DNA of 64,000 nt. Origin: Stigmatella aurantiaca DW4/3-1. GTDB taxonomy: Bacteria; Myxococcota; Myxococcia; Myxococcales; Myxococcaceae. Made by a program: the position numbers and the translations under genes. The notes under the pieces are model-generated. The model was not told the origin of the DNA. It saw only the letters and a list, made by a program, of their open reading frames with translations, and did no database searches. The stretch is from NCBI RefSeq assembly GCF_000165485.1, contig NC_014623.1, positions 8,884,893-8,948,892 on the forward strand, read 5' to 3'. Positions 1 through 64,000 of this stretch are shown here, piece after piece. Each line of letters begins with the position of its first letter. Position 1 is the stretch's first letter.

Positions 1-404
1 CGCTGGCGCGACGGCAGGAAGCGCAGCTCATGGTCCAGCAGCGCCAGCGTCCCGCGCTGCTCGGCCGCCAGCCACATGATTTCCGCCTCCGCCGCATCCA
101 GCGACGTGGGCTTCTCGCACAGCACCGCCTTGCCCGCCTGCAACGCCGCCAGGGCCATGGCGTGGTGCAAGTGCGGCGGCGTCACGATGCTGACGAGGTC
201 CACCTGGGGGTTGTCCACCACCTCGCGCCAGTCCCCCGCGCCGTGGGGAATGCCCAGGTCGCGCGCCACTGTCTCCGCGCGCTCGACCCGGGAACTGGCG
301 ATGGACACCACCTCCACCCCGGGACACGCCTGAAAGGCGGGAACCTGGGTGGAGCGAGCAAAGCCCGTGCCGATGATACCGACCCGAATGCGCTTTGCCG
401 TCAT
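1..404 (-). CDS. Gfo/Idh/MocA family oxidoreductase (N-terminal part, cut by window edge)
   Basis: Only the first 134 codons are inside the window; the gene continues past position 1. The protein opens MTAKRIRVGIIGTGFAR, a Rossmann fold with the GxGxxx dinucleotide-binding turn at about residues 11-16. It later has the CEKPTS segment, which is the EKP signature of the Gfo/Idh/MocA family of NAD(P)-dependent sugar and polyol dehydrogenases. It lies 34 bases behind the sugar ABC permease on the same strand, so it is probably the last gene of that operon and acts on the imported sugar or a derivative. The substrate cannot be told from this half. The start is the ATG at 404. Confidence 0.85.
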   Translation of the reverse strand, partial: MTAKRIRVGIIGTGFARSTQVPAFQACPGVEVVSIASSRVERAETVARDLGIPHGAGDWREVVDNPQVDLVSIVTPPHLHHAMALAALQAGKAVLCEKPTSLDAAEAEIMWLAAEQRGTLALLDHELRFLPSRQ

Positions 405-438
405 GATGTCTCCATGCCCCGTGTAGGGGCTTCTCCGC

Positions 439-1677
439 TCAGGCCCTACCTGCGGCCTGCCTCCCTCGGCGCGACAGCGCATCGATGGATGCGGCCACGA
501 GCAGAACGGCCCCCGTTACCATGAACTTCACGGACGAGGACAGGGCCAACAAATCCATTCCGTTGGAGATGGAGCCGATAACGAGGGCGCCCAGCAGCGC
601 GGACCAGGCGGACCCCCGGCCTCCGAAGAGGCTGGTGCCCCCGATGACCGCCGCCGCGATGGCGTTGAGCAGCACGTCGCCGCTGCCGGAGGACTGGTTC
701 ACTGCCAGCAGACGCGAGGCCGCGAGGATGCCGCCCGCGGCGGCCATGGTGGAGGCCAGGGTGAAAATGGTCACCCGGATGCGGTCCACCCGGATGCCCG
801 CCCGCCGCGCCGCCTCGGCGTTGCCACCCACCGCGAAGGTGTGGCGGCCAAAGCGTGTGTGACGAATGAGCAACTCCAGCAGCAGCACCACGCCGCCGAA
901 AATCAGGGCCGCCAGCGGCAGGCCGCGGTCCTGGGTGAAGACGGCGACGGCGGCCACCAGCGCGCCGTGTGTGAACACCATGCGCACCACGGTGGAGCGC
1001 AGCGGCACCAGCGGCAGCCCCGCCGCCTCGCGCCGGCGGCGCTCGACGAAGACGGTGGCCACGTGGACCACGACGATCAGCGCCACCACCAGCCAGGCGA
1101 TGGCCGGCTCGAAGAAGGTGCCCGCCAGCCCGATGATGAACGAGTCATTCAGGTTCACCGTGCCGGTGTTTCCCAGCACGAACAGCTGCGCGCCCTGCCA
1201 CCCGAGCAGACCCGCCAGGGTCACCACGAAGGGCGGAACGCGGAAGCGCGTCATCCACAGGCCGTGAAACGCACCGATCGCCGCGCCCGTGGCCAGCCCC
1301 GCCAGCAGCGAGGGCACCGCGCCGTAGCCCATCTTGACGTTCAGCAGGGCCATCACCGCGGCGGACAGGCCGCTGACCGCGCCCGCCGACAGGTCAATGT
1401 CTCCCAGGAGCAGCACCAGCACGATGCCCGCGGAGATCGTCCCCATGGCGGTGATCTGCAGCATGAGGTTGGTGAGGTTCACGGCGGACAGGAACCGGTC
1501 ATTGGCGATGTAGAAGATGAGCCAGATGACGCACAGGCCGATGATGACCGGCAAGCTGCCCAGCTCGCCCTGGGACAGGCGGCGGAGAAATCCCTGCCAG
1601 GCGCCCTTCAATCCCGGAGCGTCCTGAATCAACCGGGGGTCTACCGCCATGGCCTGCTGTGTGCTGGGCGCGCTCAT
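439..1677 (-). CDS. Sugar ABC transporter permease (XylH/RbsC-type)
   Basis: 412 residues, very hydrophobic after a roughly 45-residue cytoplasmic N-terminus, with about ten membrane segments. This is the layout of the branched-chain/sugar permease family (BPD_transp_2) that includes XylH and RbsC. The segment GDIDLSAGAVSGLSAAV near the N-terminal third and ALLGALVIGSISNGMDLL near the end are typical of that family. It forms the inner-membrane channel for the sugar delivered by the binding protein at 2481-3602. The ATG overlaps the stop of the ATPase gene by 4 bases (ATGA), so the two are translationally coupled. The close match of the binding protein to XylF suggests a pentose such as xylose, but specificity is inferred. 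Confidence 0.92.
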   Translation of the reverse strand: MSAPSTQQAMAVDPRLIQDAPGLKGAWQGFLRRLSQGELGSLPVIIGLCVIWLIFYIANDRFLSAVNLTNLMLQITAMGTISAGIVLVLLLGDIDLSAGAVSGLSAAVMALLNVKMGYGAVPSLLAGLATGAAIGAFHGLWMTRFRVPPFVVTLAGLLGWQGAQLFVLGNTGTVNLNDSFIIGLAGTFFEPAIAWLVVALIVVVHVATVFVERRRREAAGLPLVPLRSTVVRMVFTHGALVAAVAVFTQDRGLPLAALIFGGVVLLLELLIRHTRFGRHTFAVGGNAEAARRAGIRVDRIRVTIFTLASTMAAAGGILAASRLLAVNQSSGSGDVLLNAIAAAVIGGTSLFGGRGSAWSALLGALVIGSISNGMDLLALSSSVKFMVTGAVLLVAASIDALSRRGRQAAGRA

Positions 1678-2462
1678 GCTCCCTCCATCTTCAAAGTCTC
1701 GGTCACCTCGGCCTTCTTGGCGCCAGTGATGGCGGAGACCACCTCCACCTCCTTGGCTTCCTTGACGTCGAACGTGGCCACGCGCTTGCCCAGCCGCATC
1801 ACGATGATCCGGTCGGCCACGGAGAACACGTCCATCAAGTTGTGGCTGATGACAACGACCGCCAGCCCCTGCTCGCGCAGCCGGCGGATGAGGTCCAACA
1901 CCTGCCGCGTCTGGGCCACGCCGAGCGCCGCCGTGGGCTCATCCAGGAGCACCATCTTCGGCTCGCCCATCATCGCCCGCGCCACCGCGATGGACTGGCG
2001 CTGGCCACCGGACAGCGCCGCCACCTGCGTCCGCACGCTGGGGATGCTCACCGACAGCCGCTGGAGCAGGGCCGTGGCCTGCTGCTCCATGACCGTTTCA
2101 TCCAGCCAGCCCACGGCCTTCCCAGCGCCCGACGAGCGCTGCTCGCGCCCGAGGAACAGGTTGCCCACCACGTCCAGGTTATCGCACAGCGCGAGGTCCT
2201 GATACACGGTGGCGATCCCCAGCGCCGAGGCCACCTTCGGCCCCGACAAGGAGACCTTCCTGCCCTCGAAGAGGGTGTCGCCCTCATCAATGGGGATGAT
2301 CCCAGAGATGATCTTGATCAAGGTCGACTTGCCAGCGCCGTTGTCACCACAGAGGGCAACCACCTCACCGGCCTTGACTTCGAAGTCCACCTTGGTCAGC
2401 GCCTGGACGGCTCCGAAGCGCTTGGAGACTCCCTTCAACGCAAACAACGCATTCGCGGACAT
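1674..2462 (-). CDS. Sugar ABC transporter ATP-binding protein (single nucleotide-binding domain)
   Basis: 262 residues with one complete ABC ATPase domain: Walker A GDNGAGKST at about 39-47, the signature LSGGQRQS, Walker B MVLLDEPTA and the H-loop VVISHN. It powers sugar import through the neighbouring permease. Most XylG/RbsA partners of this permease family are about 500 residues with two fused ATPase domains. This one has a single domain, as in the FrcA-like branch, so the active transporter would carry two copies. It sits 18 bases after the binding-protein gene and overlaps the permease start by 4 bases. Confidence 0.93.
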   Translation of the reverse strand: MSANALFALKGVSKRFGAVQALTKVDFEVKAGEVVALCGDNGAGKSTLIKIISGIIPIDEGDTLFEGRKVSLSGPKVASALGIATVYQDLALCDNLDVVGNLFLGREQRSSGAGKAVGWLDETVMEQQATALLQRLSVSIPSVRTQVAALSGGQRQSIAVARAMMGEPKMVLLDEPTAALGVAQTRQVLDLIRRLREQGLAVVVISHNLMDVFSVADRIIVMRLGKRVATFDVKEAKEVEVVSAITGAKKAEVTETLKMEGA

Positions 2463-2480
2463 CGCTTCCCTTTCCCTGCC

Positions 2481-3602
2481 CTACTGGATCTGAGCCGACG
2501 CGCAGGCGTCCTTGTAGGAGCCCGAGCAGATCTCCTCGGCCTTCCAGAAGCCGTCCGCCACGATGGTGGACTTCACGTTCTCCTTCGTCACGGAGACGGG
2601 CGGCAGCAGGATGGACGGGACGTCCTTCTGGCCGTTGTTCACCTTGGCGTTGACCTTGCCCTCGGGCACCTGGCCGCGCAGCAGCGCCACGGCCAGCTCG
2701 GCGGCGGCCTCGGCCTCGGGCTTGATGGCCTTGTAGACGGTCATGTACTGCTCGCCCACCAGCACGCGCTGGATGCCGGCCAGCTCCGCGTCCTGACCGG
2801 TCACGGGCGGCAGCGGGTTGACGCCGGCCGCCTTCATCGCGGCGATGGCCCCGCCGGCGGTGCCGTCATTGGCCGCGTACACGCCGACGATCTTGTCCTT
2901 GCCCAGCGAGGTGACGGCCTGCTCCATCTGCTGCTGAGCCTTGTCCGGGCTCCAGTCCGGGGTGTCGTACTCGGCGCCCACCACCAGCCCGCTGCCATCC
3001 AGGATGCTGTGCGCGCCGGCCTTGAAGAGCTTCGCGTTGTTGTCCGTGGGCGCGCCGTTGATGATGACGATGGTGCCCTTGTCCTTGCCGTCCGCCTTGA
3101 GCTTGTCGAGCAGCGCCTGGCCCTGGAGCTTGCCGACCTTCTCGTTGTCGAACGAGATGTAGTAGTCGACGTCCGAGTTGGTGATGAGCCGGTCGTAGCT
3201 GATGACGGGCACCTTGGACTGACGGGCGCGGGCCACCATGGCCGCGGCGGACGCCGAGTCCACCGGGTCGAGCACCAGCACCTGCGCGCCGTTGGTCAGC
3301 GCCGCCTCGGTCTGGCTTTGCTGCTTGGAGGCGTCCTGGTCCGCGTTGCTGTAGATGACCTCGCAGTCCGGGCACAGCTCCTTGACCTTGCGCTCGAAGT
3401 GCGGCCGGTCGTGGGACTCATAGCGGGACGTCTTCGACTCGGGCAGCAGCAGGGCGATCTTCCCACCCGAACGCTTCTCCGCGGGGGGGGTTCCTCCCGC
3501 CGCTGCTTCTTTGTTCTCGCGTTTGCAAGCCGAAACCAAGACCACCATTGCCGCCAACACCACCGTGGCGCCCACGCGGGACATCGAAGAGCGAGTTTCC
3601 AC
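2481..3602 (-). CDS. Periplasmic sugar-binding lipoprotein of ABC transporter (XylF/ChvE-like)
   Basis: 373 residues from a GTG start preceded by a strong GAGGGAGG ribosome site. The N-terminus is a lipoprotein signal (MSRVGATVVLAAMVVLVSAC), so the protein should be lipid-anchored. The body matches type I periplasmic sugar-binding proteins. Segments VISYDRLI, DVDYYISFDNEKVG and GQDAELAGIQRVL follow the pattern of D-xylose/aldose-binding XylF and ChvE. It captures the sugar for the permease and ATPase encoded just downstream. An inverted repeat 30 bases upstream of the start may be the operator. The likely ligand is xylose or a related aldose; this is inference from resemblance. Confidence 0.92.
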   Translation of the reverse strand: METRSSMSRVGATVVLAAMVVLVSACKRENKEAAAGGTPPAEKRSGGKIALLLPESKTSRYESHDRPHFERKVKELCPDCEVIYSNADQDASKQQSQTEAALTNGAQVLVLDPVDSASAAAMVARARQSKVPVISYDRLITNSDVDYYISFDNEKVGKLQGQALLDKLKADGKDKGTIVIINGAPTDNNAKLFKAGAHSILDGSGLVVGAEYDTPDWSPDKAQQQMEQAVTSLGKDKIVGVYAANDGTAGGAIAAMKAAGVNPLPPVTGQDAELAGIQRVLVGEQYMTVYKAIKPEAEAAAELAVALLRGQVPEGKVNAKVNNGQKDVPSILLPPVSVTKENVKSTIVADGFWKAEEICSGSYKDACASAQIQ

Positions 3603-3631
3603 TCGTGCCTCCCTCTAAAGAAATAAGAGCC

Positions 3632-3647
3632 TGGGAAAGTGTTCCCA
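3632..3647. promoter_or_regulatory. Inverted repeat TGGGAA-N4-TTCCCA, possible operator of the sugar operon
   Basis: A perfect 6-base inverted repeat with a 4-base centre lies about 30 bases upstream of the sugar-binding protein start. Its size and position suit a dimeric repressor such as a LacI-type sugar regulator, but no regulator gene lies next to it. The rest of the 262-base divergent gap (3603-3864) shows no gene. Confidence 0.35.
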
Positions 3648-3864
3648 AACCGGCGCGCATACTGTCGTCAGGCGTGACCTGCCGCAAGCCTTTACCCCAC
3701 CCGAAAGGGCTGATGCATTGCGTCACCCTCTGGGGGCGGGGCCTCCCACGGATCAGCGCACATCGCGTCTGGCCATCCGCTCCCCCCCCCCGCCTCCCCG
3801 GAAAGCCAGTATCCGCCGCTGAACAGATGCCGGCGGTCCCCCGGGCCTATACTCCGCGCCTCGC

Positions 3865-5247
3865 ATGAAGACGGACAACCTCAGGCAGCAACTGCGGCGC
3901 ACGCTGCGGCGGGACTTGTGGATCACGATCGCCCCGACCCTGCTCATCATCGGCATCGCGTTCGCCATCACGTTCTACTTCGTCAAGCCCGCCCCCCCGA
4001 AGACGCTGGTGCTCGCCATGGCCCAGGACGAGGGCGGCTTCAGCTACTTCGCGCGGCGCTACCAGAAAGTCCTCGCCCAGCACGGCGTCACGCTGGAGCT
4101 TCGCCCCACCAAGGGTTCGGTCACCAGCCTTCAGCTTCTCACCGACCCCTCCTCCGGCGTGGATGTCGCCTTCGTGCAGAGCGGCGCCGTGGGGGAGGTG
4201 AAAGACACGGGCAGCATCGTCTCCCTCGGCAGCCTCTCGTATGTGCCCTTGTGGGTTTTCTACCGGGGAGAGCCCCTGGAGGACGTGCGCGGGCTGAAGG
4301 GCCGGCGCATCGCGGTCGGGGATGCCGAGAGCGGAACGCGCGTGCTCGCCCTCACCTTGCTGAAGGCCAACGGCGTGGACCAGGCCCCCACGGAGCTGCT
4401 GCCGCTGGGGCGCGATGCGTCCATCGAGCAGCTCAAGAAGGGCGAGCTGGACGCGGTGATGCTGGTCGCCCCGGCGGAGGCGCCGGCGATCCAGAAGCTC
4501 ACCGCGGTCCCCGGCGTGCGGCTGATGAGCTTCGCCCGCGCGGATGCCTACACGCGCCGGTACACCTACCTGTCGAAGCTCGTGCTGCCCCAAGGGGTGT
4601 TCGACCTGTCGGCGGACCTTCCGGAGCGCGACGTGGTGCTGCTCGCGCCGACCGCGAACCTCGTGGCGCGCGACACGCTGCACCCGGCCCTGGCCTACCT
4701 GCTCCTGCGCGCCGCGAGCGAGGTTCACGGCAGCGCGGGGATGCTCGACCGCACCGGGGAGTTTCCCGCCCCGCTCGAGACGGGCTTTCCCCTGAGCAGC
4801 GAGGCGAGCCGCTACTACGAGGCCGGGGTTCCCCTGCTCCAGCGCTACCTGCCGTTCTGGGCCGCCAACCTCGTCGACAGGCTCTGGGTCATGCTCGTGC
4901 CCATCCTCGCCGTCGTCATTCCCCTGGGCCGGGCCGTCCCCGCCATCTACTTGTGGCGCGTCCGCTCGCGCATCTTCCGGTGGTACGCGCGGCTCAAGGA
5001 GATCGAAATCCAGCTCGACGAGAAGCCGGGACGGGAGCAGCTCGAGGACATGCTCCGGCGGCTGGAGGAGGCCGAGCGCGCCGTGAATCAGATCCCCGTG
5101 CCCTTGGCCTACGCCGAGAACCTCTACTTCTTCCGCGAGCACATCGACGTCGTGCGGCGGCGGCTCGCCCGGGGGCTGGCGGAAGCCCCGGAGGACAAGG
5201 CCCCCCGCCCGGAGGACCGGGTGCCCAGCCCTCAAGCGGCCAGCTAA
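3865..5247 (+). CDS. TAXI family TRAP-type solute-binding protein with two membrane anchors
   Basis: 460 residues. A membrane helix lies at about 18-38 (TLLIIGIAFAITFYF). An NMT1/TAXI-like binding domain follows, with the usual features SVTSLQLL, VDVAFVQSGA and LKGRRIAVGDAESGTRVLA. A second hydrophobic stretch lies near 338-362 (VMLVPILAVVIPLGRAVPAIYLW), followed by a charged helical tail. Such C-terminally anchored TAXI proteins are common in proteobacteria and usually lack TRAP permease genes next to them, as here. There is no clear Shine-Dalgarno sequence; a TATACT box at 3848-3853, 11 bases before the ATG, suggests a nearly leaderless mRNA. The ligand is unknown. Confidence 0.85.
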   Translation: MKTDNLRQQLRRTLRRDLWITIAPTLLIIGIAFAITFYFVKPAPPKTLVLAMAQDEGGFSYFARRYQKVLAQHGVTLELRPTKGSVTSLQLLTDPSSGVDVAFVQSGAVGEVKDTGSIVSLGSLSYVPLWVFYRGEPLEDVRGLKGRRIAVGDAESGTRVLALTLLKANGVDQAPTELLPLGRDASIEQLKKGELDAVMLVAPAEAPAIQKLTAVPGVRLMSFARADAYTRRYTYLSKLVLPQGVFDLSADLPERDVVLLAPTANLVARDTLHPALAYLLLRAASEVHGSAGMLDRTGEFPAPLETGFPLSSEASRYYEAGVPLLQRYLPFWAANLVDRLWVMLVPILAVVIPLGRAVPAIYLWRVRSRIFRWYARLKEIEIQLDEKPGREQLEDMLRRLEEAERAVNQIPVPLAYAENLYFFREHIDVVRRRLARGLAEAPEDKAPRPEDRVPSPQAAS

Positions 5248-5271
5248 ACCCCGGGCGCCCCCGCGCCGTGT

Positions 5272-6201
5272 TCAGCGCGAGGCCGGCCCGAACGCCTCGC
5301 GGTAGCTGCCGGACTCGATGTCCCTCAGCAGCGAGGTGTGCCGGGGGGTCCAGCCCAGCTTCTTGCCCTCGGTGGCGCGCACCCGGCTGTTGGAGGCCAG
5401 CCCATAGCGGGCCGTCTCCTCGCCGATGGCCTGGATGGCATCGGCGAGCTCCCAGCGGAACGTCTTTCCCCCCCACCCCATCATGCGGCTGATGGCCGAG
5501 GCGATGTCCTTGAGCGCCGCCTCGCCGTGCTCCGCGAAGAAGAAGCTGCCGGGCGGGGCCTTCTCGATGACGAGCAGGTACAGCTCGGTCAGGTCCTCGA
5601 TGTGGACGTTCGACCAGACGTTGAGCCCAGGGCCGATGTGCACCCCGGCCTGGCGGCGCGAGGACTCGCGGATGAGGAGGGGCACCTGGGCGGAGTCCCG
5701 CTTGGCGCCCAGTCCATTGCCATAAATCATGGTGGGGCAGACCACGATGCTGCGGACGCCCTCGCGCGCCGAGTCGCGCACGAGCCGGTCGATGGCGACA
5801 CGGGCCACCTTCTGGGGCACCGGGGTGAAGGGCGTGGTGTCCTCGAAGACGCGCTCCGAGGCCGCCCCCGTCCCCTCGTCCGCCACGATGGAGGAGCCGC
5901 TCGTGTGCACGAGCGTCTTGTTCGTCCCCTTCAGCGCCCCCACGAGCGCCTCGGCCGCGCCCCGGTGATCCGAGTCGGCGGCGTTGACGGTGACATCCGC
6001 CTCGCGGGCCAGCCGCGCCAGCAGGGCGCTGTCCTCCAGCCCGCCCACCACCGTTTCGATGCCCAGGGCGGAGATGCGCGCGGCATCCGCCGGATGGCGC
6101 ACCACCCCCACCACCGAGAACCCCTTGCGGCGCAGCCCCTCCGCCACGGAGCCTCCGATGTAGCCCGTTACCCCTGTCACGAACGCGCGCTTCATGGTCA
6201 T
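5272..6201 (-). CDS. NAD(P)-dependent epimerase/dehydratase family protein
   Basis: 309 residues from the ATG at 6201, chosen because AAAGAGGG lies just upstream; longer in-frame starts lack a ribosome site. The start KRAFVTGVTGYIGGSV holds the GxxGxxG nucleotide-binding motif of extended short-chain dehydrogenases. The later stretch VVCPTMIYGNGLG resembles the NAD-dependent epimerase group. It is transcribed divergently from a LysR-type regulator only 98 bases away, the usual layout for a gene controlled by that regulator. It converges with the TAXI gene, 24 bases apart. Substrate unknown. Confidence 0.85.
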   Translation of the reverse strand: MTMKRAFVTGVTGYIGGSVAEGLRRKGFSVVGVVRHPADAARISALGIETVVGGLEDSALLARLAREADVTVNAADSDHRGAAEALVGALKGTNKTLVHTSGSSIVADEGTGAASERVFEDTTPFTPVPQKVARVAIDRLVRDSAREGVRSIVVCPTMIYGNGLGAKRDSAQVPLLIRESSRRQAGVHIGPGLNVWSNVHIEDLTELYLLVIEKAPPGSFFFAEHGEAALKDIASAISRMMGWGGKTFRWELADAIQAIGEETARYGLASNSRVRATEGKKLGWTPRHTSLLRDIESGSYREAFGPASR

Positions 6202-6299
6202 GCCCTCTTTGGTTGAAAGCCCGCGCACACCATGGCCTGTGCCCCGGGAGCATGGTAGGGCCCTCCAGGGCACATGGGTTGTGCCGGGGAGGCAAAGCC
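6202..6299. promoter_or_regulatory. Divergent promoter region between epimerase-like gene and LysR regulator
   Basis: This 98-base gap should contain both promoters and the LysR binding site. I see no convincing -35/-10 pair and no clean T-N11-A palindrome, so only its position supports the call. Confidence 0.4.
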
Positions 6300-7184
6300 T
6301 TGGATCTGTGGCCCTCGCTCCAATCCTTCGTCCAGAGCGTGCGCTCCGGGAGCTTCAGCGCGGCGGCCCGGGACGCGGGCACCACCCCGTCTGCCTTCAG
6401 CAAGAAGGTCGCGCGGCTCGAGGCCCACCTGGGCGTCCGCCTCCTCATCCGGGGCGCCAAGGGCCTGGAACTCACCCCCGAGGGGCAAGAGCTCTTCCAG
6501 CGGGTGGACCGCGCCTTCGAGGACGTCGAGGACGCGTGCATGCAGGCCACCCGCGCGACCGAACCCCGGGGGCTGGTGCGGGTCAGCGCGGCCATGGACA
6601 CGGGGCGGGATTGGCTGATGCCACGCATCCCCCGGTTCGCCCGCGCCTATCCGCACGTGGAGCTGGAGGTCAGCCTGAGCGACCGCTTCGTGGACCTGCT
6701 GGCCGAGCGCTTCGACGTCGCGCTCCGGGTGGGCGAGTTCGATGACGGGCGGCTCATGCGCCGCCGGCTCGGACGGATGCGCCGCTGCTTCTGCGCCTCG
6801 CCCGCGTACCTGCGCGCCCGGGGCGTCCCCCGCCGGTACGAGGAGCTTGCCGGGCATGTGAAGCTCGCCTACCTGCGTGGCACCCAGAGGGATCCCTGGG
6901 AGCTGCCCTCCGGAGGACGGCTCCACCCGCAGGGCCCCTTTGCCTCCGACAACAACGCGGGCCTCCGTCAGCTCACCCTGGCCGGGCTGGGCGTGGCGTG
7001 GCTGCCAGAACTCACCATCGCGGAAGATGTCCAGCGCGGGGCCTTGCAAGTGCTCCTGGAGCATCCGCCGGACCCGGGGATGCCCATCTCGCTGGCCTTC
7101 CCGCAGGGCCGGTTGCTCGCCCCCCGGGTGCGGGCCTTCCTGGACTTCTTCGCCGAGGAGGCGCGCACCTCGCTGCGCCCGTGA
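6300..7184 (+). CDS. LysR family transcriptional regulator
   Basis: 294 residues from a TTG at 6300, preceded by GGGGAGG seven bases upstream. Translation from there begins MDLWPSLQSFVQSVRSGSFSAAARDAG, the standard LysR winged helix. Then come LTPEGQELFQRV and a periplasmic-binding-like effector domain from about residue 88. The conserved VRVSAAMDTGRDWLMPRI and FDVALRVGE patterns place it in the AaeR/DmlR-like branch. It most likely controls the divergently transcribed epimerase-like gene and itself. The effector cannot be predicted. Confidence 0.9.
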   Translation: MDLWPSLQSFVQSVRSGSFSAAARDAGTTPSAFSKKVARLEAHLGVRLLIRGAKGLELTPEGQELFQRVDRAFEDVEDACMQATRATEPRGLVRVSAAMDTGRDWLMPRIPRFARAYPHVELEVSLSDRFVDLLAERFDVALRVGEFDDGRLMRRRLGRMRRCFCASPAYLRARGVPRRYEELAGHVKLAYLRGTQRDPWELPSGGRLHPQGPFASDNNAGLRQLTLAGLGVAWLPELTIAEDVQRGALQVLLEHPPDPGMPISLAFPQGRLLAPRVRAFLDFFAEEARTSLRP

Positions 7185-7197
7185 CGGCTGGCGACGC

Positions 7198-9498
7198 CTA
7201 GTCCACGCGGGAGGCGCTGAAGATGCGCTGCGCCTTCTGGTCGCCGGAGGCGGGGACGACCGAGAACGTGCGCTCCACGGCTTGCAGCCCCTGAGACGTC
7301 TTGGGGGCCAGCTCCAGCAGCAGCGCACCAAAAGCCTTCAGGTGGAAGGACAGGCGCCAGAACTCCTCGAGTTCATCGAAGACCTTCTCGAGAATGCTGG
7401 GGTCGCGCCCCTGCAAGAGGGCATCGCGAAGCAGGGCCATGCCAGCCACCATGCGCTGCCACCGCACGTAGGTGCCGCCGTACGAGGAGCCAATGTCCGC
7501 GTGCCGCGCGTTCTTGTCGAGCACATCGGCGAACGTGTTGGGATGCCCGGTGCCCCGGCCCTCCCAGTACGCCACCTCCCCCGCCTTGCCCTTCGCGATG
7601 GGGTTTCGCTTGAGCCAGTCCGCGGCCAGCGCGGCGGCGGACGCGGGGGTCCAGCCCTTCGCCTTGGCCAGCAGATAGGTCTTCCACAGGGGGGCATAGA
7701 GCTCCTGGCGGAACTCGGGCTCGACGCGCGCCCGGGTGGTGTTCCAGGGCATGACGCGGCCCAGGGCCCGCGCGAAGGGATCCGCGTCCCCCGCCGCCAC
7801 CTGCGGGATGAGCTCGCGCATCAGCGCATCCGTGAACTTGAGCTCCAGCCGCAGCTCTACCTCCTGGCCCTGGATCGCCGCTTGGATGTCCTTGAAGACC
7901 GTCTCCTCGTCGGCATCATCGAAGACCCGCCAGGTGATGGCCTCGTCCAGCGCCTGGCGCAGCTCATCGGACGAGGGCTTCCCCGAGCGGGCGATCTGGA
8001 AGTAGAGCCCGTACTGGAAGTCCTGGACCGTGGGCTGGATGCGGAACGCCTCCATGTCGCACTTGAAGTCGATGGACCAGCGGCCCTTGGTGCCAAAGAG
8101 GCTTCCCTCGTAGCCGCGCACCCCCAGGTAGGCGATGCGCTGCGGGCCATGCAGGGTATCGGGGGAGCCGTACTGCACCACGCGCTGGAGCTTCTTCTGG
8201 TCCCGGCTCTGGAGCTGCCACTTCGAGAAGCCCAGGGTGAAGCCCCACGCCTCCCGCCGCGTCTCCGAGTTCTGGTGGAAGTAGCTGCGCAGCGCGCCCG
8301 GCTCCACCTTCTTCAGCACGTCCGACATCTTGCCCAGCATCAGCAGGGAGTGGAGCTGGCGCACCTGGGCGTCGGGCAGCTCCATGCGCAGCAGGGTCTG
8401 CTGCTCGGACAGGCGGGAGTACTCGTACTGGAACCCCACCGTGAGCTTCTCCGCGGCCATCTGGGAGATGATCTCCCGGGCCTTGGCCTTGCGGTCCTCC
8501 CACGCCTGCTTGATGGCGGACGCGTCGGTCTCGTATTCCTCCATCCCGAGCCGGTCCAGCACCCAGCGCAGCAGGTCCTTCTCCGTGTCGTTGAGGTTGA
8601 GGGGTTGAGAGGCCAGCTTGTCCACCAGCTTCTCGAACTGGGCCACGCCGGGAGCGCCCACGAGCGCGTCCACGACCGCCCCGAACACCTCCGGGTTCGC
8701 CGCCTCCACCGTGACGCCCACCTCGGCGGCCAGCCGGGCCTCGCGGGCGGCGCCCTTCTGCACGGAGACGACCAGGAACCCTTCCTTCTCGCGCGAGAAG
8801 GTGAGCAGGAAGTCATCCGAGACGGTGACAGAGCCCGTCACCGAAGCCCCCGCCGACGTCTTGAGGCTCAGGAGCGTCCCCGCGGGCAGCAGACGGCTCA
8901 AGGCGCTGAGCTGGCTGGTGAAGACGTCGGACCACTTCAACGACATCGACGTCTCCATCCGGAGCCGGGCCTGGAACGCCAGCGCCTCCCGCGGCCGGAG
9001 CTTCAAGACGTGGTCGGTGACGAACGGCAACCGCAAGGCCTTGGTATCCGCCAGGAAGGCATCCCGGGCCTTTCGGTCCAGCGGGTGCAGGTGGTAGTCG
9101 GCCACGAGCACGGACACATCGCCGCCCACGCCGATGGACAGGAAGGGCATGCTCGTGCCGGACTGTGCCTTGACGCGGGTGCGCGCCGCATACTTCAGCC
9201 ACGCATCGTCCGGGCCCAGCACCAGCGGAGGGCTCAGCCGGGAGGCGTCCTCCTGCTCCTTCGTGGCGGCCTCGCCGATGACGCCCTCGGCGTCCACGTC
9301 CCCAGGCGAGTTGAAGGCCTCGATGGCGACCTCCACGCCCACATCGAGCACGAAGGAAAGCCCCTCGAAACCCAGGCTCAGGGGCTGCTCCACCCGGGCC
9401 GAGGCCAGGTTGAGGCGGATCTGCGAGTCCTTGAGCTGTGCGTCCGAGACGAGATCCTTCAGCTCATCCAGCTTGGCCAGCTTCCACTCGAAAGGCAC
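7198..9498 (-). CDS. Hypothetical protein, 766 residues, no recognised domain
   Basis: I do not recognise this protein. It starts at a GTG with GAGG seven bases upstream, has no signal peptide or membrane segment, and is rich in charged residues, so it should be cytoplasmic. The sequence alternates beta-strand-like stretches (LSLGFEGLSFVLDVGVEVAIEAF, residues about 40-62) with helical ones, and the repeated use of aromatic-rich strands suggests several beta-sandwich or barrel units. It follows the ROK kinase by 96 bases on the same strand and converges with LysR, 13 bases apart. Codon use is normal for the genome, so it is a real gene. Function open. Confidence 0.75.
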   Translation of the reverse strand: MPFEWKLAKLDELKDLVSDAQLKDSQIRLNLASARVEQPLSLGFEGLSFVLDVGVEVAIEAFNSPGDVDAEGVIGEAATKEQEDASRLSPPLVLGPDDAWLKYAARTRVKAQSGTSMPFLSIGVGGDVSVLVADYHLHPLDRKARDAFLADTKALRLPFVTDHVLKLRPREALAFQARLRMETSMSLKWSDVFTSQLSALSRLLPAGTLLSLKTSAGASVTGSVTVSDDFLLTFSREKEGFLVVSVQKGAAREARLAAEVGVTVEAANPEVFGAVVDALVGAPGVAQFEKLVDKLASQPLNLNDTEKDLLRWVLDRLGMEEYETDASAIKQAWEDRKAKAREIISQMAAEKLTVGFQYEYSRLSEQQTLLRMELPDAQVRQLHSLLMLGKMSDVLKKVEPGALRSYFHQNSETRREAWGFTLGFSKWQLQSRDQKKLQRVVQYGSPDTLHGPQRIAYLGVRGYEGSLFGTKGRWSIDFKCDMEAFRIQPTVQDFQYGLYFQIARSGKPSSDELRQALDEAITWRVFDDADEETVFKDIQAAIQGQEVELRLELKFTDALMRELIPQVAAGDADPFARALGRVMPWNTTRARVEPEFRQELYAPLWKTYLLAKAKGWTPASAAALAADWLKRNPIAKGKAGEVAYWEGRGTGHPNTFADVLDKNARHADIGSSYGGTYVRWQRMVAGMALLRDALLQGRDPSILEKVFDELEEFWRLSFHLKAFGALLLELAPKTSQGLQAVERTFSVVPASGDQKAQRIFSASRVD

Positions 9499-9594
9499 GG
9501 GAGACCTCGGTTCGTGAGGGCGTCGTAAGGGCAGTGACAGCCCCCCCAGTGTACCGGACAGGCCTGTCCCGCGTCTGGCCTCCCGAGGCCCGCG

Positions 9595-10524
9595 TCAACC
9601 CAGCAACGCCGCGCCGATGAGGCCGCTGTCGTCTCCCAGCTCGGCCTCGGCGATGAGCAACCCCTCGCGCGCGGTGTTCGAGGTCTGCGACTGGACGGCC
9701 TCCACCACGTAGCGGCGCAGGCCGGGGCAGTTCATCAGCACCCCTCCGCCCAGGATGAGCCGGGCCGGGTTGAGCACCGTCACCATGTTGGCAATGGCCG
9801 TGCCCAGCATCTTCCCGGCCCGCGCGTGGATCTCCACCGCGCCCGGGTCGCCCGCCTCCGCCGCCCGCTCCAGCGTCAACGGGGTGATGCGCTCGGCCAC
9901 GCCCGCGGTCAGCTCGTTCAGGACGGAGGAGCGGCCCGAGGCGAGCAGCTCCTGCGTCAGGGCGATGAGGTTGTGCCCGCCCGAGTAGGCCTCCAGGCAC
10001 CCCAGCTCGCCGCAGCCACAGCGCCGGCCGCCGGGAATCACCTTGGTGTGCCCCAGCTCGCCCGCCACCCCACCCGCGCCGCGGACGAGCTGCCCGTTGG
10101 CGATGATGCAGCTGCCCACCCCTGAGCCCACGAAGGACACATACACGTCCTGGGCGCCCCGCCCGGCGCCGGCGTTGAACTCGCCCCAGGCGGCGGCGGC
10201 CAGGTCATTCACCAGCCGCACCGGCAGCCCGAGCCGCTCCCTCAACAGGCCCCCCAGCGGCACGTTGCGCCAGCCCAGGTTGGGCGCCACGGCGAGCACG
10301 CCCGAGTCGCCGGGAATCTGCCCCGCGGCCCCGACGCCACACCCCGCGACCTTGACCCCCGCCAGGGCCACGGCCTCGGCGGCGGCTTGAGCGATGGACT
10401 CCACCACCGCCGCGGGACTGCGCTCGGTGAGCGCCATCTTGGCGGCGGCGAGAATCTGCCCTCGCTCATCCACCACGGCGGCGCGGGCGTTGGTTCCTCC
10501 CAGATCGATTCCCAGCGTCGGCAT
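9595..10524 (-). CDS. ROK family sugar kinase (glucokinase-like)
   Basis: 309 residues. The N-terminal phosphate-binding motif LGIDLGGTNARAAVVD is the ATP-binding loop of the ROK/hexokinase fold. The segment CGCGELGCLEAYSGG is the CxCGxxGCxE zinc-binding signature that defines ROK kinases. EHARAGKMLG and LILGGGVLMNCP complete the fold. It should phosphorylate glucose or a related hexose with ATP in the cytoplasm. It lies 49 bases after the phosphomannomutase gene, so glucose-6-phosphate production and its isomerisation to the 1-phosphate are genetically linked. The ATG at 10524 has a GAGGGAA ribosome site. Confidence 0.92.
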   Translation of the reverse strand: MPTLGIDLGGTNARAAVVDERGQILAAAKMALTERSPAAVVESIAQAAAEAVALAGVKVAGCGVGAAGQIPGDSGVLAVAPNLGWRNVPLGGLLRERLGLPVRLVNDLAAAAWGEFNAGAGRGAQDVYVSFVGSGVGSCIIANGQLVRGAGGVAGELGHTKVIPGGRRCGCGELGCLEAYSGGHNLIALTQELLASGRSSVLNELTAGVAERITPLTLERAAEAGDPGAVEIHARAGKMLGTAIANMVTVLNPARLILGGGVLMNCPGLRRYVVEAVQSQTSNTAREGLLIAEAELGDDSGLIGAALLG

Positions 10525-10573
10525 CAGTGCGTTCCCTCTCCCTCTCCTTATATCGCTGCGGCCAGGCCGCCCC

Positions 10574-11944
10574 TCAGGCCCCCGCCTCGCGCTTGACGCG
10601 CGCCACGGTCCCCTCGATGAGCTGCTGAATCTCCTGGAGCCGCTCCGGCGTGCTCGCCTCGAAGCGCAGCACGAGGATGGGCTGGGTGTTGGAGGCCCGG
10701 ATGAGGCCCCACCCGTCCGGGAACGTCACGCGCACCCCATCCACGTCCACGATGTCATGGCCCGCGGCGCGCAGCGTGTCCGTGGCCCGCCGCACCAGCT
10801 CGAACTTCTTCTCCTCGCGGGTGTCCACGCGCAGCTCGGGCGAGGCGTAGGTCTTGGGCACATCCGCGAGCAACTCCGAGAGCTTGCGCGGCTCGTGGGT
10901 GAGGATCTCCAGCAGGCGGGCCGACGAGTACACCGCGTCATCGAAGCCGAAGTAGCGGTTCTTGAAGAAGATGTGGCCGCTCATCTCTCCGGCCAGCTCG
11001 GCGTGCGTCTCCTTCATCTTCGCCTTGATGAGCGAGTGGCCCGCCTTCCACATCACCGGCTTGCCGCCGTGCTTGGCGATGTCGTCATAGAGCGTGTAGC
11101 TGCACTTCACCTCGCCGACGATGGCCGCGCCCGGGCTCTCCTTCAGCACATAGCGGCTGAAGAGCACCATGAGCTGATCGCCCCAGAGAATGTTGCCCTG
11201 GTCATCGATGACGCCAATGCGGTCGCTGTCGCCGTCGTAGGCAATGCCCACCTCGGCCTTCTCGCGCTTCACCGCGGCGATCAGGTCCTCGAGGTTCTCC
11301 ACCACGGTGGGGTCCGGGTGGTGGTTGGGGAAGGTGGCGTCCATCTCGCAGAACAGGGGCACCACATCGAAGCCCATGGCCCGGAACAGCGGCACCGCCA
11401 CGGCGCCCCCGGTGCCATTGCCCGCGTCGATGACAATGCGCATCCCCTTGCGGCCCACCTTCACCGTCTGCTGGATGAAGTGGTTGTAGGGGGTGATGAT
11501 GTCGTAGGGCGTCACGGTGCCCGGCGTGTGGCCCACCACGAAGTCACGGCGCTCGATGCTCTGGCGCAGCGCCTGGATCTCCGGGCCGTGAAAGGTCGTC
11601 TTCCCCACGCCAATCTTGAAGCCGTTGTACTCGGGCGGGTTGTGGCTGCCGGTGATCATCGCCAGGCCATCCACCGGCAGCGTGTTGGCGGCGAAGTAGG
11701 TCAGCGGCGTGGGCACAACGCCCACATCCAGCACGTGGAGGCCCGTCGACGTCAATCCGCGGCACAGTGCATCCCGGAACCGGGTGGAGGACTCGCGGCA
11801 GTCGCGCCCCACGGCAATGGAGCGCCCATCCTGGCGGCGGATGGCGGACCCCAGGCCCTTGCCCAGCAGCTCCACCACCTCTTCGGTGAGATCCTTGTCC
11901 ACCAAGCCACGGATGTCGTACTCGCGAAAAATGTGCGTATTCAT
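10574..11944 (-). CDS. Phosphomannomutase/phosphoglucomutase
   Basis: 456 residues beginning MNTHIFREYDIRG, the typical start of alpha-D-phosphohexomutases. The catalytic serine is S100 in AMITGSHNPPEYNG. The metal loop DGDSDRIG follows at about residue 240, and the C-terminal phosphate-binding region has GLIRASNTQPILVLRFEA. It interconverts hexose-6- and hexose-1-phosphates for exopolysaccharide, lipopolysaccharide or glycogen synthesis. I took the ATG at 11944 because the family begins there; the GGGGA ribosome site is rather distant, so a slightly longer start is possible. It probably leads an operon with the ROK kinase. Confidence 0.93.
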   Translation of the reverse strand: MNTHIFREYDIRGLVDKDLTEEVVELLGKGLGSAIRRQDGRSIAVGRDCRESSTRFRDALCRGLTSTGLHVLDVGVVPTPLTYFAANTLPVDGLAMITGSHNPPEYNGFKIGVGKTTFHGPEIQALRQSIERRDFVVGHTPGTVTPYDIITPYNHFIQQTVKVGRKGMRIVIDAGNGTGGAVAVPLFRAMGFDVVPLFCEMDATFPNHHPDPTVVENLEDLIAAVKREKAEVGIAYDGDSDRIGVIDDQGNILWGDQLMVLFSRYVLKESPGAAIVGEVKCSYTLYDDIAKHGGKPVMWKAGHSLIKAKMKETHAELAGEMSGHIFFKNRYFGFDDAVYSSARLLEILTHEPRKLSELLADVPKTYASPELRVDTREEKKFELVRRATDTLRAAGHDIVDVDGVRVTFPDGWGLIRASNTQPILVLRFEASTPERLQEIQQLIEGTVARVKREAGA

Positions 11945-12113
11945 TGAATGAGTCTTCGAGGTTCCCCTGCCTGCGGGAGAGGGCACAGAGGGCGGCGGAC
12001 TCTACACAACGCAGGGCCCGCCGGGTACGGCCCTCCATCAATTGGAACCTCAACCAAGCCGGTCCCCCCAAAAGTCCTGCCCTACTCAGGATTTAACAGA
12101 CTAAACTGAAAAA

Positions 12114-13289
12114 ATGAAGAACCTCAGGAAGACGTTCCGGCTCACCGCCCTGGTGCTGTCTGGGCTCATGGGAAGCGCGTGTGAAAGCACCCAGCCCGAG
12201 GAGGGCGCGCCAGAGGGGCCCGCGCCGGAAGCCGGCGAGGAGCGGCCTGGCGAAGTTCCGGACACGTACGACGCCGTGGACTGCCCCGCGGGCAACACCG
12301 CGGCCCTCCAGGATCTGGGAGATGACCTGCCGGACGGCACGGGCACCTCCGTGTCCACCATGAGCATCCTGAACGTGGGCGGCACGGGCTCGTACCAGCG
12401 CGTGACGAACATGCTGCCCGGCGTCTGGGGACAGTCCTGTCCCTCGAATGCCTGTCAGAAGGCCACCTCGAACGTGAGCGGCGCACTCGCGCCCTTCAAC
12501 GAGGAGCTGACGGTCAACTTCCGCGGGCCGATGGAGCTGTATGACATCGCGGTCTACAAGCCGGACGCCGCGTCCTGGAAGCGCGTGTCCTCGTGGAACC
12601 GCTGCGCCTCCACGAACCTCACCTTCTTCAACAACCTGGGGGGCACGGGCAGCGGGGAGTGGACCCTGTGCGGCGGCAACAGCCAGAGCTACGCCTCCGC
12701 GGACGCGAAGACGGCCGTCGCGGCCCCCACGCGCTTCACCGGCACGCTCGGCAACCGGGTGGAGATGAACATCCTGGCGGATCAGCCCTGCGTGGGCACG
12801 GGGGATGCCAGCGAGTGCGGCTTCTACCGGGGCGTCACCCGCCACGGCTGGGCGGGCGCGAAGCTGTTCGCCATCCGGGCGCGCATGCCGCGCTACACGG
12901 GGCCCATCACCGAGTACTACGACGATGTGCCCGCCATCTGGATGCTCAACGCGCGCGTGGTGCGCACCGCGCAGTATGGCTGCAACTGCCGGGGCATGGG
13001 CTCCCCGGGCGGCTGCGGTGAGCTGGACGTGGCCGAGGTGCTCCACGGCGAGCACCCCATGCACGCCACCAGCACCATCTACTCCTTCGAGGGGGCCACC
13101 GGCAGCGGGCCGAACTACTTCATGCGCCCGGTGAAGGAGAGCGCCACCTTCATCGTCCTCTTCGACGCGAGCGGGAAGGTGCAGATGCTGCGGCTCAAGG
13201 CCGATGCCTTCAACTTCGCCGACACCGTCTCCAATGCCACCGTCTCCGAGTGGCTGGCGCGAAAGGGCGTCACGATGTCCCTGCCGTGA
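12114..13289 (+). CDS. Tos1-like (DUF2401-type) secreted lipoprotein, putative beta-glucanase
   Basis: 391 residues. The signal LVLSGLMGSAC marks a lipoprotein, followed by a Pro/Glu-rich linker and a domain that strongly recalls the fungal cell-wall protein Tos1. Near residue 270 lie VPAIWMLNARVVRTAQYG, a Cys-rich loop (CNCRGMGSPGGCG) and GELDVAEVL. The last segment has E303-x-D305-x-x-E308, the catalytic pattern of the GH16 clan, so beta-1,3-glucan cleavage is a reasonable guess. Nine or more cysteines fit a secreted disulfide-rich fold. A bacterial homologue in a fungus-killing predator is consistent with the GH26 and GH81 enzymes in this window. The Tos1 match is from memory; glucanase activity is inferred. 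Confidence 0.75.
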   Translation: MKNLRKTFRLTALVLSGLMGSACESTQPEEGAPEGPAPEAGEERPGEVPDTYDAVDCPAGNTAALQDLGDDLPDGTGTSVSTMSILNVGGTGSYQRVTNMLPGVWGQSCPSNACQKATSNVSGALAPFNEELTVNFRGPMELYDIAVYKPDAASWKRVSSWNRCASTNLTFFNNLGGTGSGEWTLCGGNSQSYASADAKTAVAAPTRFTGTLGNRVEMNILADQPCVGTGDASECGFYRGVTRHGWAGAKLFAIRARMPRYTGPITEYYDDVPAIWMLNARVVRTAQYGCNCRGMGSPGGCGELDVAEVLHGEHPMHATSTIYSFEGATGSGPNYFMRPVKESATFIVLFDASGKVQMLRLKADAFNFADTVSNATVSEWLARKGVTMSLP

Positions 13290-13307
13290 GCCCCCTCGCG
13301 GCCCCGC

Positions 13308-14291
13308 TCAGATTTCGTGGTAGGTCCACTCGAAGACGAGGACCTTGAACGACTGCGGAAAGAGGATGACGTTCAGGGAGCGGGAGTTGTCCCCATTCGG
13401 GCCCGTCGAGAAGAAGCGCCGGTAGCGCTTCACCTGAACGTTCCCGGTGCCGTTGCCATAGGTGGCCCGCAAGTCCGCGAGCAGCGGCAGGTAGGGGTGG
13501 CCAATGGACGCCTGGAACGCCTCGTAGGTGAGCACGGCCGGCGCTGGGTCCGTGCGGTAGCCCGCGTACGCTCCCTGCGCCAGCACCGCCGCGGCGGCCC
13601 GCTCCAGCGAAGCCTCGGTCGAGTACGGCCAGGCGAAGTCAGACCGGCTCAGGTAGGCATACACGTTCTCATACGTGGCGTTGCCCGCGTCCAACGCCGT
13701 CTGAAGTGAGGGGGCCAGCGGCTGCTTCACCAGCGCCAGCGTGTATCCGGAAGGGGCGGGCGGCGGCTGAGGAATGCACGCGCCCCCCACGCAATCCACC
13801 TGCAACCGGTAATGCATGCCCGCCGCGTTCCCCCAGCCCACCACTGCCAGGTATTCGCCCGCCTGTGTCAGCGTGGCCAGCCCCACCTTGCTCAGCTCGC
13901 CGTATCCCGAGTCATCGTCCTGGAACAGCACGGTGGGGCCATACGCGCCCTGGGCATCCTTCGGGCCATACAGAAACAACCCAGTGTCCAGGTACATGGA
14001 GCTGCCCAGGTGGGTGACTTCCAGCTTCAGTTGCGTTCCGGCGGCCACCTGGAACGTGTACCCGGCGTATCCCGGGGTAAGCCCCGCGGCGGCCGACACC
14101 GAGCCGCCCACCGCCACGGGCTGGGCATATTGAACGAGGGAGCCGGATGGTGCCGGGGGCGGCGACACCAACGCCTGGCGGTGCTGGTACACCGCCTCTT
14201 CCCGAAGCTCGCCCTCGGGCATTCCACCGCAAGCGCTCAGCACCGCCACGGGCAGCCACCACCCGCTGCCCATTCGTCCCATTGCACGCAT
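13308..14291 (-). CDS. Secreted lipoprotein with pre-peptidase C-terminal-like domain
   Basis: 327 residues. The start GSGWWLPVAVLSACGG is a lipoprotein signal. Residues about 50-165 form a beta-rich domain (VAVGGSVSAAAGL, YTFQVAAGTQLKLEVTHLG, DTGLFLYGPKD, GEYLAVVGWG), with the look of the bacterial pre-peptidase C-terminal (PPC) module common in myxobacterial exoproteins. After a Pro-rich hinge comes an alpha/beta region of about 145 residues that I do not recognise (EASLERAAAAVLAQGAYAGY, VQVKRYRRFFSTG). It converges with the Tos1-like gene, 18 bases apart. Probably exported to the cell surface; function unknown. Confidence 0.75.
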   Translation of the reverse strand: MRAMGRMGSGWWLPVAVLSACGGMPEGELREEAVYQHRQALVSPPPAPSGSLVQYAQPVAVGGSVSAAAGLTPGYAGYTFQVAAGTQLKLEVTHLGSSMYLDTGLFLYGPKDAQGAYGPTVLFQDDDSGYGELSKVGLATLTQAGEYLAVVGWGNAAGMHYRLQVDCVGGACIPQPPPAPSGYTLALVKQPLAPSLQTALDAGNATYENVYAYLSRSDFAWPYSTEASLERAAAAVLAQGAYAGYRTDPAPAVLTYEAFQASIGHPYLPLLADLRATYGNGTGNVQVKRYRRFFSTGPNGDNSRSLNVILFPQSFKVLVFEWTYHEI

Positions 14292-14307
14292 CCGCTCGAC
14301 CTCATGT

Positions 14308-15495
14308 TCAGGGTTGTCTCAAACCCTTGCCAGGTGATGGGCCGAGCGGCAACCGCGCCGTGAACAGGGCGCCACGTCCCGGTGAACTCTCGACGCTGAG
14401 GGTGCCGCCATGGGCTTCGATGACCTGCTGGGCGATGAAGAGCCCCAACCCCAGCCCTCCGTAATGCCGGTCGGAGACCGCCCGCGCGAACCGCTCGAAG
14501 ACACGCGCCTGCTGTTCCTCCTCGATGCCAATGCCCTCGTCTCGCACGGCCAGCAGCGCGGAGCCCTCCTCCACGCTCACCTGGATGTGAACGGGCTTGC
14601 CGGCCCCATACTTGAGCGCGTTGGACAGCAGATGGGTCACCACTTGCTCCAGCCGGCTCCAGTCCCATGAGCCCTCAACGGGAACGGGGGCCTCCACCAC
14701 CACAGGGCTGCTCACCTGGGTGGCCGTGATCACGTGGCGCGCCACCACATCCCTCACGAGCGAGGACAGGTCCATCAACGCCGGGCTGAGCTGCACCCGC
14801 TGCACGCTGAGGCGCGAGACATCCAGCAGGCTATCGATGAGATCCGCGAGCTTGCGGACCTGACGGCACGCCCCCTCCAGCTCCTTGGCGATGCGGGCCG
14901 TGGGCATGGTGGCTTCGGGGTGTCCCTGGACGGTCCGGAGCAAGGACGTCAGCTTGAGCTGCAAGGGGGTCAGCGGCGTCTTCAGCTCATGGGACGCCAC
15001 GGACAGGAACTCGTCCTGGGACTGCACGGCCGCGCGCAGCCGCGCCAGCTCCCGCTGCTCCTCGGCCTGCTTTCGCTGGGTGAAGTCCCGCGTCACCTTG
15101 CCGAACCCCACCAGCCGGCCGCTCTCGTCGTGCAGCGCGGTGATGACGACATTGGCCCAGAAGAAGGTGCCATCCTTGCGGACGCGCCACCCTTCTTCCT
15201 CGTAACGGCCCTCACGCTCGGCGATCTCGAGTCCCCTGAGCGGCTTGCCTTGGGCCACATCCTTCTCCGGGTAGAACCGGCTGAAGTGCTGGCCCAGGAT
15301 CTCCCCTGCCCGGTACCCCTTGATGCGCTCGGCCCCGGCGTTCCAGCTGGCGACGTAGCCCTCCGGATCCAACGTCAGGATGGCGTAGTCCTTGACGCTC
15401 TCGATGAACAGGCGGAGCTGTTCATTCGCGCTCCCCGGAGACCGCGGCTGTGCGTAGGTGATGGCCCCCGAAATGGTTGGCTTTTCGTGGCTCAT
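14308..15495 (-). CDS. PAS-domain sensor histidine kinase
   Basis: 395 residues from MSHEKPTISG. A PAS domain covers about 25-140 (LFIESVKDYAILTLDPEGYVASWN, YPEKDVAQGKPLRGLEIAEREGR). The HisKA phosphoacceptor is H169 in SVASHELKTPLTPL. The ATPase domain shows N-box LSNALKYG, G1 DEGIGI, F-box ARVFERFARAV and G2 GGLGLGLFI. No membrane segment is present, so it senses a cytoplasmic signal. No response regulator lies next to it, making it one of the orphan kinases usual in myxobacteria. It ends 16 bases from the start of the preceding lipoprotein on the same strand. Confidence 0.92.
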   Translation of the reverse strand: MSHEKPTISGAITYAQPRSPGSANEQLRLFIESVKDYAILTLDPEGYVASWNAGAERIKGYRAGEILGQHFSRFYPEKDVAQGKPLRGLEIAEREGRYEEEGWRVRKDGTFFWANVVITALHDESGRLVGFGKVTRDFTQRKQAEEQRELARLRAAVQSQDEFLSVASHELKTPLTPLQLKLTSLLRTVQGHPEATMPTARIAKELEGACRQVRKLADLIDSLLDVSRLSVQRVQLSPALMDLSSLVRDVVARHVITATQVSSPVVVEAPVPVEGSWDWSRLEQVVTHLLSNALKYGAGKPVHIQVSVEEGSALLAVRDEGIGIEEEQQARVFERFARAVSDRHYGGLGLGLFIAQQVIEAHGGTLSVESSPGRGALFTARLPLGPSPGKGLRQP

Positions 15496-15655
15496 TCCCG
15501 AGGTGCACCTTGTCCAGGCAACACCAAACCAAGAAACACCCCACAAAGCACCTTCTGTTCACGCCCTCCCGTCCACCAGCCAACCTCTGGTCCTCCAGGA
15601 CAATGGCGCCCTCTGGCTTCCTAACTTTCGAGAAAACGCCCATCCTGGGGGGACA

Positions 15656-18040
15656 TCATCCTCCCTGGGCCACGCCCAGGAGCCCGGCGAGCACCCCCGC
15701 GGCGGTCACCGCTCCCCCGGCCCCCGCCCCCCGCACCATCAGGGGCCAGGCAGCATGGCGCCCGGTGGTGAATGCCACCAGGGCCTCCGCCCCCCGGAGC
15801 CCCGCGGCGGGATGCTCTGGCGGAACGGCCACGGGCTCGACCTTCAACACGGGCCGGTGGCCCGGCTCCCGGGGCGTTTCGATCCGGGCCAGATACCGCA
15901 GCACCCGGCCCTCGGCGCGCAGTCCCGCCATGCGAGAGGCGAACCTCCGGTCCCACCCCTCCAGCGCGCCCAAGAAGCGCTCCACGTCCTCCTCGAGGAG
16001 GAGCTCTTTCGGAAGAAAGGGTTCCACGCCGATGTCCTCCAGTGAGACAGGCAACCCCAGCTCGCGTGCGAGGATGAGCGCCTTGCGCGCCACATCGAGG
16101 CCCATCAAATCCTCACGCGGGTGGGGCTCGGTGTAGCCATGGTCCCGAGCGAGGCGGACCGCCCGGGACAGTGCAACCCCCTGCATGAGCTGCTCGCAAA
16201 GAAAGCCCAGGGAGCCCGACAGACAGCCCTCGATGCGCCAGACACGGTCTCCGGTGCGGACCAGCTCCGTGAGCGTGCGGAGGACCGGAAGGCTCGCGCC
16301 CACGGTGGTCTCGTAATTCCAGATGCGGCGATGGGTCCGGGCCAGGGAGAAAAGCTGCTCCCGGAGCGGCCAGGGCATCGTCAAGGGCTTCTTGTTGGCG
16401 GAGACGACGTGAATGCCCCGCTGAAAGGCCGCCGCGTAGAGGTGCTCCATGCCATCGGCCGCGGTGCAGTCCACGAGCACGGGCGCCCGCAGGCGCCGCA
16501 AGCGATCGAGCCCACTGGGAAGATCCAGTGTCTCCGGGGCGTCGCGTCGCGTGGACGTCAACCGCTCCCGCCACTGGCTCAGTGAGATTCCTTCGTCCTG
16601 AAAGAGGAAGTGACGCGTGTCCACGATGCCGCACACCCGGAGACAAACCCCCTGCGTCCTCTCCAGGAACTCCTGTTGGCCCTGAAGCTGCTCCAGCAGG
16701 TTTCCCCCGACGGTGCCGTGCCCCAGCAGCAGCACATTCACCTCCGTGCGCGGCTCCTGCACCTGAATCGAAGAGGAAGGAGTGCTCTCTGGCGCGGGCA
16801 AGGCGAGCGCACGCCGCACCAGCCCCTCCAGCGGCCCCCACTCGATGAGGAAACCATCATGCCCGTGGAGGCTGGAAAGCTCCGCGTACTCCGAGGGACG
16901 GCCCAGCGCCCGCAGGCGCTCGGACAGCTTCAACATGTGCTCTGGAAAGAAGAGCTGGTCCCGGTCGATCCCCACGCACAGGGTGCTTGCCCGGATGCGG
17001 GACACCCCCCACGTGCCTTCCGGGGTCCCCTCGGGCGGACGCGCGAGGTCATGGTGGTCCATGGCCCCGAGCAGCGAATAGTAGGACAGGGTGTCGAAGC
17101 GCGCGCGCAGCTGCCGGCCCTGATGCTCCAGGTAGCTCTGCACGGGAAAGAGCGCGCGTGAAGACCCGTCCGGAGAGGCTCTCGCCTGGCGCGCCTCCAG
17201 GCTCGGCTCCGCGCGGTAGGTCAGCATGGCGAGCTGCCGTGCCAGCTCCAAGCCCCGCCGGGCAACCTCCGGGAACTCCAGGTCCAGGAGCAGGGCCTGC
17301 CGCGCCACGTGGTTCCACCCCACGATCCAGGAGCTCGCGGCCTCGCAGGCGGCGATGGGCAGCAGCCGCTCGAAGCGCTCGGGGGCCAGGACCGCGAGGC
17401 ACAACACAATCATGCCCCCCAGCGAGCCTCCCGCGAGCAGTTCCACCCGCTGGATGCCCAGCGCATCCAGCGCCTGGAGAATGGCGCGCGCCTGGTCCCA
17501 AGGGGTCACGGTGGCCGGCAAGGAGCGCTCATCGAGCCGCCGCTCCCCCGGCGGCAATGGCGCGGAAGGCCCGGTGCGGCGGTCTTCCCCCCGGGAGGGG
17601 AAGCCCTCGTCGGCGGGACCCGAGCTGCCATAGCAGGAGCCCAGGTTGTTGAAGCACAGCAGACGCACCCGCTCCGGATCCAACACCCGGCCAGGGCCGA
17701 TGAGCGGCTCCCACCATCCCCCCGGTCCCCCCGCGCGCATGTCCCCGGTGAGCGCGTGGACCAGCAGCACGGTGGGCACGGAAGGATCCGGCCTTTGAAA
17801 GCCCCTCGGATCCACCGCACCGGCCAACTGGCGCCGCTCCTCCCGCGTGCGGCGGACAACCCGCAGGGCGTTTTCCCGCACCTCCTCGTCCGGCAGGACG
17901 CGGCTCCTCGACTGGAGCCACGTTCTGTCCTGTCCTGGGCCCCACCACCAACCACGTGAGACATGGGACGTGAGCCAAGCGCCCCCTTCGAGAGGGAGAT
18001 CCGGGAGCGGCAGATCAAAGACATGGGAAAGGGCGGACAT
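15656..18040 (-). CDS. Bifunctional homoserine O-acetyltransferase (MetX)-homoserine dehydrogenase fusion
   Basis: 794 residues from the ATG at 18040 (GGAAGAGG site). Residues 1-415 are an alpha/beta-hydrolase acyltransferase of the MetX family: HALTGD at 95-100, nucleophile S206 in GGSLGGM, acid D359 in GIDRDQLF, and base H394 in HGHDGFL. Residues about 433-794 are homoserine dehydrogenase: nucleotide-binding LLLGHGTVGGNLL, SANKKPL, the substrate region YETTVGASLPVL and LSGSLGFL. One chain would thus reduce aspartate semialdehyde to homoserine and acetylate it. The product feeds the MetY enzyme encoded 64 bases upstream. A helix-breaking Pro/Ser linker (residues 413-430) separates the halves. 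Confidence 0.9.
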   Translation of the reverse strand: MSALSHVFDLPLPDLPLEGGAWLTSHVSRGWWWGPGQDRTWLQSRSRVLPDEEVRENALRVVRRTREERRQLAGAVDPRGFQRPDPSVPTVLLVHALTGDMRAGGPGGWWEPLIGPGRVLDPERVRLLCFNNLGSCYGSSGPADEGFPSRGEDRRTGPSAPLPPGERRLDERSLPATVTPWDQARAILQALDALGIQRVELLAGGSLGGMIVLCLAVLAPERFERLLPIAACEAASSWIVGWNHVARQALLLDLEFPEVARRGLELARQLAMLTYRAEPSLEARQARASPDGSSRALFPVQSYLEHQGRQLRARFDTLSYYSLLGAMDHHDLARPPEGTPEGTWGVSRIRASTLCVGIDRDQLFFPEHMLKLSERLRALGRPSEYAELSSLHGHDGFLIEWGPLEGLVRRALALPAPESTPSSSIQVQEPRTEVNVLLLGHGTVGGNLLEQLQGQQEFLERTQGVCLRVCGIVDTRHFLFQDEGISLSQWRERLTSTRRDAPETLDLPSGLDRLRRLRAPVLVDCTAADGMEHLYAAAFQRGIHVVSANKKPLTMPWPLREQLFSLARTHRRIWNYETTVGASLPVLRTLTELVRTGDRVWRIEGCLSGSLGFLCEQLMQGVALSRAVRLARDHGYTEPHPREDLMGLDVARKALILARELGLPVSLEDIGVEPFLPKELLLEEDVERFLGALEGWDRRFASRMAGLRAEGRVLRYLARIETPREPGHRPVLKVEPVAVPPEHPAAGLRGAEALVAFTTGRHAAWPLMVRGAGAGGAVTAAGVLAGLLGVAQGG

Positions 18041-18104
18041 GGGCCTCTTCCTGAAAGAAGGGGGGGACGAAACGGGGAGAACGGGGGAGGAGGGCGCCAG
18101 GGAC

Positions 18105-19587
<1,483 letters not shown>

Positions 19588-19597
19588 TGCGGACGGC

Positions 19598-19626
19598 AAG
19601 ATGGTCGCCTTCCGCGATATTGTCAA
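19598..19626 (-). promoter_or_regulatory. Candidate promoter of the metY operon
   Basis: On the minus strand TTGACA (19626-19621) is followed after 17 bases by CATCTT (19603-19598). The -35 box is perfect and the -10 box weak. Predicted start about 19590, just before the leader-peptide ATG. Confidence 0.4.
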
Positions 19627-19667
19627 GCTGTCCGTCAAAACAGAGAACTTCCAGGGAGGCTGTCCGG

Positions 19668-21389
19668 TCAGGGCAACTGGCCTTCGAGGGAGGGCCAGCG
19701 GGTCCGCACCCACTGCCGCACGTACTCCACCTCCTGCTCGTAGGTGGTGAAGTCCTGGCGCGAGTTCCAGCGGGGGAAGTTGGGCTGGCCAATGGTTCCG
19801 GGCGCACCAAAGGCCTGGTAGGCCGTGGACCACTCGGCCCAGTCCCGGCGTGCGGCGGGGGCTGTCTCCCGCACGTAGCCGTCGATGAGGGAGAGCACCG
19901 TCTCCAGCTTCAGCTCATCGCGCAGCAACGCCCGGTAGCGCGCCCGCATCGGCTCCGCGAGGGCCGGCTCGGCGAGCATCCGCGAGAAGAGCAGGTTGTC
20001 CTCCGCGAAGGTGGGCCGCGCCGTGGGGCTCGACCGGGTGGTGTCGAAGTTCTGGCCAAGGCTCGCGTCCAGGTCCCAGGGGATGAAGCGCCAGGGACCG
20101 CCGGTGGACGGATCAAAGGCGTGATAGGCATTCTTTCCCTGCGAATCCGTCCCAAGGATGAGCGTGTTGAAGATCCACCAATCCTGGTAGTCATTGCCTG
20201 CCAACCGCTCGCTGAAGCCCGTGCGGAAGGTGGCGGCGTCCGAATCCGAGACAAAGCCGATGAGGCTGGACAGGGTATCGAAGGCGTGGGGCCGTCCCTC
20301 CTCGGGAGTCCCCTCCTCTTTCTCGAAGCCCTCGTTCAGCCCTGCCTTGGGGGTGCCGTCCTTGCGAAGCCGGGAGAAGTTGGCGTCCTTGTCCACCGCC
20401 TTGAAGAGATCCGAGTCCTTGGACAGACCGTGGGCCGCCATCAGGCGCTTGTTGACGTGGTCCGCCACCGTGTACAGCCCCCGGTAGCGGTTGTTCACAT
20501 AGAGCACGGCGCTGAAGGTGCGGATCTGCACGTGGGCCGGGTCCATGCGGTTCCACAGATCAAAGGCCAGCCGCGAGCGCAGGTAAGAGTTGTCATTGAA
20601 GGGGGTGATGAGCACCACGCGCTTGCGGTCCGTGAAGCCCCCGCCGAACACGGGCTCGTTGAAGAGGTCCTCGTCCGGGAACTTGAGGGTGAGGCTGCGC
20701 TTGGGGAAGACGCTGGAGGTGGCCCCGCGGTACTTCGCCTCGATGGAATACGCCCGGCCCCGGTAGAGGATCCGCACGGGGCGGTACTCGCCCGCGGTGA
20801 GGCCCCGCTCATCGTGGGTCAGATGCATGACCGGGAGCCCATACTCCTCGGTGTAGGCAGCGGGATCGACGATGGGCACGTTGCCGGGCGCGTTCTTGTT
20901 CTCCGCCACGCCCACCTTCAACGTGCCTGTCTCCCCCGTGCTCTGTTCCTTGAGGAGGAGGTTCCACACCGCCGCCTGATCCTTGCCGGGCGTCCAGCTC
21001 AGCGTGGCGCTCGCCGCGTCGAAGGACGCCCCCGGTGGCAGGTTCTCCACGGTGAAGCGCAGCCCCTGTGCGGTATGGCCGGTGCCACAGGCCACCTTCA
21101 CCGAGAGCGGCTCTCCTTCGAGCACCCAGCGGGCCTCGCCCGCCGTGGGCGCACACACCGTGGGCAAGGGCGCTGGCCCTGGGTCATTCTCCCCAGGAGG
21201 TGTTCCCGGCTCCGGCGTTCCCCCGGGGGGCTCTTGAGGAGGAGCGGGGACCGAGGGGGGCCCCTCGGCTTCGGGGGGCGTCTCGGGGCTTCCTTCCGGT
21301 GCGGCGTCCGTGTTCGCCGCCGAACACCCCACCACCGTCAGACACAGCCCCCACCCCAGCACACCCATCAGCGAACGAAATCCCTTCAA
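19668..21389 (-). CDS. CotH kinase family lipoprotein
   Basis: 573 residues from a TTG at 21389, preceded by GGGGAGGGG; a GTG at 21419 is the alternative. The N-terminus KGFRSLMGVLGWGLCLTVVGCS is a lipoprotein signal, then a long Pro/Glu/Gly linker to about residue 75 and a putative Ig-like strand region. The CotH domain follows: PVMHLTHDERG, KYRGATSSVFPKRSLTLKF, LITPFNDNSYLRSRLAFDLW, YVNNRYRGLYTVADHVNK and PWRFIPWDLDASLGQ. CotH proteins are atypical protein kinases known from Bacillus spore coats; here the enzyme would act on surface proteins. It stands alone, upstream of and on the same strand as the metY leader. Confidence 0.88.
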   Translation of the reverse strand: MKGFRSLMGVLGWGLCLTVVGCSAANTDAAPEGSPETPPEAEGPPSVPAPPQEPPGGTPEPGTPPGENDPGPAPLPTVCAPTAGEARWVLEGEPLSVKVACGTGHTAQGLRFTVENLPPGASFDAASATLSWTPGKDQAAVWNLLLKEQSTGETGTLKVGVAENKNAPGNVPIVDPAAYTEEYGLPVMHLTHDERGLTAGEYRPVRILYRGRAYSIEAKYRGATSSVFPKRSLTLKFPDEDLFNEPVFGGGFTDRKRVVLITPFNDNSYLRSRLAFDLWNRMDPAHVQIRTFSAVLYVNNRYRGLYTVADHVNKRLMAAHGLSKDSDLFKAVDKDANFSRLRKDGTPKAGLNEGFEKEEGTPEEGRPHAFDTLSSLIGFVSDSDAATFRTGFSERLAGNDYQDWWIFNTLILGTDSQGKNAYHAFDPSTGGPWRFIPWDLDASLGQNFDTTRSSPTARPTFAEDNLLFSRMLAEPALAEPMRARYRALLRDELKLETVLSLIDGYVRETAPAARRDWAEWSTAYQAFGAPGTIGQPNFPRWNSRQDFTTYEQEVEYVRQWVRTRWPSLEGQLP

Positions 21390-21470
21390 ACACCCCTCCC
21401 CGCGCCCGTCTCTGGCCACGAGGAATAACCATCCCTGCCCTCCCGGGGCAGCCCACCCCCAGCGCCCTTG

Positions 21471-24212
21471 TCAGCTCGCGGACGCAGCCCGGCGGTTGCG
21501 CCATGCCTTCTCCGCGCCAATGACGGGAAGGATGACCGCCGCCACCAGCGCCGAGAGCCCCCACTCCGCCCACCCCAAGGGAGCAGTCCCGAACAACTTC
21601 TGCATGAACGGCAAGTAGATGAAGCCCAACTGCAACAGCAGCAGCAGGCCGATGCCCAGGAACACGATGGGATTGCTGAACAAGCCCAGCCGGAACAGCG
21701 AGCCATGCAGGCTCCGGCACATGAGCAGATAGAAGATCTGGAACAGAATGACGGTCGTCACCGCCATGGTCTGTGCCTCGCGCATCGCCTCCTCGGCGCC
21801 GACGCGGTCCGTCTCTGTCCGGAACTCCCACGTGAACAGACCGATGGCCCCGGCCGCCATCACCAGCGCGGCAACGGCGGTGCGGCCCACCACGAAGCGG
21901 CTGAGCACTGGCTCGGAGGGAGCACGCGGTGGCCGCTGCATCAAGTGAGGCTCCTTGGCCTCGAAGGCCAGGGGCAACGCCAGCGCCACCGTGGCCACCA
22001 GGTTGATCCACAGGAACTGCACGGGGAGCATGGGCATCAGCGGCGCCAGCCCGCCCCCGGCCAGTTCCTGGATGGGAAAGAAGGCCACGCTGAACGCCAG
22101 GATGAGCGCCAACCCCAGGTTGGTGGGCAACACGAAGGCGAGCGACTTGACGAGGTTGTCGTAGACGCGGCGGCCTTCCTCCACCGCGGAGACGATGGTG
22201 GTGAAGTTGTCGTCCGTGAGGACGATGTCCGCCGACTCCTTGGACACCGCCGTGCCGGTAATGCCCATGGCCACGCCGATGTTGGCCTGCTTGAGCGCGG
22301 GGGCATCGTTGACGCCATCCCCGGTCATGGCCACCACGTGGTGCTGAGCCTGAAGCGCCTTCACCAGCCGCAGCTTGTGCTCGGGCGCCACCCGGGCGAA
22401 GACATGCGAGGAAGCCGCCACCTCCCGCAGCTGGGCATCGTCCAGCCTCGCGAGTTCCTGCCCCGTGACCACCTTCCCCTCCGCGAGCCCCAGCTGGTGG
22501 CCGATGCTCTCGGCCGTCTTCTGATGGTCACCGGTGATCATCTTCACGGCGATGCCCGCCTCGTGGCACGCGCGCACCGCCGCGATGACCTCCTCCCGGG
22601 GAGGATCAATCATCCCCTGCAAGCCCAGCAGGGTGAAACCGCCCTCCACGTCCTCGGGCTTCAGCCCGGAGGAGGCGCCAGACACGGACTTGCTCGCCAC
22701 GGCCAGCACCCGCAAGCCCTTGCCCGCCATGCGATCCATCTCCGCGAGCACCGCTTCTGGCGCAGCGCCCTCGGACTGGCAGCGCTTCAGGACCACCTCC
22801 AGCGCGCCCTTGAGGAAGATCGACCGCTGTCCCTCCCCTTCCTCGTTCAGGGTGGCCATGAACTGGTTCTCGGACTCGAAGGGAATGGCATCCACCCGGG
22901 CGAAGCGGTCGCGGAGCTCCCCCACGCGCAGGCCCGCCTTCTCCGCCACCACCAGGAGGGCTCCTTCCGTGGGATCCCCCGTGATGGCGCCCTTGCCCTC
23001 CTGGGACTGGAGCGACGCATCGTTGCAGAGCACCCCGGCGCGGAGCAGCTCCGCTGCCGTGCGGGGCAGCTCCCCCACGGTCTGCCCCTCTCTTTGGAGT
23101 TCGCCCTGAACCGCATAGCCCACGCCGGAAACAGACCAGGACCCTTCCGGGGTCCACAGGGCCTGCACCGTCATTTCATTGCGGGTCAGCGTCCCCGTCT
23201 TGTCCGAGCAGATGACCGTCGTGCTCCCCAGCGTCTCCACCGCGGGCAGCTTGCGGATGACCGCCTGGCGCGCCGCCATCCGCTGCACGCCAATGGCCAG
23301 CGCGATGGTGACGATGGCGGGCAACCCCTCGGGGATGGCGGCCACCGCCAGGGTGATGGCCACCAGCAAGGCCTCGCTGATCACATACCCCCGCAGCAGC
23401 CCCACCCCGAGCAACACCACGGACATCACCAGAATGGCCACCGTGAGATAGCGCCCGATGGTGGCCAGCGCCTTCGTCATCGGGGTCTGCATGTCCGTCG
23501 CCTCGCCCAACATCCGCGAGATGCGCCCCAGCTCCGTGGTGTCCCCGGTGGCCACCACCACGGCCCGGCCTGTCCCGGACGTGACGAGCGTCCCCCCGAA
23601 GGTCAGGTTGGTGCGGTCGCCCAGGGAAGCGTCCTCCGCCACGGGAGGAAGCTGCTTGCGCACGGGCACGGACTCCCCCGTGAGCGCGGCCTCCTCCACC
23701 TGAAGGTTGCGCGCGGCGATGAGCCGCATGTCCGCGGGCACCTTGTCCCCCGAGGTCAGCTCCACCACATCCCCTGGCACGAGCTGCTCCGCGGCAAGAG
23801 ACACCTTCGCCCCCTCGCGCAGCGCCGTGACGGTCTCCGGCACCATCCGGGCCAGGGCCTCGATGGCCTGGCCCGCGCGGAACTCCTGAATGAAGCCGAT
23901 GAGGGTGTTGAGCACCACCACCGCGAGCACCACCAGCCCATCCGTCACCTTGCCCAGCGCGACGGCGAGCACCGCGGAGCCCAGGAGCACCCAGATGAGC
24001 GGGTTGTTGATCTGCCGGAACAACACCCGCCAGGGGCCGTTCTGGCGCTCCCGCTTCAGGATGTTCGGGCCATGCTGCTCCAATCGCTGCCGGGCCTCTT
24101 GGTCGGACAATCCCTCCGCCCTGCTGTGGACGCGCTCCAGCACGGCCTCCGGCGCGAGGGCATGCCATGCGGCGGACGCCGTGGCGTGGAGAGAGGGCTT
24201 CGCAAGTGTCAT
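21471..24212 (-). CDS. Cation-translocating P-type ATPase (type II, Ca2+-like)
   Basis: 913 residues from the ATG at 24212 (GAGGGAG site). All landmarks are present: N-terminal cation-ATPase domain (GLSDQEARQRLEQHGPN), TGES at 178-181, PEGLP at 294-298 in membrane helix 4, phosphorylated D337 in CSDKTGTLT, and the hinge MTGDGVNDAPAL. The C-terminal six-helix region includes WINLVATVALALPLAFE. PEGLP and the C-terminal domain place it with PMR1/SERCA-type Ca2+ (or Na+/K+) pumps rather than heavy-metal pumps. It exports cations at the inner membrane. The exact ion is inferred. Confidence 0.94.
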   Translation of the reverse strand: MTLAKPSLHATASAAWHALAPEAVLERVHSRAEGLSDQEARQRLEQHGPNILKRERQNGPWRVLFRQINNPLIWVLLGSAVLAVALGKVTDGLVVLAVVVLNTLIGFIQEFRAGQAIEALARMVPETVTALREGAKVSLAAEQLVPGDVVELTSGDKVPADMRLIAARNLQVEEAALTGESVPVRKQLPPVAEDASLGDRTNLTFGGTLVTSGTGRAVVVATGDTTELGRISRMLGEATDMQTPMTKALATIGRYLTVAILVMSVVLLGVGLLRGYVISEALLVAITLAVAAIPEGLPAIVTIALAIGVQRMAARQAVIRKLPAVETLGSTTVICSDKTGTLTRNEMTVQALWTPEGSWSVSGVGYAVQGELQREGQTVGELPRTAAELLRAGVLCNDASLQSQEGKGAITGDPTEGALLVVAEKAGLRVGELRDRFARVDAIPFESENQFMATLNEEGEGQRSIFLKGALEVVLKRCQSEGAAPEAVLAEMDRMAGKGLRVLAVASKSVSGASSGLKPEDVEGGFTLLGLQGMIDPPREEVIAAVRACHEAGIAVKMITGDHQKTAESIGHQLGLAEGKVVTGQELARLDDAQLREVAASSHVFARVAPEHKLRLVKALQAQHHVVAMTGDGVNDAPALKQANIGVAMGITGTAVSKESADIVLTDDNFTTIVSAVEEGRRVYDNLVKSLAFVLPTNLGLALILAFSVAFFPIQELAGGGLAPLMPMLPVQFLWINLVATVALALPLAFEAKEPHLMQRPPRAPSEPVLSRFVVGRTAVAALVMAAGAIGLFTWEFRTETDRVGAEEAMREAQTMAVTTVILFQIFYLLMCRSLHGSLFRLGLFSNPIVFLGIGLLLLLQLGFIYLPFMQKLFGTAPLGWAEWGLSALVAAVILPVIGAEKAWRNRRAASAS

Positions 24213-24319
24213 GTCAGGCTCCCTCGCTGAAGGGTGGTGATGCGCCCTCCACAACGCTGCCTCCCCTGCTCGCAGCACAAGAGAGGAAGCAATGGCTTAC
24301 CGGCTCATCTTAGGCACGG

Positions 24320-25873
24320 TCAGGGAGAATCCGAGGTCGCGGGACGCTGGGAGGGAGCCATGGGGATGTAGCAAGCGCCCTTCCACTCATAAGCATAATC
24401 CTCGCAGTCCTCCGGCTGGGCGGCGATCTTCACCCAGCAGCCTTTGCGAATCTCCACCTCTCCTTTCCCACAGGGTGGGCGGCGCTGCCCCTGAAGCGGT
24501 CCAGGGGGCATGTCCAGGCTGATGGCCGCTCCTTGGGGCACAGGCGTTCCGAGCGGGACCGTCACCGTCAACGAGGCATCTCCCACCCCCACCGTGCCGC
24601 CATCCTCCAGCCCCGCGTCCCGGGAGCCCTCCTGTCCCGAAGGGGCTCCCTGCCACACCCACGGCCGGACTTCCGACCGGATCCAGAGCCACAAGGTCAC
24701 CCCCAGCATCGCCACCGACAAGCAGTGCAGAAACTCCCGCGGGAGCGCCCGGGTCCCCACCCGTTCCGTCGGCGCCTGGGCGCGCGCGAGCGCTTCGGCC
24801 TCCTGCCGCACGAACTCCGCCCGCGCCAAGGCATCCTGCTGCGCGGTGGCCTTCAGCACCTCCGCGTCCCGGTACCGCGGCCGATGTCCCAGGTACACCG
24901 CCGCCGCCGCGTCCTCCGCGGGCCACGCCTCCTGCTCCAGCCGCTCTTCCGCGAAGAGCGGCACGTCCGCCTCGGGCCCCGCCCCGGCCGCCTCCCGCTC
25001 CAACGCCTCGGCCAGCTCCCCCGCCCCGCCGCGCTGCCCAGGCTTCACCGACACCATGCGCAGGATGAGCGCATCGAGCGCCGGCGCCACCCTCGCATTG
25101 AGCGCCTTCGGCGCTCGCGGGCCCTCGTCCCGACCGCTCCAGCACCCGGACAGGGGATGCGCCGGGTCGGTGGGAGGAGGGTACTCATCGGTCACCAGGC
25201 GGTAGGCGCTCACCCCCAGCGCGAACACATCGTCCGCGGGCTGGTAGGCATAGCGGGCCGACGGGGGCCGAACGGGATGCTGTGAGAAGGCCCACGCCTC
25301 GGGGCTGCGGTAGCGCGGCGTGCCCGGCGGCAACAGGTTCCAGGTCAGCGGCGAGGCCCCCCGGTAATAACCCGCGCCAAAGTCCACCAGCACCGCCCGC
25401 TGCTGGGCAGGGTGGACCAGCACGTTGTCTCCCTTGACGTCCCGGTGCACACCGTGGGCTGCCGCCGTGGCCTCCAGTGCCCGCGCCACCTGGGCCAGCA
25501 GCCGCATCACCTGACGCGAGGTGGGGCTGCGCGCATGGGCCCACTCGTACAGGGGCACACCGTCCACCCACTCCATCACCAGGAACGGAAAGGCCACTGG
25601 CCGCGTGGGATGCTTCCAGAGGCCGTGATCCAGGAGCCGGGGCACGCCGGGGTGGCGGATGCGCGACAACAAGCCCACCTCGCGCGTGAAGCGTTCGTCC
25701 CAGGCATGCAGGGCCAGCTTCAGGGCAACGGGGGCGGCTTGGGGCTGCCCGGCCCTGGAGGCCAGGTACACCGAGCCATAGCTGCCCCTGCCCTTCCATG
25801 CCCGCACCAACCAGTTTCCCACCTGGGTGCCAAGGGGCAGCGCGGCGGGATCCAACGGGGAAATTGTCTCCAT
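24320..25873 (-). CDS. Serine/threonine protein kinase with C-terminal membrane anchor
   Basis: 517 residues from METISPLD at 25873. Kinase landmarks: glycine loop GRGSYGSVYLA at 28-38, lysine K52 (ALKLAL), catalytic HRDVKGDN at 143-150 and DFGAGYY at 164-170. APE is replaced by SPEAW. A single membrane helix lies at 381-398 (FLHCLSVAMLGVTLWLW), leaving a C-terminal region of about 115 residues with paired cysteines outside the membrane (CGKGEVEIRKGCW). That region could be the sensor. This layout is frequent in myxobacteria. It lies upstream of the P-type ATPase on the same strand, separated by 107 bases. Confidence 0.92.
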   Translation of the reverse strand: METISPLDPAALPLGTQVGNWLVRAWKGRGSYGSVYLASRAGQPQAAPVALKLALHAWDERFTREVGLLSRIRHPGVPRLLDHGLWKHPTRPVAFPFLVMEWVDGVPLYEWAHARSPTSRQVMRLLAQVARALEATAAAHGVHRDVKGDNVLVHPAQQRAVLVDFGAGYYRGASPLTWNLLPPGTPRYRSPEAWAFSQHPVRPPSARYAYQPADDVFALGVSAYRLVTDEYPPPTDPAHPLSGCWSGRDEGPRAPKALNARVAPALDALILRMVSVKPGQRGGAGELAEALEREAAGAGPEADVPLFAEERLEQEAWPAEDAAAAVYLGHRPRYRDAEVLKATAQQDALARAEFVRQEAEALARAQAPTERVGTRALPREFLHCLSVAMLGVTLWLWIRSEVRPWVWQGAPSGQEGSRDAGLEDGGTVGVGDASLTVTVPLGTPVPQGAAISLDMPPGPLQGQRRPPCGKGEVEIRKGCWVKIAAQPEDCEDYAYEWKGACYIPMAPSQRPATSDSP

Positions 25874-26064
25874 GGGAGGCCTCGTGGCGATGGACGGACC
25901 GCTTCCGTCCGGAACCACCCTACTTCATGGGTAACGTCGAAAGCACCCTCCCTGTTGAGTTCTCACCGCCTCCCCCTCCCCCCCCTGCTTGCTTACCCCC
26001 CAGCCCACCCAGCCCTACGGTCCGCACCGGGACGGAGCCCTCGCGCATCTGATCTCCCGGCACG

Positions 26065-27168
26065 ATGAACCTCGACCTCTTTCCCACCGTCCCCGCGCCC
26101 CCGGGCCCTCTCGACGGGCTGTTGAAGGTCTCCCGCATTTACCTGGAGCCAGCGGTCGAGCGTTACACGCGGGGCCGGGACATCCTGGCGCGCTTTCCGG
26201 ACGCCGAGCGGGTGGAGGTCCACTCGCATGGGAACATCCCGGGCCTCTTTGGCAACGAGGGCAATGCCGAGGCATGGAACCGCATCAAGGGCACCACCCT
26301 CGTCCTGGGGGTCAAGAAGACGATGCGCTTCGAGTCCAACGGGCGCAGCGCCGACTTCCTCCCGCCGTCGATGGCCAATGGCTGCGTCATGAGCTGCGCC
26401 TACTGCTACGTGCCGCGCCACAAGGGCTACGCCAACCCCGTCACGGTCTTCGTCAACATCGAGGACATCACCGCGGCCATTCGCCGCCACGCGGGCAAGC
26501 GGGGCCCCAAGCACGAGCCCAACACGGTGGATCCGCGCTACTGGGTCTACGACATCGGCTGCAACAGCGACTGTTCGGCCGACGCGGTGCTCAGCGACAA
26601 CGTGCGGGACATGATCCGCCTGTTCACCACACTGCCCCATGCCATGGGCTCGTTCGCCACCAAGCTGGTCAATCGCGAGTTGCTCACCTACTCGCCCCGG
26701 GGCAAGACGCGCATCCGCTTCAGCCTCATGCCGCCCTCCAAGGCGAAGCTGCTCGATGTGCGGACCAGCCCCATCGCCGCGCGCATCGCCGCCATCGATG
26801 ATTTCGTGGCCGCCGGTTACGAGGTGCACCTCAACTTCTCCCCCGTGGTCATCACCGAGGGCTGGCAAGCCGAGTACCGCGAACTCTTCCAGCAATTGGA
26901 TGACTCGCTGAGCGAGAAAACCAAGGCACAACTCGCCGCAGAGATCATCTTCCTCACCCACAACGAGCGCCTGCACGAGGTGAACTTGCGCTGGCACCCG
27001 AAAGCCGAGGAACTCCTGTGGCGCCCTGGGCTTCAGGAGGCCAAGGTGTCTCAGGGTGGCGGCGCCAACGTGCGTTACCGCACCGGGATGAAGGGCAAGC
27101 TCGTCGAGGAGTTCAAGCAGCTGCTCTCACAACACATGCCGTACTGTCGTGTGCGCTACGCTTTCTGA
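26065..27168 (+). CDS. splB: Spore photoproduct lyase family radical SAM protein
   Basis: 367 residues. C107, C111 and C114 in GCVMSCAYCYVPRH form the CX3CX2C cluster that binds the 4Fe-4S centre of radical SAM enzymes. The arrangement DIGCNSDCSAD at about 163-173, LINREL-like strand segments and the C-terminal RYRTGMKGKLVEEF match spore photoproduct lyase, which reverses UV-made thymine dimers in spores. A second Cys pair (C166, C170) lies where Bacillus SplB has its H-donating cysteine. Myxospores have long UV exposure, so a repair role is plausible. Gene symbol by family likeness only. Confidence 0.85.
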   Translation: MNLDLFPTVPAPPGPLDGLLKVSRIYLEPAVERYTRGRDILARFPDAERVEVHSHGNIPGLFGNEGNAEAWNRIKGTTLVLGVKKTMRFESNGRSADFLPPSMANGCVMSCAYCYVPRHKGYANPVTVFVNIEDITAAIRRHAGKRGPKHEPNTVDPRYWVYDIGCNSDCSADAVLSDNVRDMIRLFTTLPHAMGSFATKLVNRELLTYSPRGKTRIRFSLMPPSKAKLLDVRTSPIAARIAAIDDFVAAGYEVHLNFSPVVITEGWQAEYRELFQQLDDSLSEKTKAQLAAEIIFLTHNERLHEVNLRWHPKAEELLWRPGLQEAKVSQGGGANVRYRTGMKGKLVEEFKQLLSQHMPYCRVRYAF

Positions 27169-27324
27169 AGCCTGACATCCACAGACAAGCTCATCCTTCT
27201 TCAACCATAGCCAAACATTTCCTCCGGCCCTGTGCGCTCATTGCATGGGATTGGCCCTTGCTGACATCCTTGCGGCGCTTTCGCGTGCCGCGCCGTGAGT
27301 TCCCCTCAGCCCAGGAGCCTCCCG

Positions 27325-28512
27325 ATGCACTCCACCGCCGACCTGATGACCCCCGAGAACTGCCGCAATCCCTATCCACTTTATGAGGAGTTGAGGCGCG
27401 ACCGGCCCGTGTGCCACGTCGAACCCGGAGGGCTCGTCGCCGTCAGCCGTTACAAGGACGTGGAGCATGTCCTCAAACATCCGGAAGTCTTCTCCTCGCA
27501 TGGGTTCCGCGTCGCCTGGGAGCCAGAATGGGTCGTCGACAATCCGCTGGCCCACGGCATCGTCGCCCAGGACGGCGCGGAGCACCTCCGCCTGCGCTCC
27601 GCCGTCAGCCGCGCCTTCACCCCCGTGGCCATCAACCGGCTCGGCGCCCAGGTTCGCGAGACCGCCGCGCAGCTCGCCGATGCCTTGCTCGAGCAAGGCG
27701 AAGCCGACTTCATGGATGGCTTTGCCACCCCGCTTCCCGCACGGGCCATGAGCGGCATTCTCGGGCTCGATCCCTCGCTCGAACGCCATTACAAGCGATG
27801 GACCGAGGCGGTCGTCGGCATCACCCCGGTCCCGCTGAGCGAGAAGCACATCCACTACACCCGGGCCACCATCGTGGAGATGAAAGCCCACATGCAGCGG
27901 GCCATCGACGAGCGGCGGCAGCAGCCCACGGATGACCTCCTGGGGCTCATCGTCCGTGGCAAGTCAGACAGCGAGCCGCTCAGCAATTCGCAGATGATGG
28001 CCCTGTGCTTCAACCTGCTCACGGGAGGGCTGGAGACGACGAGCTTCTTCTTCTCGAACGCCGTGCGGGTGCTGGCCGAGCGCCCCGATGTCTATGCCCA
28101 GCTGCGGGCCGACCGCACGCTGCTGCCCCAGTTCATCGAGGAGGTCTTGCGCTACGACGGCCCCGTGCGGGGCCTGCCACGCATCGTCACGTCCGATGTG
28201 GAGCTGTCCGGTGTGCGCATCGAACGGGGCGCCTGCGTCCTGCTGCTCGTTGCCTCCGCCAACCGCGACGAGGCCCAGTTCCAGGCGCCGAATCACTTCG
28301 ATCTCCAGCGTGAACAAAAAGGCATTTCCTTCGGCTACGGCACCCACTACTGCGTGGGCGCTTTCCTGGCCAGGCTCGAGGCGCAAGCGGGGCTGGAGGC
28401 CCTGCTCGACCGGTTCAGCGGCTTCTCGCTCATCCCAGAGCGGCTGGTATGGAACCGGGGCATCATCACCAGCGGCCCCGAGAAGATGCCTGTCCGCTTC
28501 CTGTCGGCCTGA
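27325..28512 (+). CDS. Cytochrome P450
   Basis: 395 residues from MHSTADLM at 27325 (AGGAG site). It has all soluble bacterial P450 marks: I-helix LLTGGLETTSFF, K-helix EEVLR (ExxR), and the haem loop FGYGTHYCVGAF with proximal Cys343. It is a CYP monooxygenase, probably needing external ferredoxin. No redox partner is encoded nearby, and the substrate is unknown. Its last 47 bases overlap, tail to tail, the end of the ABC binding protein-permease gene on the other strand. Confidence 0.94.
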   Translation: MHSTADLMTPENCRNPYPLYEELRRDRPVCHVEPGGLVAVSRYKDVEHVLKHPEVFSSHGFRVAWEPEWVVDNPLAHGIVAQDGAEHLRLRSAVSRAFTPVAINRLGAQVRETAAQLADALLEQGEADFMDGFATPLPARAMSGILGLDPSLERHYKRWTEAVVGITPVPLSEKHIHYTRATIVEMKAHMQRAIDERRQQPTDDLLGLIVRGKSDSEPLSNSQMMALCFNLLTGGLETTSFFFSNAVRVLAERPDVYAQLRADRTLLPQFIEEVLRYDGPVRGLPRIVTSDVELSGVRIERGACVLLLVASANRDEAQFQAPNHFDLQREQKGISFGYGTHYCVGAFLARLEAQAGLEALLDRFSGFSLIPERLVWNRGIITSGPEKMPVRFLSA

Positions 28513-29998
28513 GCCCGGACGGCACCACGAGCCGCTCGATCCCACCGAACAGCGCGCTGACGGCCAGCGCCATCAGCGCGGCGGGCACGGCGCCTTCCAG
28601 GATGAGCCCCGTGTCATCCAGCCGGATGCCCGTGAGGATGGGCTGCCCGTAGCCCCCCGCCCCGATGAGCGCCCCGAGCGTCGCCGTCCCCACGTTGATG
28701 ACGGCGGCCGTCTGGATGCCCGCCAGAAGCGACGGAGCGGCCAGGGGCAATTCGATGCGCCACAGCCGCGCCCGGGGCGGCAGCCCCAGGGCCTCCGCGG
28801 ACTCGCGCAGATCCCCGGCGATCCCCGAGAGCCCCGCCGCGGTGTTGCGGACGATGGGCAGCAATCCATACAGGAACAGCGCCATGATGGCGGGCCGCGT
28901 TCCGATGCCCAGCAGCGGAATCATGAACACCAGGAGCGCCAGCGAGGGCACCGTCTGGATGATGCTCGCCAGCCCCAACACGAGCCGTCCCAGGCGCGCC
29001 CGCCTCGCCGCGAGCACGCCCAGCGGCACGGCCACCAGGACCGAGGCCACGAGGGACACGGTCACGAGAAACAGGTGCTCCCGCGTCCTGCGCCCGATCC
29101 GGGAGACCGGCCCCTCGGCCCGGACCTCCCCCTCCACGCTCAGGTTGCGCGCGAGGAACTCCGCGGCGACGCGGGTCTCGGGAACATGTTCGAGCCGGGC
29201 GCGCGCGTTGAGCGTCACCATTTCCTGTTCGGAGAGCTGCCCCTCCAGCCGCGACAGGGACGCGAGCACGCCGGGCGCACGCACGGCCCACGCCTCCCGG
29301 TAGAGCAGGACGGCGTCATAGGTGGGAAAATGCTTCAGATCGTCCTCCAGCACGCGCAGGCCATACGCGGCGATCTCCGCGTCGGTGGAGTACAGGTCCG
29401 TCACCTGGAGGGCCCCGCTCTGGAGCGCCCGGTAGGCGAGATCATGGTCCAGCCCCCGCACCTCGCGCTGGGGAAGCTGGTAGCGCTCCCGCAGGGCGGG
29501 CCAACCATCCGCGCGGTCCATGAACTCATTGCTGAGCCCCAGCCGCAGCTCGGGATGGCGCCGCAGATCCGAGATGCGCCGAACCCCCAGGCGCTCGGCC
29601 TCGGACTCCTTCATTCCCAGGGCATAGGTGTTGTTGAAGCCCAGCGGCGCGCTCATGCGGAGGCCCTCCGCCGCCAGTGCCTCTCTCAGGGCGGCATCGT
29701 CCCGGAGCGCCCGGCCCGCGAACAGTTCCTGGCGCAAGGTCCCCGTGTATTCCGGATACACGTCCAGCTCGCCCCGGCGCAGCGCTTCCCAGAGAACGGC
29801 CGTGCCCCCCAGCTCGCGCCGGTGCACGGCACGAGCGCCCGCATCCCGGGCCAGCCGCGTCACCATCTCTCCGATGATCACCGACTCGGTGAACTTCTTG
29901 GAGCCCACCCGCACCTGGGCCTCTCCCGCGGGCGGCGCGGAAACACACGCCCCCCACCAGGGGCTCAACAGCAACAGACACAGCCCCAGGCCCCTCAC
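28466..29998 (-). CDS. Glycine betaine/choline-type ABC transporter, fused binding protein-permease
   Basis: 510 residues. After a signal (MRGLGLCLLLLSPWWGAC) comes an OpuAC/ProX-like binding domain, residues about 25-290: VRVGSKKFTESVIIGEM, LDVYPEYTGTL and LSNEFMDRADGWP. A permease domain with five or six helices follows (EHLFLVTVSLVASVLVAVPLGVLAARR, ALGLPPRARLWRIELPLAAPSLLAG, the EAA loop). Such fusions serve OpuC/OsmU-type uptake of compatible solutes. It is coupled to the ATPase gene by a 4-base ATGA overlap. The C-terminal 17 residues are an extension overlapping the P450 gene. Confidence 0.92.
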   Translation of the reverse strand: MRGLGLCLLLLSPWWGACVSAPPAGEAQVRVGSKKFTESVIIGEMVTRLARDAGARAVHRRELGGTAVLWEALRRGELDVYPEYTGTLRQELFAGRALRDDAALREALAAEGLRMSAPLGFNNTYALGMKESEAERLGVRRISDLRRHPELRLGLSNEFMDRADGWPALRERYQLPQREVRGLDHDLAYRALQSGALQVTDLYSTDAEIAAYGLRVLEDDLKHFPTYDAVLLYREAWAVRAPGVLASLSRLEGQLSEQEMVTLNARARLEHVPETRVAAEFLARNLSVEGEVRAEGPVSRIGRRTREHLFLVTVSLVASVLVAVPLGVLAARRARLGRLVLGLASIIQTVPSLALLVFMIPLLGIGTRPAIMALFLYGLLPIVRNTAAGLSGIAGDLRESAEALGLPPRARLWRIELPLAAPSLLAGIQTAAVINVGTATLGALIGAGGYGQPILTGIRLDDTGLILEGAVPAALMALAVSALFGGIERLVVPSGLRPTGSGQASSRGRW

Positions 29999-30783
29999 CG
30001 CTGCGCCCGGATGAAGCGGGTCACGAACGGATCCGCGGGGTGTGACTCCAACGTGTCCAGGAGCCCCTGCTGGACCACCCGGCCCTCCCGCAGCAGCACG
30101 ATGTGGTTCCCCAGGAACGCCGCCTCCGCCAGGTCATGCGTGACGAGCACCACCGTCTTCCCCAACCTCTCGAAAATGGCCTTCAGGTCTGCTTGCAGCT
30201 CGGCGCGAACCATCGGGTCCAGCGCCCCCAGCGGCTCATCCAGCAACAGCCCCTCTGGCTCCAACATCAATGCCCGCATGAGCCCGACCCGCTGACGCTG
30301 TCCCCCGGAGAGCTGCGAGGGATACCGCCCCAGTGCGCTGGAGGGGAAACGCGTCAGCTCCACGAGCACGTCCAGCCGCTCGCGCACCCGCCGCGCGGGC
30401 CACTTCAGGTGCTGGGCCACGAGGGTGACGTTCTTCTCCGCGGTGAGATGGGGAAAGAGCCCGCCTCCTTGGAGCGCGTAGCCCAGGCGCCGGCGCACCG
30501 CCAACAACGCCCCCTCCTCCCGCGGCAGCAACTGGCCTTCGAAGAGCACCTGCCCGGTATCGGGACGAATCAGGCCATTCATCAGCCGCAGCAGGGTGGA
30601 CTTGCCGCACCCGCTCGGGCCGATCAGGACGGTGGTGTGCCCTGGCGCCAGCCTCAGGTCCACCGGGTGCAATGCCTGCGTCGCGCCGAAGCGCTTGGAG
30701 ATGCCGATCAGCTCGAACAAGGTCGGGCCGAAGATACGCGGACAGGACGAGGACGCCCCCTTCAAATGGGGCGCCCTGTCCAC
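29995..30783 (-). CDS. Osmoprotectant-type ABC transporter ATP-binding protein
   Basis: 262 residues. Walker A GPSGCGKST, Q-loop, signature LSGGQRQRVG, Walker B GLLLDEPLGALD and H-loop VLVTHDLAEA are all present. It resembles OpuCA/ProV but lacks their C-terminal CBS domains, which suggests that ionic-strength sensing is absent or elsewhere. It energises the fused binding protein-permease encoded next. The start is a GTG with GGAAG seven bases before; a TTG at about residue 22 would also open the conserved domain. Confidence 0.9.
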   Translation of the reverse strand: MDRAPHLKGASSSCPRIFGPTLFELIGISKRFGATQALHPVDLRLAPGHTTVLIGPSGCGKSTLLRLMNGLIRPDTGQVLFEGQLLPREEGALLAVRRRLGYALQGGGLFPHLTAEKNVTLVAQHLKWPARRVRERLDVLVELTRFPSSALGRYPSQLSGGQRQRVGLMRALMLEPEGLLLDEPLGALDPMVRAELQADLKAIFERLGKTVVLVTHDLAEAAFLGNHIVLLREGRVVQQGLLDTLESHPADPFVTRFIRAQR

Positions 30784-30831
30784 TGGTGGTCTTCCGCGGG
30801 TCCTCGAGGACCGCGCCTCGCCGTCAGCCCA

Positions 30832-31131
30832 TCACGGGCAAACGCAGGTGCCGTTGCAGGCGTGCTCGCGATAACAGGTATTGGCGCCGCAGGCGGCCGT
30901 ACACTGTGCATTCGTGTTGTAATACGTGGAGAAATTGCACGTCCACTTCAACGGACAGACGGCCTGCGCGGAGTGGCTCTCCTCGGAGCTGCTCTGCTCG
31001 GAACCGGTCTGCGCAGATGCACCTTGCGTGGAAACCTGCTCATCGGTGGAGACAGGCTCAGCGCTGCCACAACCCGCTCCCGCCAGGGTGAGACCCGCAA
31101 AGAGAACAACCATCAGAGAGGTGATTCGCAT
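30832..31131 (-). CDS. Small Cys-rich secreted lipoprotein (8-Cys mini-protein)
   Basis: 99 residues from the ATG at 31131, with AAGGAG nine bases upstream. The signal ITSLMVVLFAGLTLAGAGC ends in a lipobox. A Ser/Gln/Thr-rich stretch follows, then a compact C-terminal 42-residue module with eight cysteines (CPLKWTC, QCTAAC, CYREHAC, CNGTCVCP), enough for four disulfides. The pattern recalls defensin- or knottin-like folds. It is divergent from the GH26 mannanase gene, with 203 bases between the starts. Possible roles are a surface binding module, predation factor or protease inhibitor; function unknown. Confidence 0.7.
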   Translation of the reverse strand: MRITSLMVVLFAGLTLAGAGCGSAEPVSTDEQVSTQGASAQTGSEQSSSEESHSAQAVCPLKWTCNFSTYYNTNAQCTAACGANTCYREHACNGTCVCP

Positions 31132-31223
31132 GGGACAAGACTCCTTGGTGAGTGAGTCCCGCTCCAGTGGAGCCCGCCCTGGATGGGCGATGCCGCGTGT
31201 CCGGCGCCACCAGCTCAGGACAA

Positions 31224-31275
31224 ACCACCATGTTACGGGTGGTGAAACGTCTTCACAAGATCTCGACAGGATCTC
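31224..31275. promoter_or_regulatory. Inverted and direct repeats in the divergent gap before GH26
   Basis: ACCACC-N8-GGTGGT (31224-31243) and two GATCTC copies at 31259 and 31270, 11 bases apart (one helical turn), lie between the Cys-rich lipoprotein and the GH26 gene. They could be regulator sites for co-control of the two genes. Confidence 0.3.
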
Positions 31276-31334
31276 ATTTCTCGCTTTCACCGTATTCCCC
31301 GCATAGCATGCGTCCTTTCTCGAGGAAACACGGT

Positions 31335-32552
31335 ATGCAATGCACTCCCGCCGCACATTCGCCTTCCACGCCTGAAGCGGCACGCTCCCACCGCTCGCGC
31401 CTGCGCCTGGCCCCCCTGACCGCCGCGATGGCCATCTGCCTGGGCGCCAATCCTGCCCTGGCCCAGGTCACCAAGACGCTGAGCACCCCGGGGCCCACGG
31501 CTCAGGCCCAGAAGGTCTACAACCTGCTCGCCGATCTGGAGAACAACAGCCGCAACGGCGGCCAGAAGCAGACCATCATGGGGCAGCACTGCGAGGCCCA
31601 GAAGGAGAGCTACGCGGGGGAGTACTGGGTCAAGGTCGGCGATATCTCCGGAAAGCGGCCGGGCTTCGTGGAGTTCGACTTCGGCCCCGGCAATTACACG
31701 TCGTCCTATAGCGCGGCCTACGTGGACAACGCCGTCGGCTTTGCCCGAGACCGGTTCATCTACGGCGAGGGCATCGTCGGATTCAGCTTCCACCAGTCCT
31801 ATCCCGGCGCCTCGGTGAAGAGCTGGGAGAACACCTTCCGCCAGAGCTGGATGGACTACAACTGGATGGGCCGGGTCATCAACTGGCAGGCGAACACCTC
31901 CGAGTATCAGGCGCTCCTGAGGGACCTGTCCTTCGCCGCCGACAAGCTCGCCTATCTGCAGCAGCAGGGCGTGCCGGTGCTGTTCCGCCCCTTCCACGAG
32001 ATGAACAAGAAGGGCTCCGCGTCACCGTTCTGGTGGGCCAACCAGGACCCCGCCCAGTACAAGCAGCTCTGGAACATCGCGCATGACTACTTCGTGAAGA
32101 CGCGCGGCCTGAAGAACCTGCTCTTCGTCTGGTCCCCCTATGAGTGGGACGGAACCTACGGTGGCGATCCGTGGAACTATTACCCCGGCAATGATCGCGT
32201 GGACGTGGTGGGCGTGGACATCTACCACGGCAACCCCTACTTCCCCGCCGCCTTCTACGATGGGCTGAAGGGCTACAACAAGCCGCGCATGCTCGCGGAG
32301 AACGACAAGCTGCCGGTTCGCTGGGGGGACAGCCGCTATGGCTCCGTCTCGGAGATCGACGCCCGCCCGTGGGTGATCTGGTCGGTGTGGGGCGACTCGT
32401 TGCTCTACAACCTCGGCACCCAGAACGCGAACGACTGGAACGTGTCGAGCAACCACAAGGCCATCAAGGACACGTATAACTATTACTCCGGTTACTGGCG
32501 GGTGCTCACGGGCGGCAGCGGGGCGACCTACAACTGGGGTGGCTTGCGCTAA
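31335..32552 (+). CDS. Secreted GH26 family beta-mannanase
   Basis: 405 residues from the ATG at 31335, preceded by GAGGAAA six bases upstream; an ATG at 31308 is the alternative. The signal peptide ends ALA-Q at 43/44. The catalytic domain shows the GH26 pair: acid/base E222 in VLFRPFHEMN and nucleophile E322 in MLAENDK, plus FVWSPYEW and GVDIYHG strands and the usual GQHC start. It would cleave beta-1,4-mannan, or possibly mixed-linkage glucans. Mannan is plausible prey or plant polysaccharide. It overlaps the end of the convergent haem-protein gene by 4 bases. Confidence 0.93.
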   Translation: MQCTPAAHSPSTPEAARSHRSRLRLAPLTAAMAICLGANPALAQVTKTLSTPGPTAQAQKVYNLLADLENNSRNGGQKQTIMGQHCEAQKESYAGEYWVKVGDISGKRPGFVEFDFGPGNYTSSYSAAYVDNAVGFARDRFIYGEGIVGFSFHQSYPGASVKSWENTFRQSWMDYNWMGRVINWQANTSEYQALLRDLSFAADKLAYLQQQGVPVLFRPFHEMNKKGSASPFWWANQDPAQYKQLWNIAHDYFVKTRGLKNLLFVWSPYEWDGTYGGDPWNYYPGNDRVDVVGVDIYHGNPYFPAAFYDGLKGYNKPRMLAENDKLPVRWGDSRYGSVSEIDARPWVIWSVWGDSLLYNLGTQNANDWNVSSNHKAIKDTYNYYSGYWRVLTGGSGATYNWGGLR

Positions 32553-34309
32553 AGGGAGCCATTCTCCCGGACGGCGAGCCCTGGCGTCTGCCAACCGGGG
32601 CTCACCGGGGACTCAATGCCTGTCGCCCCCTCCTGCTCCAATCGGGGGTGAACCTTGGGCGGGGCGCCCAGGAGCACGTCCCGCCCACGCTCGAAGCGCT
32701 GGGACTTCACCAACGCCAGATAGGCCCTGTCCAACAGGAGCGCCCGGCGGGGCGACGGCATGAGCAGCGTGGAGATGTCCTGAGACAGTGCCTGGACCGC
32801 GCGGGGTTGGAGCGACCCATCCTGCCGGAAGAAGCGCGCCTGGACTTCATCGTTGCTCCGGTAGTCATCGCCCCCGCCCACCTGCTCGAGCCAATGGGCA
32901 TATTCCCCCTGCCCATCCGCGCGCTTCGGCTCTGGAACGCCCTTCAACCCGCGTGCGCCCCAGGCGTACCACCCACCGGCGTGCGCCTTCCCCGCATCGA
33001 GCTTGCGCGCGAAGCTGAAAGTGGCGTCCGTGGTGGCCCCCACCCCGCCATGGCATCCGATACAAGCCGCGGTCTCCTCCACCGTCTGAGGACGCAATGC
33101 CCCCGCCGCATCTTCGATGAACCCCTGCATCAGCCAGCCCGTCCCGGTTCCCACTCCCCGCTCCACGTCCGCGAGCACGGTCTTCAGCTTGCTGGGGTTC
33201 CGCATCTTCTCGAGTACCTCGGCCTCCGCCGCCAGTTGGAGCTGGCCGTACGTCAGCCAGCGGGTCTTCCGCATATAGCGCAGTTCCTTCATCCGGGCGG
33301 CCATGCGGACCTCTCCCTCCTCCACGTCGAGGTACCGCAGGCTGTGCAGGAACTCGGTCCCCCGGGGGTAGAGCCCCGCGGTGGGCCAGCCGTCCTGGTC
33401 CGGGTCCAACTCCGCCGCCTTGCCCACGTAATGAAAGCTCCTCCCAGGCACTGGAGGCCACACGAAGGCCACGTGCTCCGCCGTGCCCAGCCTCCCATCT
33501 CCATTCAGGTCCACCCCGAGCGCGTGCTCGTCCGTGGGGGAGATCGGAACATCCACCCGCCGGATGAAGGCCTCCACGATGGCGAGGTTGATGCGATAGA
33601 GGCCCGTGTTCTCACGCCCGTCCCGATCCTGCCGGAAAGCCTCCGGGAGCCGCAGGAACGCATCTCCCATCGAGCCATTGGTGGGCCAGAACATCCCCGG
33701 GAAGGGTGCATAGGCAAAGGCTCTCCAACCGCTCAGGCGCCCATCGGGCGCGCGATCAAAGCCCTCGGCATCGGGCTGGAACCAGCAGTCTGGCGTGTAC
33801 CCTTCCCACCGGCCATTGCCATTGCCATCCCACGCGGCGGGAGGCTTCTCCAGCGCCGCAGCCAGCCGGAGGCGGCCTTGCTCGTCCCGGTAGTTGTTCG
33901 TCCGAACCCAGGCCAGCAGCGCGCCCTTCGGCATCTCCACGGGCGCGGGCGGCCGGAGCACGTTCGTCCACCGGTTCTCCGCGGCGGACTGCGCCACCGA
34001 GAGCACCATCTGGACGTCAGCGTCGTCGGTGAAGTTGGGGGCTCTCGGCGTCTGGTGACACGCGAAGCAGCCATTGTGAACCCGGCCGCCGGGCGTGTCC
34101 TGGGTGACTGCGTAGCACTGGGCGGGCAGGTAGGCCGCCCTGTTCGAGAGGGGGGGGGGCGCTCTCCCGGGCGAAGCCGGAAGGGACGTGGGAGGTGCAG
34201 GCAGCGCGGCCTCCGGAGCCTTTCTCGCGCCTGACCGCCAGAACCCCGCGGCCGCTCCGAGCGCCAACACCACCAGGATCCACAGAAACCCTTCCAGCCT
34301 TCGGCCCAT
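32549..34309 (-). CDS. Membrane-anchored protein with two CxxCH haem motifs and EF-hand-like loop
   Basis: 586 residues. An N-terminal anchor (LEGFLWILVVLALGAAAGFW) and a Pro/Ala linker lead to a periplasmic domain. CFACH at about residue 81 and CIGCH at about residue 414 are c-type haem attachment motifs. DLNGDGRLGTAEH at about residue 270 is a calcium-binding EF-hand-like loop, and DPDQDGWPT is a second acidic loop. It looks like a di-haem redox protein but no named family is clear to me. Partner proteins are not encoded next to it. It lies 13 bases downstream of the PhoX-like gene on the same strand and could be co-transcribed. Confidence 0.75.
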   Translation of the reverse strand: MGRRLEGFLWILVVLALGAAAGFWRSGARKAPEAALPAPPTSLPASPGRAPPPLSNRAAYLPAQCYAVTQDTPGGRVHNGCFACHQTPRAPNFTDDADVQMVLSVAQSAAENRWTNVLRPPAPVEMPKGALLAWVRTNNYRDEQGRLRLAAALEKPPAAWDGNGNGRWEGYTPDCWFQPDAEGFDRAPDGRLSGWRAFAYAPFPGMFWPTNGSMGDAFLRLPEAFRQDRDGRENTGLYRINLAIVEAFIRRVDVPISPTDEHALGVDLNGDGRLGTAEHVAFVWPPVPGRSFHYVGKAAELDPDQDGWPTAGLYPRGTEFLHSLRYLDVEEGEVRMAARMKELRYMRKTRWLTYGQLQLAAEAEVLEKMRNPSKLKTVLADVERGVGTGTGWLMQGFIEDAAGALRPQTVEETAACIGCHGGVGATTDATFSFARKLDAGKAHAGGWYAWGARGLKGVPEPKRADGQGEYAHWLEQVGGGDDYRSNDEVQARFFRQDGSLQPRAVQALSQDISTLLMPSPRRALLLDRAYLALVKSQRFERGRDVLLGAPPKVHPRLEQEGATGIESPVSPGWQTPGLAVRENGSL

Positions 34310-34322
34310 GATCCCTCCCCCT

Positions 34323-36293
34323 TCAGTTCATGGCCGGGAACGGGCCGATGTACCCGGTGTACGACTGCCTCACGCCCAGGTCCGCCCCCACCTTGTCCGT
34401 GTCGGACTCGCCATAGGGATGCTGGATCTGCGTCTTGATGTACGCATGCCCGTTGATGTTTGGGTAGAAGTACACGCCCGTCGTCTCCGAACCGTAGGGC
34501 GTGGAGAAGATGCGGGTCAGCGAGCGCGTAACCATGTTGTAGGCCCACACCATGTCGTTCTGGTGGCCGTCCGTGGTGTCCTCGCCGATGAGCAACGTGT
34601 CGTATCCGGGGATGAACGTCACGTTGTCGGGGTTGGCGATGCCATTCACGCTGCAGACGTTTCCGGTGGCCGGCTGCGCCACCCCGCTGCTGTCCGGGAG
34701 CGTGAAGGAGGGAGCGAAGTACGGGCTGGTGTTCGGATAGAGGCTGGCGCCTGGCCCCTTCAGCCACACCCCTTCGACCAGGGACGAGGCGGACTCCGCG
34801 ACATACTCGCTGCCAGCCTCCGCGTTGCGCGAGACCACGAGCTCATACACCCCGCCACAGTCGTTCCGGGCCAGTTGCACGTGGTTGGGCCCGCCGAGGT
34901 CCCGGTTCGCCGGGTCACTCGTCATCCCATTGTTCAGCTCGCTGAAGGCCACGTAGAGCCGGTTCGTGGCCGGGTTAAAGGTGATGCCCTCCGTCTTGCG
35001 GAACTCCGTGGTCGCGCCCACGTAGGCCGCATAGCGGCGGCTCTCCAGACGAGAGGCCGCCAGTTCCTGACCGGGCTTCAACCGCAGGCACTCACGGCCC
35101 GTCTCGGTGTTGATGGCGCGGAACCCAGAAGCGGCCCCAGGGCACGTGCCATCCGAGGACTGGGCCTCGGTATCGAAGATCTGGGAGAACTGGATGCCCG
35201 TGTCGATGAGCGCCTTCACCTGGGCGTTCGTCGCGCTGGGCCCCAGGGGAATCCAGTACAGGTCGGCCCGGCCCCACGGCTGGCCCGCCGGGCTGGTCTG
35301 GAACCAGCGCGCCGCGTAGAGCTGCCCCTCGGAGAGGTCGCCCTCGCGCTTCGCCACGAACATGTAGAAGGCATCGTTCGTGCCGTCATCGCTCAGGTAG
35401 ACCGTCCTGCGGTCCGGCATCACATACGCCAGCTCGAGCGCACGGCGGCCCGTCGCATAGTGCTTCGTGACGGTGGTGGTCCCCGCCTCATTGACCGAGA
35501 CCTCGACCACGTAGCCATAGCGGTAGGGGTGGTACGCGGCCTTGGCGTCCGCCAGGGACGCGGTGGCGGCGTCGAGCCCCCAGTAGCGAAGCATGGATTT
35601 CTCGGCGGAGCTGAGGCCGCTCACGGCCGTGGCGTTCTCGTACGCCCGTCCATCCGCCGGGTACTCTTCACTGCCCAGGTGCGTGTTCCAAGGGGACACG
35701 GAGCCCGCGCACGGCGTCCAGAGCCCATCCACACCAGCGAAATCGATGGGCCGGGTTTGGGTGGCCGTGAGCTTTCCATCCGGATCCTGGCGAAGCTCGG
35801 AGAGATACATCGCCGCCGGCGTGGTCTCGAACTGGGTGACCTCGAAGAGCTTCCCTCCCACCTGGAGGATCGAGGAGAAGTCGTTGGACGGAGAGATGAA
35901 GTCCGAGCCGTCCTGGCCTCGCACGGGCGCTCCATCCTTCTTCGTCAGGCGCCCGAACACGTGTGAGCCCAGGGTCTGGCCGGAGCGCAACACCGTCTCG
36001 AACTGGATCGCCACGTCCTTCCCGTTCACGTTCGCCTTCGTGCTGGCATAGGCGGCACGCTTCTCGGCATCCGTGATCGCCACCGGGATGGGCGTGAAGT
36101 GAAGGGTCTTGCCCTGGCCCGCGGGCCCCTCGGGTCCTTGCGGCCCTTGCGGTCCTTGCGGTCCGTTATTCCCCGGAGTGCCGTCGGCCCCAGGCGTTCC
36201 CGGGGTGCCCTCCTTCCCATCATCGCCACTGCACGCGGAGAGCGCGAGCACGGCCATGGAGACCACCATCAGATTCGAACGGCCCTGTCGCAT
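34323..36293 (-). CDS. PhoX-like (DUF839) lipoprotein with collagen-like linker
   Basis: 656 residues from the ATG at 36293 (GAGGA site). Lipobox MAVLALSAC places the lipidated Cys at 21. Residues 26-61 are about twelve Gly-x-y triplets, many GPQ or GTP. The rest follows the PhoX/DUF839 propeller pattern: DGLWTPCAGSVSPWNTHLGSEEYP, YGYVVEVSV, RRTVYLSDDGTNDAFYMFVA, EGITFNPATNRLYVAFSE and PDNVTFIPGYDTLLIGEDT. PhoX enzymes are calcium-dependent periplasmic alkaline phosphatases, so phosphate scavenging is likely. The collagen-like stretch probably acts as a stalk off the membrane. Confidence 0.85.
   Translation of the reverse strand: MRQGRSNLMVVSMAVLALSACSGDDGKEGTPGTPGADGTPGNNGPQGPQGPQGPEGPAGQGKTLHFTPIPVAITDAEKRAAYASTKANVNGKDVAIQFETVLRSGQTLGSHVFGRLTKKDGAPVRGQDGSDFISPSNDFSSILQVGGKLFEVTQFETTPAAMYLSELRQDPDGKLTATQTRPIDFAGVDGLWTPCAGSVSPWNTHLGSEEYPADGRAYENATAVSGLSSAEKSMLRYWGLDAATASLADAKAAYHPYRYGYVVEVSVNEAGTTTVTKHYATGRRALELAYVMPDRRTVYLSDDGTNDAFYMFVAKREGDLSEGQLYAARWFQTSPAGQPWGRADLYWIPLGPSATNAQVKALIDTGIQFSQIFDTEAQSSDGTCPGAASGFRAINTETGRECLRLKPGQELAASRLESRRYAAYVGATTEFRKTEGITFNPATNRLYVAFSELNNGMTSDPANRDLGGPNHVQLARNDCGGVYELVVSRNAEAGSEYVAESASSLVEGVWLKGPGASLYPNTSPYFAPSFTLPDSSGVAQPATGNVCSVNGIANPDNVTFIPGYDTLLIGEDTTDGHQNDMVWAYNMVTRSLTRIFSTPYGSETTGVYFYPNINGHAYIKTQIQHPYGESDTDKVGADLGVRQSYTGYIGPFPAMN
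36111..36218 (-). repeat. Collagen-like Gly-x-y triplet repeat within PhoX-like lipoprotein
   Basis: Residues 26-61 of the PhoX-like protein are twelve consecutive Gly-x-y triplets, including three GPQ in a row at the DNA level (repeated ttgcggccc/ttgcggtcc 9-mers on the plus strand). Confidence 0.8.
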
Positions 36294-36324
36294 TCTGTCC
36301 TCACTTCGATGAGTCATCAGGCGA

Positions 36325-36370
36325 GGCACGGTACAGAGCGCTCATGGCACGTAAGCAACATGTTCGTGCC
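36325..36370. promoter_or_regulatory. GGCACG half-sites upstream of the graspetide precursor
   Basis: Direct copies of GGCACG at 36325 and 36346 (21 bases apart, two helical turns) and the reverse copy CGTGCC at 36365 lie in the 235-base divergent gap between the PhoX-like gene and the precursor gene. They may be regulator sites; no promoter is otherwise clear here. Confidence 0.35.
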
Positions 36371-36528
36371 GCTCGGGACACAGAAGGGGACAAGCAAGGA
36401 CCGTCCAGCGGGTCTTCTCGCCCATCACATCCCGCGCCTGCCCTCTCCTTCCGGATGTGGACCTGAAGCGGGCAACGGGCGTGGTGCCCGTGCAATCCCC
36501 CGGCGAGCAGGCCACACGGAGGCCAGTA

Positions 36529-36726
36529 ATGAAAACGAAGGCAAAGAACCAGGCGCAGCAAGGTGGCAAGCAACCCTTCTTCGCACGTCTGCTCGAGGCG
36601 CAGGAGCTCGGCCAGGCCGCGGGCGGCTCTCAGGTCATCACCACGAAGAAGTTTCCCTCGGACTCGGACGAGGTGATGGTCACCCTGAAGTTCCCCTCGG
36701 ACAGCGACGAAGGATGCGCTCGCTAA
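36529..36726 (+). CDS. mdnA: Microviridin-type graspetide precursor peptide with two cores
   Basis: 65 residues from the ATG at 36529, with GGAGG six bases upstream. Residues 16-26 (PFFARLLEAQE) match the PFFARxLE helix by which microviridin leaders bind their ATP-grasp ligases. The tail holds two core motifs of the TxKxPSD(x)nE class: T39-x-K41-F-P43-S44-D45 with S46 D47 E48, and T52-L-K54-F-P56-S57-D58 with S59 D60 E61. They are 13 residues apart. Each could give a tricyclic depsipeptide with Thr/Ser-to-Asp/Glu esters and a Lys amide. The last four residues are GCAR. Two ligase genes follow directly. Microviridins are usually serine-protease inhibitors. Confidence 0.92.
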   Translation: MKTKAKNQAQQGGKQPFFARLLEAQELGQAAGGSQVITTKKFPSDSDEVMVTLKFPSDSDEGCAR

Positions 36727-36749
36727 GTCCCGCTGCCGGAACCTCTCCC

Positions 36750-37799
36750 ATGCCCTCAGCCCGCGGCAGCGTCCTGCTTCTCACCCACAGCCGGGACCAC
36801 TACACGGTCGACCGGGTGGCGCAGGCGCTGTCGCGGCTGGGGGCGCGGCCGGTGCGCATCGACACGGACGGCTTCCCCTCGGTCCTGACGCTGACCTCGC
36901 GGATGGGACCGGCCGGCAGCGACGTGTCCTTGCGCACGGCCACGGGAAAGCGGCGAAGCCAGGACATCCGGGCGGTCTGGCTGCGGCGGCTCGCTCCGCC
37001 CCGGCTGGATGAAGCGCTGGAGCCTGTCTGGCGCGAGGGGTGCTTCCGTGAATCCCACGCGGCGCTCGAGGGGTTTCTCGATGGGTTGGAGGCCGCGGGC
37101 TGCCGCTTCATCAACCCCCTCGCCGCCGAGCAGACCGCCTCCAACAAGCTGCATCAGCTTCGACAGGCCCAGGCGCTGGGGCTGGAGATCCCCCGGACCC
37201 TGGTCACCAATGATGCGGGCCAGGTGCGCGCCTTCTTCGAAGAGGTGCGAGGCCGGATGGTGGCCAAGATGCTGACCCCCCTCAGCCAGTCCATGGAAGG
37301 GGGACATCCCTTCGTGTACACGAGCGCGGTGGGCCCCCAACAGCTCGAACAGCTCGAGGGGCTCCGTCACAGCCCCATGGTGTTCCAGGAGCGGATCGAC
37401 AAGGTCCGCGAGCTGCGGGTGGCCGTGGTGGGTCCGCACTGCTTCGTGGGCGCCATCGACGCCTCGCGCTCCGTGACAGGCCAGGTGGACTGGAGACGGG
37501 CCCGTCCTGGAGAGTGCCACTGGGAACCCGGCGACGTTTCCCCCGCGGTGGCCGCGCGCCTGGTGCGGCTGGTGGCGCAGCTGGGGCTGGTGTACGGCGC
37601 CGTGGATCTCATCGTCACCCCCGAGGGGCGGCACGTCTTCCTCGAAGTGAACCCTGGGGGTGAGTGGGGAATGCTCGAGCGGGAGCTCGGCCTGCCCATC
37701 TCAGAGGCCCTCGCCGAGGCCCTCGTCACCGGGGACCGCGTGCCCCCTTCCTCCTTCCGGAGCTCTCATGACCGTCCTCATCGTGACCCATTCCCATGA
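36750..37799 (+). CDS. mdnB: Graspetide ATP-grasp ligase 1 (MdnB/MvdC-like)
   Basis: 349 residues from the ATG at 36750, 23 bases after the precursor. The start SVLLLTHSRDHYTVDRVAQALSRLGARPVRIDTD and the later VWLRRLAPPRLDE, NKLHQLRQAQALGLEIPRTLVTND, KMLTPL, FQERIDKVRELRVAVVG and VTPEGRHVFLEVNPGGEW are the microviridin ATP-grasp pattern. ATP is used to activate Asp/Glu side chains of the precursor. I assign it the MdnB (lactam-forming) role because the second gene resembles MdnC more closely; the order precursor-B-C matches Microcystis. Which ligase makes esters and which the amide is inferred. Confidence 0.88.
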   Translation: MPSARGSVLLLTHSRDHYTVDRVAQALSRLGARPVRIDTDGFPSVLTLTSRMGPAGSDVSLRTATGKRRSQDIRAVWLRRLAPPRLDEALEPVWREGCFRESHAALEGFLDGLEAAGCRFINPLAAEQTASNKLHQLRQAQALGLEIPRTLVTNDAGQVRAFFEEVRGRMVAKMLTPLSQSMEGGHPFVYTSAVGPQQLEQLEGLRHSPMVFQERIDKVRELRVAVVGPHCFVGAIDASRSVTGQVDWRRARPGECHWEPGDVSPAVAARLVRLVAQLGLVYGAVDLIVTPEGRHVFLEVNPGGEWGMLERELGLPISEALAEALVTGDRVPPSSFRSSHDRPHRDPFP

Positions 37800-38769
37800 C
37801 AACACGGCGCCCAGGGACGTCGCCCACGCCGTGGCGGCTCGCGGCCAGCGGGCTTACCGGTTCGACACCGACCTGTTCCCCACCCACCTGAGGCTCACGC
37901 TCGACGAGCGGGGAGAGGGGCATCTCTCCGGGCCGGAAGGGGTGCTCGACCTGGCGGAGGTGACCTCGGTCTGGTACCGCCGCAATGGCACCGGGACGCG
38001 CATCCCCCGGGAGATGGCGCCCCAGCTCCGCCAGCCCTCCGTGGAGGAGAGCCGACGCGTCGTGTCCGGGATGCTCGCGGCGCGCAGGGTGTTTCAGCTG
38101 GATGCGCTCGAGGAGGTGCGGCGCGCGGAGCACAAGCCGCTGCAACTCGAGCTGGCGGGCACCTTGGGCCTGGAAGTGCCCCGCACGCTGACCACCAATG
38201 ATCCCGAAGCGGTGCGGGCCTTCGCCGCGAGCTGCCCCGGGGGCGTGGTGACGAAGATGATGACCTCCTTTGCCGTCTACGGCGAGCGGGGCGAGGAGCA
38301 GGTGGTGTTCACCACGCCCCTGCACCCCGAGGACCTGGAGAACCTGGAGGGGCTGGACCTGTGCCCGATGACCTTCCAGGAGCGCATCGCCAAGGCGATG
38401 GAGCTGCGGGTCACGGTGGTGGGGGAGCAGGTCATGGCGGCCTCCATCGACTCGCAGGCCCTGCCGAGGGCTCGCGAGGACTGGCGCCGCGAGGGGGTCA
38501 CCCTCGCGGGCGCCTGGCAGCCCTACCTGCTGCCCGAGTCCATCCGGACGCGGGTGCTCCGGCTGATGGACCTGCTCCGGCTCAATTATGGCGCGATCGA
38601 CTTCATCGTCACGCCCGAGGGCAGGCATGTCTTCCTGGAGGTGAACCCATCCGGGGAGTTCCTGTGGCTGACCCACTCCCCCGGCATGCCCATCACCGAT
38701 GCCCTGGCGGATGTGCTGACTGGGCGCTCGGCACGCAGGCGGGGCCACGGATCCTCGCAGGCGGGATAA
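37768..38769 (+). CDS. mdnC: Graspetide ATP-grasp ligase 2 (MdnC/MvdD-like)
   Basis: 333 residues from the ATG at 37768 (CGGAG site), overlapping the first ligase by 32 bases. Hallmarks of the MdnC/MvdD branch are the start TVLIVTHSHDN, RFDTDLFPT, the SVWYRR motif, the KMMTSFAVYGERGEEQVVFTTPL stretch, LDLCPMTFQERI and NYGAIDFIVTPEGRHVFLEVNPSGEFLWL. The last gives the metal/ATP residues of the grasp fold. MdnC makes the ester (lactone) links that precede lactam formation. Neither a GNAT acetyltransferase nor an ABC exporter follows, unlike cyanobacterial clusters. Confidence 0.9.
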   Translation: MTVLIVTHSHDNTAPRDVAHAVAARGQRAYRFDTDLFPTHLRLTLDERGEGHLSGPEGVLDLAEVTSVWYRRNGTGTRIPREMAPQLRQPSVEESRRVVSGMLAARRVFQLDALEEVRRAEHKPLQLELAGTLGLEVPRTLTTNDPEAVRAFAASCPGGVVTKMMTSFAVYGERGEEQVVFTTPLHPEDLENLEGLDLCPMTFQERIAKAMELRVTVVGEQVMAASIDSQALPRAREDWRREGVTLAGAWQPYLLPESIRTRVLRLMDLLRLNYGAIDFIVTPEGRHVFLEVNPSGEFLWLTHSPGMPITDALADVLTGRSARRRGHGSSQAG

Positions 38770-38863
38770 CAAAGACGCGTCTCCTCTTTTTGATGGGTTG
38801 CCCCAGGCCCGCCCGAGATGGCATAGAGCCTGACTGTTTGGACCCAAAGAGTCTGGGGAGACG

Positions 38864-40471
38864 ATGCAATTCGAGTTGGCGTTCGTACTGCTCTTCGCCG
38901 TGGCGACGGCCGTGGCCATCGTGGCGCGCTACTTCCAGTTTCCCTACACCGTGGCGCTGGTGGTGGCGGGGCTCGTGCTGGGCACGGCCCATGCGTTCGA
39001 GCCGCCCCACCTCACCAAAGGGCTGCTCTTCGCCGTCATCCTGCCAGGCCTCATTTTCGAGGCGGCCTTCCACGTGGACTTCCGCAAGTTCTGGAAGAAC
39101 AAGCTGGCCATCCACGCGCTGGCCATCCCCGGCGTCGTCGCGGCCGTGGCGCTCACTGCGCTCCTGCTGTCGCCCGCCGTGGGCGGGCTGAGCCTCGTCC
39201 AGGGCTTCGCCTTCATCCACGCCCTGGTGTTCGCCTCGGTCATCGTCTCCACGGACCCCATTGCCGTGGTGGGGCTCTTCAAGATGCTGGGCGTCCCCAA
39301 GCGCCTGGCCGTGCTGGTGGAGGGCGAGAGCCTCCTCAACGACGGCACGGCCGTCGTGCTCTTCAACCTCATCGTCGCCGTGGCGCTCGGGGGCCAGTTC
39401 ACCGCGAGTGGCGCCGTGCTGGACTTCGTCAAGGTCGCGGGGGTGGGCGCGCTCATCGGCGGACTGGTGGGGTTCGCCGTCTCGCAGGTCATCGAGCGCG
39501 TCGAGGACGCGATGGTGGAGATCACCCTCACCGTCATCGCCGCCTACGGCTCGTTCGTGGTGGCGGAAAACTTCCACTTCTCGGGCGTCATCGCCACCGT
39601 GGTGGCCGGCATGCTGTGTGGCAACTGGGCCGCCAACACGGGCATGAGCGCCACCACGCGCGTCGCGGTGGAGAGCTTCTGGGAGTACCTGGCCTTCGCC
39701 CTCAACTCCATCGTGTTTCTGCTCATCGGCATGGAGGTGCAGCTCAACTCGCTGCTGGACTCCTGGGTCCCCATCCTCCTGGCCTACCTGGCCGTGCTGC
39801 TGGGACGGGCGCTCGTGGTGTACGGCGTGTCCGCCCTGCTGCGCCTCTCCTCGGAGCGCGTGCCGTGGCGCTGGAGCGCGGTGCTCACCTGGAGCGGCCT
39901 GCGCGGGGCCATCTCCATGGTGCTGGTGCTGAGCCTCCCCGAGGACTTCGCCCACCGGGAGCTGCTGGTGAACATGACGTTCGGCGTGGTGGTGCTCTCC
40001 ATCATCGTCCAGGGGCTCACCATGCCTCCGCTGCTCCGGCGCCTGGGCGTCACCGGGCAGCGGGACGTCTACCAGGAGAAATATGAGATGGCCCGGGGCC
40101 GCCTCGGGGCCGTCCACGCCGCCCTGGGCGCGCTGGAGTCCATGCGCCGCTCCCGCGACATCCCCGCCGATGTGCTGGCCCAGTTGGAGAAGGACTACGA
40201 GCAGAAGGCCAACGCGGCCGAGCAGGAGCTGTCTGCCCTCAAGCAGCAGACGAACCGCTTCCACGAGGAGGAGCACCAGGAGGCCGTGCGCCGCGTGCTC
40301 ATCATCGAGAAGGACGCGCTGCTCAAGGCCTACCAGAAGGGAGCCATTGGAAAGGAGGCCTTCGAGCACCTGAGCACCGAGCTGGATGAACGGCTCGCCC
40401 AGGCGAAGGACGCCGAAGCCCATGTCTCCCTGGAGGATTCCGCTGTGGAGCGAGAACCCGTCCGCTCCTGA
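38864..40471 (+). CDS. Na+/H+ antiporter, CPA1 family
   Basis: 535 residues. About twelve membrane helices fill residues 1-395, with the CPA1 signatures STDPIAVVGLFK and the ion-binding EGESLLNDGTAVVLF. The last 140 residues are cytoplasmic and helical, with heptad-like Ala/Leu/Gln repeats suggesting a coiled coil that could regulate the antiporter. It exchanges Na+ (or K+) for protons at the inner membrane. The gene is 94 bases after the graspetide ligases on the same strand; a functional link is not evident. Confidence 0.93.
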   Translation: MQFELAFVLLFAVATAVAIVARYFQFPYTVALVVAGLVLGTAHAFEPPHLTKGLLFAVILPGLIFEAAFHVDFRKFWKNKLAIHALAIPGVVAAVALTALLLSPAVGGLSLVQGFAFIHALVFASVIVSTDPIAVVGLFKMLGVPKRLAVLVEGESLLNDGTAVVLFNLIVAVALGGQFTASGAVLDFVKVAGVGALIGGLVGFAVSQVIERVEDAMVEITLTVIAAYGSFVVAENFHFSGVIATVVAGMLCGNWAANTGMSATTRVAVESFWEYLAFALNSIVFLLIGMEVQLNSLLDSWVPILLAYLAVLLGRALVVYGVSALLRLSSERVPWRWSAVLTWSGLRGAISMVLVLSLPEDFAHRELLVNMTFGVVVLSIIVQGLTMPPLLRRLGVTGQRDVYQEKYEMARGRLGAVHAALGALESMRRSRDIPADVLAQLEKDYEQKANAAEQELSALKQQTNRFHEEEHQEAVRRVLIIEKDALLKAYQKGAIGKEAFEHLSTELDERLAQAKDAEAHVSLEDSAVEREPVRS

Positions 40472-40523
40472 AACACGACGCAATGTCTGGGTGCGTCATG
40501 GATTTCAGATTAACCCATTCTGT

Positions 40524-40552
40524 TTGATAGTTCTGCTTATACCCTCTAGGCT
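40524..40552 (+). promoter_or_regulatory. Candidate promoter of the GH81 gene
   Basis: TTGATA at 40524-40529 and TAGGCT at 40547-40552 are 17 bases apart, 34 bases before the start codon. A TATACC at 40539 offers another -10. The 114-base gap is unusually AT-rich for this genome. Confidence 0.35.
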
Positions 40553-40585
40553 GATCGCCCCCCGAATCTTCCCTTGAGGGTCCAC

Positions 40586-43500
40586 ATGCCTCTTGCCTCT
40601 GTCGGCGTACCGCCCAGAAGCGTTGCCCCGGGTCTCCGGGCCGCGATGTTTCTGCTGGCACTCCTGTCCCTGTTCACCAGTTCGAGCGCACACGCGGCCT
40701 CCAGCCTGCTGTCCCTGAAGCGCCCCGCCACCGCATCCTCCGTGGAGGGGGGCAACACGGCGGATCTCGCCGTGGACGGAAACACGGGCCTCCGGTGGGC
40801 CAGCGTCTGGAACGTGGATCCCCAGTGGCTCTCCGTGGACCTGGGCGCCACGGCCACCCTCGACCGGGTCAAGATTCAATGGGAGGGCGCCTACGCCAAG
40901 GCCTACAAGATCCAGGTCTCCCCGGACGGCTCCTCCTGGACGGACCTCTACTCCACGTCGGCTGGGGACGGCGGCATCGATGACCTGACCCTCTCTGGCA
41001 GCGGCCGGTACGTGCGGGTGTACTGCACCCAGCGCGCGCTCACGAACTATGGCTACTCCATCTTCGAGCTCGAGGTGTACGGCACCACGGGCGGAGGGAG
41101 CACGGGCCCGACGGTCCAGTTGGCGCTGAAGCGCAGCACCTATGCCTCCTCGGTGGAGGGCGGCAACGCGGCGGACCTCGCCGTGGACGGCAGCACCGGC
41201 TCGCGGTGGGCCAGCGCCTGGGGCGTGGATCCGCAATGGATTTACGTGGACCTGGGCGCCCCCGCGCAGGTCAGCCGCGTCAAGATTCAGTGGGAGGGCG
41301 CCTACGCCAAGGCCTACAAGGTCCAGATCTCCAGCGACGAGCTCACCTGGACGGACCTCTACTCCACGTCGGCCGGAGACGGCGGCATCGACGACCTGAC
41401 CCTTTCTGGCAGCGGCCGGTACGTGCGCATCCTCGGCACGCAGCGGGCCCTCGCCGCGTATGGCTATTCCATCCTGGAACTCGAGGTGTACGGGACGGGT
41501 GGGGTGAACACGCCCCCGGTGCAGTACGGCCCCAACGTGGCCCTGAACAAGCCGGCCACCGCCTCCTCCTATGAGCCCAACCCGCCCGTCGGCACCGCGG
41601 TGCCCGCCAACGCCGTGGACGGCAACCCGGGAACGCGCTGGGGCTCCAACGCCACGGACAACGAGTGGTTCACGGTCGATCTGGGCAGCAGCCGGACCAT
41701 TGGCCGCGTGGTCCTGAACTGGGAGACCGCCGCGGGGCGGGTGTTCGACCTCCAGGTCTCTCCCAACGGCACGCAATGGACGACCGTCTACCGCGAGCTG
41801 CGGGGCGCGGGGGGGGTCCAGGCCATTCCCCTGTACACCACCGGCCGCTATGTCCGGTTGCAGGGTTACGCCCGAGCCACGAGCTTCGGGTACTCCCTCT
41901 ACGAGTTCGAGGTCTACGACTACGTCGCGGGCCAGCCTCAGCCCACCTATACGATTCAGCCGCTGCCCACCCCGTCCAAGGTGCAGGTGGGCCAGGGAAG
42001 CTACCTGACGAACGATTACAAGATGCCGCAGCCGCGGTACCCCGGCTACCGCTCCAGCAATGTGACGACGCCCCTGCCGTCCAATGACTGGTGGCAGTCC
42101 ATCCTCATCAAGCCGCAAGGTGACTACCTCGTCACCCTGCCCCTGAAGTCCAAGTTCTTCAGCCAGGGCCTCGGCATCCTGAATCCCGGGGCCGGGTGGA
42201 TCAACGGCGATCGCTCGGCCGTGAACGCGGACGGCAGCCCGGACCTGTACCTGCGCGCCACCAACATCGACACGTCCAAGATGGCCAACCGGGTCACGGG
42301 TTACAGCGATTGGTCCGTGGACGCCGCCCTCAGCGATGACGCCACCGACAAGCTCAAGGTGACGTTCGTCAAGGGGTCGCCCTACCTCTACAGCCAGTTC
42401 ACCGATCCCAATTCGGTGGAGATCTACTCCTCCGTCATTTCGCAGATCTTCAACGAGAGCAACACGGCGATCCTCACCGCGGACGGCACGTCCGTGACAA
42501 CGGACCGGATTGGCCTGAGGATCTCCAACACCGATGGCGGTGGCACGGCCCAGACGCGGTACTACGGCGTCTTCGCCCCTCAGGGCACCGTGTTCCAGAA
42601 GGTGGGCGCGAAGCTCAAGATCCGGCTGGGCAGCGGCCAGAACTACCTGGCCGTGGCGGCCCTGCCCGCTCCCACCGACCTGAACTACTTCCACCAGCAC
42701 GCGTACGCCTTCGTGACGGGCACCCAGGTCAGCTACACCTACGACGAGGCGACCGCACAGCTCACCACGGCCTTCAACTTCACGACGCAGTTGAAGCGCA
42801 CGGGCTTCTCCAACGTGCCGTTGACCACCCTGCTGCCGCACCAGTGGAAGAGCACCTCGGCGGCACTCACCGCGCTCACCTACCCGTCCGTGCGTGGCAC
42901 GCTGAAGGTCTTCGAGGGCACCGCGTTCACGACGGTGAACCGGTTCCACGGCATCGTCCCCCAGTTCACCGAGCCCACCAACCCCGAGTACTCCCGGACG
43001 CTGATGAGCCAGTACCTCCAGATCCTGGAGCGGCAGACCGCGAACACCCCGATGGCCGCCGATGCGTACTGGCAGGGCAAGCAGCTCCACCCGCTCGCCA
43101 TGGGCGTGCTCGCCGCGGACAAGACCGGAGACACCGCCTACCGGGACCTGTTCCTCTCGCGCATCCGCACCATCCTCACCAACTGGTACACCTACACGGA
43201 CGGCGAGCCGGACTTCTTCTTCTATTACAACCCGGACTGGGGAACGACGTACTACCGGGTCAGCGAGTTCGGCGCCAACACCGGCATCACGGACCACCAC
43301 TTCACCTACGGCTACTACGTCTTCGCCTCGGCCGTGCTCGCCACCTATGACCCGAACTTCCGCACCCAGTACGGCGCCATGGTGGAGCACCTGATCCGCG
43401 ACTACGCGAACCCCTCCCGCACCGACACGCTGTACCCGTTCTTCCGCAGCTTTGATCCCTACGAGGGCCACTCGTGGGCCGGTGGGTATGCGGACAACAA

Positions 43501-44206
43501 CAACGGCAACAACCAGGAGGCGGCCGGCGAGTCCCTCTTTGGCTGGGTGGGCCAGTACCTGTGGGGCGTGCTCACCAACAACACCGCCTTCCGCAACGCG
43601 GGCATCTACGGCTTCACCACGGAGCTGAAGGCCGTCGAGCAGTACTGGTTCAACTACGATGGGGACAACTGGGTGCCCCAGTGGACCCATAAGTCGGTGG
43701 GCCAGGTCTACGGCTCGTCCAACTTCTACGGCACCTTCTTCAGCGCCGCGCCGGTCCACATCTACGGCATCCACTGGCTGCCCACCTCCGAGTACCTGAC
43801 CAGCTACGGCTTCAACCCCACCAAGGCCGCGGCGCTCTACAACGGCTTCGTGACGGACAACGGCGGGCCGGAGAAGGAGTGGCAGCACGTCGTGTGGCCC
43901 ATCCAGTCCCTGAGCAACGCGGCCGGGGCCATCAGCAAGTGGAATGCCTCCGTCGTGCAGCAGAACGAGGCCTTCAACACGTACTGGTTCATCCACAACA
44001 TGGCCAGCCTCGGCCAGCGCACCACGGACATCTGGGCCACGGGCAAGGCGGCGGCCACCGTCTACAAGAAGGGCACCACGTACTCGGCCCTCGTCTGGAA
44101 CCCCACCGACGCCTCCCTCACGGTGACGTTCAAGAACGCCTCCGGCACCACGGGCACGGCCACCGTGCCCGCCCGGTCCCTGATCCGGGTCAACCCGGTT
44201 CAGTAA
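40586..44206 (+). CDS. Secreted GH81 endo-beta-1,3-glucanase with three F5/8 type C domains
   Basis: 1206 residues from the ATG at 40586 (GAGGG site). The signal peptide is cleaved near AHA-AS at 37/38. Three discoidin-like (F5/8 type C, CBM32-like) domains cover about 40-450; the first two are near copies. The GH81 domain, about 460-1206, has the family's PLPSNDWWQSIL start, ITDHHFTYGYYV with D903, FFRSFDPYEGHSWAGG, and NNQEAAGESLFGW with E978 and E982 four apart. These match the Asp and Glu pair of Thermobifida Lam81A by spacing. It degrades beta-1,3-glucan of fungal walls or algae. Confidence 0.93.
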   Translation: MPLASVGVPPRSVAPGLRAAMFLLALLSLFTSSSAHAASSLLSLKRPATASSVEGGNTADLAVDGNTGLRWASVWNVDPQWLSVDLGATATLDRVKIQWEGAYAKAYKIQVSPDGSSWTDLYSTSAGDGGIDDLTLSGSGRYVRVYCTQRALTNYGYSIFELEVYGTTGGGSTGPTVQLALKRSTYASSVEGGNAADLAVDGSTGSRWASAWGVDPQWIYVDLGAPAQVSRVKIQWEGAYAKAYKVQISSDELTWTDLYSTSAGDGGIDDLTLSGSGRYVRILGTQRALAAYGYSILELEVYGTGGVNTPPVQYGPNVALNKPATASSYEPNPPVGTAVPANAVDGNPGTRWGSNATDNEWFTVDLGSSRTIGRVVLNWETAAGRVFDLQVSPNGTQWTTVYRELRGAGGVQAIPLYTTGRYVRLQGYARATSFGYSLYEFEVYDYVAGQPQPTYTIQPLPTPSKVQVGQGSYLTNDYKMPQPRYPGYRSSNVTTPLPSNDWWQSILIKPQGDYLVTLPLKSKFFSQGLGILNPGAGWINGDRSAVNADGSPDLYLRATNIDTSKMANRVTGYSDWSVDAALSDDATDKLKVTFVKGSPYLYSQFTDPNSVEIYSSVISQIFNESNTAILTADGTSVTTDRIGLRISNTDGGGTAQTRYYGVFAPQGTVFQKVGAKLKIRLGSGQNYLAVAALPAPTDLNYFHQHAYAFVTGTQVSYTYDEATAQLTTAFNFTTQLKRTGFSNVPLTTLLPHQWKSTSAALTALTYPSVRGTLKVFEGTAFTTVNRFHGIVPQFTEPTNPEYSRTLMSQYLQILERQTANTPMAADAYWQGKQLHPLAMGVLAADKTGDTAYRDLFLSRIRTILTNWYTYTDGEPDFFFYYNPDWGTTYYRVSEFGANTGITDHHFTYGYYVFASAVLATYDPNFRTQYGAMVEHLIRDYANPSRTDTLYPFFRSFDPYEGHSWAGGYADNNNGNNQEAAGESLFGWVGQYLWGVLTNNTAFRNAGIYGFTTELKAVEQYWFNYDGDNWVPQWTHKSVGQVYGSSNFYGTFFSAAPVHIYGIHWLPTSEYLTSYGFNPTKAAALYNGFVTDNGGPEKEWQHVVWPIQSLSNAAGAISKWNASVVQQNEAFNTYWFIHNMASLGQRTTDIWATGKAAATVYKKGTTYSALVWNPTDASLTVTFKNASGTTGTATVPARSLIRVNPVQ
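40715..41491 (+). repeat. Tandem duplication of discoidin modules in the GH81 gene, 411-base period
   Basis: Copies at 40715-41080 and 41126-41491 keep long identical stretches (for example the segment translating to WEGAYAKAYK) and an exact 411-base offset. The third discoidin module downstream is far more diverged. Confidence 0.8.
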
Positions 44207-44225
44207 GACCGGGGCGCCCCAGGTA

Positions 44226-45317
44226 TCAGGGGCGGGGGGAGCTCCGTCCGTGGAGCTCCTCCCGGAAGGCCTGGGCGACCTCCTCCTCCGTGGGAGGCTC
44301 GCCCTGGTTTCGCAGGAAGAGCTTCGAGAGAACGCTGATGAAGCCCTCTCCGAAGAGGGTCGTCACGGCCACCGCCGTGGCCGCGGAGATGGCGGCGCCC
44401 ACGACGGTGCCCACTCCCGGAACGAGCTTCAGCAGGCCCGAGACGATCGTCTGTCCCGACAGCGTCGCCATCAGCCCCCCGCTCGCCGAGCTGATCAGGG
44501 TGGTGAGAAACGCCTGGTTCAAGGGCAAGCCGAACACGGCGCTGATGCTGGCCAGCATGCTGATCTGCACGGGCACGATGACGAGCGCGTCCGAGAAGGG
44601 AATGGGCGTCGCGCCGATGGCCCCCGCCAGGGTGGCCGCGCTGCCCACGATGGCATGGGCCCGGGTCCGCTTCTGCGCCACGCTGACCTTCTGCGCGGCG
44701 GCGAAGGCGTTGCGCTGGGCCTCGGGCACCACCTCCATCGTCACGTCCACGAGTTCCTGGAGGCCGCGCGGCTCCAGCACGTGCCCCTCGTCGTCCTGCT
44801 CCCGCAGCGCACGGACCCGCATGGCATTGCGCGCCATGGGGAGAAGCCGGAGCACTTCCTCGCGGAACCCCTGGTCCGAGCGGGCCTTGGTGATGACCCC
44901 CAGGACCGGCATGTAGCGGGCCAACATCTGCGCGACGGCCGACTCGCCCTGCTCCACCCGGCGCGAGTCCTCGGAGATGCACACCCAGGCCACGTGCAGG
45001 TGGCGCTTCGCATCGGGGTCCGTCGAGCGCTCCCGGACTTCCTCCTCGAGCTGACGCGTCGTCTCCAGGTACTGGTCCATCTCCAGTCCGCGAGTGTCGA
45101 GGATGGTAATGGGCAGCCCCTCTTTCGAGTACTCCCGCGCGCTCTGGGTTACCGGGCGCCCTTGTCCCGTCTCCGCCAAATTGCCCTGGAAGACGGCGTT
45201 CACCAAGGTGCTCTTGCCCACCCCGCTGCGCCCGGCGATGACGATGTTGACCCGGCCCCGCTTGCTCAGGGCCTCCTCCAACTGGCGCCTCACCTCGTCC
45301 GCGAGGTTGAAATCCAT
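44226..45317 (-). CDS. GTPase with DUF697-like hydrophobic C-terminal region
   Basis: 363 residues from the ATG at 45317. P-loop GRSGVGKST lies at 29-37, G3 is DTRG (LDTRGLEMD), and G4 may be TKARSD (TKxD-like). The C-terminal third (AIVGSAATLAGAIGATPIPFSDALVIVPVQISM and following) is hydrophobic with Gly/Ala-rich helices, the DUF697 pattern of membrane-associated GTPases. It would act at the inner membrane. It follows the DUF4336-like gene by 25 bases, and the kinase-PilZ gene lies upstream in the same direction, suggesting a three-gene unit. Confidence 0.85.
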   Translation of the reverse strand: MDFNLADEVRRQLEEALSKRGRVNIVIAGRSGVGKSTLVNAVFQGNLAETGQGRPVTQSAREYSKEGLPITILDTRGLEMDQYLETTRQLEEEVRERSTDPDAKRHLHVAWVCISEDSRRVEQGESAVAQMLARYMPVLGVITKARSDQGFREEVLRLLPMARNAMRVRALREQDDEGHVLEPRGLQELVDVTMEVVPEAQRNAFAAAQKVSVAQKRTRAHAIVGSAATLAGAIGATPIPFSDALVIVPVQISMLASISAVFGLPLNQAFLTTLISSASGGLMATLSGQTIVSGLLKLVPGVGTVVGAAISAATAVAVTTLFGEGFISVLSKLFLRNQGEPPTEEEVAQAFREELHGRSSPRP

Positions 45318-45342
45318 GGATGGAAGAACCTTTCTGCCTGTC

Positions 45343-46062
45343 TCAGAGGTAGGTGGCGGCCAGACGAAGGGCCTGGGCGGCCTCGGCGCCCGAGGCGAGC
45401 TTTTCATGCGAGACGATGAGCCGCACCAGCCCTGGCAGGGCCGCGTAGCGCTCCAGGTCCGCGCGCAGCGCCTTGGCATCCTTGACGAGGGCCAGCTTCG
45501 CGAGGCGGGAGACCCTCGGCCCCGGCGCGGAGCCCATCAGCGTGGTGAAGAGGAAGCCCAGCACGTCGCGCTTGCGATCCATGTTGAACACCGCGTCGTT
45601 CAACACGACCGTGGTGCCATCCTTGGACCGCACGAGCATCGCCCCTTCCGCCTCCTTCACCCCGTGCAGCATCTCCAGCCGCACGTCCTCGCCTTGGGGA
45701 AAGTCCTCGTAGACGCCATCCACGGGCACCTTCTCCTCCACCTCGCGGCGTCCTCCCGAGGGCGCGAAGACCCGGAGCGAGGGGTAGCGCTGCTTGTATG
45801 CGGGCGCATCGAGCCGGTGGAGCTTGTTCGGCACGATGAGGACCGCCAACGGCCCGAGCGCTTCCAGCTCGCGCTGGACCGGCTCCTCCATGGCGATGCC
45901 GTTGTGGATGACCAATGAGCCATCGTCCCGGCGCGCGACCGTCATCACGCGCTTGAGGGACATGCGCGGCAGGGAGCCCTCCACCCTCCAGAGGTTCTCC
46001 GAAAGCTGCTCGAGCGGGCCGTGAGGCAAGACATTCCAGGTGGGCGTGGGCTTCGTGGACAT
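45343..46062 (-). CDS. DUF4336-like protein, metallo-beta-lactamase-fold relative
   Basis: 239 residues. The patterns LIVPNKLHRLDAPAYKQRYP and EMLHGVKEAEGAMLVRSKDGTTVVLND are those of DUF4336, a family related to metallo-beta-lactamase-fold hydrolases. The classical HxHxDH metal site is missing; only isolated His (H86-like NKLH) remain, so catalysis is doubtful. A TATACA box directly upstream of the ATG at 46062 suggests a short-leader transcript. It lies 39 bases after the kinase-PilZ gene and 25 bases before the GTPase gene. Function unknown. Confidence 0.65.
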   Translation of the reverse strand: MSTKPTPTWNVLPHGPLEQLSENLWRVEGSLPRMSLKRVMTVARRDDGSLVIHNGIAMEEPVQRELEALGPLAVLIVPNKLHRLDAPAYKQRYPSLRVFAPSGGRREVEEKVPVDGVYEDFPQGEDVRLEMLHGVKEAEGAMLVRSKDGTTVVLNDAVFNMDRKRDVLGFLFTTLMGSAPGPRVSRLAKLALVKDAKALRADLERYAALPGLVRLIVSHEKLASGAEAAQALRLAATYL

Positions 46063-46101
46063 GCCCTCTGTATAGCAATGCCCACGGGCGCTGGCGCCTG
46101 C

Positions 46102-47970
46102 CTACATCGCCACCGCGGGCACCACTGTCGTCACCGCGCGCACCTGGCGCTGGAGCGTCCAGTAGTGGCGCTGGAAGGGCAGGTTGAGCGGGTCCAGCGC
46201 CAAGGCCTTGGCATAGCAGTCGATGGCGGGGCGCAAGGCGTTCTGGGTTTCCAGTTGCCGGGCCCTCACCAGGAACGTGCGCGACTTCTCCTCCGCGCCG
46301 GGCCGGGCCGTGAGGTAGGCACGGCGCAGGGGCTCGACGGCATCCTGCGACACGCCGGCAGCCAAACACCGGGCAATGCCGTGGGTGTTCCCCCGAGTAG
46401 CATCGAACCCCACGCGCGACAGGGGATCTCCCAGCGTGCGCCGCGCCGCATCCACGCGAGCGCCCAGCGTCATCAACTCCTTGCGCTGACCCGCGGGCAG
46501 CGGGCGCTGCCGGAAGGCGTCCAGCTTGCGCAGTGCCGTCTCCGCGCGCTGGCGCACCTCATCGAAGCTGGCCGAAGGCGCCAGACCGAGCAGGACATAG
46601 GGGTCATGCATCAGCGCGGCGGTGCGTGACAGCAGTTGGGCCAGCTCCGGGTCCACCGGGGGCTCCGCGGGGGGAGCCCCCACGGAGGGGGCCGCGGTCC
46701 GGGGAAGCACCTGGGCGATCATCTGGCGAAGCGGTTCCGAGGGCTCGGCGAAGCGGACGGAGAAACCCGCGGCGATGCCCAGGATGCGGGCCTCGTCCGT
46801 GGACACGTGGCGCACCACGTCCGCGATGCACAGGAGTGCCTTCCCCTGGAAGGTGAGCTCCATCGGGAGCCGGGACGCACGCGCCGGCAACGGGCCGTCG
46901 TAGGCGATGAAGAGCCCATCGGGCCGCACCTCTTGGACGTTCACAGTGCGCGTCCCCGGCCCTCCCAATCCCCTCACCCGGACTTGCAGGCTCGCGGTGG
47001 CAGGGGCCTCGGGCGCGGCCTCACGCACCGGCGTGGCCTCACGCACCGGCGCCTTGGGAGCCGCCTCGAGCAGCGCGGCGCGGAAGGCCTGGGCGCTCTG
47101 AAAGCGATCTTCGGGGCGCCGGGCAATGGCGCGCATCAGCACCTCGGAGAGGGCCCTGGGCACCCGGGCATCGACGACATGCGGAGGCAAGGGCTGGACT
47201 TCCGGCTGGCCGAGAAGGACTTCGCCCATCCGCCCACCACCGAAGGGCAGGCGGCCCGTGACGAGCCGGTACCCCACCACCCCCAGCGAGTACACGTCCA
47301 TGCGGGTATCGGCCGCGGTGGTCTCCCACTGCTCTGGAGCCATGTAGGCGGGAGAACCCAGCGCCATGCCCGCGTTCAGCTCCTCTTGGGAGAAGCTGGC
47401 CGCCAGGACGCTGACCATGCCGAAGTCGAGCACCTTCACCCGCGGCTCGCCCTCGGGAGGCCGGGTCAGCACGAGATTGTCCGGCTTGAGGTCCCGGTGC
47501 ACGACGCCACGGGCGTGCGCGACCTCCAGCCCTTCGAGCACCTGGCCCAGCATCCACACCACCTCCGAGGAAGGCAGCGGCAGCGGCAGCGACGAGAAGG
47601 GCTCGCCCGAAACGTACTCCATGAGCAGGCTGGGCAGGCCCCCGGGCCCCGGACGCGCGTCGAGAATCCGGGGCACGCTGGGGTGCACCACGCGGGAAGC
47701 CACATGGGCCTCCACATAGAAGCGGTCCTTCACGGCGGCGTTGGAGGCCAGGTGCGGGTGAAGCACCTTCAGGGCGAACTCCGCCCCGGTGGACATGTGC
47801 TGGGCGAGGTACACGGTCCCGGTCGCCCCCGAGCCCAACTGCTTCTGCAAAACGAGCGGCCCGTGCAACAACCCACCCTGGGCCTTCCCCTCCTCCGGCC
47901 GAGTCGACCCCGGAAGAGACGGGCAGACCGTCCGGATCGGATGTTCAATCTGACACCGAGCGCATCCCAT
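46102..47970 (-). CDS. Ser/Thr protein kinase fused to PilZ-like and J-like domains
   Basis: 622 residues from the ATG at 47970. C3xxC6 with H10 and C16 form a possible small zinc site. The kinase domain spans about 38-300: glycine loop GSGATGTVYLA, K68, HRDLKPDN at 158-165, DFG at 182-184 and APEQW. Residues about 326-420 are PilZ-like (TVNVQEVRPDGLFIAYDGPLP, FSVRFAEP). About 455-525 recall a J-type helical domain (DPYVLLGLAPSASFDEVRQRAETALRKL). PilZ modules can bind cyclic-di-GMP, so kinase output may be coupled to it; the RxxxR motif is not obvious. The J-like assignment is tentative. Confidence 0.85.
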   Translation of the reverse strand: MGCARCQIEHPIRTVCPSLPGSTRPEEGKAQGGLLHGPLVLQKQLGSGATGTVYLAQHMSTGAEFALKVLHPHLASNAAVKDRFYVEAHVASRVVHPSVPRILDARPGPGGLPSLLMEYVSGEPFSSLPLPLPSSEVVWMLGQVLEGLEVAHARGVVHRDLKPDNLVLTRPPEGEPRVKVLDFGMVSVLAASFSQEELNAGMALGSPAYMAPEQWETTAADTRMDVYSLGVVGYRLVTGRLPFGGGRMGEVLLGQPEVQPLPPHVVDARVPRALSEVLMRAIARRPEDRFQSAQAFRAALLEAAPKAPVREATPVREAAPEAPATASLQVRVRGLGGPGTRTVNVQEVRPDGLFIAYDGPLPARASRLPMELTFQGKALLCIADVVRHVSTDEARILGIAAGFSVRFAEPSEPLRQMIAQVLPRTAAPSVGAPPAEPPVDPELAQLLSRTAALMHDPYVLLGLAPSASFDEVRQRAETALRKLDAFRQRPLPAGQRKELMTLGARVDAARRTLGDPLSRVGFDATRGNTHGIARCLAAGVSQDAVEPLRRAYLTARPGAEEKSRTFLVRARQLETQNALRPAIDCYAKALALDPLNLPFQRHYWTLQRQVRAVTTVVPAVAM

Positions 47971-48188
47971 CGACGCCACCCCATTCAAAGTCCCGCCACC
48001 ACGGCTTGGAGGGGGGCAGTGCAACCTTCGTGCAGGAGGTCCACCGTTCACGGGTGGACACACCAACCGCACGAAGAGACGAGGGTGGGCAAAAAGGAGC
48101 GTCCGCCGGGGGTGTCATTTTTTCCGCCCCCCCCCGGCAAACTTTTCTTTCCACGCGCCCCCCGGCAAGGGGGGGCACGGGCGCTCCG

Positions 48189-48863
48189 CTACCGCTTGCG
48201 CGCGTTGGCGGCCCGCTGGATCGGGGTGAGCTTCTGCCGCTCTTCCTCGCCGCGCATCCATGCCTTCATCGCGGGGACCACCTGCTTGGTCCACGCCTTG
48301 CCTGCCCGCACCACGAGGAAGGCCTCCACCAGGGCATTCACCAGGGCGGAGAGCTGCTCGGTGAGCGCAAGCCGCTCGGCGAGCTGGGAGTCATCGTCCT
48401 CGCTCATCAAGGCCGGGAGCTTGGCGGCGCGGATGTCGAGGAACTCCGCGTCGAGGGAGACCTCGAAGGCCCGCTCCCCGTGGGTGAGCAGCATGCGCGC
48501 CTGGTGCACGAGCAGCCCCTTGTCCAGGGCCCGCTTCACCTGCTCCGAGTAGGGCGCCATGGCCCCCTTGGCGGACAGCTCGTTCACCTCGCCGCTCACG
48601 CCCTTGAGCACGATGCGCCCCACCAAGAGCACCGTCAGCCCCACCTTCTCGTACTCCGTCACCGGCTCGCCCGATTCGGAGTTCCACAGCAACCAGGTGA
48701 GAAACTCGCGTCCCAGGTAAGTCCGGCCGCGCAGCAGGGCTTCCCGCGCCTTGCCCCGCTCGACTTCGGCCGCGTCCTGCTTCTCCTCGGTGGCGGCGCC
48801 GTCGATGCCCACATCGCCGCGCATGAAGGCCGCCTCGGCCCGTGCCTCTTCACGCCTCCCCAT
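48189..48863 (-). CDS. Hypothetical protein, possible C-terminal half of a split RdgC
   Basis: 224 residues, with GGAGGTGA five bases before the ATG at 48863. It overlaps the stop of the upstream RdgC-like gene by 14 bases. The segment GLLVHQARMLLTHGERAFEVSLDAEFLDIRAAKLPALM followed by QLSALVNALVEAFL matches, by pattern, the C-terminal portion of RdgC: a lysine/arginine-rich strand pair and a final helix near the dimer ring. Charged N-terminus, no signal peptide. If correct, RdgC activity is reconstituted from two chains. This needs a profile search; otherwise the protein is simply a partner of RdgC. Confidence 0.6.
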   Translation of the reverse strand: MGRREEARAEAAFMRGDVGIDGAATEEKQDAAEVERGKAREALLRGRTYLGREFLTWLLWNSESGEPVTEYEKVGLTVLLVGRIVLKGVSGEVNELSAKGAMAPYSEQVKRALDKGLLVHQARMLLTHGERAFEVSLDAEFLDIRAAKLPALMSEDDDSQLAERLALTEQLSALVNALVEAFLVVRAGKAWTKQVVPAMKAWMRGEEERQKLTPIQRAANARKR

Positions 48864-49488
48864 GGCTCACCTCCGCGGACAGCTCCACGCCCAGCAGTTC
48901 CGCGGTGGGCCCCAGCGAGGCCTCCGCGAGGCCGTTCCGCTCCGCCATCGCCGCGGGCACCAGCGGCAGCAGCTTCACCTTGAAGGCCGTCTCCACCGCG
49001 TTCATCACCTCTTCCACCGCCGTGCGCGAGGCGGCCCAGATTTGCAGCTGCCGGGCCTCCACGTTCCAGCTCAGGTCATGCACCTTGGTGCCCGGCACGG
49101 CGCGGTTGCGCAGCATCTGCCGCAGCGAGGCGCGTCCCTCGGCCTTCTCCGAGCGGCCAGGGGGCCGGCCCTTCTCCTTCTCGAACGCGGCGGCCCACTT
49201 GTTCAGCTCGGCGCGCAGCACGGGGCCGGGCACCTTGAGCGTGTCGACGCGGTAGGCGAACAGCGCGTACTCCCCATAGGAGATGCTGCCGGAGGAGAAG
49301 TCGGTCCCCTCGGTGTTCTCCAGTTCGACGAAGCCGGAGGCACGCTCCTCCTCGCTCTTGCGGTCAATGGGTTCGAAGGCACGGGCCTTGAGCGCTTTGA
49401 CGAGCCAGCGCTTCAGGTCCGCGGGGGCATCCTCGGCAGGCTCGACGAGGAAGCGCGAGAAGGTCACAGCTCCACGCAGGACGGGCAT
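48850..49488 (-). CDS. rdgC: RdgC family recombination-associated protein (N-terminal part)
   Basis: 212 residues from the ATG at 49488 (MPVLRGAVTFSRFLVEP), chosen because the family begins this way; no good ribosome site is visible and a TTG 13 codons earlier is possible. RdgC proteins form DNA-encircling rings that limit RecA. Segments matching E. coli RdgC by pattern: ALFAYRVDTLKVPGPVLRAEL, KGRPPGRSEKAEGRASLRQML and VEARQLQIWAASRTAVEEVMNAVE. It is shorter than the 300-residue E. coli protein because the C-terminal part lies in the next, overlapping gene. Confidence 0.8.
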   Translation of the reverse strand: MPVLRGAVTFSRFLVEPAEDAPADLKRWLVKALKARAFEPIDRKSEEERASGFVELENTEGTDFSSGSISYGEYALFAYRVDTLKVPGPVLRAELNKWAAAFEKEKGRPPGRSEKAEGRASLRQMLRNRAVPGTKVHDLSWNVEARQLQIWAASRTAVEEVMNAVETAFKVKLLPLVPAAMAERNGLAEASLGPTAELLGVELSAEVSHGEA

Positions 49489-49565
49489 GAGGCGCGGCAG
49501 GATGAGGAGGGCGAACGCCCCCGTCAAGCCACACGGAGTACGCCCGCGGCTCGCTCCAGCCCCTC

Positions 49566-49608
49566 CAAAAAGAATCGGGAAGGAGCCACCCCCGTAGCTC
49601 CTTCCCGA
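49566..49608 (-). terminator. Rho-independent terminator
   Basis: TCGGGAAGGAGC pairs perfectly (12 base pairs) with GCTCCTTCCCGA around a 10-base loop; on the minus strand TTCTTTTT follows directly. The best terminator in the window. Confidence 0.85.
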
Positions 49609-49730
49609 CAGACCACCCCGTTGCTTCCCCGCTTCACCTCTCTGCTTCCGTCCCGCCCAACCCCCGCCTCACCGTCCCACCCGACCGCCCCAACCCCGCC
49701 CCGACCGTCCGACCCCGCGTGCTTCTTGCG
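49566..49730 (-). ncRNA. Candidate sigma-54-dependent small RNA, about 165 nt
   Basis: A near-perfect sigma-54 promoter at 49741-49756 and a strong terminator at 49566-49608 frame a G-rich stretch with no coding potential on the minus strand. Predicted start about 49730. The sigma-54-dependent developmental sRNA Pxr of Myxococcus is an obvious comparator, but I cannot verify sequence identity from memory. Confidence 0.45.
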
Positions 49731-49740
49731 GATGAGCATT

Positions 49741-49756
49741 AGCATCCCGCGTGCCA
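49741..49756 (-). promoter_or_regulatory. Sigma-54 promoter (TGGCAC-N5-ATGCT)
   Basis: Minus-strand CTGGCACGCGGGATGCT matches the -24/-12 consensus TGGCAC-N5-TTGCW in all but one base, with the required GG-N10-GC spacing. Confidence 0.7.
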
Positions 49757-49990
49757 GCACCTCCGCAGGGCATACCCTCAGTTATTTCAAGAACTTACCC
49801 CCAAAGGCCAGGGCAGCATGCTCCGGAGGGAAGTAAGACTTACCGCCTCCTCACACTGCTTGGCGCCGCAGGGAGGGGAACGCGGGGCCGTTGCCTGACA
49901 GCAGGCCCGGGAAGCGTGCATCCCATGACTCGAAAGACGGGAGGGGAGCGCCGAGGAGAGAAGCCGAGAGGACGGCACAGCCCACGGCAC

Positions 49991-50278
49991 TCAGGACACA
50001 GAGAAGTTGAGATAGAAAAAAATGAGGCCGAGGGAGAGCACGAACAGGGCGAGTCCCACATTGGACCGATGCCTGACCGCCGCATAGAGGCTCACAAGCG
50101 CCGCCACGTTGGCGATTCGAAAGTACTGCACTGCCCACTGGAACAGCGCCCCTTTTTTAGGCGAGGAGACGAGGCTCACGAAGACCATGTAGAAGACCAC
50201 GGAAGTGAACAGCCCCCCCCAGGCAATCAGGACGCTGAGCGGCTGAGACCACCGAGGCTTGGGTCTTCCATGAACCAC
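49991..50278 (-). CDS. Small three-helix membrane protein, putative immunity protein for the RHS toxin
   Basis: 95 residues from a GTG at 50278 with a perfect AGGAGGTGA site four bases upstream; that site contains the stop codon of the RHS gene. Three membrane helices: about 12-36 (LIAWGGLFTSVVFYMVFVSLV), 49-66 (YFRIANVAALVSLYAAV) and 71-92 (NVGLALFVLSLGLIFFYLNF). It has no recognised family. Its position directly behind a polymorphic RHS toxin and its coupling to it argue for an immunity role in the inner membrane. This is inferred from context. Confidence 0.75.
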   Translation of the reverse strand: MVHGRPKPRWSQPLSVLIAWGGLFTSVVFYMVFVSLVSSPKKGALFQWAVQYFRIANVAALVSLYAAVRHRSNVGLALFVLSLGLIFFYLNFSVS

Positions 50279-50281
50279 GAC

Positions 50282-53200
50282 TCACCTCCTGACCGCGTTC
50301 CATCCAATCTGACCTGCTTCCTCCGCCGAGCACTGACTCGCCTGAGTGCTCACCCCACAGTAGCTGGGCGTATCAAGCGTCTTCAACGATACCTGATGGG
50401 ACAGTTCGTGCATGACCGTCTCGGCCAGTTGGCGCTTCTGGGTTCCGGGAGGACCTGCTGGAGGCAGGTCAAAAAGCGTTTCACGGCAGAGCGTCGTTTC
50501 TTGGACATACCAATTTGTATACGCTTTGACATCCCTCGCTTTGCACCACCAATCACTCTTGGGCGCGTGAATTCTGTACTCGTCATCGTTGGCAAGTGGG
50601 TCCTCGCCAAAGCAGGCCATGAACCAATCGTGCACCGCCTGGCTAGACCTCAAATCCCAGAGAACATCCTGAAGAATATTCCACCAGTCGTTGCGGTCGG
50701 CAGTCCCGACCACGCGCCGTCCGTCAGGGTCCGTAAAGTGAAGCGGGTTGTTGAGTCCGTACGCGTACGCATATACCCCGGCCCCCTCTTGCGTTTGGCC
50801 CTTGACCCACTTCGGATCCGCCAAGAGCGGCTCCGGCTGCAGATACCTGCCAATGCTTGGATCGTAGTACCGGTTCCAGTTCTCAAGGAGGTCCGTCTCC
50901 TCATCATGATACTGGCCCGGGAAGCGCAGCGGCGTCCAGAACGGCTGGGCTCCTGTCTGAAACCGCCGATACTCGTAGCCCGCCACGGTCACACCTTCGT
51001 AGTTGCACGTCATGGTGCAATCCAGCGTTCCATTCGCCCCCGGGCAGCAGTTCCCCGCGTTGGAGTTGAAGTGTACCGCGACGCGGCCATTCGACGGCTG
51101 CATCCACGCCGACCAGAAGGGCGCGTTCGAGCGGCCTCCGATAGGCCCCCCCACGGGGGTATTCGTGCTGTCCATCTTGACTTGGGCATAATCCACAGGC
51201 CCGCTGGCCGAGGCCTCTGTATCGACCATCCCGAACAGCACCCTCATCCGGACAACCGTATTGGGCAGTGACGAGGTTGCAGGAGTCCCTCCCACGGGCT
51301 GAGAAAACGCAACAATCGAGGCGTTCACCTGATTGTGTCCGTAGGAACTGCTTCCACTCGGATGAGCCGTCTCCTTGATGGACCCAAACCGGTTGATCTG
51401 CCCGAAACCGTTGTAGTCCGCGATGCCTGCCACCTTGCGCGAGGCATCCAGCATCAGCACAGGCTTGCCCACGTGGTCGGTGATGGGGAAATAGACACCG
51501 CAGGCCGCACTCTCCCCATTCCTCGCGCAATCGCTCGAAGCATCCGGCTCACGAACCCATCCCGTGCTGAACCGGCCGCGAATGAGGCTCACGGGCCGCC
51601 CTCCCAACCAGATGTAATCATCCTCGACGTAGAACCCAGCGGAGGGAATGATGGCGTTATTCCCTTGATCAGTGAGCAGTTGGTGGCTTGAGTCATAGAA
51701 AAACTCATCCATGGCTCCAGATGGGTATACCTTGAGGCGCCTCCGGCCGAGCGCATCATAGAAGTAGTTGTAACTCACTCCCCCTACGGACACTGCTTTG
51801 AACACAGAATCCGTCGCCACGGACTCATTGGGTCCATAGGCGAACTCGAGCCAACTGTGAGCCGCCGATTCCGACTTGAGTCTATTCTTCCGCTTCTCGA
51901 CAGCTCTGCCATCCGCGTCATAGACAAACTCAGCCTCTGTCCCCGGATAGTTCCTGACATTCCAGGACAGCAACCGGTCCATACCTGGCGAAGGCGCGTA
52001 AACAAAATCTGAGTTCCCATTGCCATCCGAAATGAAATTGGTTCGATTGCCGCGGAAATCATAATCGAACCCCTGAGAGCTGAGAGCCCCCTGAGCCGAG
52101 CTCGGCGTCACGCTGAGCAACTGAATATCCCTGCCGTAAGAGTAGTTCACCTTTCGGGCAAGGCCTGTCGCTCCCAGGAGGCACGTGTAATCAGCGGCAA
52201 CGTGCCCAGCCTTCCACCAATAAGACCGATGGAAAATATCCCCCGGGCCTGCACCAAGCGCCAAGGCACCACTCGAAACGCGCAGGCTGCGCAACCTGCC
52301 CGAAAAGTCACTTGAGGCGGTTGACGGCGGGGCCACGGGACAAGAAGACAATCCGGTTGCGGATGACGCGTCATCCCCCAGGGCGTATTCGACCGAACTC
52401 ACATTGGAAGCCCCTGGGTGATGGAGTTGGTACCCTCGCAACCCTGAATAGGGCTCCCACGCCACACCGCTCAAGAGACGCTCCACCCGCCATGACGCCC
52501 CATCGTACAGGCTCACGTCAACGGCACTGATCCTATCGGCCGCGGCACCCGAGGCATACACATAGGTCACCGTGCGCCCATGAGGATAGACGATCTGGGC
52601 GAGGCCCCCATTGGGCGTATAGGAATACGCCGTATGGGGCGTGCTCTGGAGCCCCCCACCGCAGGCCACCGTTCCCGCGCGCAGACGAATCTCTCCCACC
52701 AGCCGCCCCACTTCATCGTACTGGAACCAGGTGCGCCCGAATGAGTCGTCTCTGAAACGCAGCCGGCCTCGCGTATGGAGCGGCTGCGGGCAGGAGCTGT
52801 CAGGGGACTCGTCCTGACCATACCCCAGACGGTACAACACCTGCTGTCCCGGCGTCGGGGATGTGTATTTCCTGGAGGCCGACCGCATCCGGCCCATCGA
52901 ATCGTAGGCATAAGCGAGGTGCTCACCCCTCAGACGCATCTCCTGCGTCTCACGAACGATGACCTCCCCACGGGCGCCGTAGGCGTAACGAACGGGGCCT
53001 TCCGTATCGGGGAGTTGCACTTCCACCACCTGCCCGAAGTCGTCATGGACGTACACATTGGCTGGCATGGCGCAGCTTTGACACGCCGTGTTTCCCGGGC
53101 AGCCTTGTTTGATGCTCGCCACGTTTCCCTGACCGTCATACGTCACGCAGGTCCGGTTGCGGCCAGAATAGGAAGGCCCATCCGCCTGAATGAGCCGGTT

Positions 53201-56200
53201 CGCCCGATCGTACAGGAAGGAAGAGCAAGCGCTCGATGCCGCAGTCCCTGCCGGGTTGGGCCCTCCGCACCAAGCGGAAGGGGCGTGGAAAGGGTCTCCC
53301 AGCCCGATCAAGTTGTCCGCTCCGTCAAAAAGACGGACCGACGCATTGGAGGACCATGACGAAGCACCTGCTGGCTTCTCACCTTCTTGGCTCCAAGCGG
53401 GCCTTTGATGCGCATCGGCGGCGAACTTGACCACCCGCCGGGTCTCCGCTCCGGCAGCACCCCAGCTCAGATACCGCTCTTCCTTCACCGTCCCGTCAGC
53501 CCAGTAGGCGTATGCCACTTTCTCGGTCCATACCGCGCCATCGGCCGATGCGGCCTTGGCCTTCCATTGCAGTTGCTCAGAGGGCTCCCCCCCGGTGCAT
53601 GCCTGCGTTGGCGTCGCTTTGCGGTAGCAGAAGACCTCGTGGTTTCCCTCCGGATGCCGGATCCAGCTGAGCCGACCCTGGTCGTACCCGTACGAGGTGG
53701 GGGGCTGCGAACCCACCGTCCTCGTCAGCAGGCGCTGTTCCTGATAGGCCGCTTGCGTGACGACGCCATTGGCATCGACGCTCGATGTCACATTGCCCCA
53801 CGCATCGTACTCCTGGAACGTGGTGACATCCGGTGCCGCCGCCAATGAGGCGTAGACGGAGACCGACTTCAAGCGGTTGCGCCGTGGACCCGTCTCTGTC
53901 TCGGGCCAATAGTGGTACTGAGTCAGCGGGTACTCGCCCGGAAGGCAATCGGTCGCCTGTCCATTCGCGACGAAGCAGGGGCCATGGGCTTCCAGAGTGC
54001 GGTTGAACGGGTCCGGCGCTGTTTCGCCCAAAGCCACCCGGGACGTGAAGAAGAACGTGCCGGCGAAACGATGCTCCACCGTCCAGGAGCCGTTCTCCTG
54101 ACGGACGCGTGTCCAGCCCGATTGGATGACGGCCTTCTTCCGTGTGGTTCCTGGCTCGTAGAGGGAGGATGTCTTGGTGCGCTCGCCCACTGGGCCCAGA
54201 ACAGTTTCCCGCTCCTGGGTGGCCAGGAGCTGCTCTCCATGAGGGCCATAGGTGTAGGTAAAGAACTCGGTCTCCAGCGCTCCCGCGCCGTTCTTGTCCG
54301 TCGCGCCCTTCTGGTTCGACGTCATTTCCAGGGGCGAGCGCACCATTCCGTTCTCCTGGGCATACCCGTACACTTCCCAGTTGTTGCGCTTGTCCTTGCG
54401 TGCCTGCTCATACCCCGGTGAGTTCCCTGTCGAGCACGCCCATTCATGCTGCACGGTGCCTGCCGAGCAGGCGTAGTTGTACGCACCGCAGCTGTCCGTG
54501 GTCCTGTACAGGCGGGGCTCCAGCGTCTGTCCAAAGTTCGAGAGGGTCTCGAAGGAGCGTGTGAGGTGGACCGCCACTTCGGAACCATCGCCTCGCCCAC
54601 TTTGCGTGTTCGTGGCCGTGCGCTTCGACGGAAGGGCACCGCAGCAGTTGGAGCCCGGTTGGCATGCCGTCACCAACACCTCCGGCTCGAAGTGCCACGC
54701 CTCGCCCCCTCCTTGAGCCAGCGAGACCTGTCCGTTCACACCGTACTCGTGGCGCACGATGCGGCCGCGGCTCGACGATTGCTGGTAGGCGCCCGCCAGG
54801 TACTCATAGGTTTCCGAGCGGTCTGCCCACGCAGCGGAAGCGAGGCGTCCTGGACGATCCTCGCCTCCTTGCGTCGCATACGCGTAGGTGACGACCGGGA
54901 CGGAGGATGTCCCCGATTCCTGGGGCACCCGGAGGGAAACGCCGCCCAGGACGCACTCGACCTGGCCTCCGGCTTTTTCCAGGGCGCGATAGCTCAGCAG
55001 GAGGTGCGAATCCGGACTGACGATCTCCGCGAGATACGGTACCCCACTGCCCCCCCCCGCAGCGCCCACCGGGCACCGGCTGTCTCCGGGCGGTGCGTAG
55101 TGCAGCGTCTCGACCGTGCCTCCCGAGGGCGAGAGAATCCGGCTGAGAAAGTAGCGATCGACTCCGCCCGAACCTGGGGCAAAGGGTGCCTCGAAGAGAA
55201 GCTGCTCGCCCGTGGCGGTCACCAGAATGAAACCGGACGCCGTCCGAGACAGACGCTCTGGAATGCTCTTGTTTCCATATCCGGGGCTCGCCTGGCACGC
55301 CGTTCCCGCACACGCTTCGAAACGAAGAAGCCGTCCCTCTCGATCCCGGACGCTCCAGCGGCCCCCTTTCATCACCACGACGCTCAGGTGATTGTGCCAC
55401 CACTCGACGCTGTCCGCTTGAGCAGGACTCGACCCAAAGGGCTTGGGCGCGCCCGCGAGCGGCCCATCATGGAGCCACTCCAAAGGATTTGAACTGTAGT
55501 TTCGGATGAACTGAAGCGGCGCCACCGTGCCAGGAATACTGACATCCACCACCCGCTCCAAGCTGTTGCCTTGAGCGGTATTGACAGGGTCTCCCGCGGC
55601 GATCGGATTGCAACTGCACTCCTCGCCACGGCAGGAGATGGGCGTTCCCCCTTCTGGCTCAACGAATGGGCAGTCTTCGTCCACCTGTCCGTCACAGTTC
55701 TCGTCGATCCCGTTGTTGCACGTCTCCGGATACTCGCCCGGCATGGGCGCCCCCACGCAGCGCGTGCCCATCTCCGGCGAGCAGAACCCGCCCCCAGAGG
55801 GAAAAGAGATGTCCGGATGGTCGTTCTTGAAGACGCACGTTCCCCCTTGTGAGCACAGCCCAGGGCCATTCGCACACGGCGATGGCTGGGAGCCTCCTTT
55901 GACCTCACAGGGAAAGCCAGCGTTGCCCGGACACGAAGTAGCGGCCCCCATGGTCACTTCACCCGGTTCCGTGTTCGCGCACGAAAATCCCGAGTAGCAA
56001 CACTGGTAGTTCCCTGCTGGCGCGTCCTTGCCAATGGCTTGCAATTGGCAGGATTGACCGCTCCCGCAGCAGGACATCTGACAGGACGCATCTCCTCCAC
56101 AGGAGCAAATCACCTCGCGGACACCCATACAGAAGGAAATGCGGCCGCAGGCCTCTGGGAGCGCCGTGCCAGCAACAGGTGCCGCCGATGGCAGCGAACA

Positions 56201-56311
56201 CACCTGTGCCTCTGCTTTCTCCAGAGGGGCCATCCAGAGGCTGAACACCGCCAACACCTGCCACAACGAGCGTGGCCCTACCATTCGCAAGGTCATTCGG
56301 GAACTCGGCAT
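50282..56311 (-). CDS. Secreted RHS repeat protein with C-terminal zinc-metalloprotease-like tip
   Basis: 2009 residues. A Sec signal (SLWQVLAVFSLWMAPLEKAEA) is followed by a Cys-rich N-terminal region and a MopE-type motif (ETCNNGIDENCDGQVDEDC). A DUF6531-like start of the RHS shell (DPVNTAQGNSLERVVDVSIPG) leads to many YD repeats (YDRANRLIQADG, YDGQGNVASI, YDFRGNRTNF). The RHS core ends RYYDPSIGRYLQPEPLL ... YAYGLNNPLHFTDPDG. The 145-residue tip (1865-2009) has H1968-E1969-x-x-H1972 (HELSH) and D1980 in LDTPSYCG, resembling the aspzincin (M35) GTxDxxYG ligand loop. Probably a toxin delivered by secretion; start codon uncertain. Confidence 0.9.
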   Translation of the reverse strand: MPSSRMTLRMVGPRSLWQVLAVFSLWMAPLEKAEAQVCSLPSAAPVAGTALPEACGRISFCMGVREVICSCGGDASCQMSCCGSGQSCQLQAIGKDAPAGNYQCCYSGFSCANTEPGEVTMGAATSCPGNAGFPCEVKGGSQPSPCANGPGLCSQGGTCVFKNDHPDISFPSGGGFCSPEMGTRCVGAPMPGEYPETCNNGIDENCDGQVDEDCPFVEPEGGTPISCRGEECSCNPIAAGDPVNTAQGNSLERVVDVSIPGTVAPLQFIRNYSSNPLEWLHDGPLAGAPKPFGSSPAQADSVEWWHNHLSVVVMKGGRWSVRDREGRLLRFEACAGTACQASPGYGNKSIPERLSRTASGFILVTATGEQLLFEAPFAPGSGGVDRYFLSRILSPSGGTVETLHYAPPGDSRCPVGAAGGGSGVPYLAEIVSPDSHLLLSYRALEKAGGQVECVLGGVSLRVPQESGTSSVPVVTYAYATQGGEDRPGRLASAAWADRSETYEYLAGAYQQSSSRGRIVRHEYGVNGQVSLAQGGGEAWHFEPEVLVTACQPGSNCCGALPSKRTATNTQSGRGDGSEVAVHLTRSFETLSNFGQTLEPRLYRTTDSCGAYNYACSAGTVQHEWACSTGNSPGYEQARKDKRNNWEVYGYAQENGMVRSPLEMTSNQKGATDKNGAGALETEFFTYTYGPHGEQLLATQERETVLGPVGERTKTSSLYEPGTTRKKAVIQSGWTRVRQENGSWTVEHRFAGTFFFTSRVALGETAPDPFNRTLEAHGPCFVANGQATDCLPGEYPLTQYHYWPETETGPRRNRLKSVSVYASLAAAPDVTTFQEYDAWGNVTSSVDANGVVTQAAYQEQRLLTRTVGSQPPTSYGYDQGRLSWIRHPEGNHEVFCYRKATPTQACTGGEPSEQLQWKAKAASADGAVWTEKVAYAYWADGTVKEERYLSWGAAGAETRRVVKFAADAHQRPAWSQEGEKPAGASSWSSNASVRLFDGADNLIGLGDPFHAPSAWCGGPNPAGTAASSACSSFLYDRANRLIQADGPSYSGRNRTCVTYDGQGNVASIKQGCPGNTACQSCAMPANVYVHDDFGQVVEVQLPDTEGPVRYAYGARGEVIVRETQEMRLRGEHLAYAYDSMGRMRSASRKYTSPTPGQQVLYRLGYGQDESPDSSCPQPLHTRGRLRFRDDSFGRTWFQYDEVGRLVGEIRLRAGTVACGGGLQSTPHTAYSYTPNGGLAQIVYPHGRTVTYVYASGAAADRISAVDVSLYDGASWRVERLLSGVAWEPYSGLRGYQLHHPGASNVSSVEYALGDDASSATGLSSCPVAPPSTASSDFSGRLRSLRVSSGALALGAGPGDIFHRSYWWKAGHVAADYTCLLGATGLARKVNYSYGRDIQLLSVTPSSAQGALSSQGFDYDFRGNRTNFISDGNGNSDFVYAPSPGMDRLLSWNVRNYPGTEAEFVYDADGRAVEKRKNRLKSESAAHSWLEFAYGPNESVATDSVFKAVSVGGVSYNYFYDALGRRRLKVYPSGAMDEFFYDSSHQLLTDQGNNAIIPSAGFYVEDDYIWLGGRPVSLIRGRFSTGWVREPDASSDCARNGESAACGVYFPITDHVGKPVLMLDASRKVAGIADYNGFGQINRFGSIKETAHPSGSSSYGHNQVNASIVAFSQPVGGTPATSSLPNTVVRMRVLFGMVDTEASASGPVDYAQVKMDSTNTPVGGPIGGRSNAPFWSAWMQPSNGRVAVHFNSNAGNCCPGANGTLDCTMTCNYEGVTVAGYEYRRFQTGAQPFWTPLRFPGQYHDEETDLLENWNRYYDPSIGRYLQPEPLLADPKWVKGQTQEGAGVYAYAYGLNNPLHFTDPDGRRVVGTADRNDWWNILQDVLWDLRSSQAVHDWFMACFGEDPLANDDEYRIHAPKSDWWCKARDVKAYTNWYVQETTLCRETLFDLPPAGPPGTQKRQLAETVMHELSHQVSLKTLDTPSYCGVSTQASQCSAEEAGQIGWNAVRR

Positions 56312-56327
56312 CAGAACAGCGGTTTTG

Positions 56328-56693
56328 TCAGGGGCTTGAATTCAAAGGGGACTGCACCCGCGCTGGGATGCAGTACCGCTCAGGCGTTCCAGGATGGAGA
56401 ACGCCACAAGCCCAATCCCGAGGGCACTCCGCGGAGGACTGACACTTCGCGCTGCAGACATATCCTTCGCTGGGGTCAGGCTGCGTGTGCAGACAGAGGC
56501 CTGAAAGACAGCCACTCGAGCCGGACTGCTTGCAGTCATCTCCCAGCTTTCCAGTGGCCTTTTCCGCATGAAGAGGGCGGTGCTCTGTCAGAACATCTTC
56601 TTGTGCGCGCTCCCTCGCAGGGGCCGCCGAGGGTTTATCCGCACAGCTCACACATACCAGCAACCACATTCCTGCAAGGAGTTTTTTCGACAC
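56328..56693 (-). CDS. Cys-rich lipoprotein upstream of the RHS gene
   Basis: 121 residues from a GTG at 56693 (CGGAA site). The signal SKKLLAGMWLLVCVSC ends with a lipobox-like VCVSC. The mature part has ten further cysteines in the pattern DDCKQSGSSGCLSGLC, YVCSAKC, ECPRDWAC and RYC, typical of the small disulfide-rich repeats found in myxobacterial surface proteins. It is 16 bases before the RHS start on the same strand, so the three genes lipoprotein-RHS-membrane protein likely form one operon. It may be an adaptor or surface receptor; function unknown. Confidence 0.7.
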   Translation of the reverse strand: MSKKLLAGMWLLVCVSCADKPSAAPARERAQEDVLTEHRPLHAEKATGKLGDDCKQSGSSGCLSGLCLHTQPDPSEGYVCSAKCQSSAECPRDWACGVLHPGTPERYCIPARVQSPLNSSP

Positions 56694-57439
56694 GATGGAT
56701 TCCGACTCAAACGGCTCAAGGCAGTGGCAAGTCAAAGACAAGTCACCGCGAAGTTGCAGGGCGCAGGGGGACCGACAGAGATGGGCCAAGGATTCAAGGG
56801 AAGAACCTCGTGGCGAGACCGGACGGCGCCTCGTGAGAATCCACCTTACCCATCCGCATTGAGATTGGGATGCGCTCTTATGGCATGACGCCATCCATTC
56901 ATGGATATCCCTTGGGGGTGGGGCCCGTGCGGACGCGCCACCCTCAACAGGATGACCGCAGCCATAGCAATTGGCGAGCCATCTGCCAAGATCTCCTCCG
57001 CAGAGAAGAAATGCCGCCGTGGAGGAGGGAAACTGCCAAATTTGGGCTGGGCGAGTGACAAAAATGCGCTGTCTATCGCCGTCCGCATTGGCGCATCCCT
57101 TTCGTGGCACTCGCCCCTCGCGGAGCACTCTGCGGAGAACACGCTTGGCGCTGCTGCTCGCCTTGAACCGGCCCAGGCACCGAAGTGCCCTGTGGGGAAG
57201 TGTTCTGGGCTCAAAGACCGCTCAGCCTCCAGGGCATCTTGCACCCATTCGCACTCCATACAGACCGCGTTCTGTCACGCGATGAAGTCAAGCGGCCAAC
57301 CCTCTCCATGGTGGCTTGCTCGACACGCGCCATTGGCATGACAAACCTTTGTTCCGCACGAATGGGCTCACCGTTCGTATCCCTGCCGCACATGGGGGGG
57401 GGCCTGGGCGTGATGTCAAAACCTCGAGAGGAGCAACAC
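56694..57439. other. 746-base gene-free region of lower GC
   Basis: No reading frame here has the codon bias of the genome, and none resembles a known protein or transposase. Base composition is lower in GC, like the RHS genes next to it. It should hold the promoter of the RHS operon and of the gene at 57440. I see nothing else in it. Confidence 0.5.
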
Positions 57440-57991
57440 ATGCGCAAGCTGATGATGGCGGCCGTGCTCGTGATGGGAATGTCGCTGGGCTACACGGCGG
57501 AGGCGAAGGATCCTCAGAAGATGGATCAGACGCAGCCTCAGTCTCAGCAGGGACCGACGGACGCGGAGATCGACGAAGCCCACCGGATGAACAAGGAGTA
57601 CGACGAACGCAAGGCGGCGGGCCAATCCCAGGCGAAGCAAGGACCGACGGATGCGGAGATCGACGAAGCCCACCGGATGAACAAGGAGTATGACGAGCGC
57701 AAGGCCGCCCGCGCCAACGCCAAGACGCAAGAGGTGATGGGGAACATCCAATCGGTGTCGGGCACGGACCTCACCATCCGGATGCCCACCAAGCTCAACC
57801 GCAAGATGGACTTCAAGACGGATGCGCAGTCGAAGGTGATGAAGGACTCCCAGACGGCCGCCCTGACGGATCTGAAGGAGGGCGACGAGGTGCGCGTCTC
57901 CTACCAGATCGTCGGCAGGGAGCGAATCGTGGTCAGCGTCGATGCGCACAAGGCGGGCACCGCCACGCCTGCTCCCGCGAAGAAGCCCTGA
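57440..57991 (+). CDS. Secreted repeat protein, function unknown
   Basis: 183 residues from the ATG at 57440 (GAGGAG site). A signal peptide (MRKLMMAAVLVMGMSLGYTAEAK) is followed by two copies of a 30-residue unit, QGPTDAEIDEAHRMNKEYDERKAA plus linker. A small beta-rich domain follows (EVMGNIQSVSGTDLTIRMPTK ... KEGDEVRVSYQIVGRERIVVSVD), reminiscent of the DUF5666-like one-domain fold. Periplasmic or extracellular. The acidic-basic repeat helix may mediate binding. No neighbour explains its role. Confidence 0.75.
   Translation: MRKLMMAAVLVMGMSLGYTAEAKDPQKMDQTQPQSQQGPTDAEIDEAHRMNKEYDERKAAGQSQAKQGPTDAEIDEAHRMNKEYDERKAARANAKTQEVMGNIQSVSGTDLTIRMPTKLNRKMDFKTDAQSKVMKDSQTAALTDLKEGDEVRVSYQIVGRERIVVSVDAHKAGTATPAPAKKP
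57548..57705 (+). repeat. 90-base direct repeat inside the secreted repeat protein gene
   Basis: The unit starting CAGGGACCGACGGACGCGGA (57548) recurs as CAAGGACCGACGGATGCGGA (57638), exactly 90 bases later, with only a few synonymous changes over the first 66 bases. It suggests a recent duplication. Confidence 0.85.
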
Positions 57992-58002
57992 TTCCCTTCG
58001 CA

Positions 58003-58048
58003 GGGATGGGCACGGCCTCCGCGGGTTCAACGCGGAGGCCGTCATCCC
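58003..58048 (+). terminator. Long hairpin after the repeat protein gene
   Basis: ACGGCCTCCGCG (58012-58023) pairs perfectly with CGCGGAGGCCGT (58031-58042); GGGATG/CATCCC extends the stem after a 3-base bulge. No U-tract follows, so it may be a Rho-assisted terminator or RNA-stabilising hairpin. Confidence 0.5.
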
Positions 58049-58214
58049 CGACATATCCAGGTGCGCTCGGGCCGTCGCCCGGGCAGTAGGGAACTGTGCG
58101 ACACCAGGGCGGTCGAATATTCTCGCCAGGGATGTCGAGGACCCGCGCTCGGCTCCGACTTACCCGTGACCGCGCACTCCATCCCGGGGCGCTGGCACCG
58201 AAGGGACGCCGACC

Positions 58215-58610
58215 ATGAAGTACATCCTGATGATGAACACCCCCGGCGGGGGGCCGTACCAAGTCGCCCAATGGCCCCAGCAGGACCTCAAGGCGCACAT
58301 CGCGTTCATGATGGGCTTCGCCAAGAAGCTCGGAGAGTCGGGCGAGTTGGTGGCGGCCGAAGGCCTGGCCGGACCTGACCAGGCCCAGCGCGTGCGCGCT
58401 GGGCAGGACGGCAAGCCCATCACCGACGGCGTCTTCCCGGAGTCCAAGGAGTTCCTCGCCGGTTACTGGATCGTGGACGTCGAGAGCCCCGAGCGCGCCT
58501 ACGAGATCGCCGCGCAGGCCTCCGCCGCGCCCGGCCCGGGGGGCGCGCCGCTCAACATGGCCATCGAAGTGCGGCAGGTGATGAGCGGGCCCCCCAAAGA
58601 CCTGCCGTGA
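58215..58610 (+). CDS. YciI/DGPF-domain protein
   Basis: 131 residues, ATG at 58215 (AAGGGA site). The start MKYILMMNTPGG, the central LAGPDQAQRVRAGQDGKPITDGVFPESKEFLAGYWIVDVESPERAYEIA and the length fit the YCII-related (DGPF) family. These dimeric ferredoxin-like proteins accompany ECF sigma factors of group 42. The sigma gene follows immediately, sharing the stop/start TGATG. The protein likely takes part in that stress signalling module; its exact action is unknown. Confidence 0.88.
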   Translation: MKYILMMNTPGGGPYQVAQWPQQDLKAHIAFMMGFAKKLGESGELVAAEGLAGPDQAQRVRAGQDGKPITDGVFPESKEFLAGYWIVDVESPERAYEIAAQASAAPGPGGAPLNMAIEVRQVMSGPPKDLP

Positions 58611-59881
58611 TGCCGCCCTCGCTGGACACCCATGCCGAGCACCTGCTGCGTGACCTCGCCCCCCAGGTGCTTGGCGCGGTCATCCGGCGGTTCCACGACT
58701 TCAGCGCCTCGGAAGATGCGGTTCAAGAGGCGTTGATCGCGGCCGCCACGCAATGGCCGCGCGAGGGCGTGCCCAGCGACCCAGGCGCATGGTTGATCCA
58801 GGTCGCAGCGCGGCGCCTCACCGATCACGTCCGGGCCGAGGCGGCCCGCCGCCACCGCGAGGCGATTGTGGTCAGCCTCGTGCCCCCCGAGCAGCAGATC
58901 GCCCTGGCCGCCGATCACGACGGCGCTTCGGGGCGGGACGACTCGCTCATCCTGCTCTTCATGTGCTGCCACCCCGCGCTCTCGCCCTCCTCCGCGATCG
59001 CGCTGACGCTGCGTGCCGTGGGTGGCCTGACGACGGCCGAGATCGCCAAGGCGTTCTTGGTCCCGGAAGCGACGATGGCGCAACGGATCAGCCGGGCCAA
59101 GCAGAGCATCCAGGCCTCCGGTGTGCCGTTCCAGATGCCCACGGAAGAAGAGCGCGCGCAACGGCTTGGCGCCGTGATGCACGTGCTCTACCTGATGTTC
59201 AACGAAGGCTACACGGCAAGCTCCGGCCCCGAGTTGCACCGCAGCGACCTGTCGGGCGAGGCCCTGCGCCTGACACGCATGCTCCACTCCCATCTTCCGG
59301 ACGACGCCGAGGCCGCGGGCCTGCTGGCGCTGATGCTCCTGACCGACGCGCGGCGCGCGGCACGGACCGGGCCCGCGGGCGAGCTGATCCCCCTCACCGA
59401 ACAAGACCGAAGCCTGTGGGATCCACGCGCGATCGCCGAGGGCATCGCGCTCATCACCACGGCGCTGTCGAAGGGCGCTGTCGGCGCCTATCAACTGCAA
59501 GCCGCGATCGCGGCCGTGCATGACGAGGCGGCACGGGCCGAGGACACGGACTGGCCCCAGCTCCTCGCGCTGTACAGCCTGCTGATGCGGCTGTCCGACA
59601 ACCCGATGGTGGCGCTCAACCACGCGATCGCGACGGCCATGGTGCACGGCCCTGCGGCGGGACTCGAGCTGCTGAAAGCACTCGACGCCGATGCGCGCAT
59701 GGTGGGTCATCACCGCCTCGACGCCGTGCGTGCGCACCTGCTGGAGCGGGCAGGCGACTCCGAGGCGGCCATCACCCACTACAAAAGGGCCGCCGGCCGC
59801 ACGACGAGTCTTCCGGAGCGCAACTACCTGCTGACGCAAGCGGCCCGGTTGAGTGACGCCCGGAAGCCCCCTCCCCGGTGA
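58610..59881 (+). CDS. ECF sigma factor, ECF42-type, with C-terminal TPR-like extension
   Basis: 423 residues from the ATG at 58610, overlapping the preceding stop by one base. The N-terminus (LRDLAPQVLGAVIRRFHDFSASEDAVQEALIAAATQWP) is region 2. GGLTTAEIAKAFLVPEATMAQRISRAKQSI is region 4. The extra C-terminal 230 residues are helical and TPR-like (LLALYSLLMRLSDNPMVALNHAIATAMVHGPAAGLELL). This layout and the adjacent DGPF gene define group ECF42. No anti-sigma factor is present, as usual for this group; the C-terminal extension is thought to control activity. Confidence 0.92.
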   Translation: MPPSLDTHAEHLLRDLAPQVLGAVIRRFHDFSASEDAVQEALIAAATQWPREGVPSDPGAWLIQVAARRLTDHVRAEAARRHREAIVVSLVPPEQQIALAADHDGASGRDDSLILLFMCCHPALSPSSAIALTLRAVGGLTTAEIAKAFLVPEATMAQRISRAKQSIQASGVPFQMPTEEERAQRLGAVMHVLYLMFNEGYTASSGPELHRSDLSGEALRLTRMLHSHLPDDAEAAGLLALMLLTDARRAARTGPAGELIPLTEQDRSLWDPRAIAEGIALITTALSKGAVGAYQLQAAIAAVHDEAARAEDTDWPQLLALYSLLMRLSDNPMVALNHAIATAMVHGPAAGLELLKALDADARMVGHHRLDAVRAHLLERAGDSEAAITHYKRAAGRTTSLPERNYLLTQAARLSDARKPPPR

Positions 59882-60025
59882 GAAGAGGGCCTACACCGGG
59901 GACCGCCCTCTCGGGTGGGGCCGGGAGTACGCCAGACGGCAGAAGCGTGAGAGAAGCCGTGAAGCGGGGACGGATTCCCCCTACATTGCGCAACCCTCAT
60001 TCCCTGAGCTGGAGAAGACGTACCC

Positions 60026-61804
60026 ATGCGGCAGAAGGTTCGCGCCCTCATCAACGACACGCTCACGGCGCTCAAGAACGCTGGCACGCTCAAGCTGGAG
60101 CTGGTGCCGGGCTACACCGTGGAAGCCCCGAAAAACCCGGCCCATGGCGACTGGTCGGTCAACGTGGCGATGATGCTCACCAAGGCCGAGGGCAAGCCTC
60201 CCCGTGACATCGCCCAGGCCATCGTGAAGGGGCTGGTGGATCCGCAGGGCATCGTCACCAAGGTCGACGTGGCCGGCCCCGGCTTCCTCAACTTCACGCT
60301 CAAGGAGCAGGTCCACCAGCAGGTGGCGCGCGAGGTGCTCCAGGCCGGAGAAACCTTCGGCCACCAGGCGCCCAAGTCCACGGGCAAGCGGGTGCTGGTG
60401 GAGTTCGTCTCCGCGAACCCCACGGGGCCGGTCCACATCGGCCACGCCCGCGGGGCCTTCATGGGCGACGCGGTGGCGCGCCTGCTGGAGGCCGCCGGCC
60501 ATGACGTCACCCGCGAGTTCTACATCAATGACTACGGCAAGCAGGTAGAGACGCTCGGCCGCACCGTGCACAAGCGCTACCGGCAGCTCTTTGGCCAGCA
60601 GGTGGAGCTGGGCGAGGGCGAGTACCCGGCCGAGTACGTCATCGACATCGCCAAGGACTGGAAGGAGGCGGTGGGCGACAAGTACCTGCACCTGCCCGAA
60701 TCCGAGTGGCTGCCCGAGGCCATGGCGGTGGGCATCCGCGAGAACCTGAAGGCCATCCGCGCCACGCTGCAACAGGCGAACATCCGCCACGATGTGTTCT
60801 TCAGCGAGGCCTCGCTGCACACCTCGGGCAAGGTGCTCGCCATCGTCGACGAGTACAAGCGGCGCGGCGCCACCTACGAGGCCGCCGAGGCCGAGCGCAC
60901 GGGCGAGAAGGTGCGCCACGAGGACAGCAAGGCGGCGCAGTACACGGACCGGCAGCGGGGCGGCACGTTCCTGCGCACCAGCCAGCATGGGGATGACGAG
61001 GACCGCATCATCCTGCGGCACGACGGCACCCCGGTGTACCTGACCGCGGACCTCGCCTACCACCAGGAGAAGTACAACCGCGGCTTCGACCGCATCATCG
61101 ATGTGTTCGGCGCGGACCACGCCGGGCACACGCCCCGCATCTCCGCGGGCATGACGCTGCTCGGGCTGGATGCGAAGAAGCTCGAGTTCCTCCTCGTCCA
61201 ACTCGTGCGCATCACCCGGGGGGGCGAGGAAGTCAAAGTCAGCAAGCGCAAGGGCACCGTGTTCGAGCTGGAGGACCTCATCCACGAGGCCGGCGCGGAC
61301 GTGTGCCGGTTCCTCTTCCTGGTGAAGACGGCGAACTCCCGGTTCGACTTCGACTTGGATCTGGTGAAGAAGCAGTCCAAGGACAACCCCGTCTTCTACT
61401 TCCAGTATGGCCACGCGCGGTGCGCCAGCATCCTGAAGAAGGCCGCGGAGAAGGGCACCCCCTTCGTGGGGCTGGAGGGGCTCACCCCGGCCCACCTGGC
61501 ACGCCTGACGCTTCCCGAGGAGCTGTCCATGCTCAAGAAGATGAGCCAGCTGCCCGACGTGGTGGCCAGCGCCGCGGAGCGCCTGGAGCCCCACCACGTG
61601 CTCTACTTCTGTCAGGAGCTCATCACCGACTTCCACAGCTACTACACGAAGTACAAGACGGACCCCATCATCAGCGGTGACTCCGAGAAAACCCAGGGAC
61701 GGCTCGGATTGGTGGCCGCGCTCAAGCAGACCCTGCGCAGCGCGTTCGCGCTTCTGGGAATCCAGGCCCCCGAGTACATGGAGGCCCCTCCGGACGAGGA
61801 GTGA
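60026..61804 (+). CDS. argS: Arginyl-tRNA synthetase
   Basis: 592 residues. The Arg-RS N-terminal domain is followed by the class I signature ANPTGPVHIGHARGA (HIGH). YINDYGKQVETLGRTVH, FGADHAGHTPRISAGM and the KMSKS-like VSKRKGTVFELEDL follow, then the helical anticodon-binding DALR domain to the C-terminus (ALKQTLRSAFALLGIQAPEYM). It charges tRNA-Arg with arginine. The ATG at 60026 is preceded by GGAGA. It stands alone between the sigma factor and esterase genes; essential housekeeping gene. Confidence 0.97.
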   Translation: MRQKVRALINDTLTALKNAGTLKLELVPGYTVEAPKNPAHGDWSVNVAMMLTKAEGKPPRDIAQAIVKGLVDPQGIVTKVDVAGPGFLNFTLKEQVHQQVAREVLQAGETFGHQAPKSTGKRVLVEFVSANPTGPVHIGHARGAFMGDAVARLLEAAGHDVTREFYINDYGKQVETLGRTVHKRYRQLFGQQVELGEGEYPAEYVIDIAKDWKEAVGDKYLHLPESEWLPEAMAVGIRENLKAIRATLQQANIRHDVFFSEASLHTSGKVLAIVDEYKRRGATYEAAEAERTGEKVRHEDSKAAQYTDRQRGGTFLRTSQHGDDEDRIILRHDGTPVYLTADLAYHQEKYNRGFDRIIDVFGADHAGHTPRISAGMTLLGLDAKKLEFLLVQLVRITRGGEEVKVSKRKGTVFELEDLIHEAGADVCRFLFLVKTANSRFDFDLDLVKKQSKDNPVFYFQYGHARCASILKKAAEKGTPFVGLEGLTPAHLARLTLPEELSMLKKMSQLPDVVASAAERLEPHHVLYFCQELITDFHSYYTKYKTDPIISGDSEKTQGRLGLVAALKQTLRSAFALLGIQAPEYMEAPPDEE

Positions 61805-61927
61805 CGTCTCCCCTCTTCCGCCAGGCAAGGCCGCAAAGACAAGGCAGGAAAACAATGGGCCACATCGCAAGTGGGGGTCCCTGAAAAGGGGCCGTCAGGC
61901 TATGGTGCGCCCTCGTCGAACGACATC

Positions 61928-62701
61928 ATGGGCTCCATCCACATCATTCGAGACTTCTTCTCCCCCCAGGAAGGCTTCGCCCGCACCCTGCGCATCTACC
62001 TGCCAGACGGTTACGACGCATCCTCGGACAGGCGTTACCCCGTGCTCTACATGCACGACGGGCAAAACGTCTTCGCTCACCCGGAATCCTCTCTCTACGA
62101 TACTTGGTGTGCCAACATTGCCCTGGACCGGCTGGTGGGCGAGGGGCGCCTGGAGCCGTGGATCATCGTCGCCGTCGATTCGACGAACCACCGGCTCGCG
62201 GAGTACTCCCCCTGGGATGAGCCTCGAAGCCACGTGGTGGCCCGAGGCCAAGGCTACGTCCGGTTCGCCGTCGAGACGCTCAAGCCTTACGTCGATTCCC
62301 ATCTGAAGACACGCCAGGGGCCCGAGTGGACGGCCGTCATGGGCTCCTCCCTCGGCGGGCTGATGGCGCTGCACCTGGGCTGGACGCACCCAGAGCTGTA
62401 CGGCCGCATCGGTGGATTGTCCCCTTCGGTGATGTGGGGCTACGGCCGCATGTTCGAGCAGTGGACGTCTCACACCCGCCGGTGGAGCCGCATCTACCTG
62501 GATGCCGGCACGCACGAGAACATCGATCCGGTGGGCTACCAGATGCGCTACGGCGATGCCACGCGCGACTTCTACTTCCACCTCAAGCGGCTGGGCTACG
62601 CCGACCATGAGCTGTTCCTCGTGCTGGAACCCGAAGGGCTCCACCACGAGTTGGACTGGCAACGCCGGCTCCCGCTCGCCCTGCGCTGGCTGCTGAGCTG
62701 A
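61928..62701 (+). CDS. Esterase family alpha/beta hydrolase
   Basis: 257 residues from the ATG at 61928; a GTG at 61871 would add 19 residues and no site decides between them. The pattern RTLRIYLPDGYDASSDRRYPVLYMHDGQNVF is that of the esterase D/Fes-like family. The nucleophile is Ser in MGSSLGGLMALHLG and the base His near GLHHELDWQRRLPLALRWLLS. No signal peptide is visible. Related enzymes hydrolyse siderophore, feruloyl or acetyl esters; the substrate is unknown. Confidence 0.88.
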   Translation: MGSIHIIRDFFSPQEGFARTLRIYLPDGYDASSDRRYPVLYMHDGQNVFAHPESSLYDTWCANIALDRLVGEGRLEPWIIVAVDSTNHRLAEYSPWDEPRSHVVARGQGYVRFAVETLKPYVDSHLKTRQGPEWTAVMGSSLGGLMALHLGWTHPELYGRIGGLSPSVMWGYGRMFEQWTSHTRRWSRIYLDAGTHENIDPVGYQMRYGDATRDFYFHLKRLGYADHELFLVLEPEGLHHELDWQRRLPLALRWLLS

Positions 62702-62702
62702 C

Positions 62703-62727
62703 GGGGCCGCGGCCCCCCTTGCGGCCC
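62703..62727. terminator. GC-rich hairpin between convergent genes
   Basis: GGGCCGC (62704-62710) pairs with GCGGCCC (62721-62727); GGGGCCGCGGCCCC is itself a palindrome. It lies in the 30-base gap between the esterase and the convergent ATP-grasp gene. No U-tract, so a bidirectional terminator is only probable. Confidence 0.45.
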
Positions 62728-62731
62728 AGGC

Positions 62732-63895
62732 TCAGGCGATCTTCTGGATGAACTGGACGGCCTCCTTCATGGTGTCCAGGTTCTGGTGGCGCGTGATGTA
62801 GATCTCGTTGCCCAGCGCGCTGTGGAAGACCGCGGGCATCTCCAGGTGCTGAAGCAGCGACTCACCCAGCTTCGACACCACCTCCCGGTGGGGATGCGTG
62901 TAGTGGCGGCTGGAGCGCCGGGCGGTGTGACAGACGTGGTACTTCCGCGTGTACTGGAAGGGACAGACCGGCTCGCCGGTGAGCATCCGCGCCCACAGCC
63001 GGTAGACATCGATGTCACAGGCGTAGTTCATCATGTCGGTGAGCACGCTGCCGGGCGGACGCAGGTTGGCCTCGAGCGCAACGAAGCTCCCGTTGTCGAG
63101 CCGGAAGAACTCCAGGTGGAACCAGCGCTCCCGCAGCCCCAGGGCGGCCACCATGCGCTGGCCCAAGGCATCCAGCTCGGGCGGCAAGTCCCGGAGGCTC
63201 CAGATGACGGTATCGCGCTGCTCGATGACCGACTCCATGATGCCGTTGCTGTATTCGTGGCTGAAGGTGCAGACGATGCGGCCCTCCCGGTCCACCATGC
63301 CGTCGTAGGTGACGATGGCGCCCTGGACGAACGTCTGCGCCACGTAGCTGGTGGGCAGGGGCTGGGTGAACAGCGCGTCCACCTCGCCGTCGTTCTTCAC
63401 CTTGAAGGTGTGAGCGGCCCCCACGCCCACGTCGGGCTTGAGCACAAGCGGGTAGCCCACCCGCTGAGCGAAGGCTTTGACCTGGGCCGCGTCCGTGGCG
63501 GGGATGGCGTCCGGGTGGGGAATGCCCGCCTTCTTGAAGAGATCATGCATGCCCAGCTTGGAGCGCAGCCGGGCGATGTCCCCGGGCAGGAGCCCCGGAA
63601 CGAAGAAGTCTTCTCGCAGCCGTGACTCGGCCTCCAGCCATGTTTCATTGAGCGAGTCGATGCGGTGAATGCGACCGTGACGCCAGGTGAAGTACCCCAT
63701 GGCCCGCAGGAGGGCCTCGTGGTTGTCGAGGCTGGGCGTGTAGTAGTACTCGCTGAGCATGTTGCGCAGCTCAGGCTTCAGGGAGTCATGCGGTGTGTCG
63801 CCAATTCCCAGCACGTTGACCCCGCGCTCGCGCAAGGCCGTGACGAAGTGGATGTAGTGCGACGGGAAGTGAGGAGAGATAAAAACGACGTTCAT
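62732..63895 (-). CDS. Orphan ATP-grasp domain ligase
   Basis: 387 residues from MNVVFISPHFPSHY at 63895; an earlier start adds 15 residues. It has a pre-ATP-grasp Rossmann-like domain (LRERGVNVLGIGDTP), then the grasp fold: YPLVLKPDVGVGAAHTFKV, YVAQTFVQGAIVTYDGMVD, WFHLEFFRLDNGSFVALEANLRPPG and the metal site E-x-N. It belongs with carboxylate-amine ligases of the CPSase-like (PylC/biotin carboxylase) group. The tail CHTARRSSRHYTHPHREVV is unusual. No peptide precursor or biosynthetic partner adjoins it, so the substrate is unknown. Confidence 0.85.
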   Translation of the reverse strand: MNVVFISPHFPSHYIHFVTALRERGVNVLGIGDTPHDSLKPELRNMLSEYYYTPSLDNHEALLRAMGYFTWRHGRIHRIDSLNETWLEAESRLREDFFVPGLLPGDIARLRSKLGMHDLFKKAGIPHPDAIPATDAAQVKAFAQRVGYPLVLKPDVGVGAAHTFKVKNDGEVDALFTQPLPTSYVAQTFVQGAIVTYDGMVDREGRIVCTFSHEYSNGIMESVIEQRDTVIWSLRDLPPELDALGQRMVAALGLRERWFHLEFFRLDNGSFVALEANLRPPGSVLTDMMNYACDIDVYRLWARMLTGEPVCPFQYTRKYHVCHTARRSSRHYTHPHREVVSKLGESLLQHLEMPAVFHSALGNEIYITRHQNLDTMKEAVQFIQKIA

Positions 63896-64000
63896 GAGAC
63901 CGAGGCTGCCCTCCCAGCGGTCACGATAGCCGGTTTGCAAGACTGTTGCTCCGCCTATCTCACGCGACGCGTCAGGCGCCCTCTCGTTCTCCCGCCGGGC

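Follow-up and report, generated by a model that had tools for sequence, protein, structure and literature searches.

A two-core class II microviridin gene cluster in Stigmatella aurantiaca DW4/3-1 and the variation among its relatives

Microviridins are potent serine-protease inhibitors, known mainly from cyanobacteria, whose cross-link pairings include an ester between Ser9 and Asp12 and an amide between Lys6 and Glu13; class I members commonly carry Trp at position 11. The family is marked by a leader with a PFFARFL-type helix and by cores of the form TxK(Y/F)PSDx(D/E)(E/D). One account gives the core motif as TX1KYPSDX2D/EE/D (PMC5934393). Lactones are made by the ATP-grasp ligase MvdD, and the lactam joining Lys to Glu is made by MvdC (PMC13039773). 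Class I microviridins, such as microviridin B, J, and L of cyanobacteria, derive from precursors with one core, mostly without a double glycine, and some of their clusters encode an acetyltransferase, while class II precursors have up to five cores (PMC13039773; PMC7823629) and carry a double glycine (PMC13039773). Among the closest described systems is AMdnA/AMdnB/AMdnC of Anabaena PCC 7120, in which one leader precedes three TxKxPSDxx(D/E) cores, both ligase types are present, and the MdnC-type ligase installs up to two lactones per core (PMC5934393).

Here we analyze a three-gene cluster within a 64,000-nucleotide stretch of the Stigmatella aurantiaca DW4/3-1 genome (NC_014623.1, positions 8,884,893 to 8,948,892; hereafter the window). 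The cluster belongs to the known class II microviridins and represents a compact, intact three-gene set from a myxobacterium whose genome is a single contig (Table 1). As in the Anabaena system, one leader is followed by several cores and both ligase types are encoded. In contrast to that system, the precursor has two cores instead of three, the MdnC groups with myxobacterial proteins in a clade separate from that of cyanobacteria, and no transporter was found beside the cluster. The leader helix, core motif, and ligase pair are shared with class I, but the two cores are at odds with its single-core definition; several cores behind one leader, together with a double glycine, define class II. 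Position 11 is Ser in both window cores and Trp in several of the single-core precursors compared.

Table 1. Features of the cluster, in window coordinates
Feature	Position	Strand	Basis
Ribosome-binding site (GGAGG) for the precursor gene	36518..36522	+	sequence
Precursor of the mdnA type (65 aa; one leader, two cores)	36529..36726	+	translation, NF033738, Inhibitor_I10
Leader helix PFFARLLE (residues 16-23), predicted ligase docking motif	36574..36597	+	sequence and PMC8939145
Double glycine at residues 32-33, where leader cleavage is predicted	36622..36627	+	sequence
Core 1, TKKFPSDSDE; P1 (position 5) Lys; predicted trypsin-like target	36643..36672	+	sequence; PMC7823629 rule
Core 2, TLKFPSDSDE; P1 Leu; predicted elastase/subtilisin-like target	36682..36711	+	sequence; PMC7823629 rule
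MdnB/MvdC-type ATP-grasp ligase (ligase 1), 349 aa, predicted lactam former	36750..37799	+	TIGR04185, 7m4s
MdnC/MvdD-type ATP-grasp ligase (ligase 2), 333 aa, predicted lactone former	37768..38769	+	TIGR04184, 5ig9, trees

A preliminary description of this DNA had proposed a 65-residue microviridin precursor with a PFFARxLE leader helix and two TxKFPSDSDE cores 13 residues apart. The open reading frame translates accordingly, with a ribosome-binding site 6 bases 5' of its ATG, cores beginning at residues 39 and 52, and an AAGG stretch at residues 30-33 ahead of both. The translated product scores above the cut-offs of NCBIfam NF033738 (46.8 bits against 26, over residues 16-61) and Pfam Inhibitor_I10 (31.8 bits against 21). 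A chance origin of the core motif was rejected, as a six-frame search of the window with the pattern T.K[FYW]PSD.[DE][DE] gave two matches and 200 mononucleotide shuffles gave none. Between the two cores, 9/10 residues and 22/30 bases are identical, and four of the nine shared residues are encoded by different codons, suggesting that the duplication is old and that selection kept the copies alike.

The order of genes is that of mdnA-B-C, as had been described: the first ligase scores best against TIGR04185 (MvdC, MdnB type; 390.5 bits) and the second against TIGR04184 (MvdD, MdnC type; 437 bits). Both scores lie under the respective equivalog cut-offs of 425 and 475, and no MvdD-type match in any of the 96 family genomes exceeds its cut-off. 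Solved structures establish the homology over nearly the whole length of each enzyme, with AMdnB (7m4s, E 1.3e-86) nearest to ligase 1 and 5ig9 (E 5.6e-100) nearest to ligase 2; we take 5ig9 to be MdnC and 5ig8 to be MdnB, both having the database title 'ATP grasp ligase'. Family models, solved homologues, and trees thus agree on the microviridin assignment made earlier, and both ligases group with microviridin ligases inside the graspetide clade. An alternative in-frame ATG for ligase 1 lies upstream at 36714, and the starts of homologues align with 36750. With 23 bases between precursor and ligase 1 and a 32-base overlap between the ligases, the three genes look like one operon.

Scans for promoters and terminators of the cluster yielded nothing useful; a sigma-70-like promoter was not found on the + strand, a result of little weight for myxobacteria. 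Taken with a precedent among the relatives, in which an intact precursor (L049) sits beside MdnC fragments, the missing promoter might point to a decaying or silent remnant. That reading is very improbable here, since all three genes are intact, both ligases align nearly end to end with solved enzymes, and purifying selection acts on the whole set. The nearest relative (G036, locus L041) is 91% identical in DNA over about 13 kb, and comparison with it gave dN/dS values of 0.27 for the precursor (based on 13 changes), 0.28 for MdnB, and 0.17 for MdnC.

The family distribution shows that such precursors recur beside their ligases. The precursor family occurs in 20/96 family genomes, in 22/195 genomes of the phylum sample (those 20 included), and in five of the seven genomes of the window's own genus. 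In all, 22/96 family genomes encode 24 strong MdnC orthologues (E up to 1e-90), and by eye a precursor lies directly beside 22 of them, as would be anticipated from the earlier expectation of a conserved precursor next to orthologous ligases. In one exception (G092) the locus is split by contig ends. In the other (G006), no precursor was recognized beside the only strong ligase pair, and the sole detected precursor (L051) lies 9.35 Mb away on a single contig (about 3.3 Mb if circular). Short precursors in the family loci number 27, of which 24 are two-core, two are three-core, and one is single-core. Two-core precursors also occur in Sorangium, Nannocystis, and a Blastocatellia bacterium, and a Pyrinomonadaceae locus has one core. 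Cyanobacterial precursors carried one (22), two (13), three (30), four (7), or five (3) cores, as counted by a pattern script, which may miss odd cores, in 69 loci among the best 80 of 193. Clusters from Archangium, Cystobacter, and Sorangium that have been reported as 'microviridin' are of the same kind and family as that of the window; in the available text of that report they are named by antiSMASH type only, without precursor analysis (PMC12766979).

Neighboring genes are less constant. Clustering of open reading frames from 39 loci recovered the ligase group in 30, followed by groups in nine (ABC ATPases, judging by the window member at 29995-30783) and eight; beyond these, no group recurred across the loci. 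The viral collection held no relative of the cluster. The preliminary description had also remarked on the absence of the acetyltransferase and ABC exporter, which held true among the 20 neighboring window ORFs scanned with Pfam: no acetyltransferase, C39 peptidase, or peptide exporter was found, four ORFs matched no Pfam family, and the sole ABC set was of the glycine-betaine uptake type. These 20 are a subset of the window's ORFs, which also include a 2009-aa ORF at 50282-56311. Two cores and a lack of exporter and acetyltransferase look like the rule among relatives, not a peculiarity of the window cluster.

The origin of the ligases was examined in a maximum-likelihood tree of 59 rows (53 MdnC and 6 MdnB, including L070, L077, L085, L107, L128, L152, and L153). 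An earlier tree had 52 rows (46 MdnC and 6 MdnB) from 61 chosen loci, ten of them without a full MdnC; neither tree includes the majority of the 80 named loci, themselves the best 80 of 193. In the 59-row tree, MdnC separates from MdnB (100/100), and the window MdnC pairs with G036 (100/100) within a 21-row myxobacterial clade that includes Sorangium and Nannocystis (95/98). The 21 cyanobacterial MdnC rows form their own clade (100/98). The trees argue against a recent transfer from cyanobacteria, because the window clade lies beside, and not inside, the cyanobacterial rows. A single group of all myxobacterial MdnC, present in the 52-row tree (85/83), was gone from the 59-row tree, where L070 forms a lone long branch and eight myxobacterial rows form a second clade (100/100).

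This eight-row clade contains the many-core loci, and the precursors that accompany its ligases combine a long N-terminal region with many cores: 16 in L059, 13 in L038, 12 in L046 and in L048 (the latter open at a contig end), 10 in L069, nine in L152, eight in L057, and five in L153. Counts of 8-16 exceed the maximum of five described for class II. A published account of precursors with 8-16 cores was not found among titles and abstract openings, a search in which literature coverage was incomplete. A different departure is seen in ten precursors from eight genomes (L032, L037, L040, L042, L049, L050, L051, L052, L053, and L058), for which the flanking 8 kb or so on either side hold no intact ligase and a ligase pair lies elsewhere in the genome, suggesting that they are modified in trans.

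We consider it very probable that the window encodes a two-core microviridin operon in which both ligases act on both cores. For this minimal operon, of class II among the microviridins (group 1 graspetides), we propose a pathway in which the PFFARLLE helix would dock on both ligases. The MdnC-type enzyme would form two side-chain esters per core, Thr4-Asp10 and then Ser9-Asp12, and the MdnB-type enzyme one Lys6-Glu13 amide per core, for a total of six water losses, which would lower the calculated precursor mass from 6999.50 Da (linear) to 6891.43 Da.

The lactam step can be compared across loci through the presence of Lys6 and of MdnB. Of 110 loci entered, 93 were counted and 17 dropped, ten because they had cores without an MdnC match over the limit (at a contig end in L046) and seven because they had MdnC but no recognized cores. 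Lys6 was present in 257/264 cores of the 81 loci with MdnB nearby and in 14/42 cores of the 12 loci without; these counts pool cores of the same locus and loci that are related, which are not independent. Among those 12, Lys6 was absent from four (L057, L118, L152, and L153), mixed in four (L095, L120, L126, and L136), and present in every core of four (L083, L116, L125, and L130), so the link is not strict. A search for distant MdnB genes covered the three myxobacterial genomes among the 12. The whole assemblies of G010 (L152), G011 (L057), and G087 (L153) contained no MdnB, the sole TIGR04185 match in each being MdnC itself, and 0/22 of their cores carry Lys6. The covariation supplies a genetic argument for the MdnB-Lys6 lactam. 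As MdnB is present in the window and Lys6 is found in both cores, the full tricyclic set would be expected on each.

How the leader is removed and the product exported is a separate question, for which a C39 peptidase is a candidate. A C39-peptidase transporter is frequent but not obligatory in class II clusters, and none was encoded among the 20 flanking ORFs. The genome search returned one C39 domain (C1:3955772). It belongs to a C39-ABC transporter encoded near 3.95 Mb, some 5 Mb away from the cluster, with two HlyD-type genes as neighbors. C39 domains were present in all 15 family genomes with short precursors, and 24 of the 27 short precursors, counted by eye, have a double glycine. Six of the seven family genomes with long multi-core precursors lacked C39 at E up to 1e-10, the seventh, G087, having one. 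Given that 64/96 family genomes overall have a C39 domain and that the window genome's transporter is so distant, the connection to the cluster is weak, no more than suggestive. C39 transporters located 9-14 kb from the precursor in G004, G007, and G032 were not accepted as evidence, because the stretches concerned in G004 and G007 also hold another, distant ATP-grasp gene whose partner the transporter may be. On balance we lean towards this remote C39 (PCAT) transporter of the window genome as the enzyme that would most likely cut the leader after the double glycine and also serve as exporter.

The missing exporter could instead be meaningful if the product works with its leader attached, or inside the cell, as a regulator of proteases. 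Leader removal may not be needed for activity, because the microviridin B precursor, fully modified with its leader on, inhibits elastase with a low nanomolar IC50 (PMC11672978), and ten precursors of relatives lie apart from ligases. Such a role is nevertheless unlikely in view of the retained double glycine and the C39 domains that accompany short precursors. The distance of the C39 gene is no argument for an intracellular product, since, according to a published survey, C39 peptidases are not typically encoded in ATP-grasp loci (PMC8939145).

Assuming that the leader is removed at the double glycine, the product would be one 32-residue peptide bearing two cages three residues apart, with a calculated mass of about 3408.61 Da after six water losses. 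We regard a single uncut product as somewhat the better expectation, because no recognized cleavage motif lies between the cores. The cores might alternatively be cut apart to give two single-cage microviridins with different targets, an outcome that has been suggested where class II cores are spaced: a review considers how class II precursors might yield separate microviridins (PMC7823629), and some relatives have longer linkers (L037 and L043). This outcome appears rather improbable for the window, whose linker is three residues (VMV) without a double glycine or other recognized cleavage motif. Linkers of two residues recur in L032, L033, L044, and L047, and cutting inside such linkers would require an unknown protease.

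An uncut peptide could act as a double-headed serine-protease inhibitor, with Lys at P1 of core 1 directed to trypsin-like enzymes and Leu at P1 of core 2 to elastase- or subtilisin-like enzymes. In microviridin L, Arg at position 5 raised the inhibition of trypsin, Leu that of elastase, and Met that of subtilisin; for microviridin J, variants with Arg and with Lys showed activity against trypsin and subtilisin (PMC7823629). Among the 24 two-core precursors, a basic P1 occurs in core 1 alone in 14, in core 2 alone in two (L049 and L056), in neither core in eight, and in both in none. Pooled shuffles gave P 0.022 for the absence of double-basic precursors and P 0.0003 (two-sided) for the bias towards one core; with near copies collapsed by hand to 17 precursors, the values were 0.087 and 0.0012 (one-sided, bias to core 1). 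Pairings are not independent across relatives, and by these P values the one-sided placement of the basic residue is better supported than the avoidance of a second one. Myxobacteria are not alone in having mixed P1 sets, as 47 of 53 multi-core cyanobacterial precursors (from loci among the best 80 of 193) combine basic and non-basic residues.

Together, these results place the main interest of the window cluster in the variation among its relatives, where two-core precursors are common and where the loss of Lys6 without MdnB, the unlinked precursors, and the precursors with 8-16 cores are more novel than the cluster itself. The window provides a small, testable operon for bispecific inhibitors. 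Tentatively, it may encode a natural bispecific, double-headed inhibitor with a trypsin-type and an elastase/subtilisin-type cage, a basic-plus-non-basic pair that many relatives would keep under selection, and in some of these relatives the same ligases may mature dispersed, unlinked precursors in trans.

Very long microviridin precursors carrying 8-16 cores each were found at seven loci of relatives (L numbers). In these proteins, a long N-terminal region precedes the cores, which are separated by mostly Gly- or Pro-rich linkers; a Pfam scan of this region in four of them returned no match. For class II microviridins, with several cores behind one leader, two papers give a core number of at most five (PMC13039773; PMC7823629).

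Features and their coordinates (after the colon, positions within the fetched locus)
Feature	Location	Remark
Very long many-core precursor	L059:9103-10476	
Very long many-core precursor	L038:7817-9061	
Very long many-core precursor	L046:14697-15842	
Very long many-core precursor	L048	
Very long many-core precursor	L069:8246-9718	
Very long many-core precursor	L152:6002-7081	
Very long many-core precursor	L057:5411-6385	
Intact precursor with adjoining MdnC gene fragments	L049:7767-8380	
Two-core precursor, then second short peptide	L076:5800-7000	Nannocystis pusilla
Spore photoproduct lyase family protein (PF20903)	window 26065-27168	
Cytochrome P450	window 27295-28512	Neighbour of PF20903 protein

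Within the window, the PF20903 protein adjoins the P450. Elsewhere, genes resembling ThiF/E1-type enzymes in sequence recur near microviridin loci in two genera (L039, L043, L045, L054, L055, L061), some with presumed ubiquitin-like and JAB-like neighbors. The second peptide of L076 combines a double glycine with the leader motif PFFARDLE but shows no recognizable core in its sequence.

Ten two-core precursors lack an intact ligase within ~8 kb (L032, L037, L040, L042, L049-L053, L058), the ligase pair being encoded elsewhere in these genomes. In one of them, G006, the sole strong ligase pair lies far from the sole detected precursor. At L049, MdnC gene fragments adjoin the intact precursor; judged by sequence, this is a cluster with a decayed ligase.

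MdnB, the lactam-forming ligase that uses core Lys6, was not found in the assemblies of G011 (L057), G010 (L152), and G087 (L153), each with lactone-forming MdnC in the cluster. Every one of the 22 cores of these loci carries Arg or Ala at position 6. Because no MdnB was found and Lys6 is replaced throughout, the three clusters probably yield lactone-only peptides.
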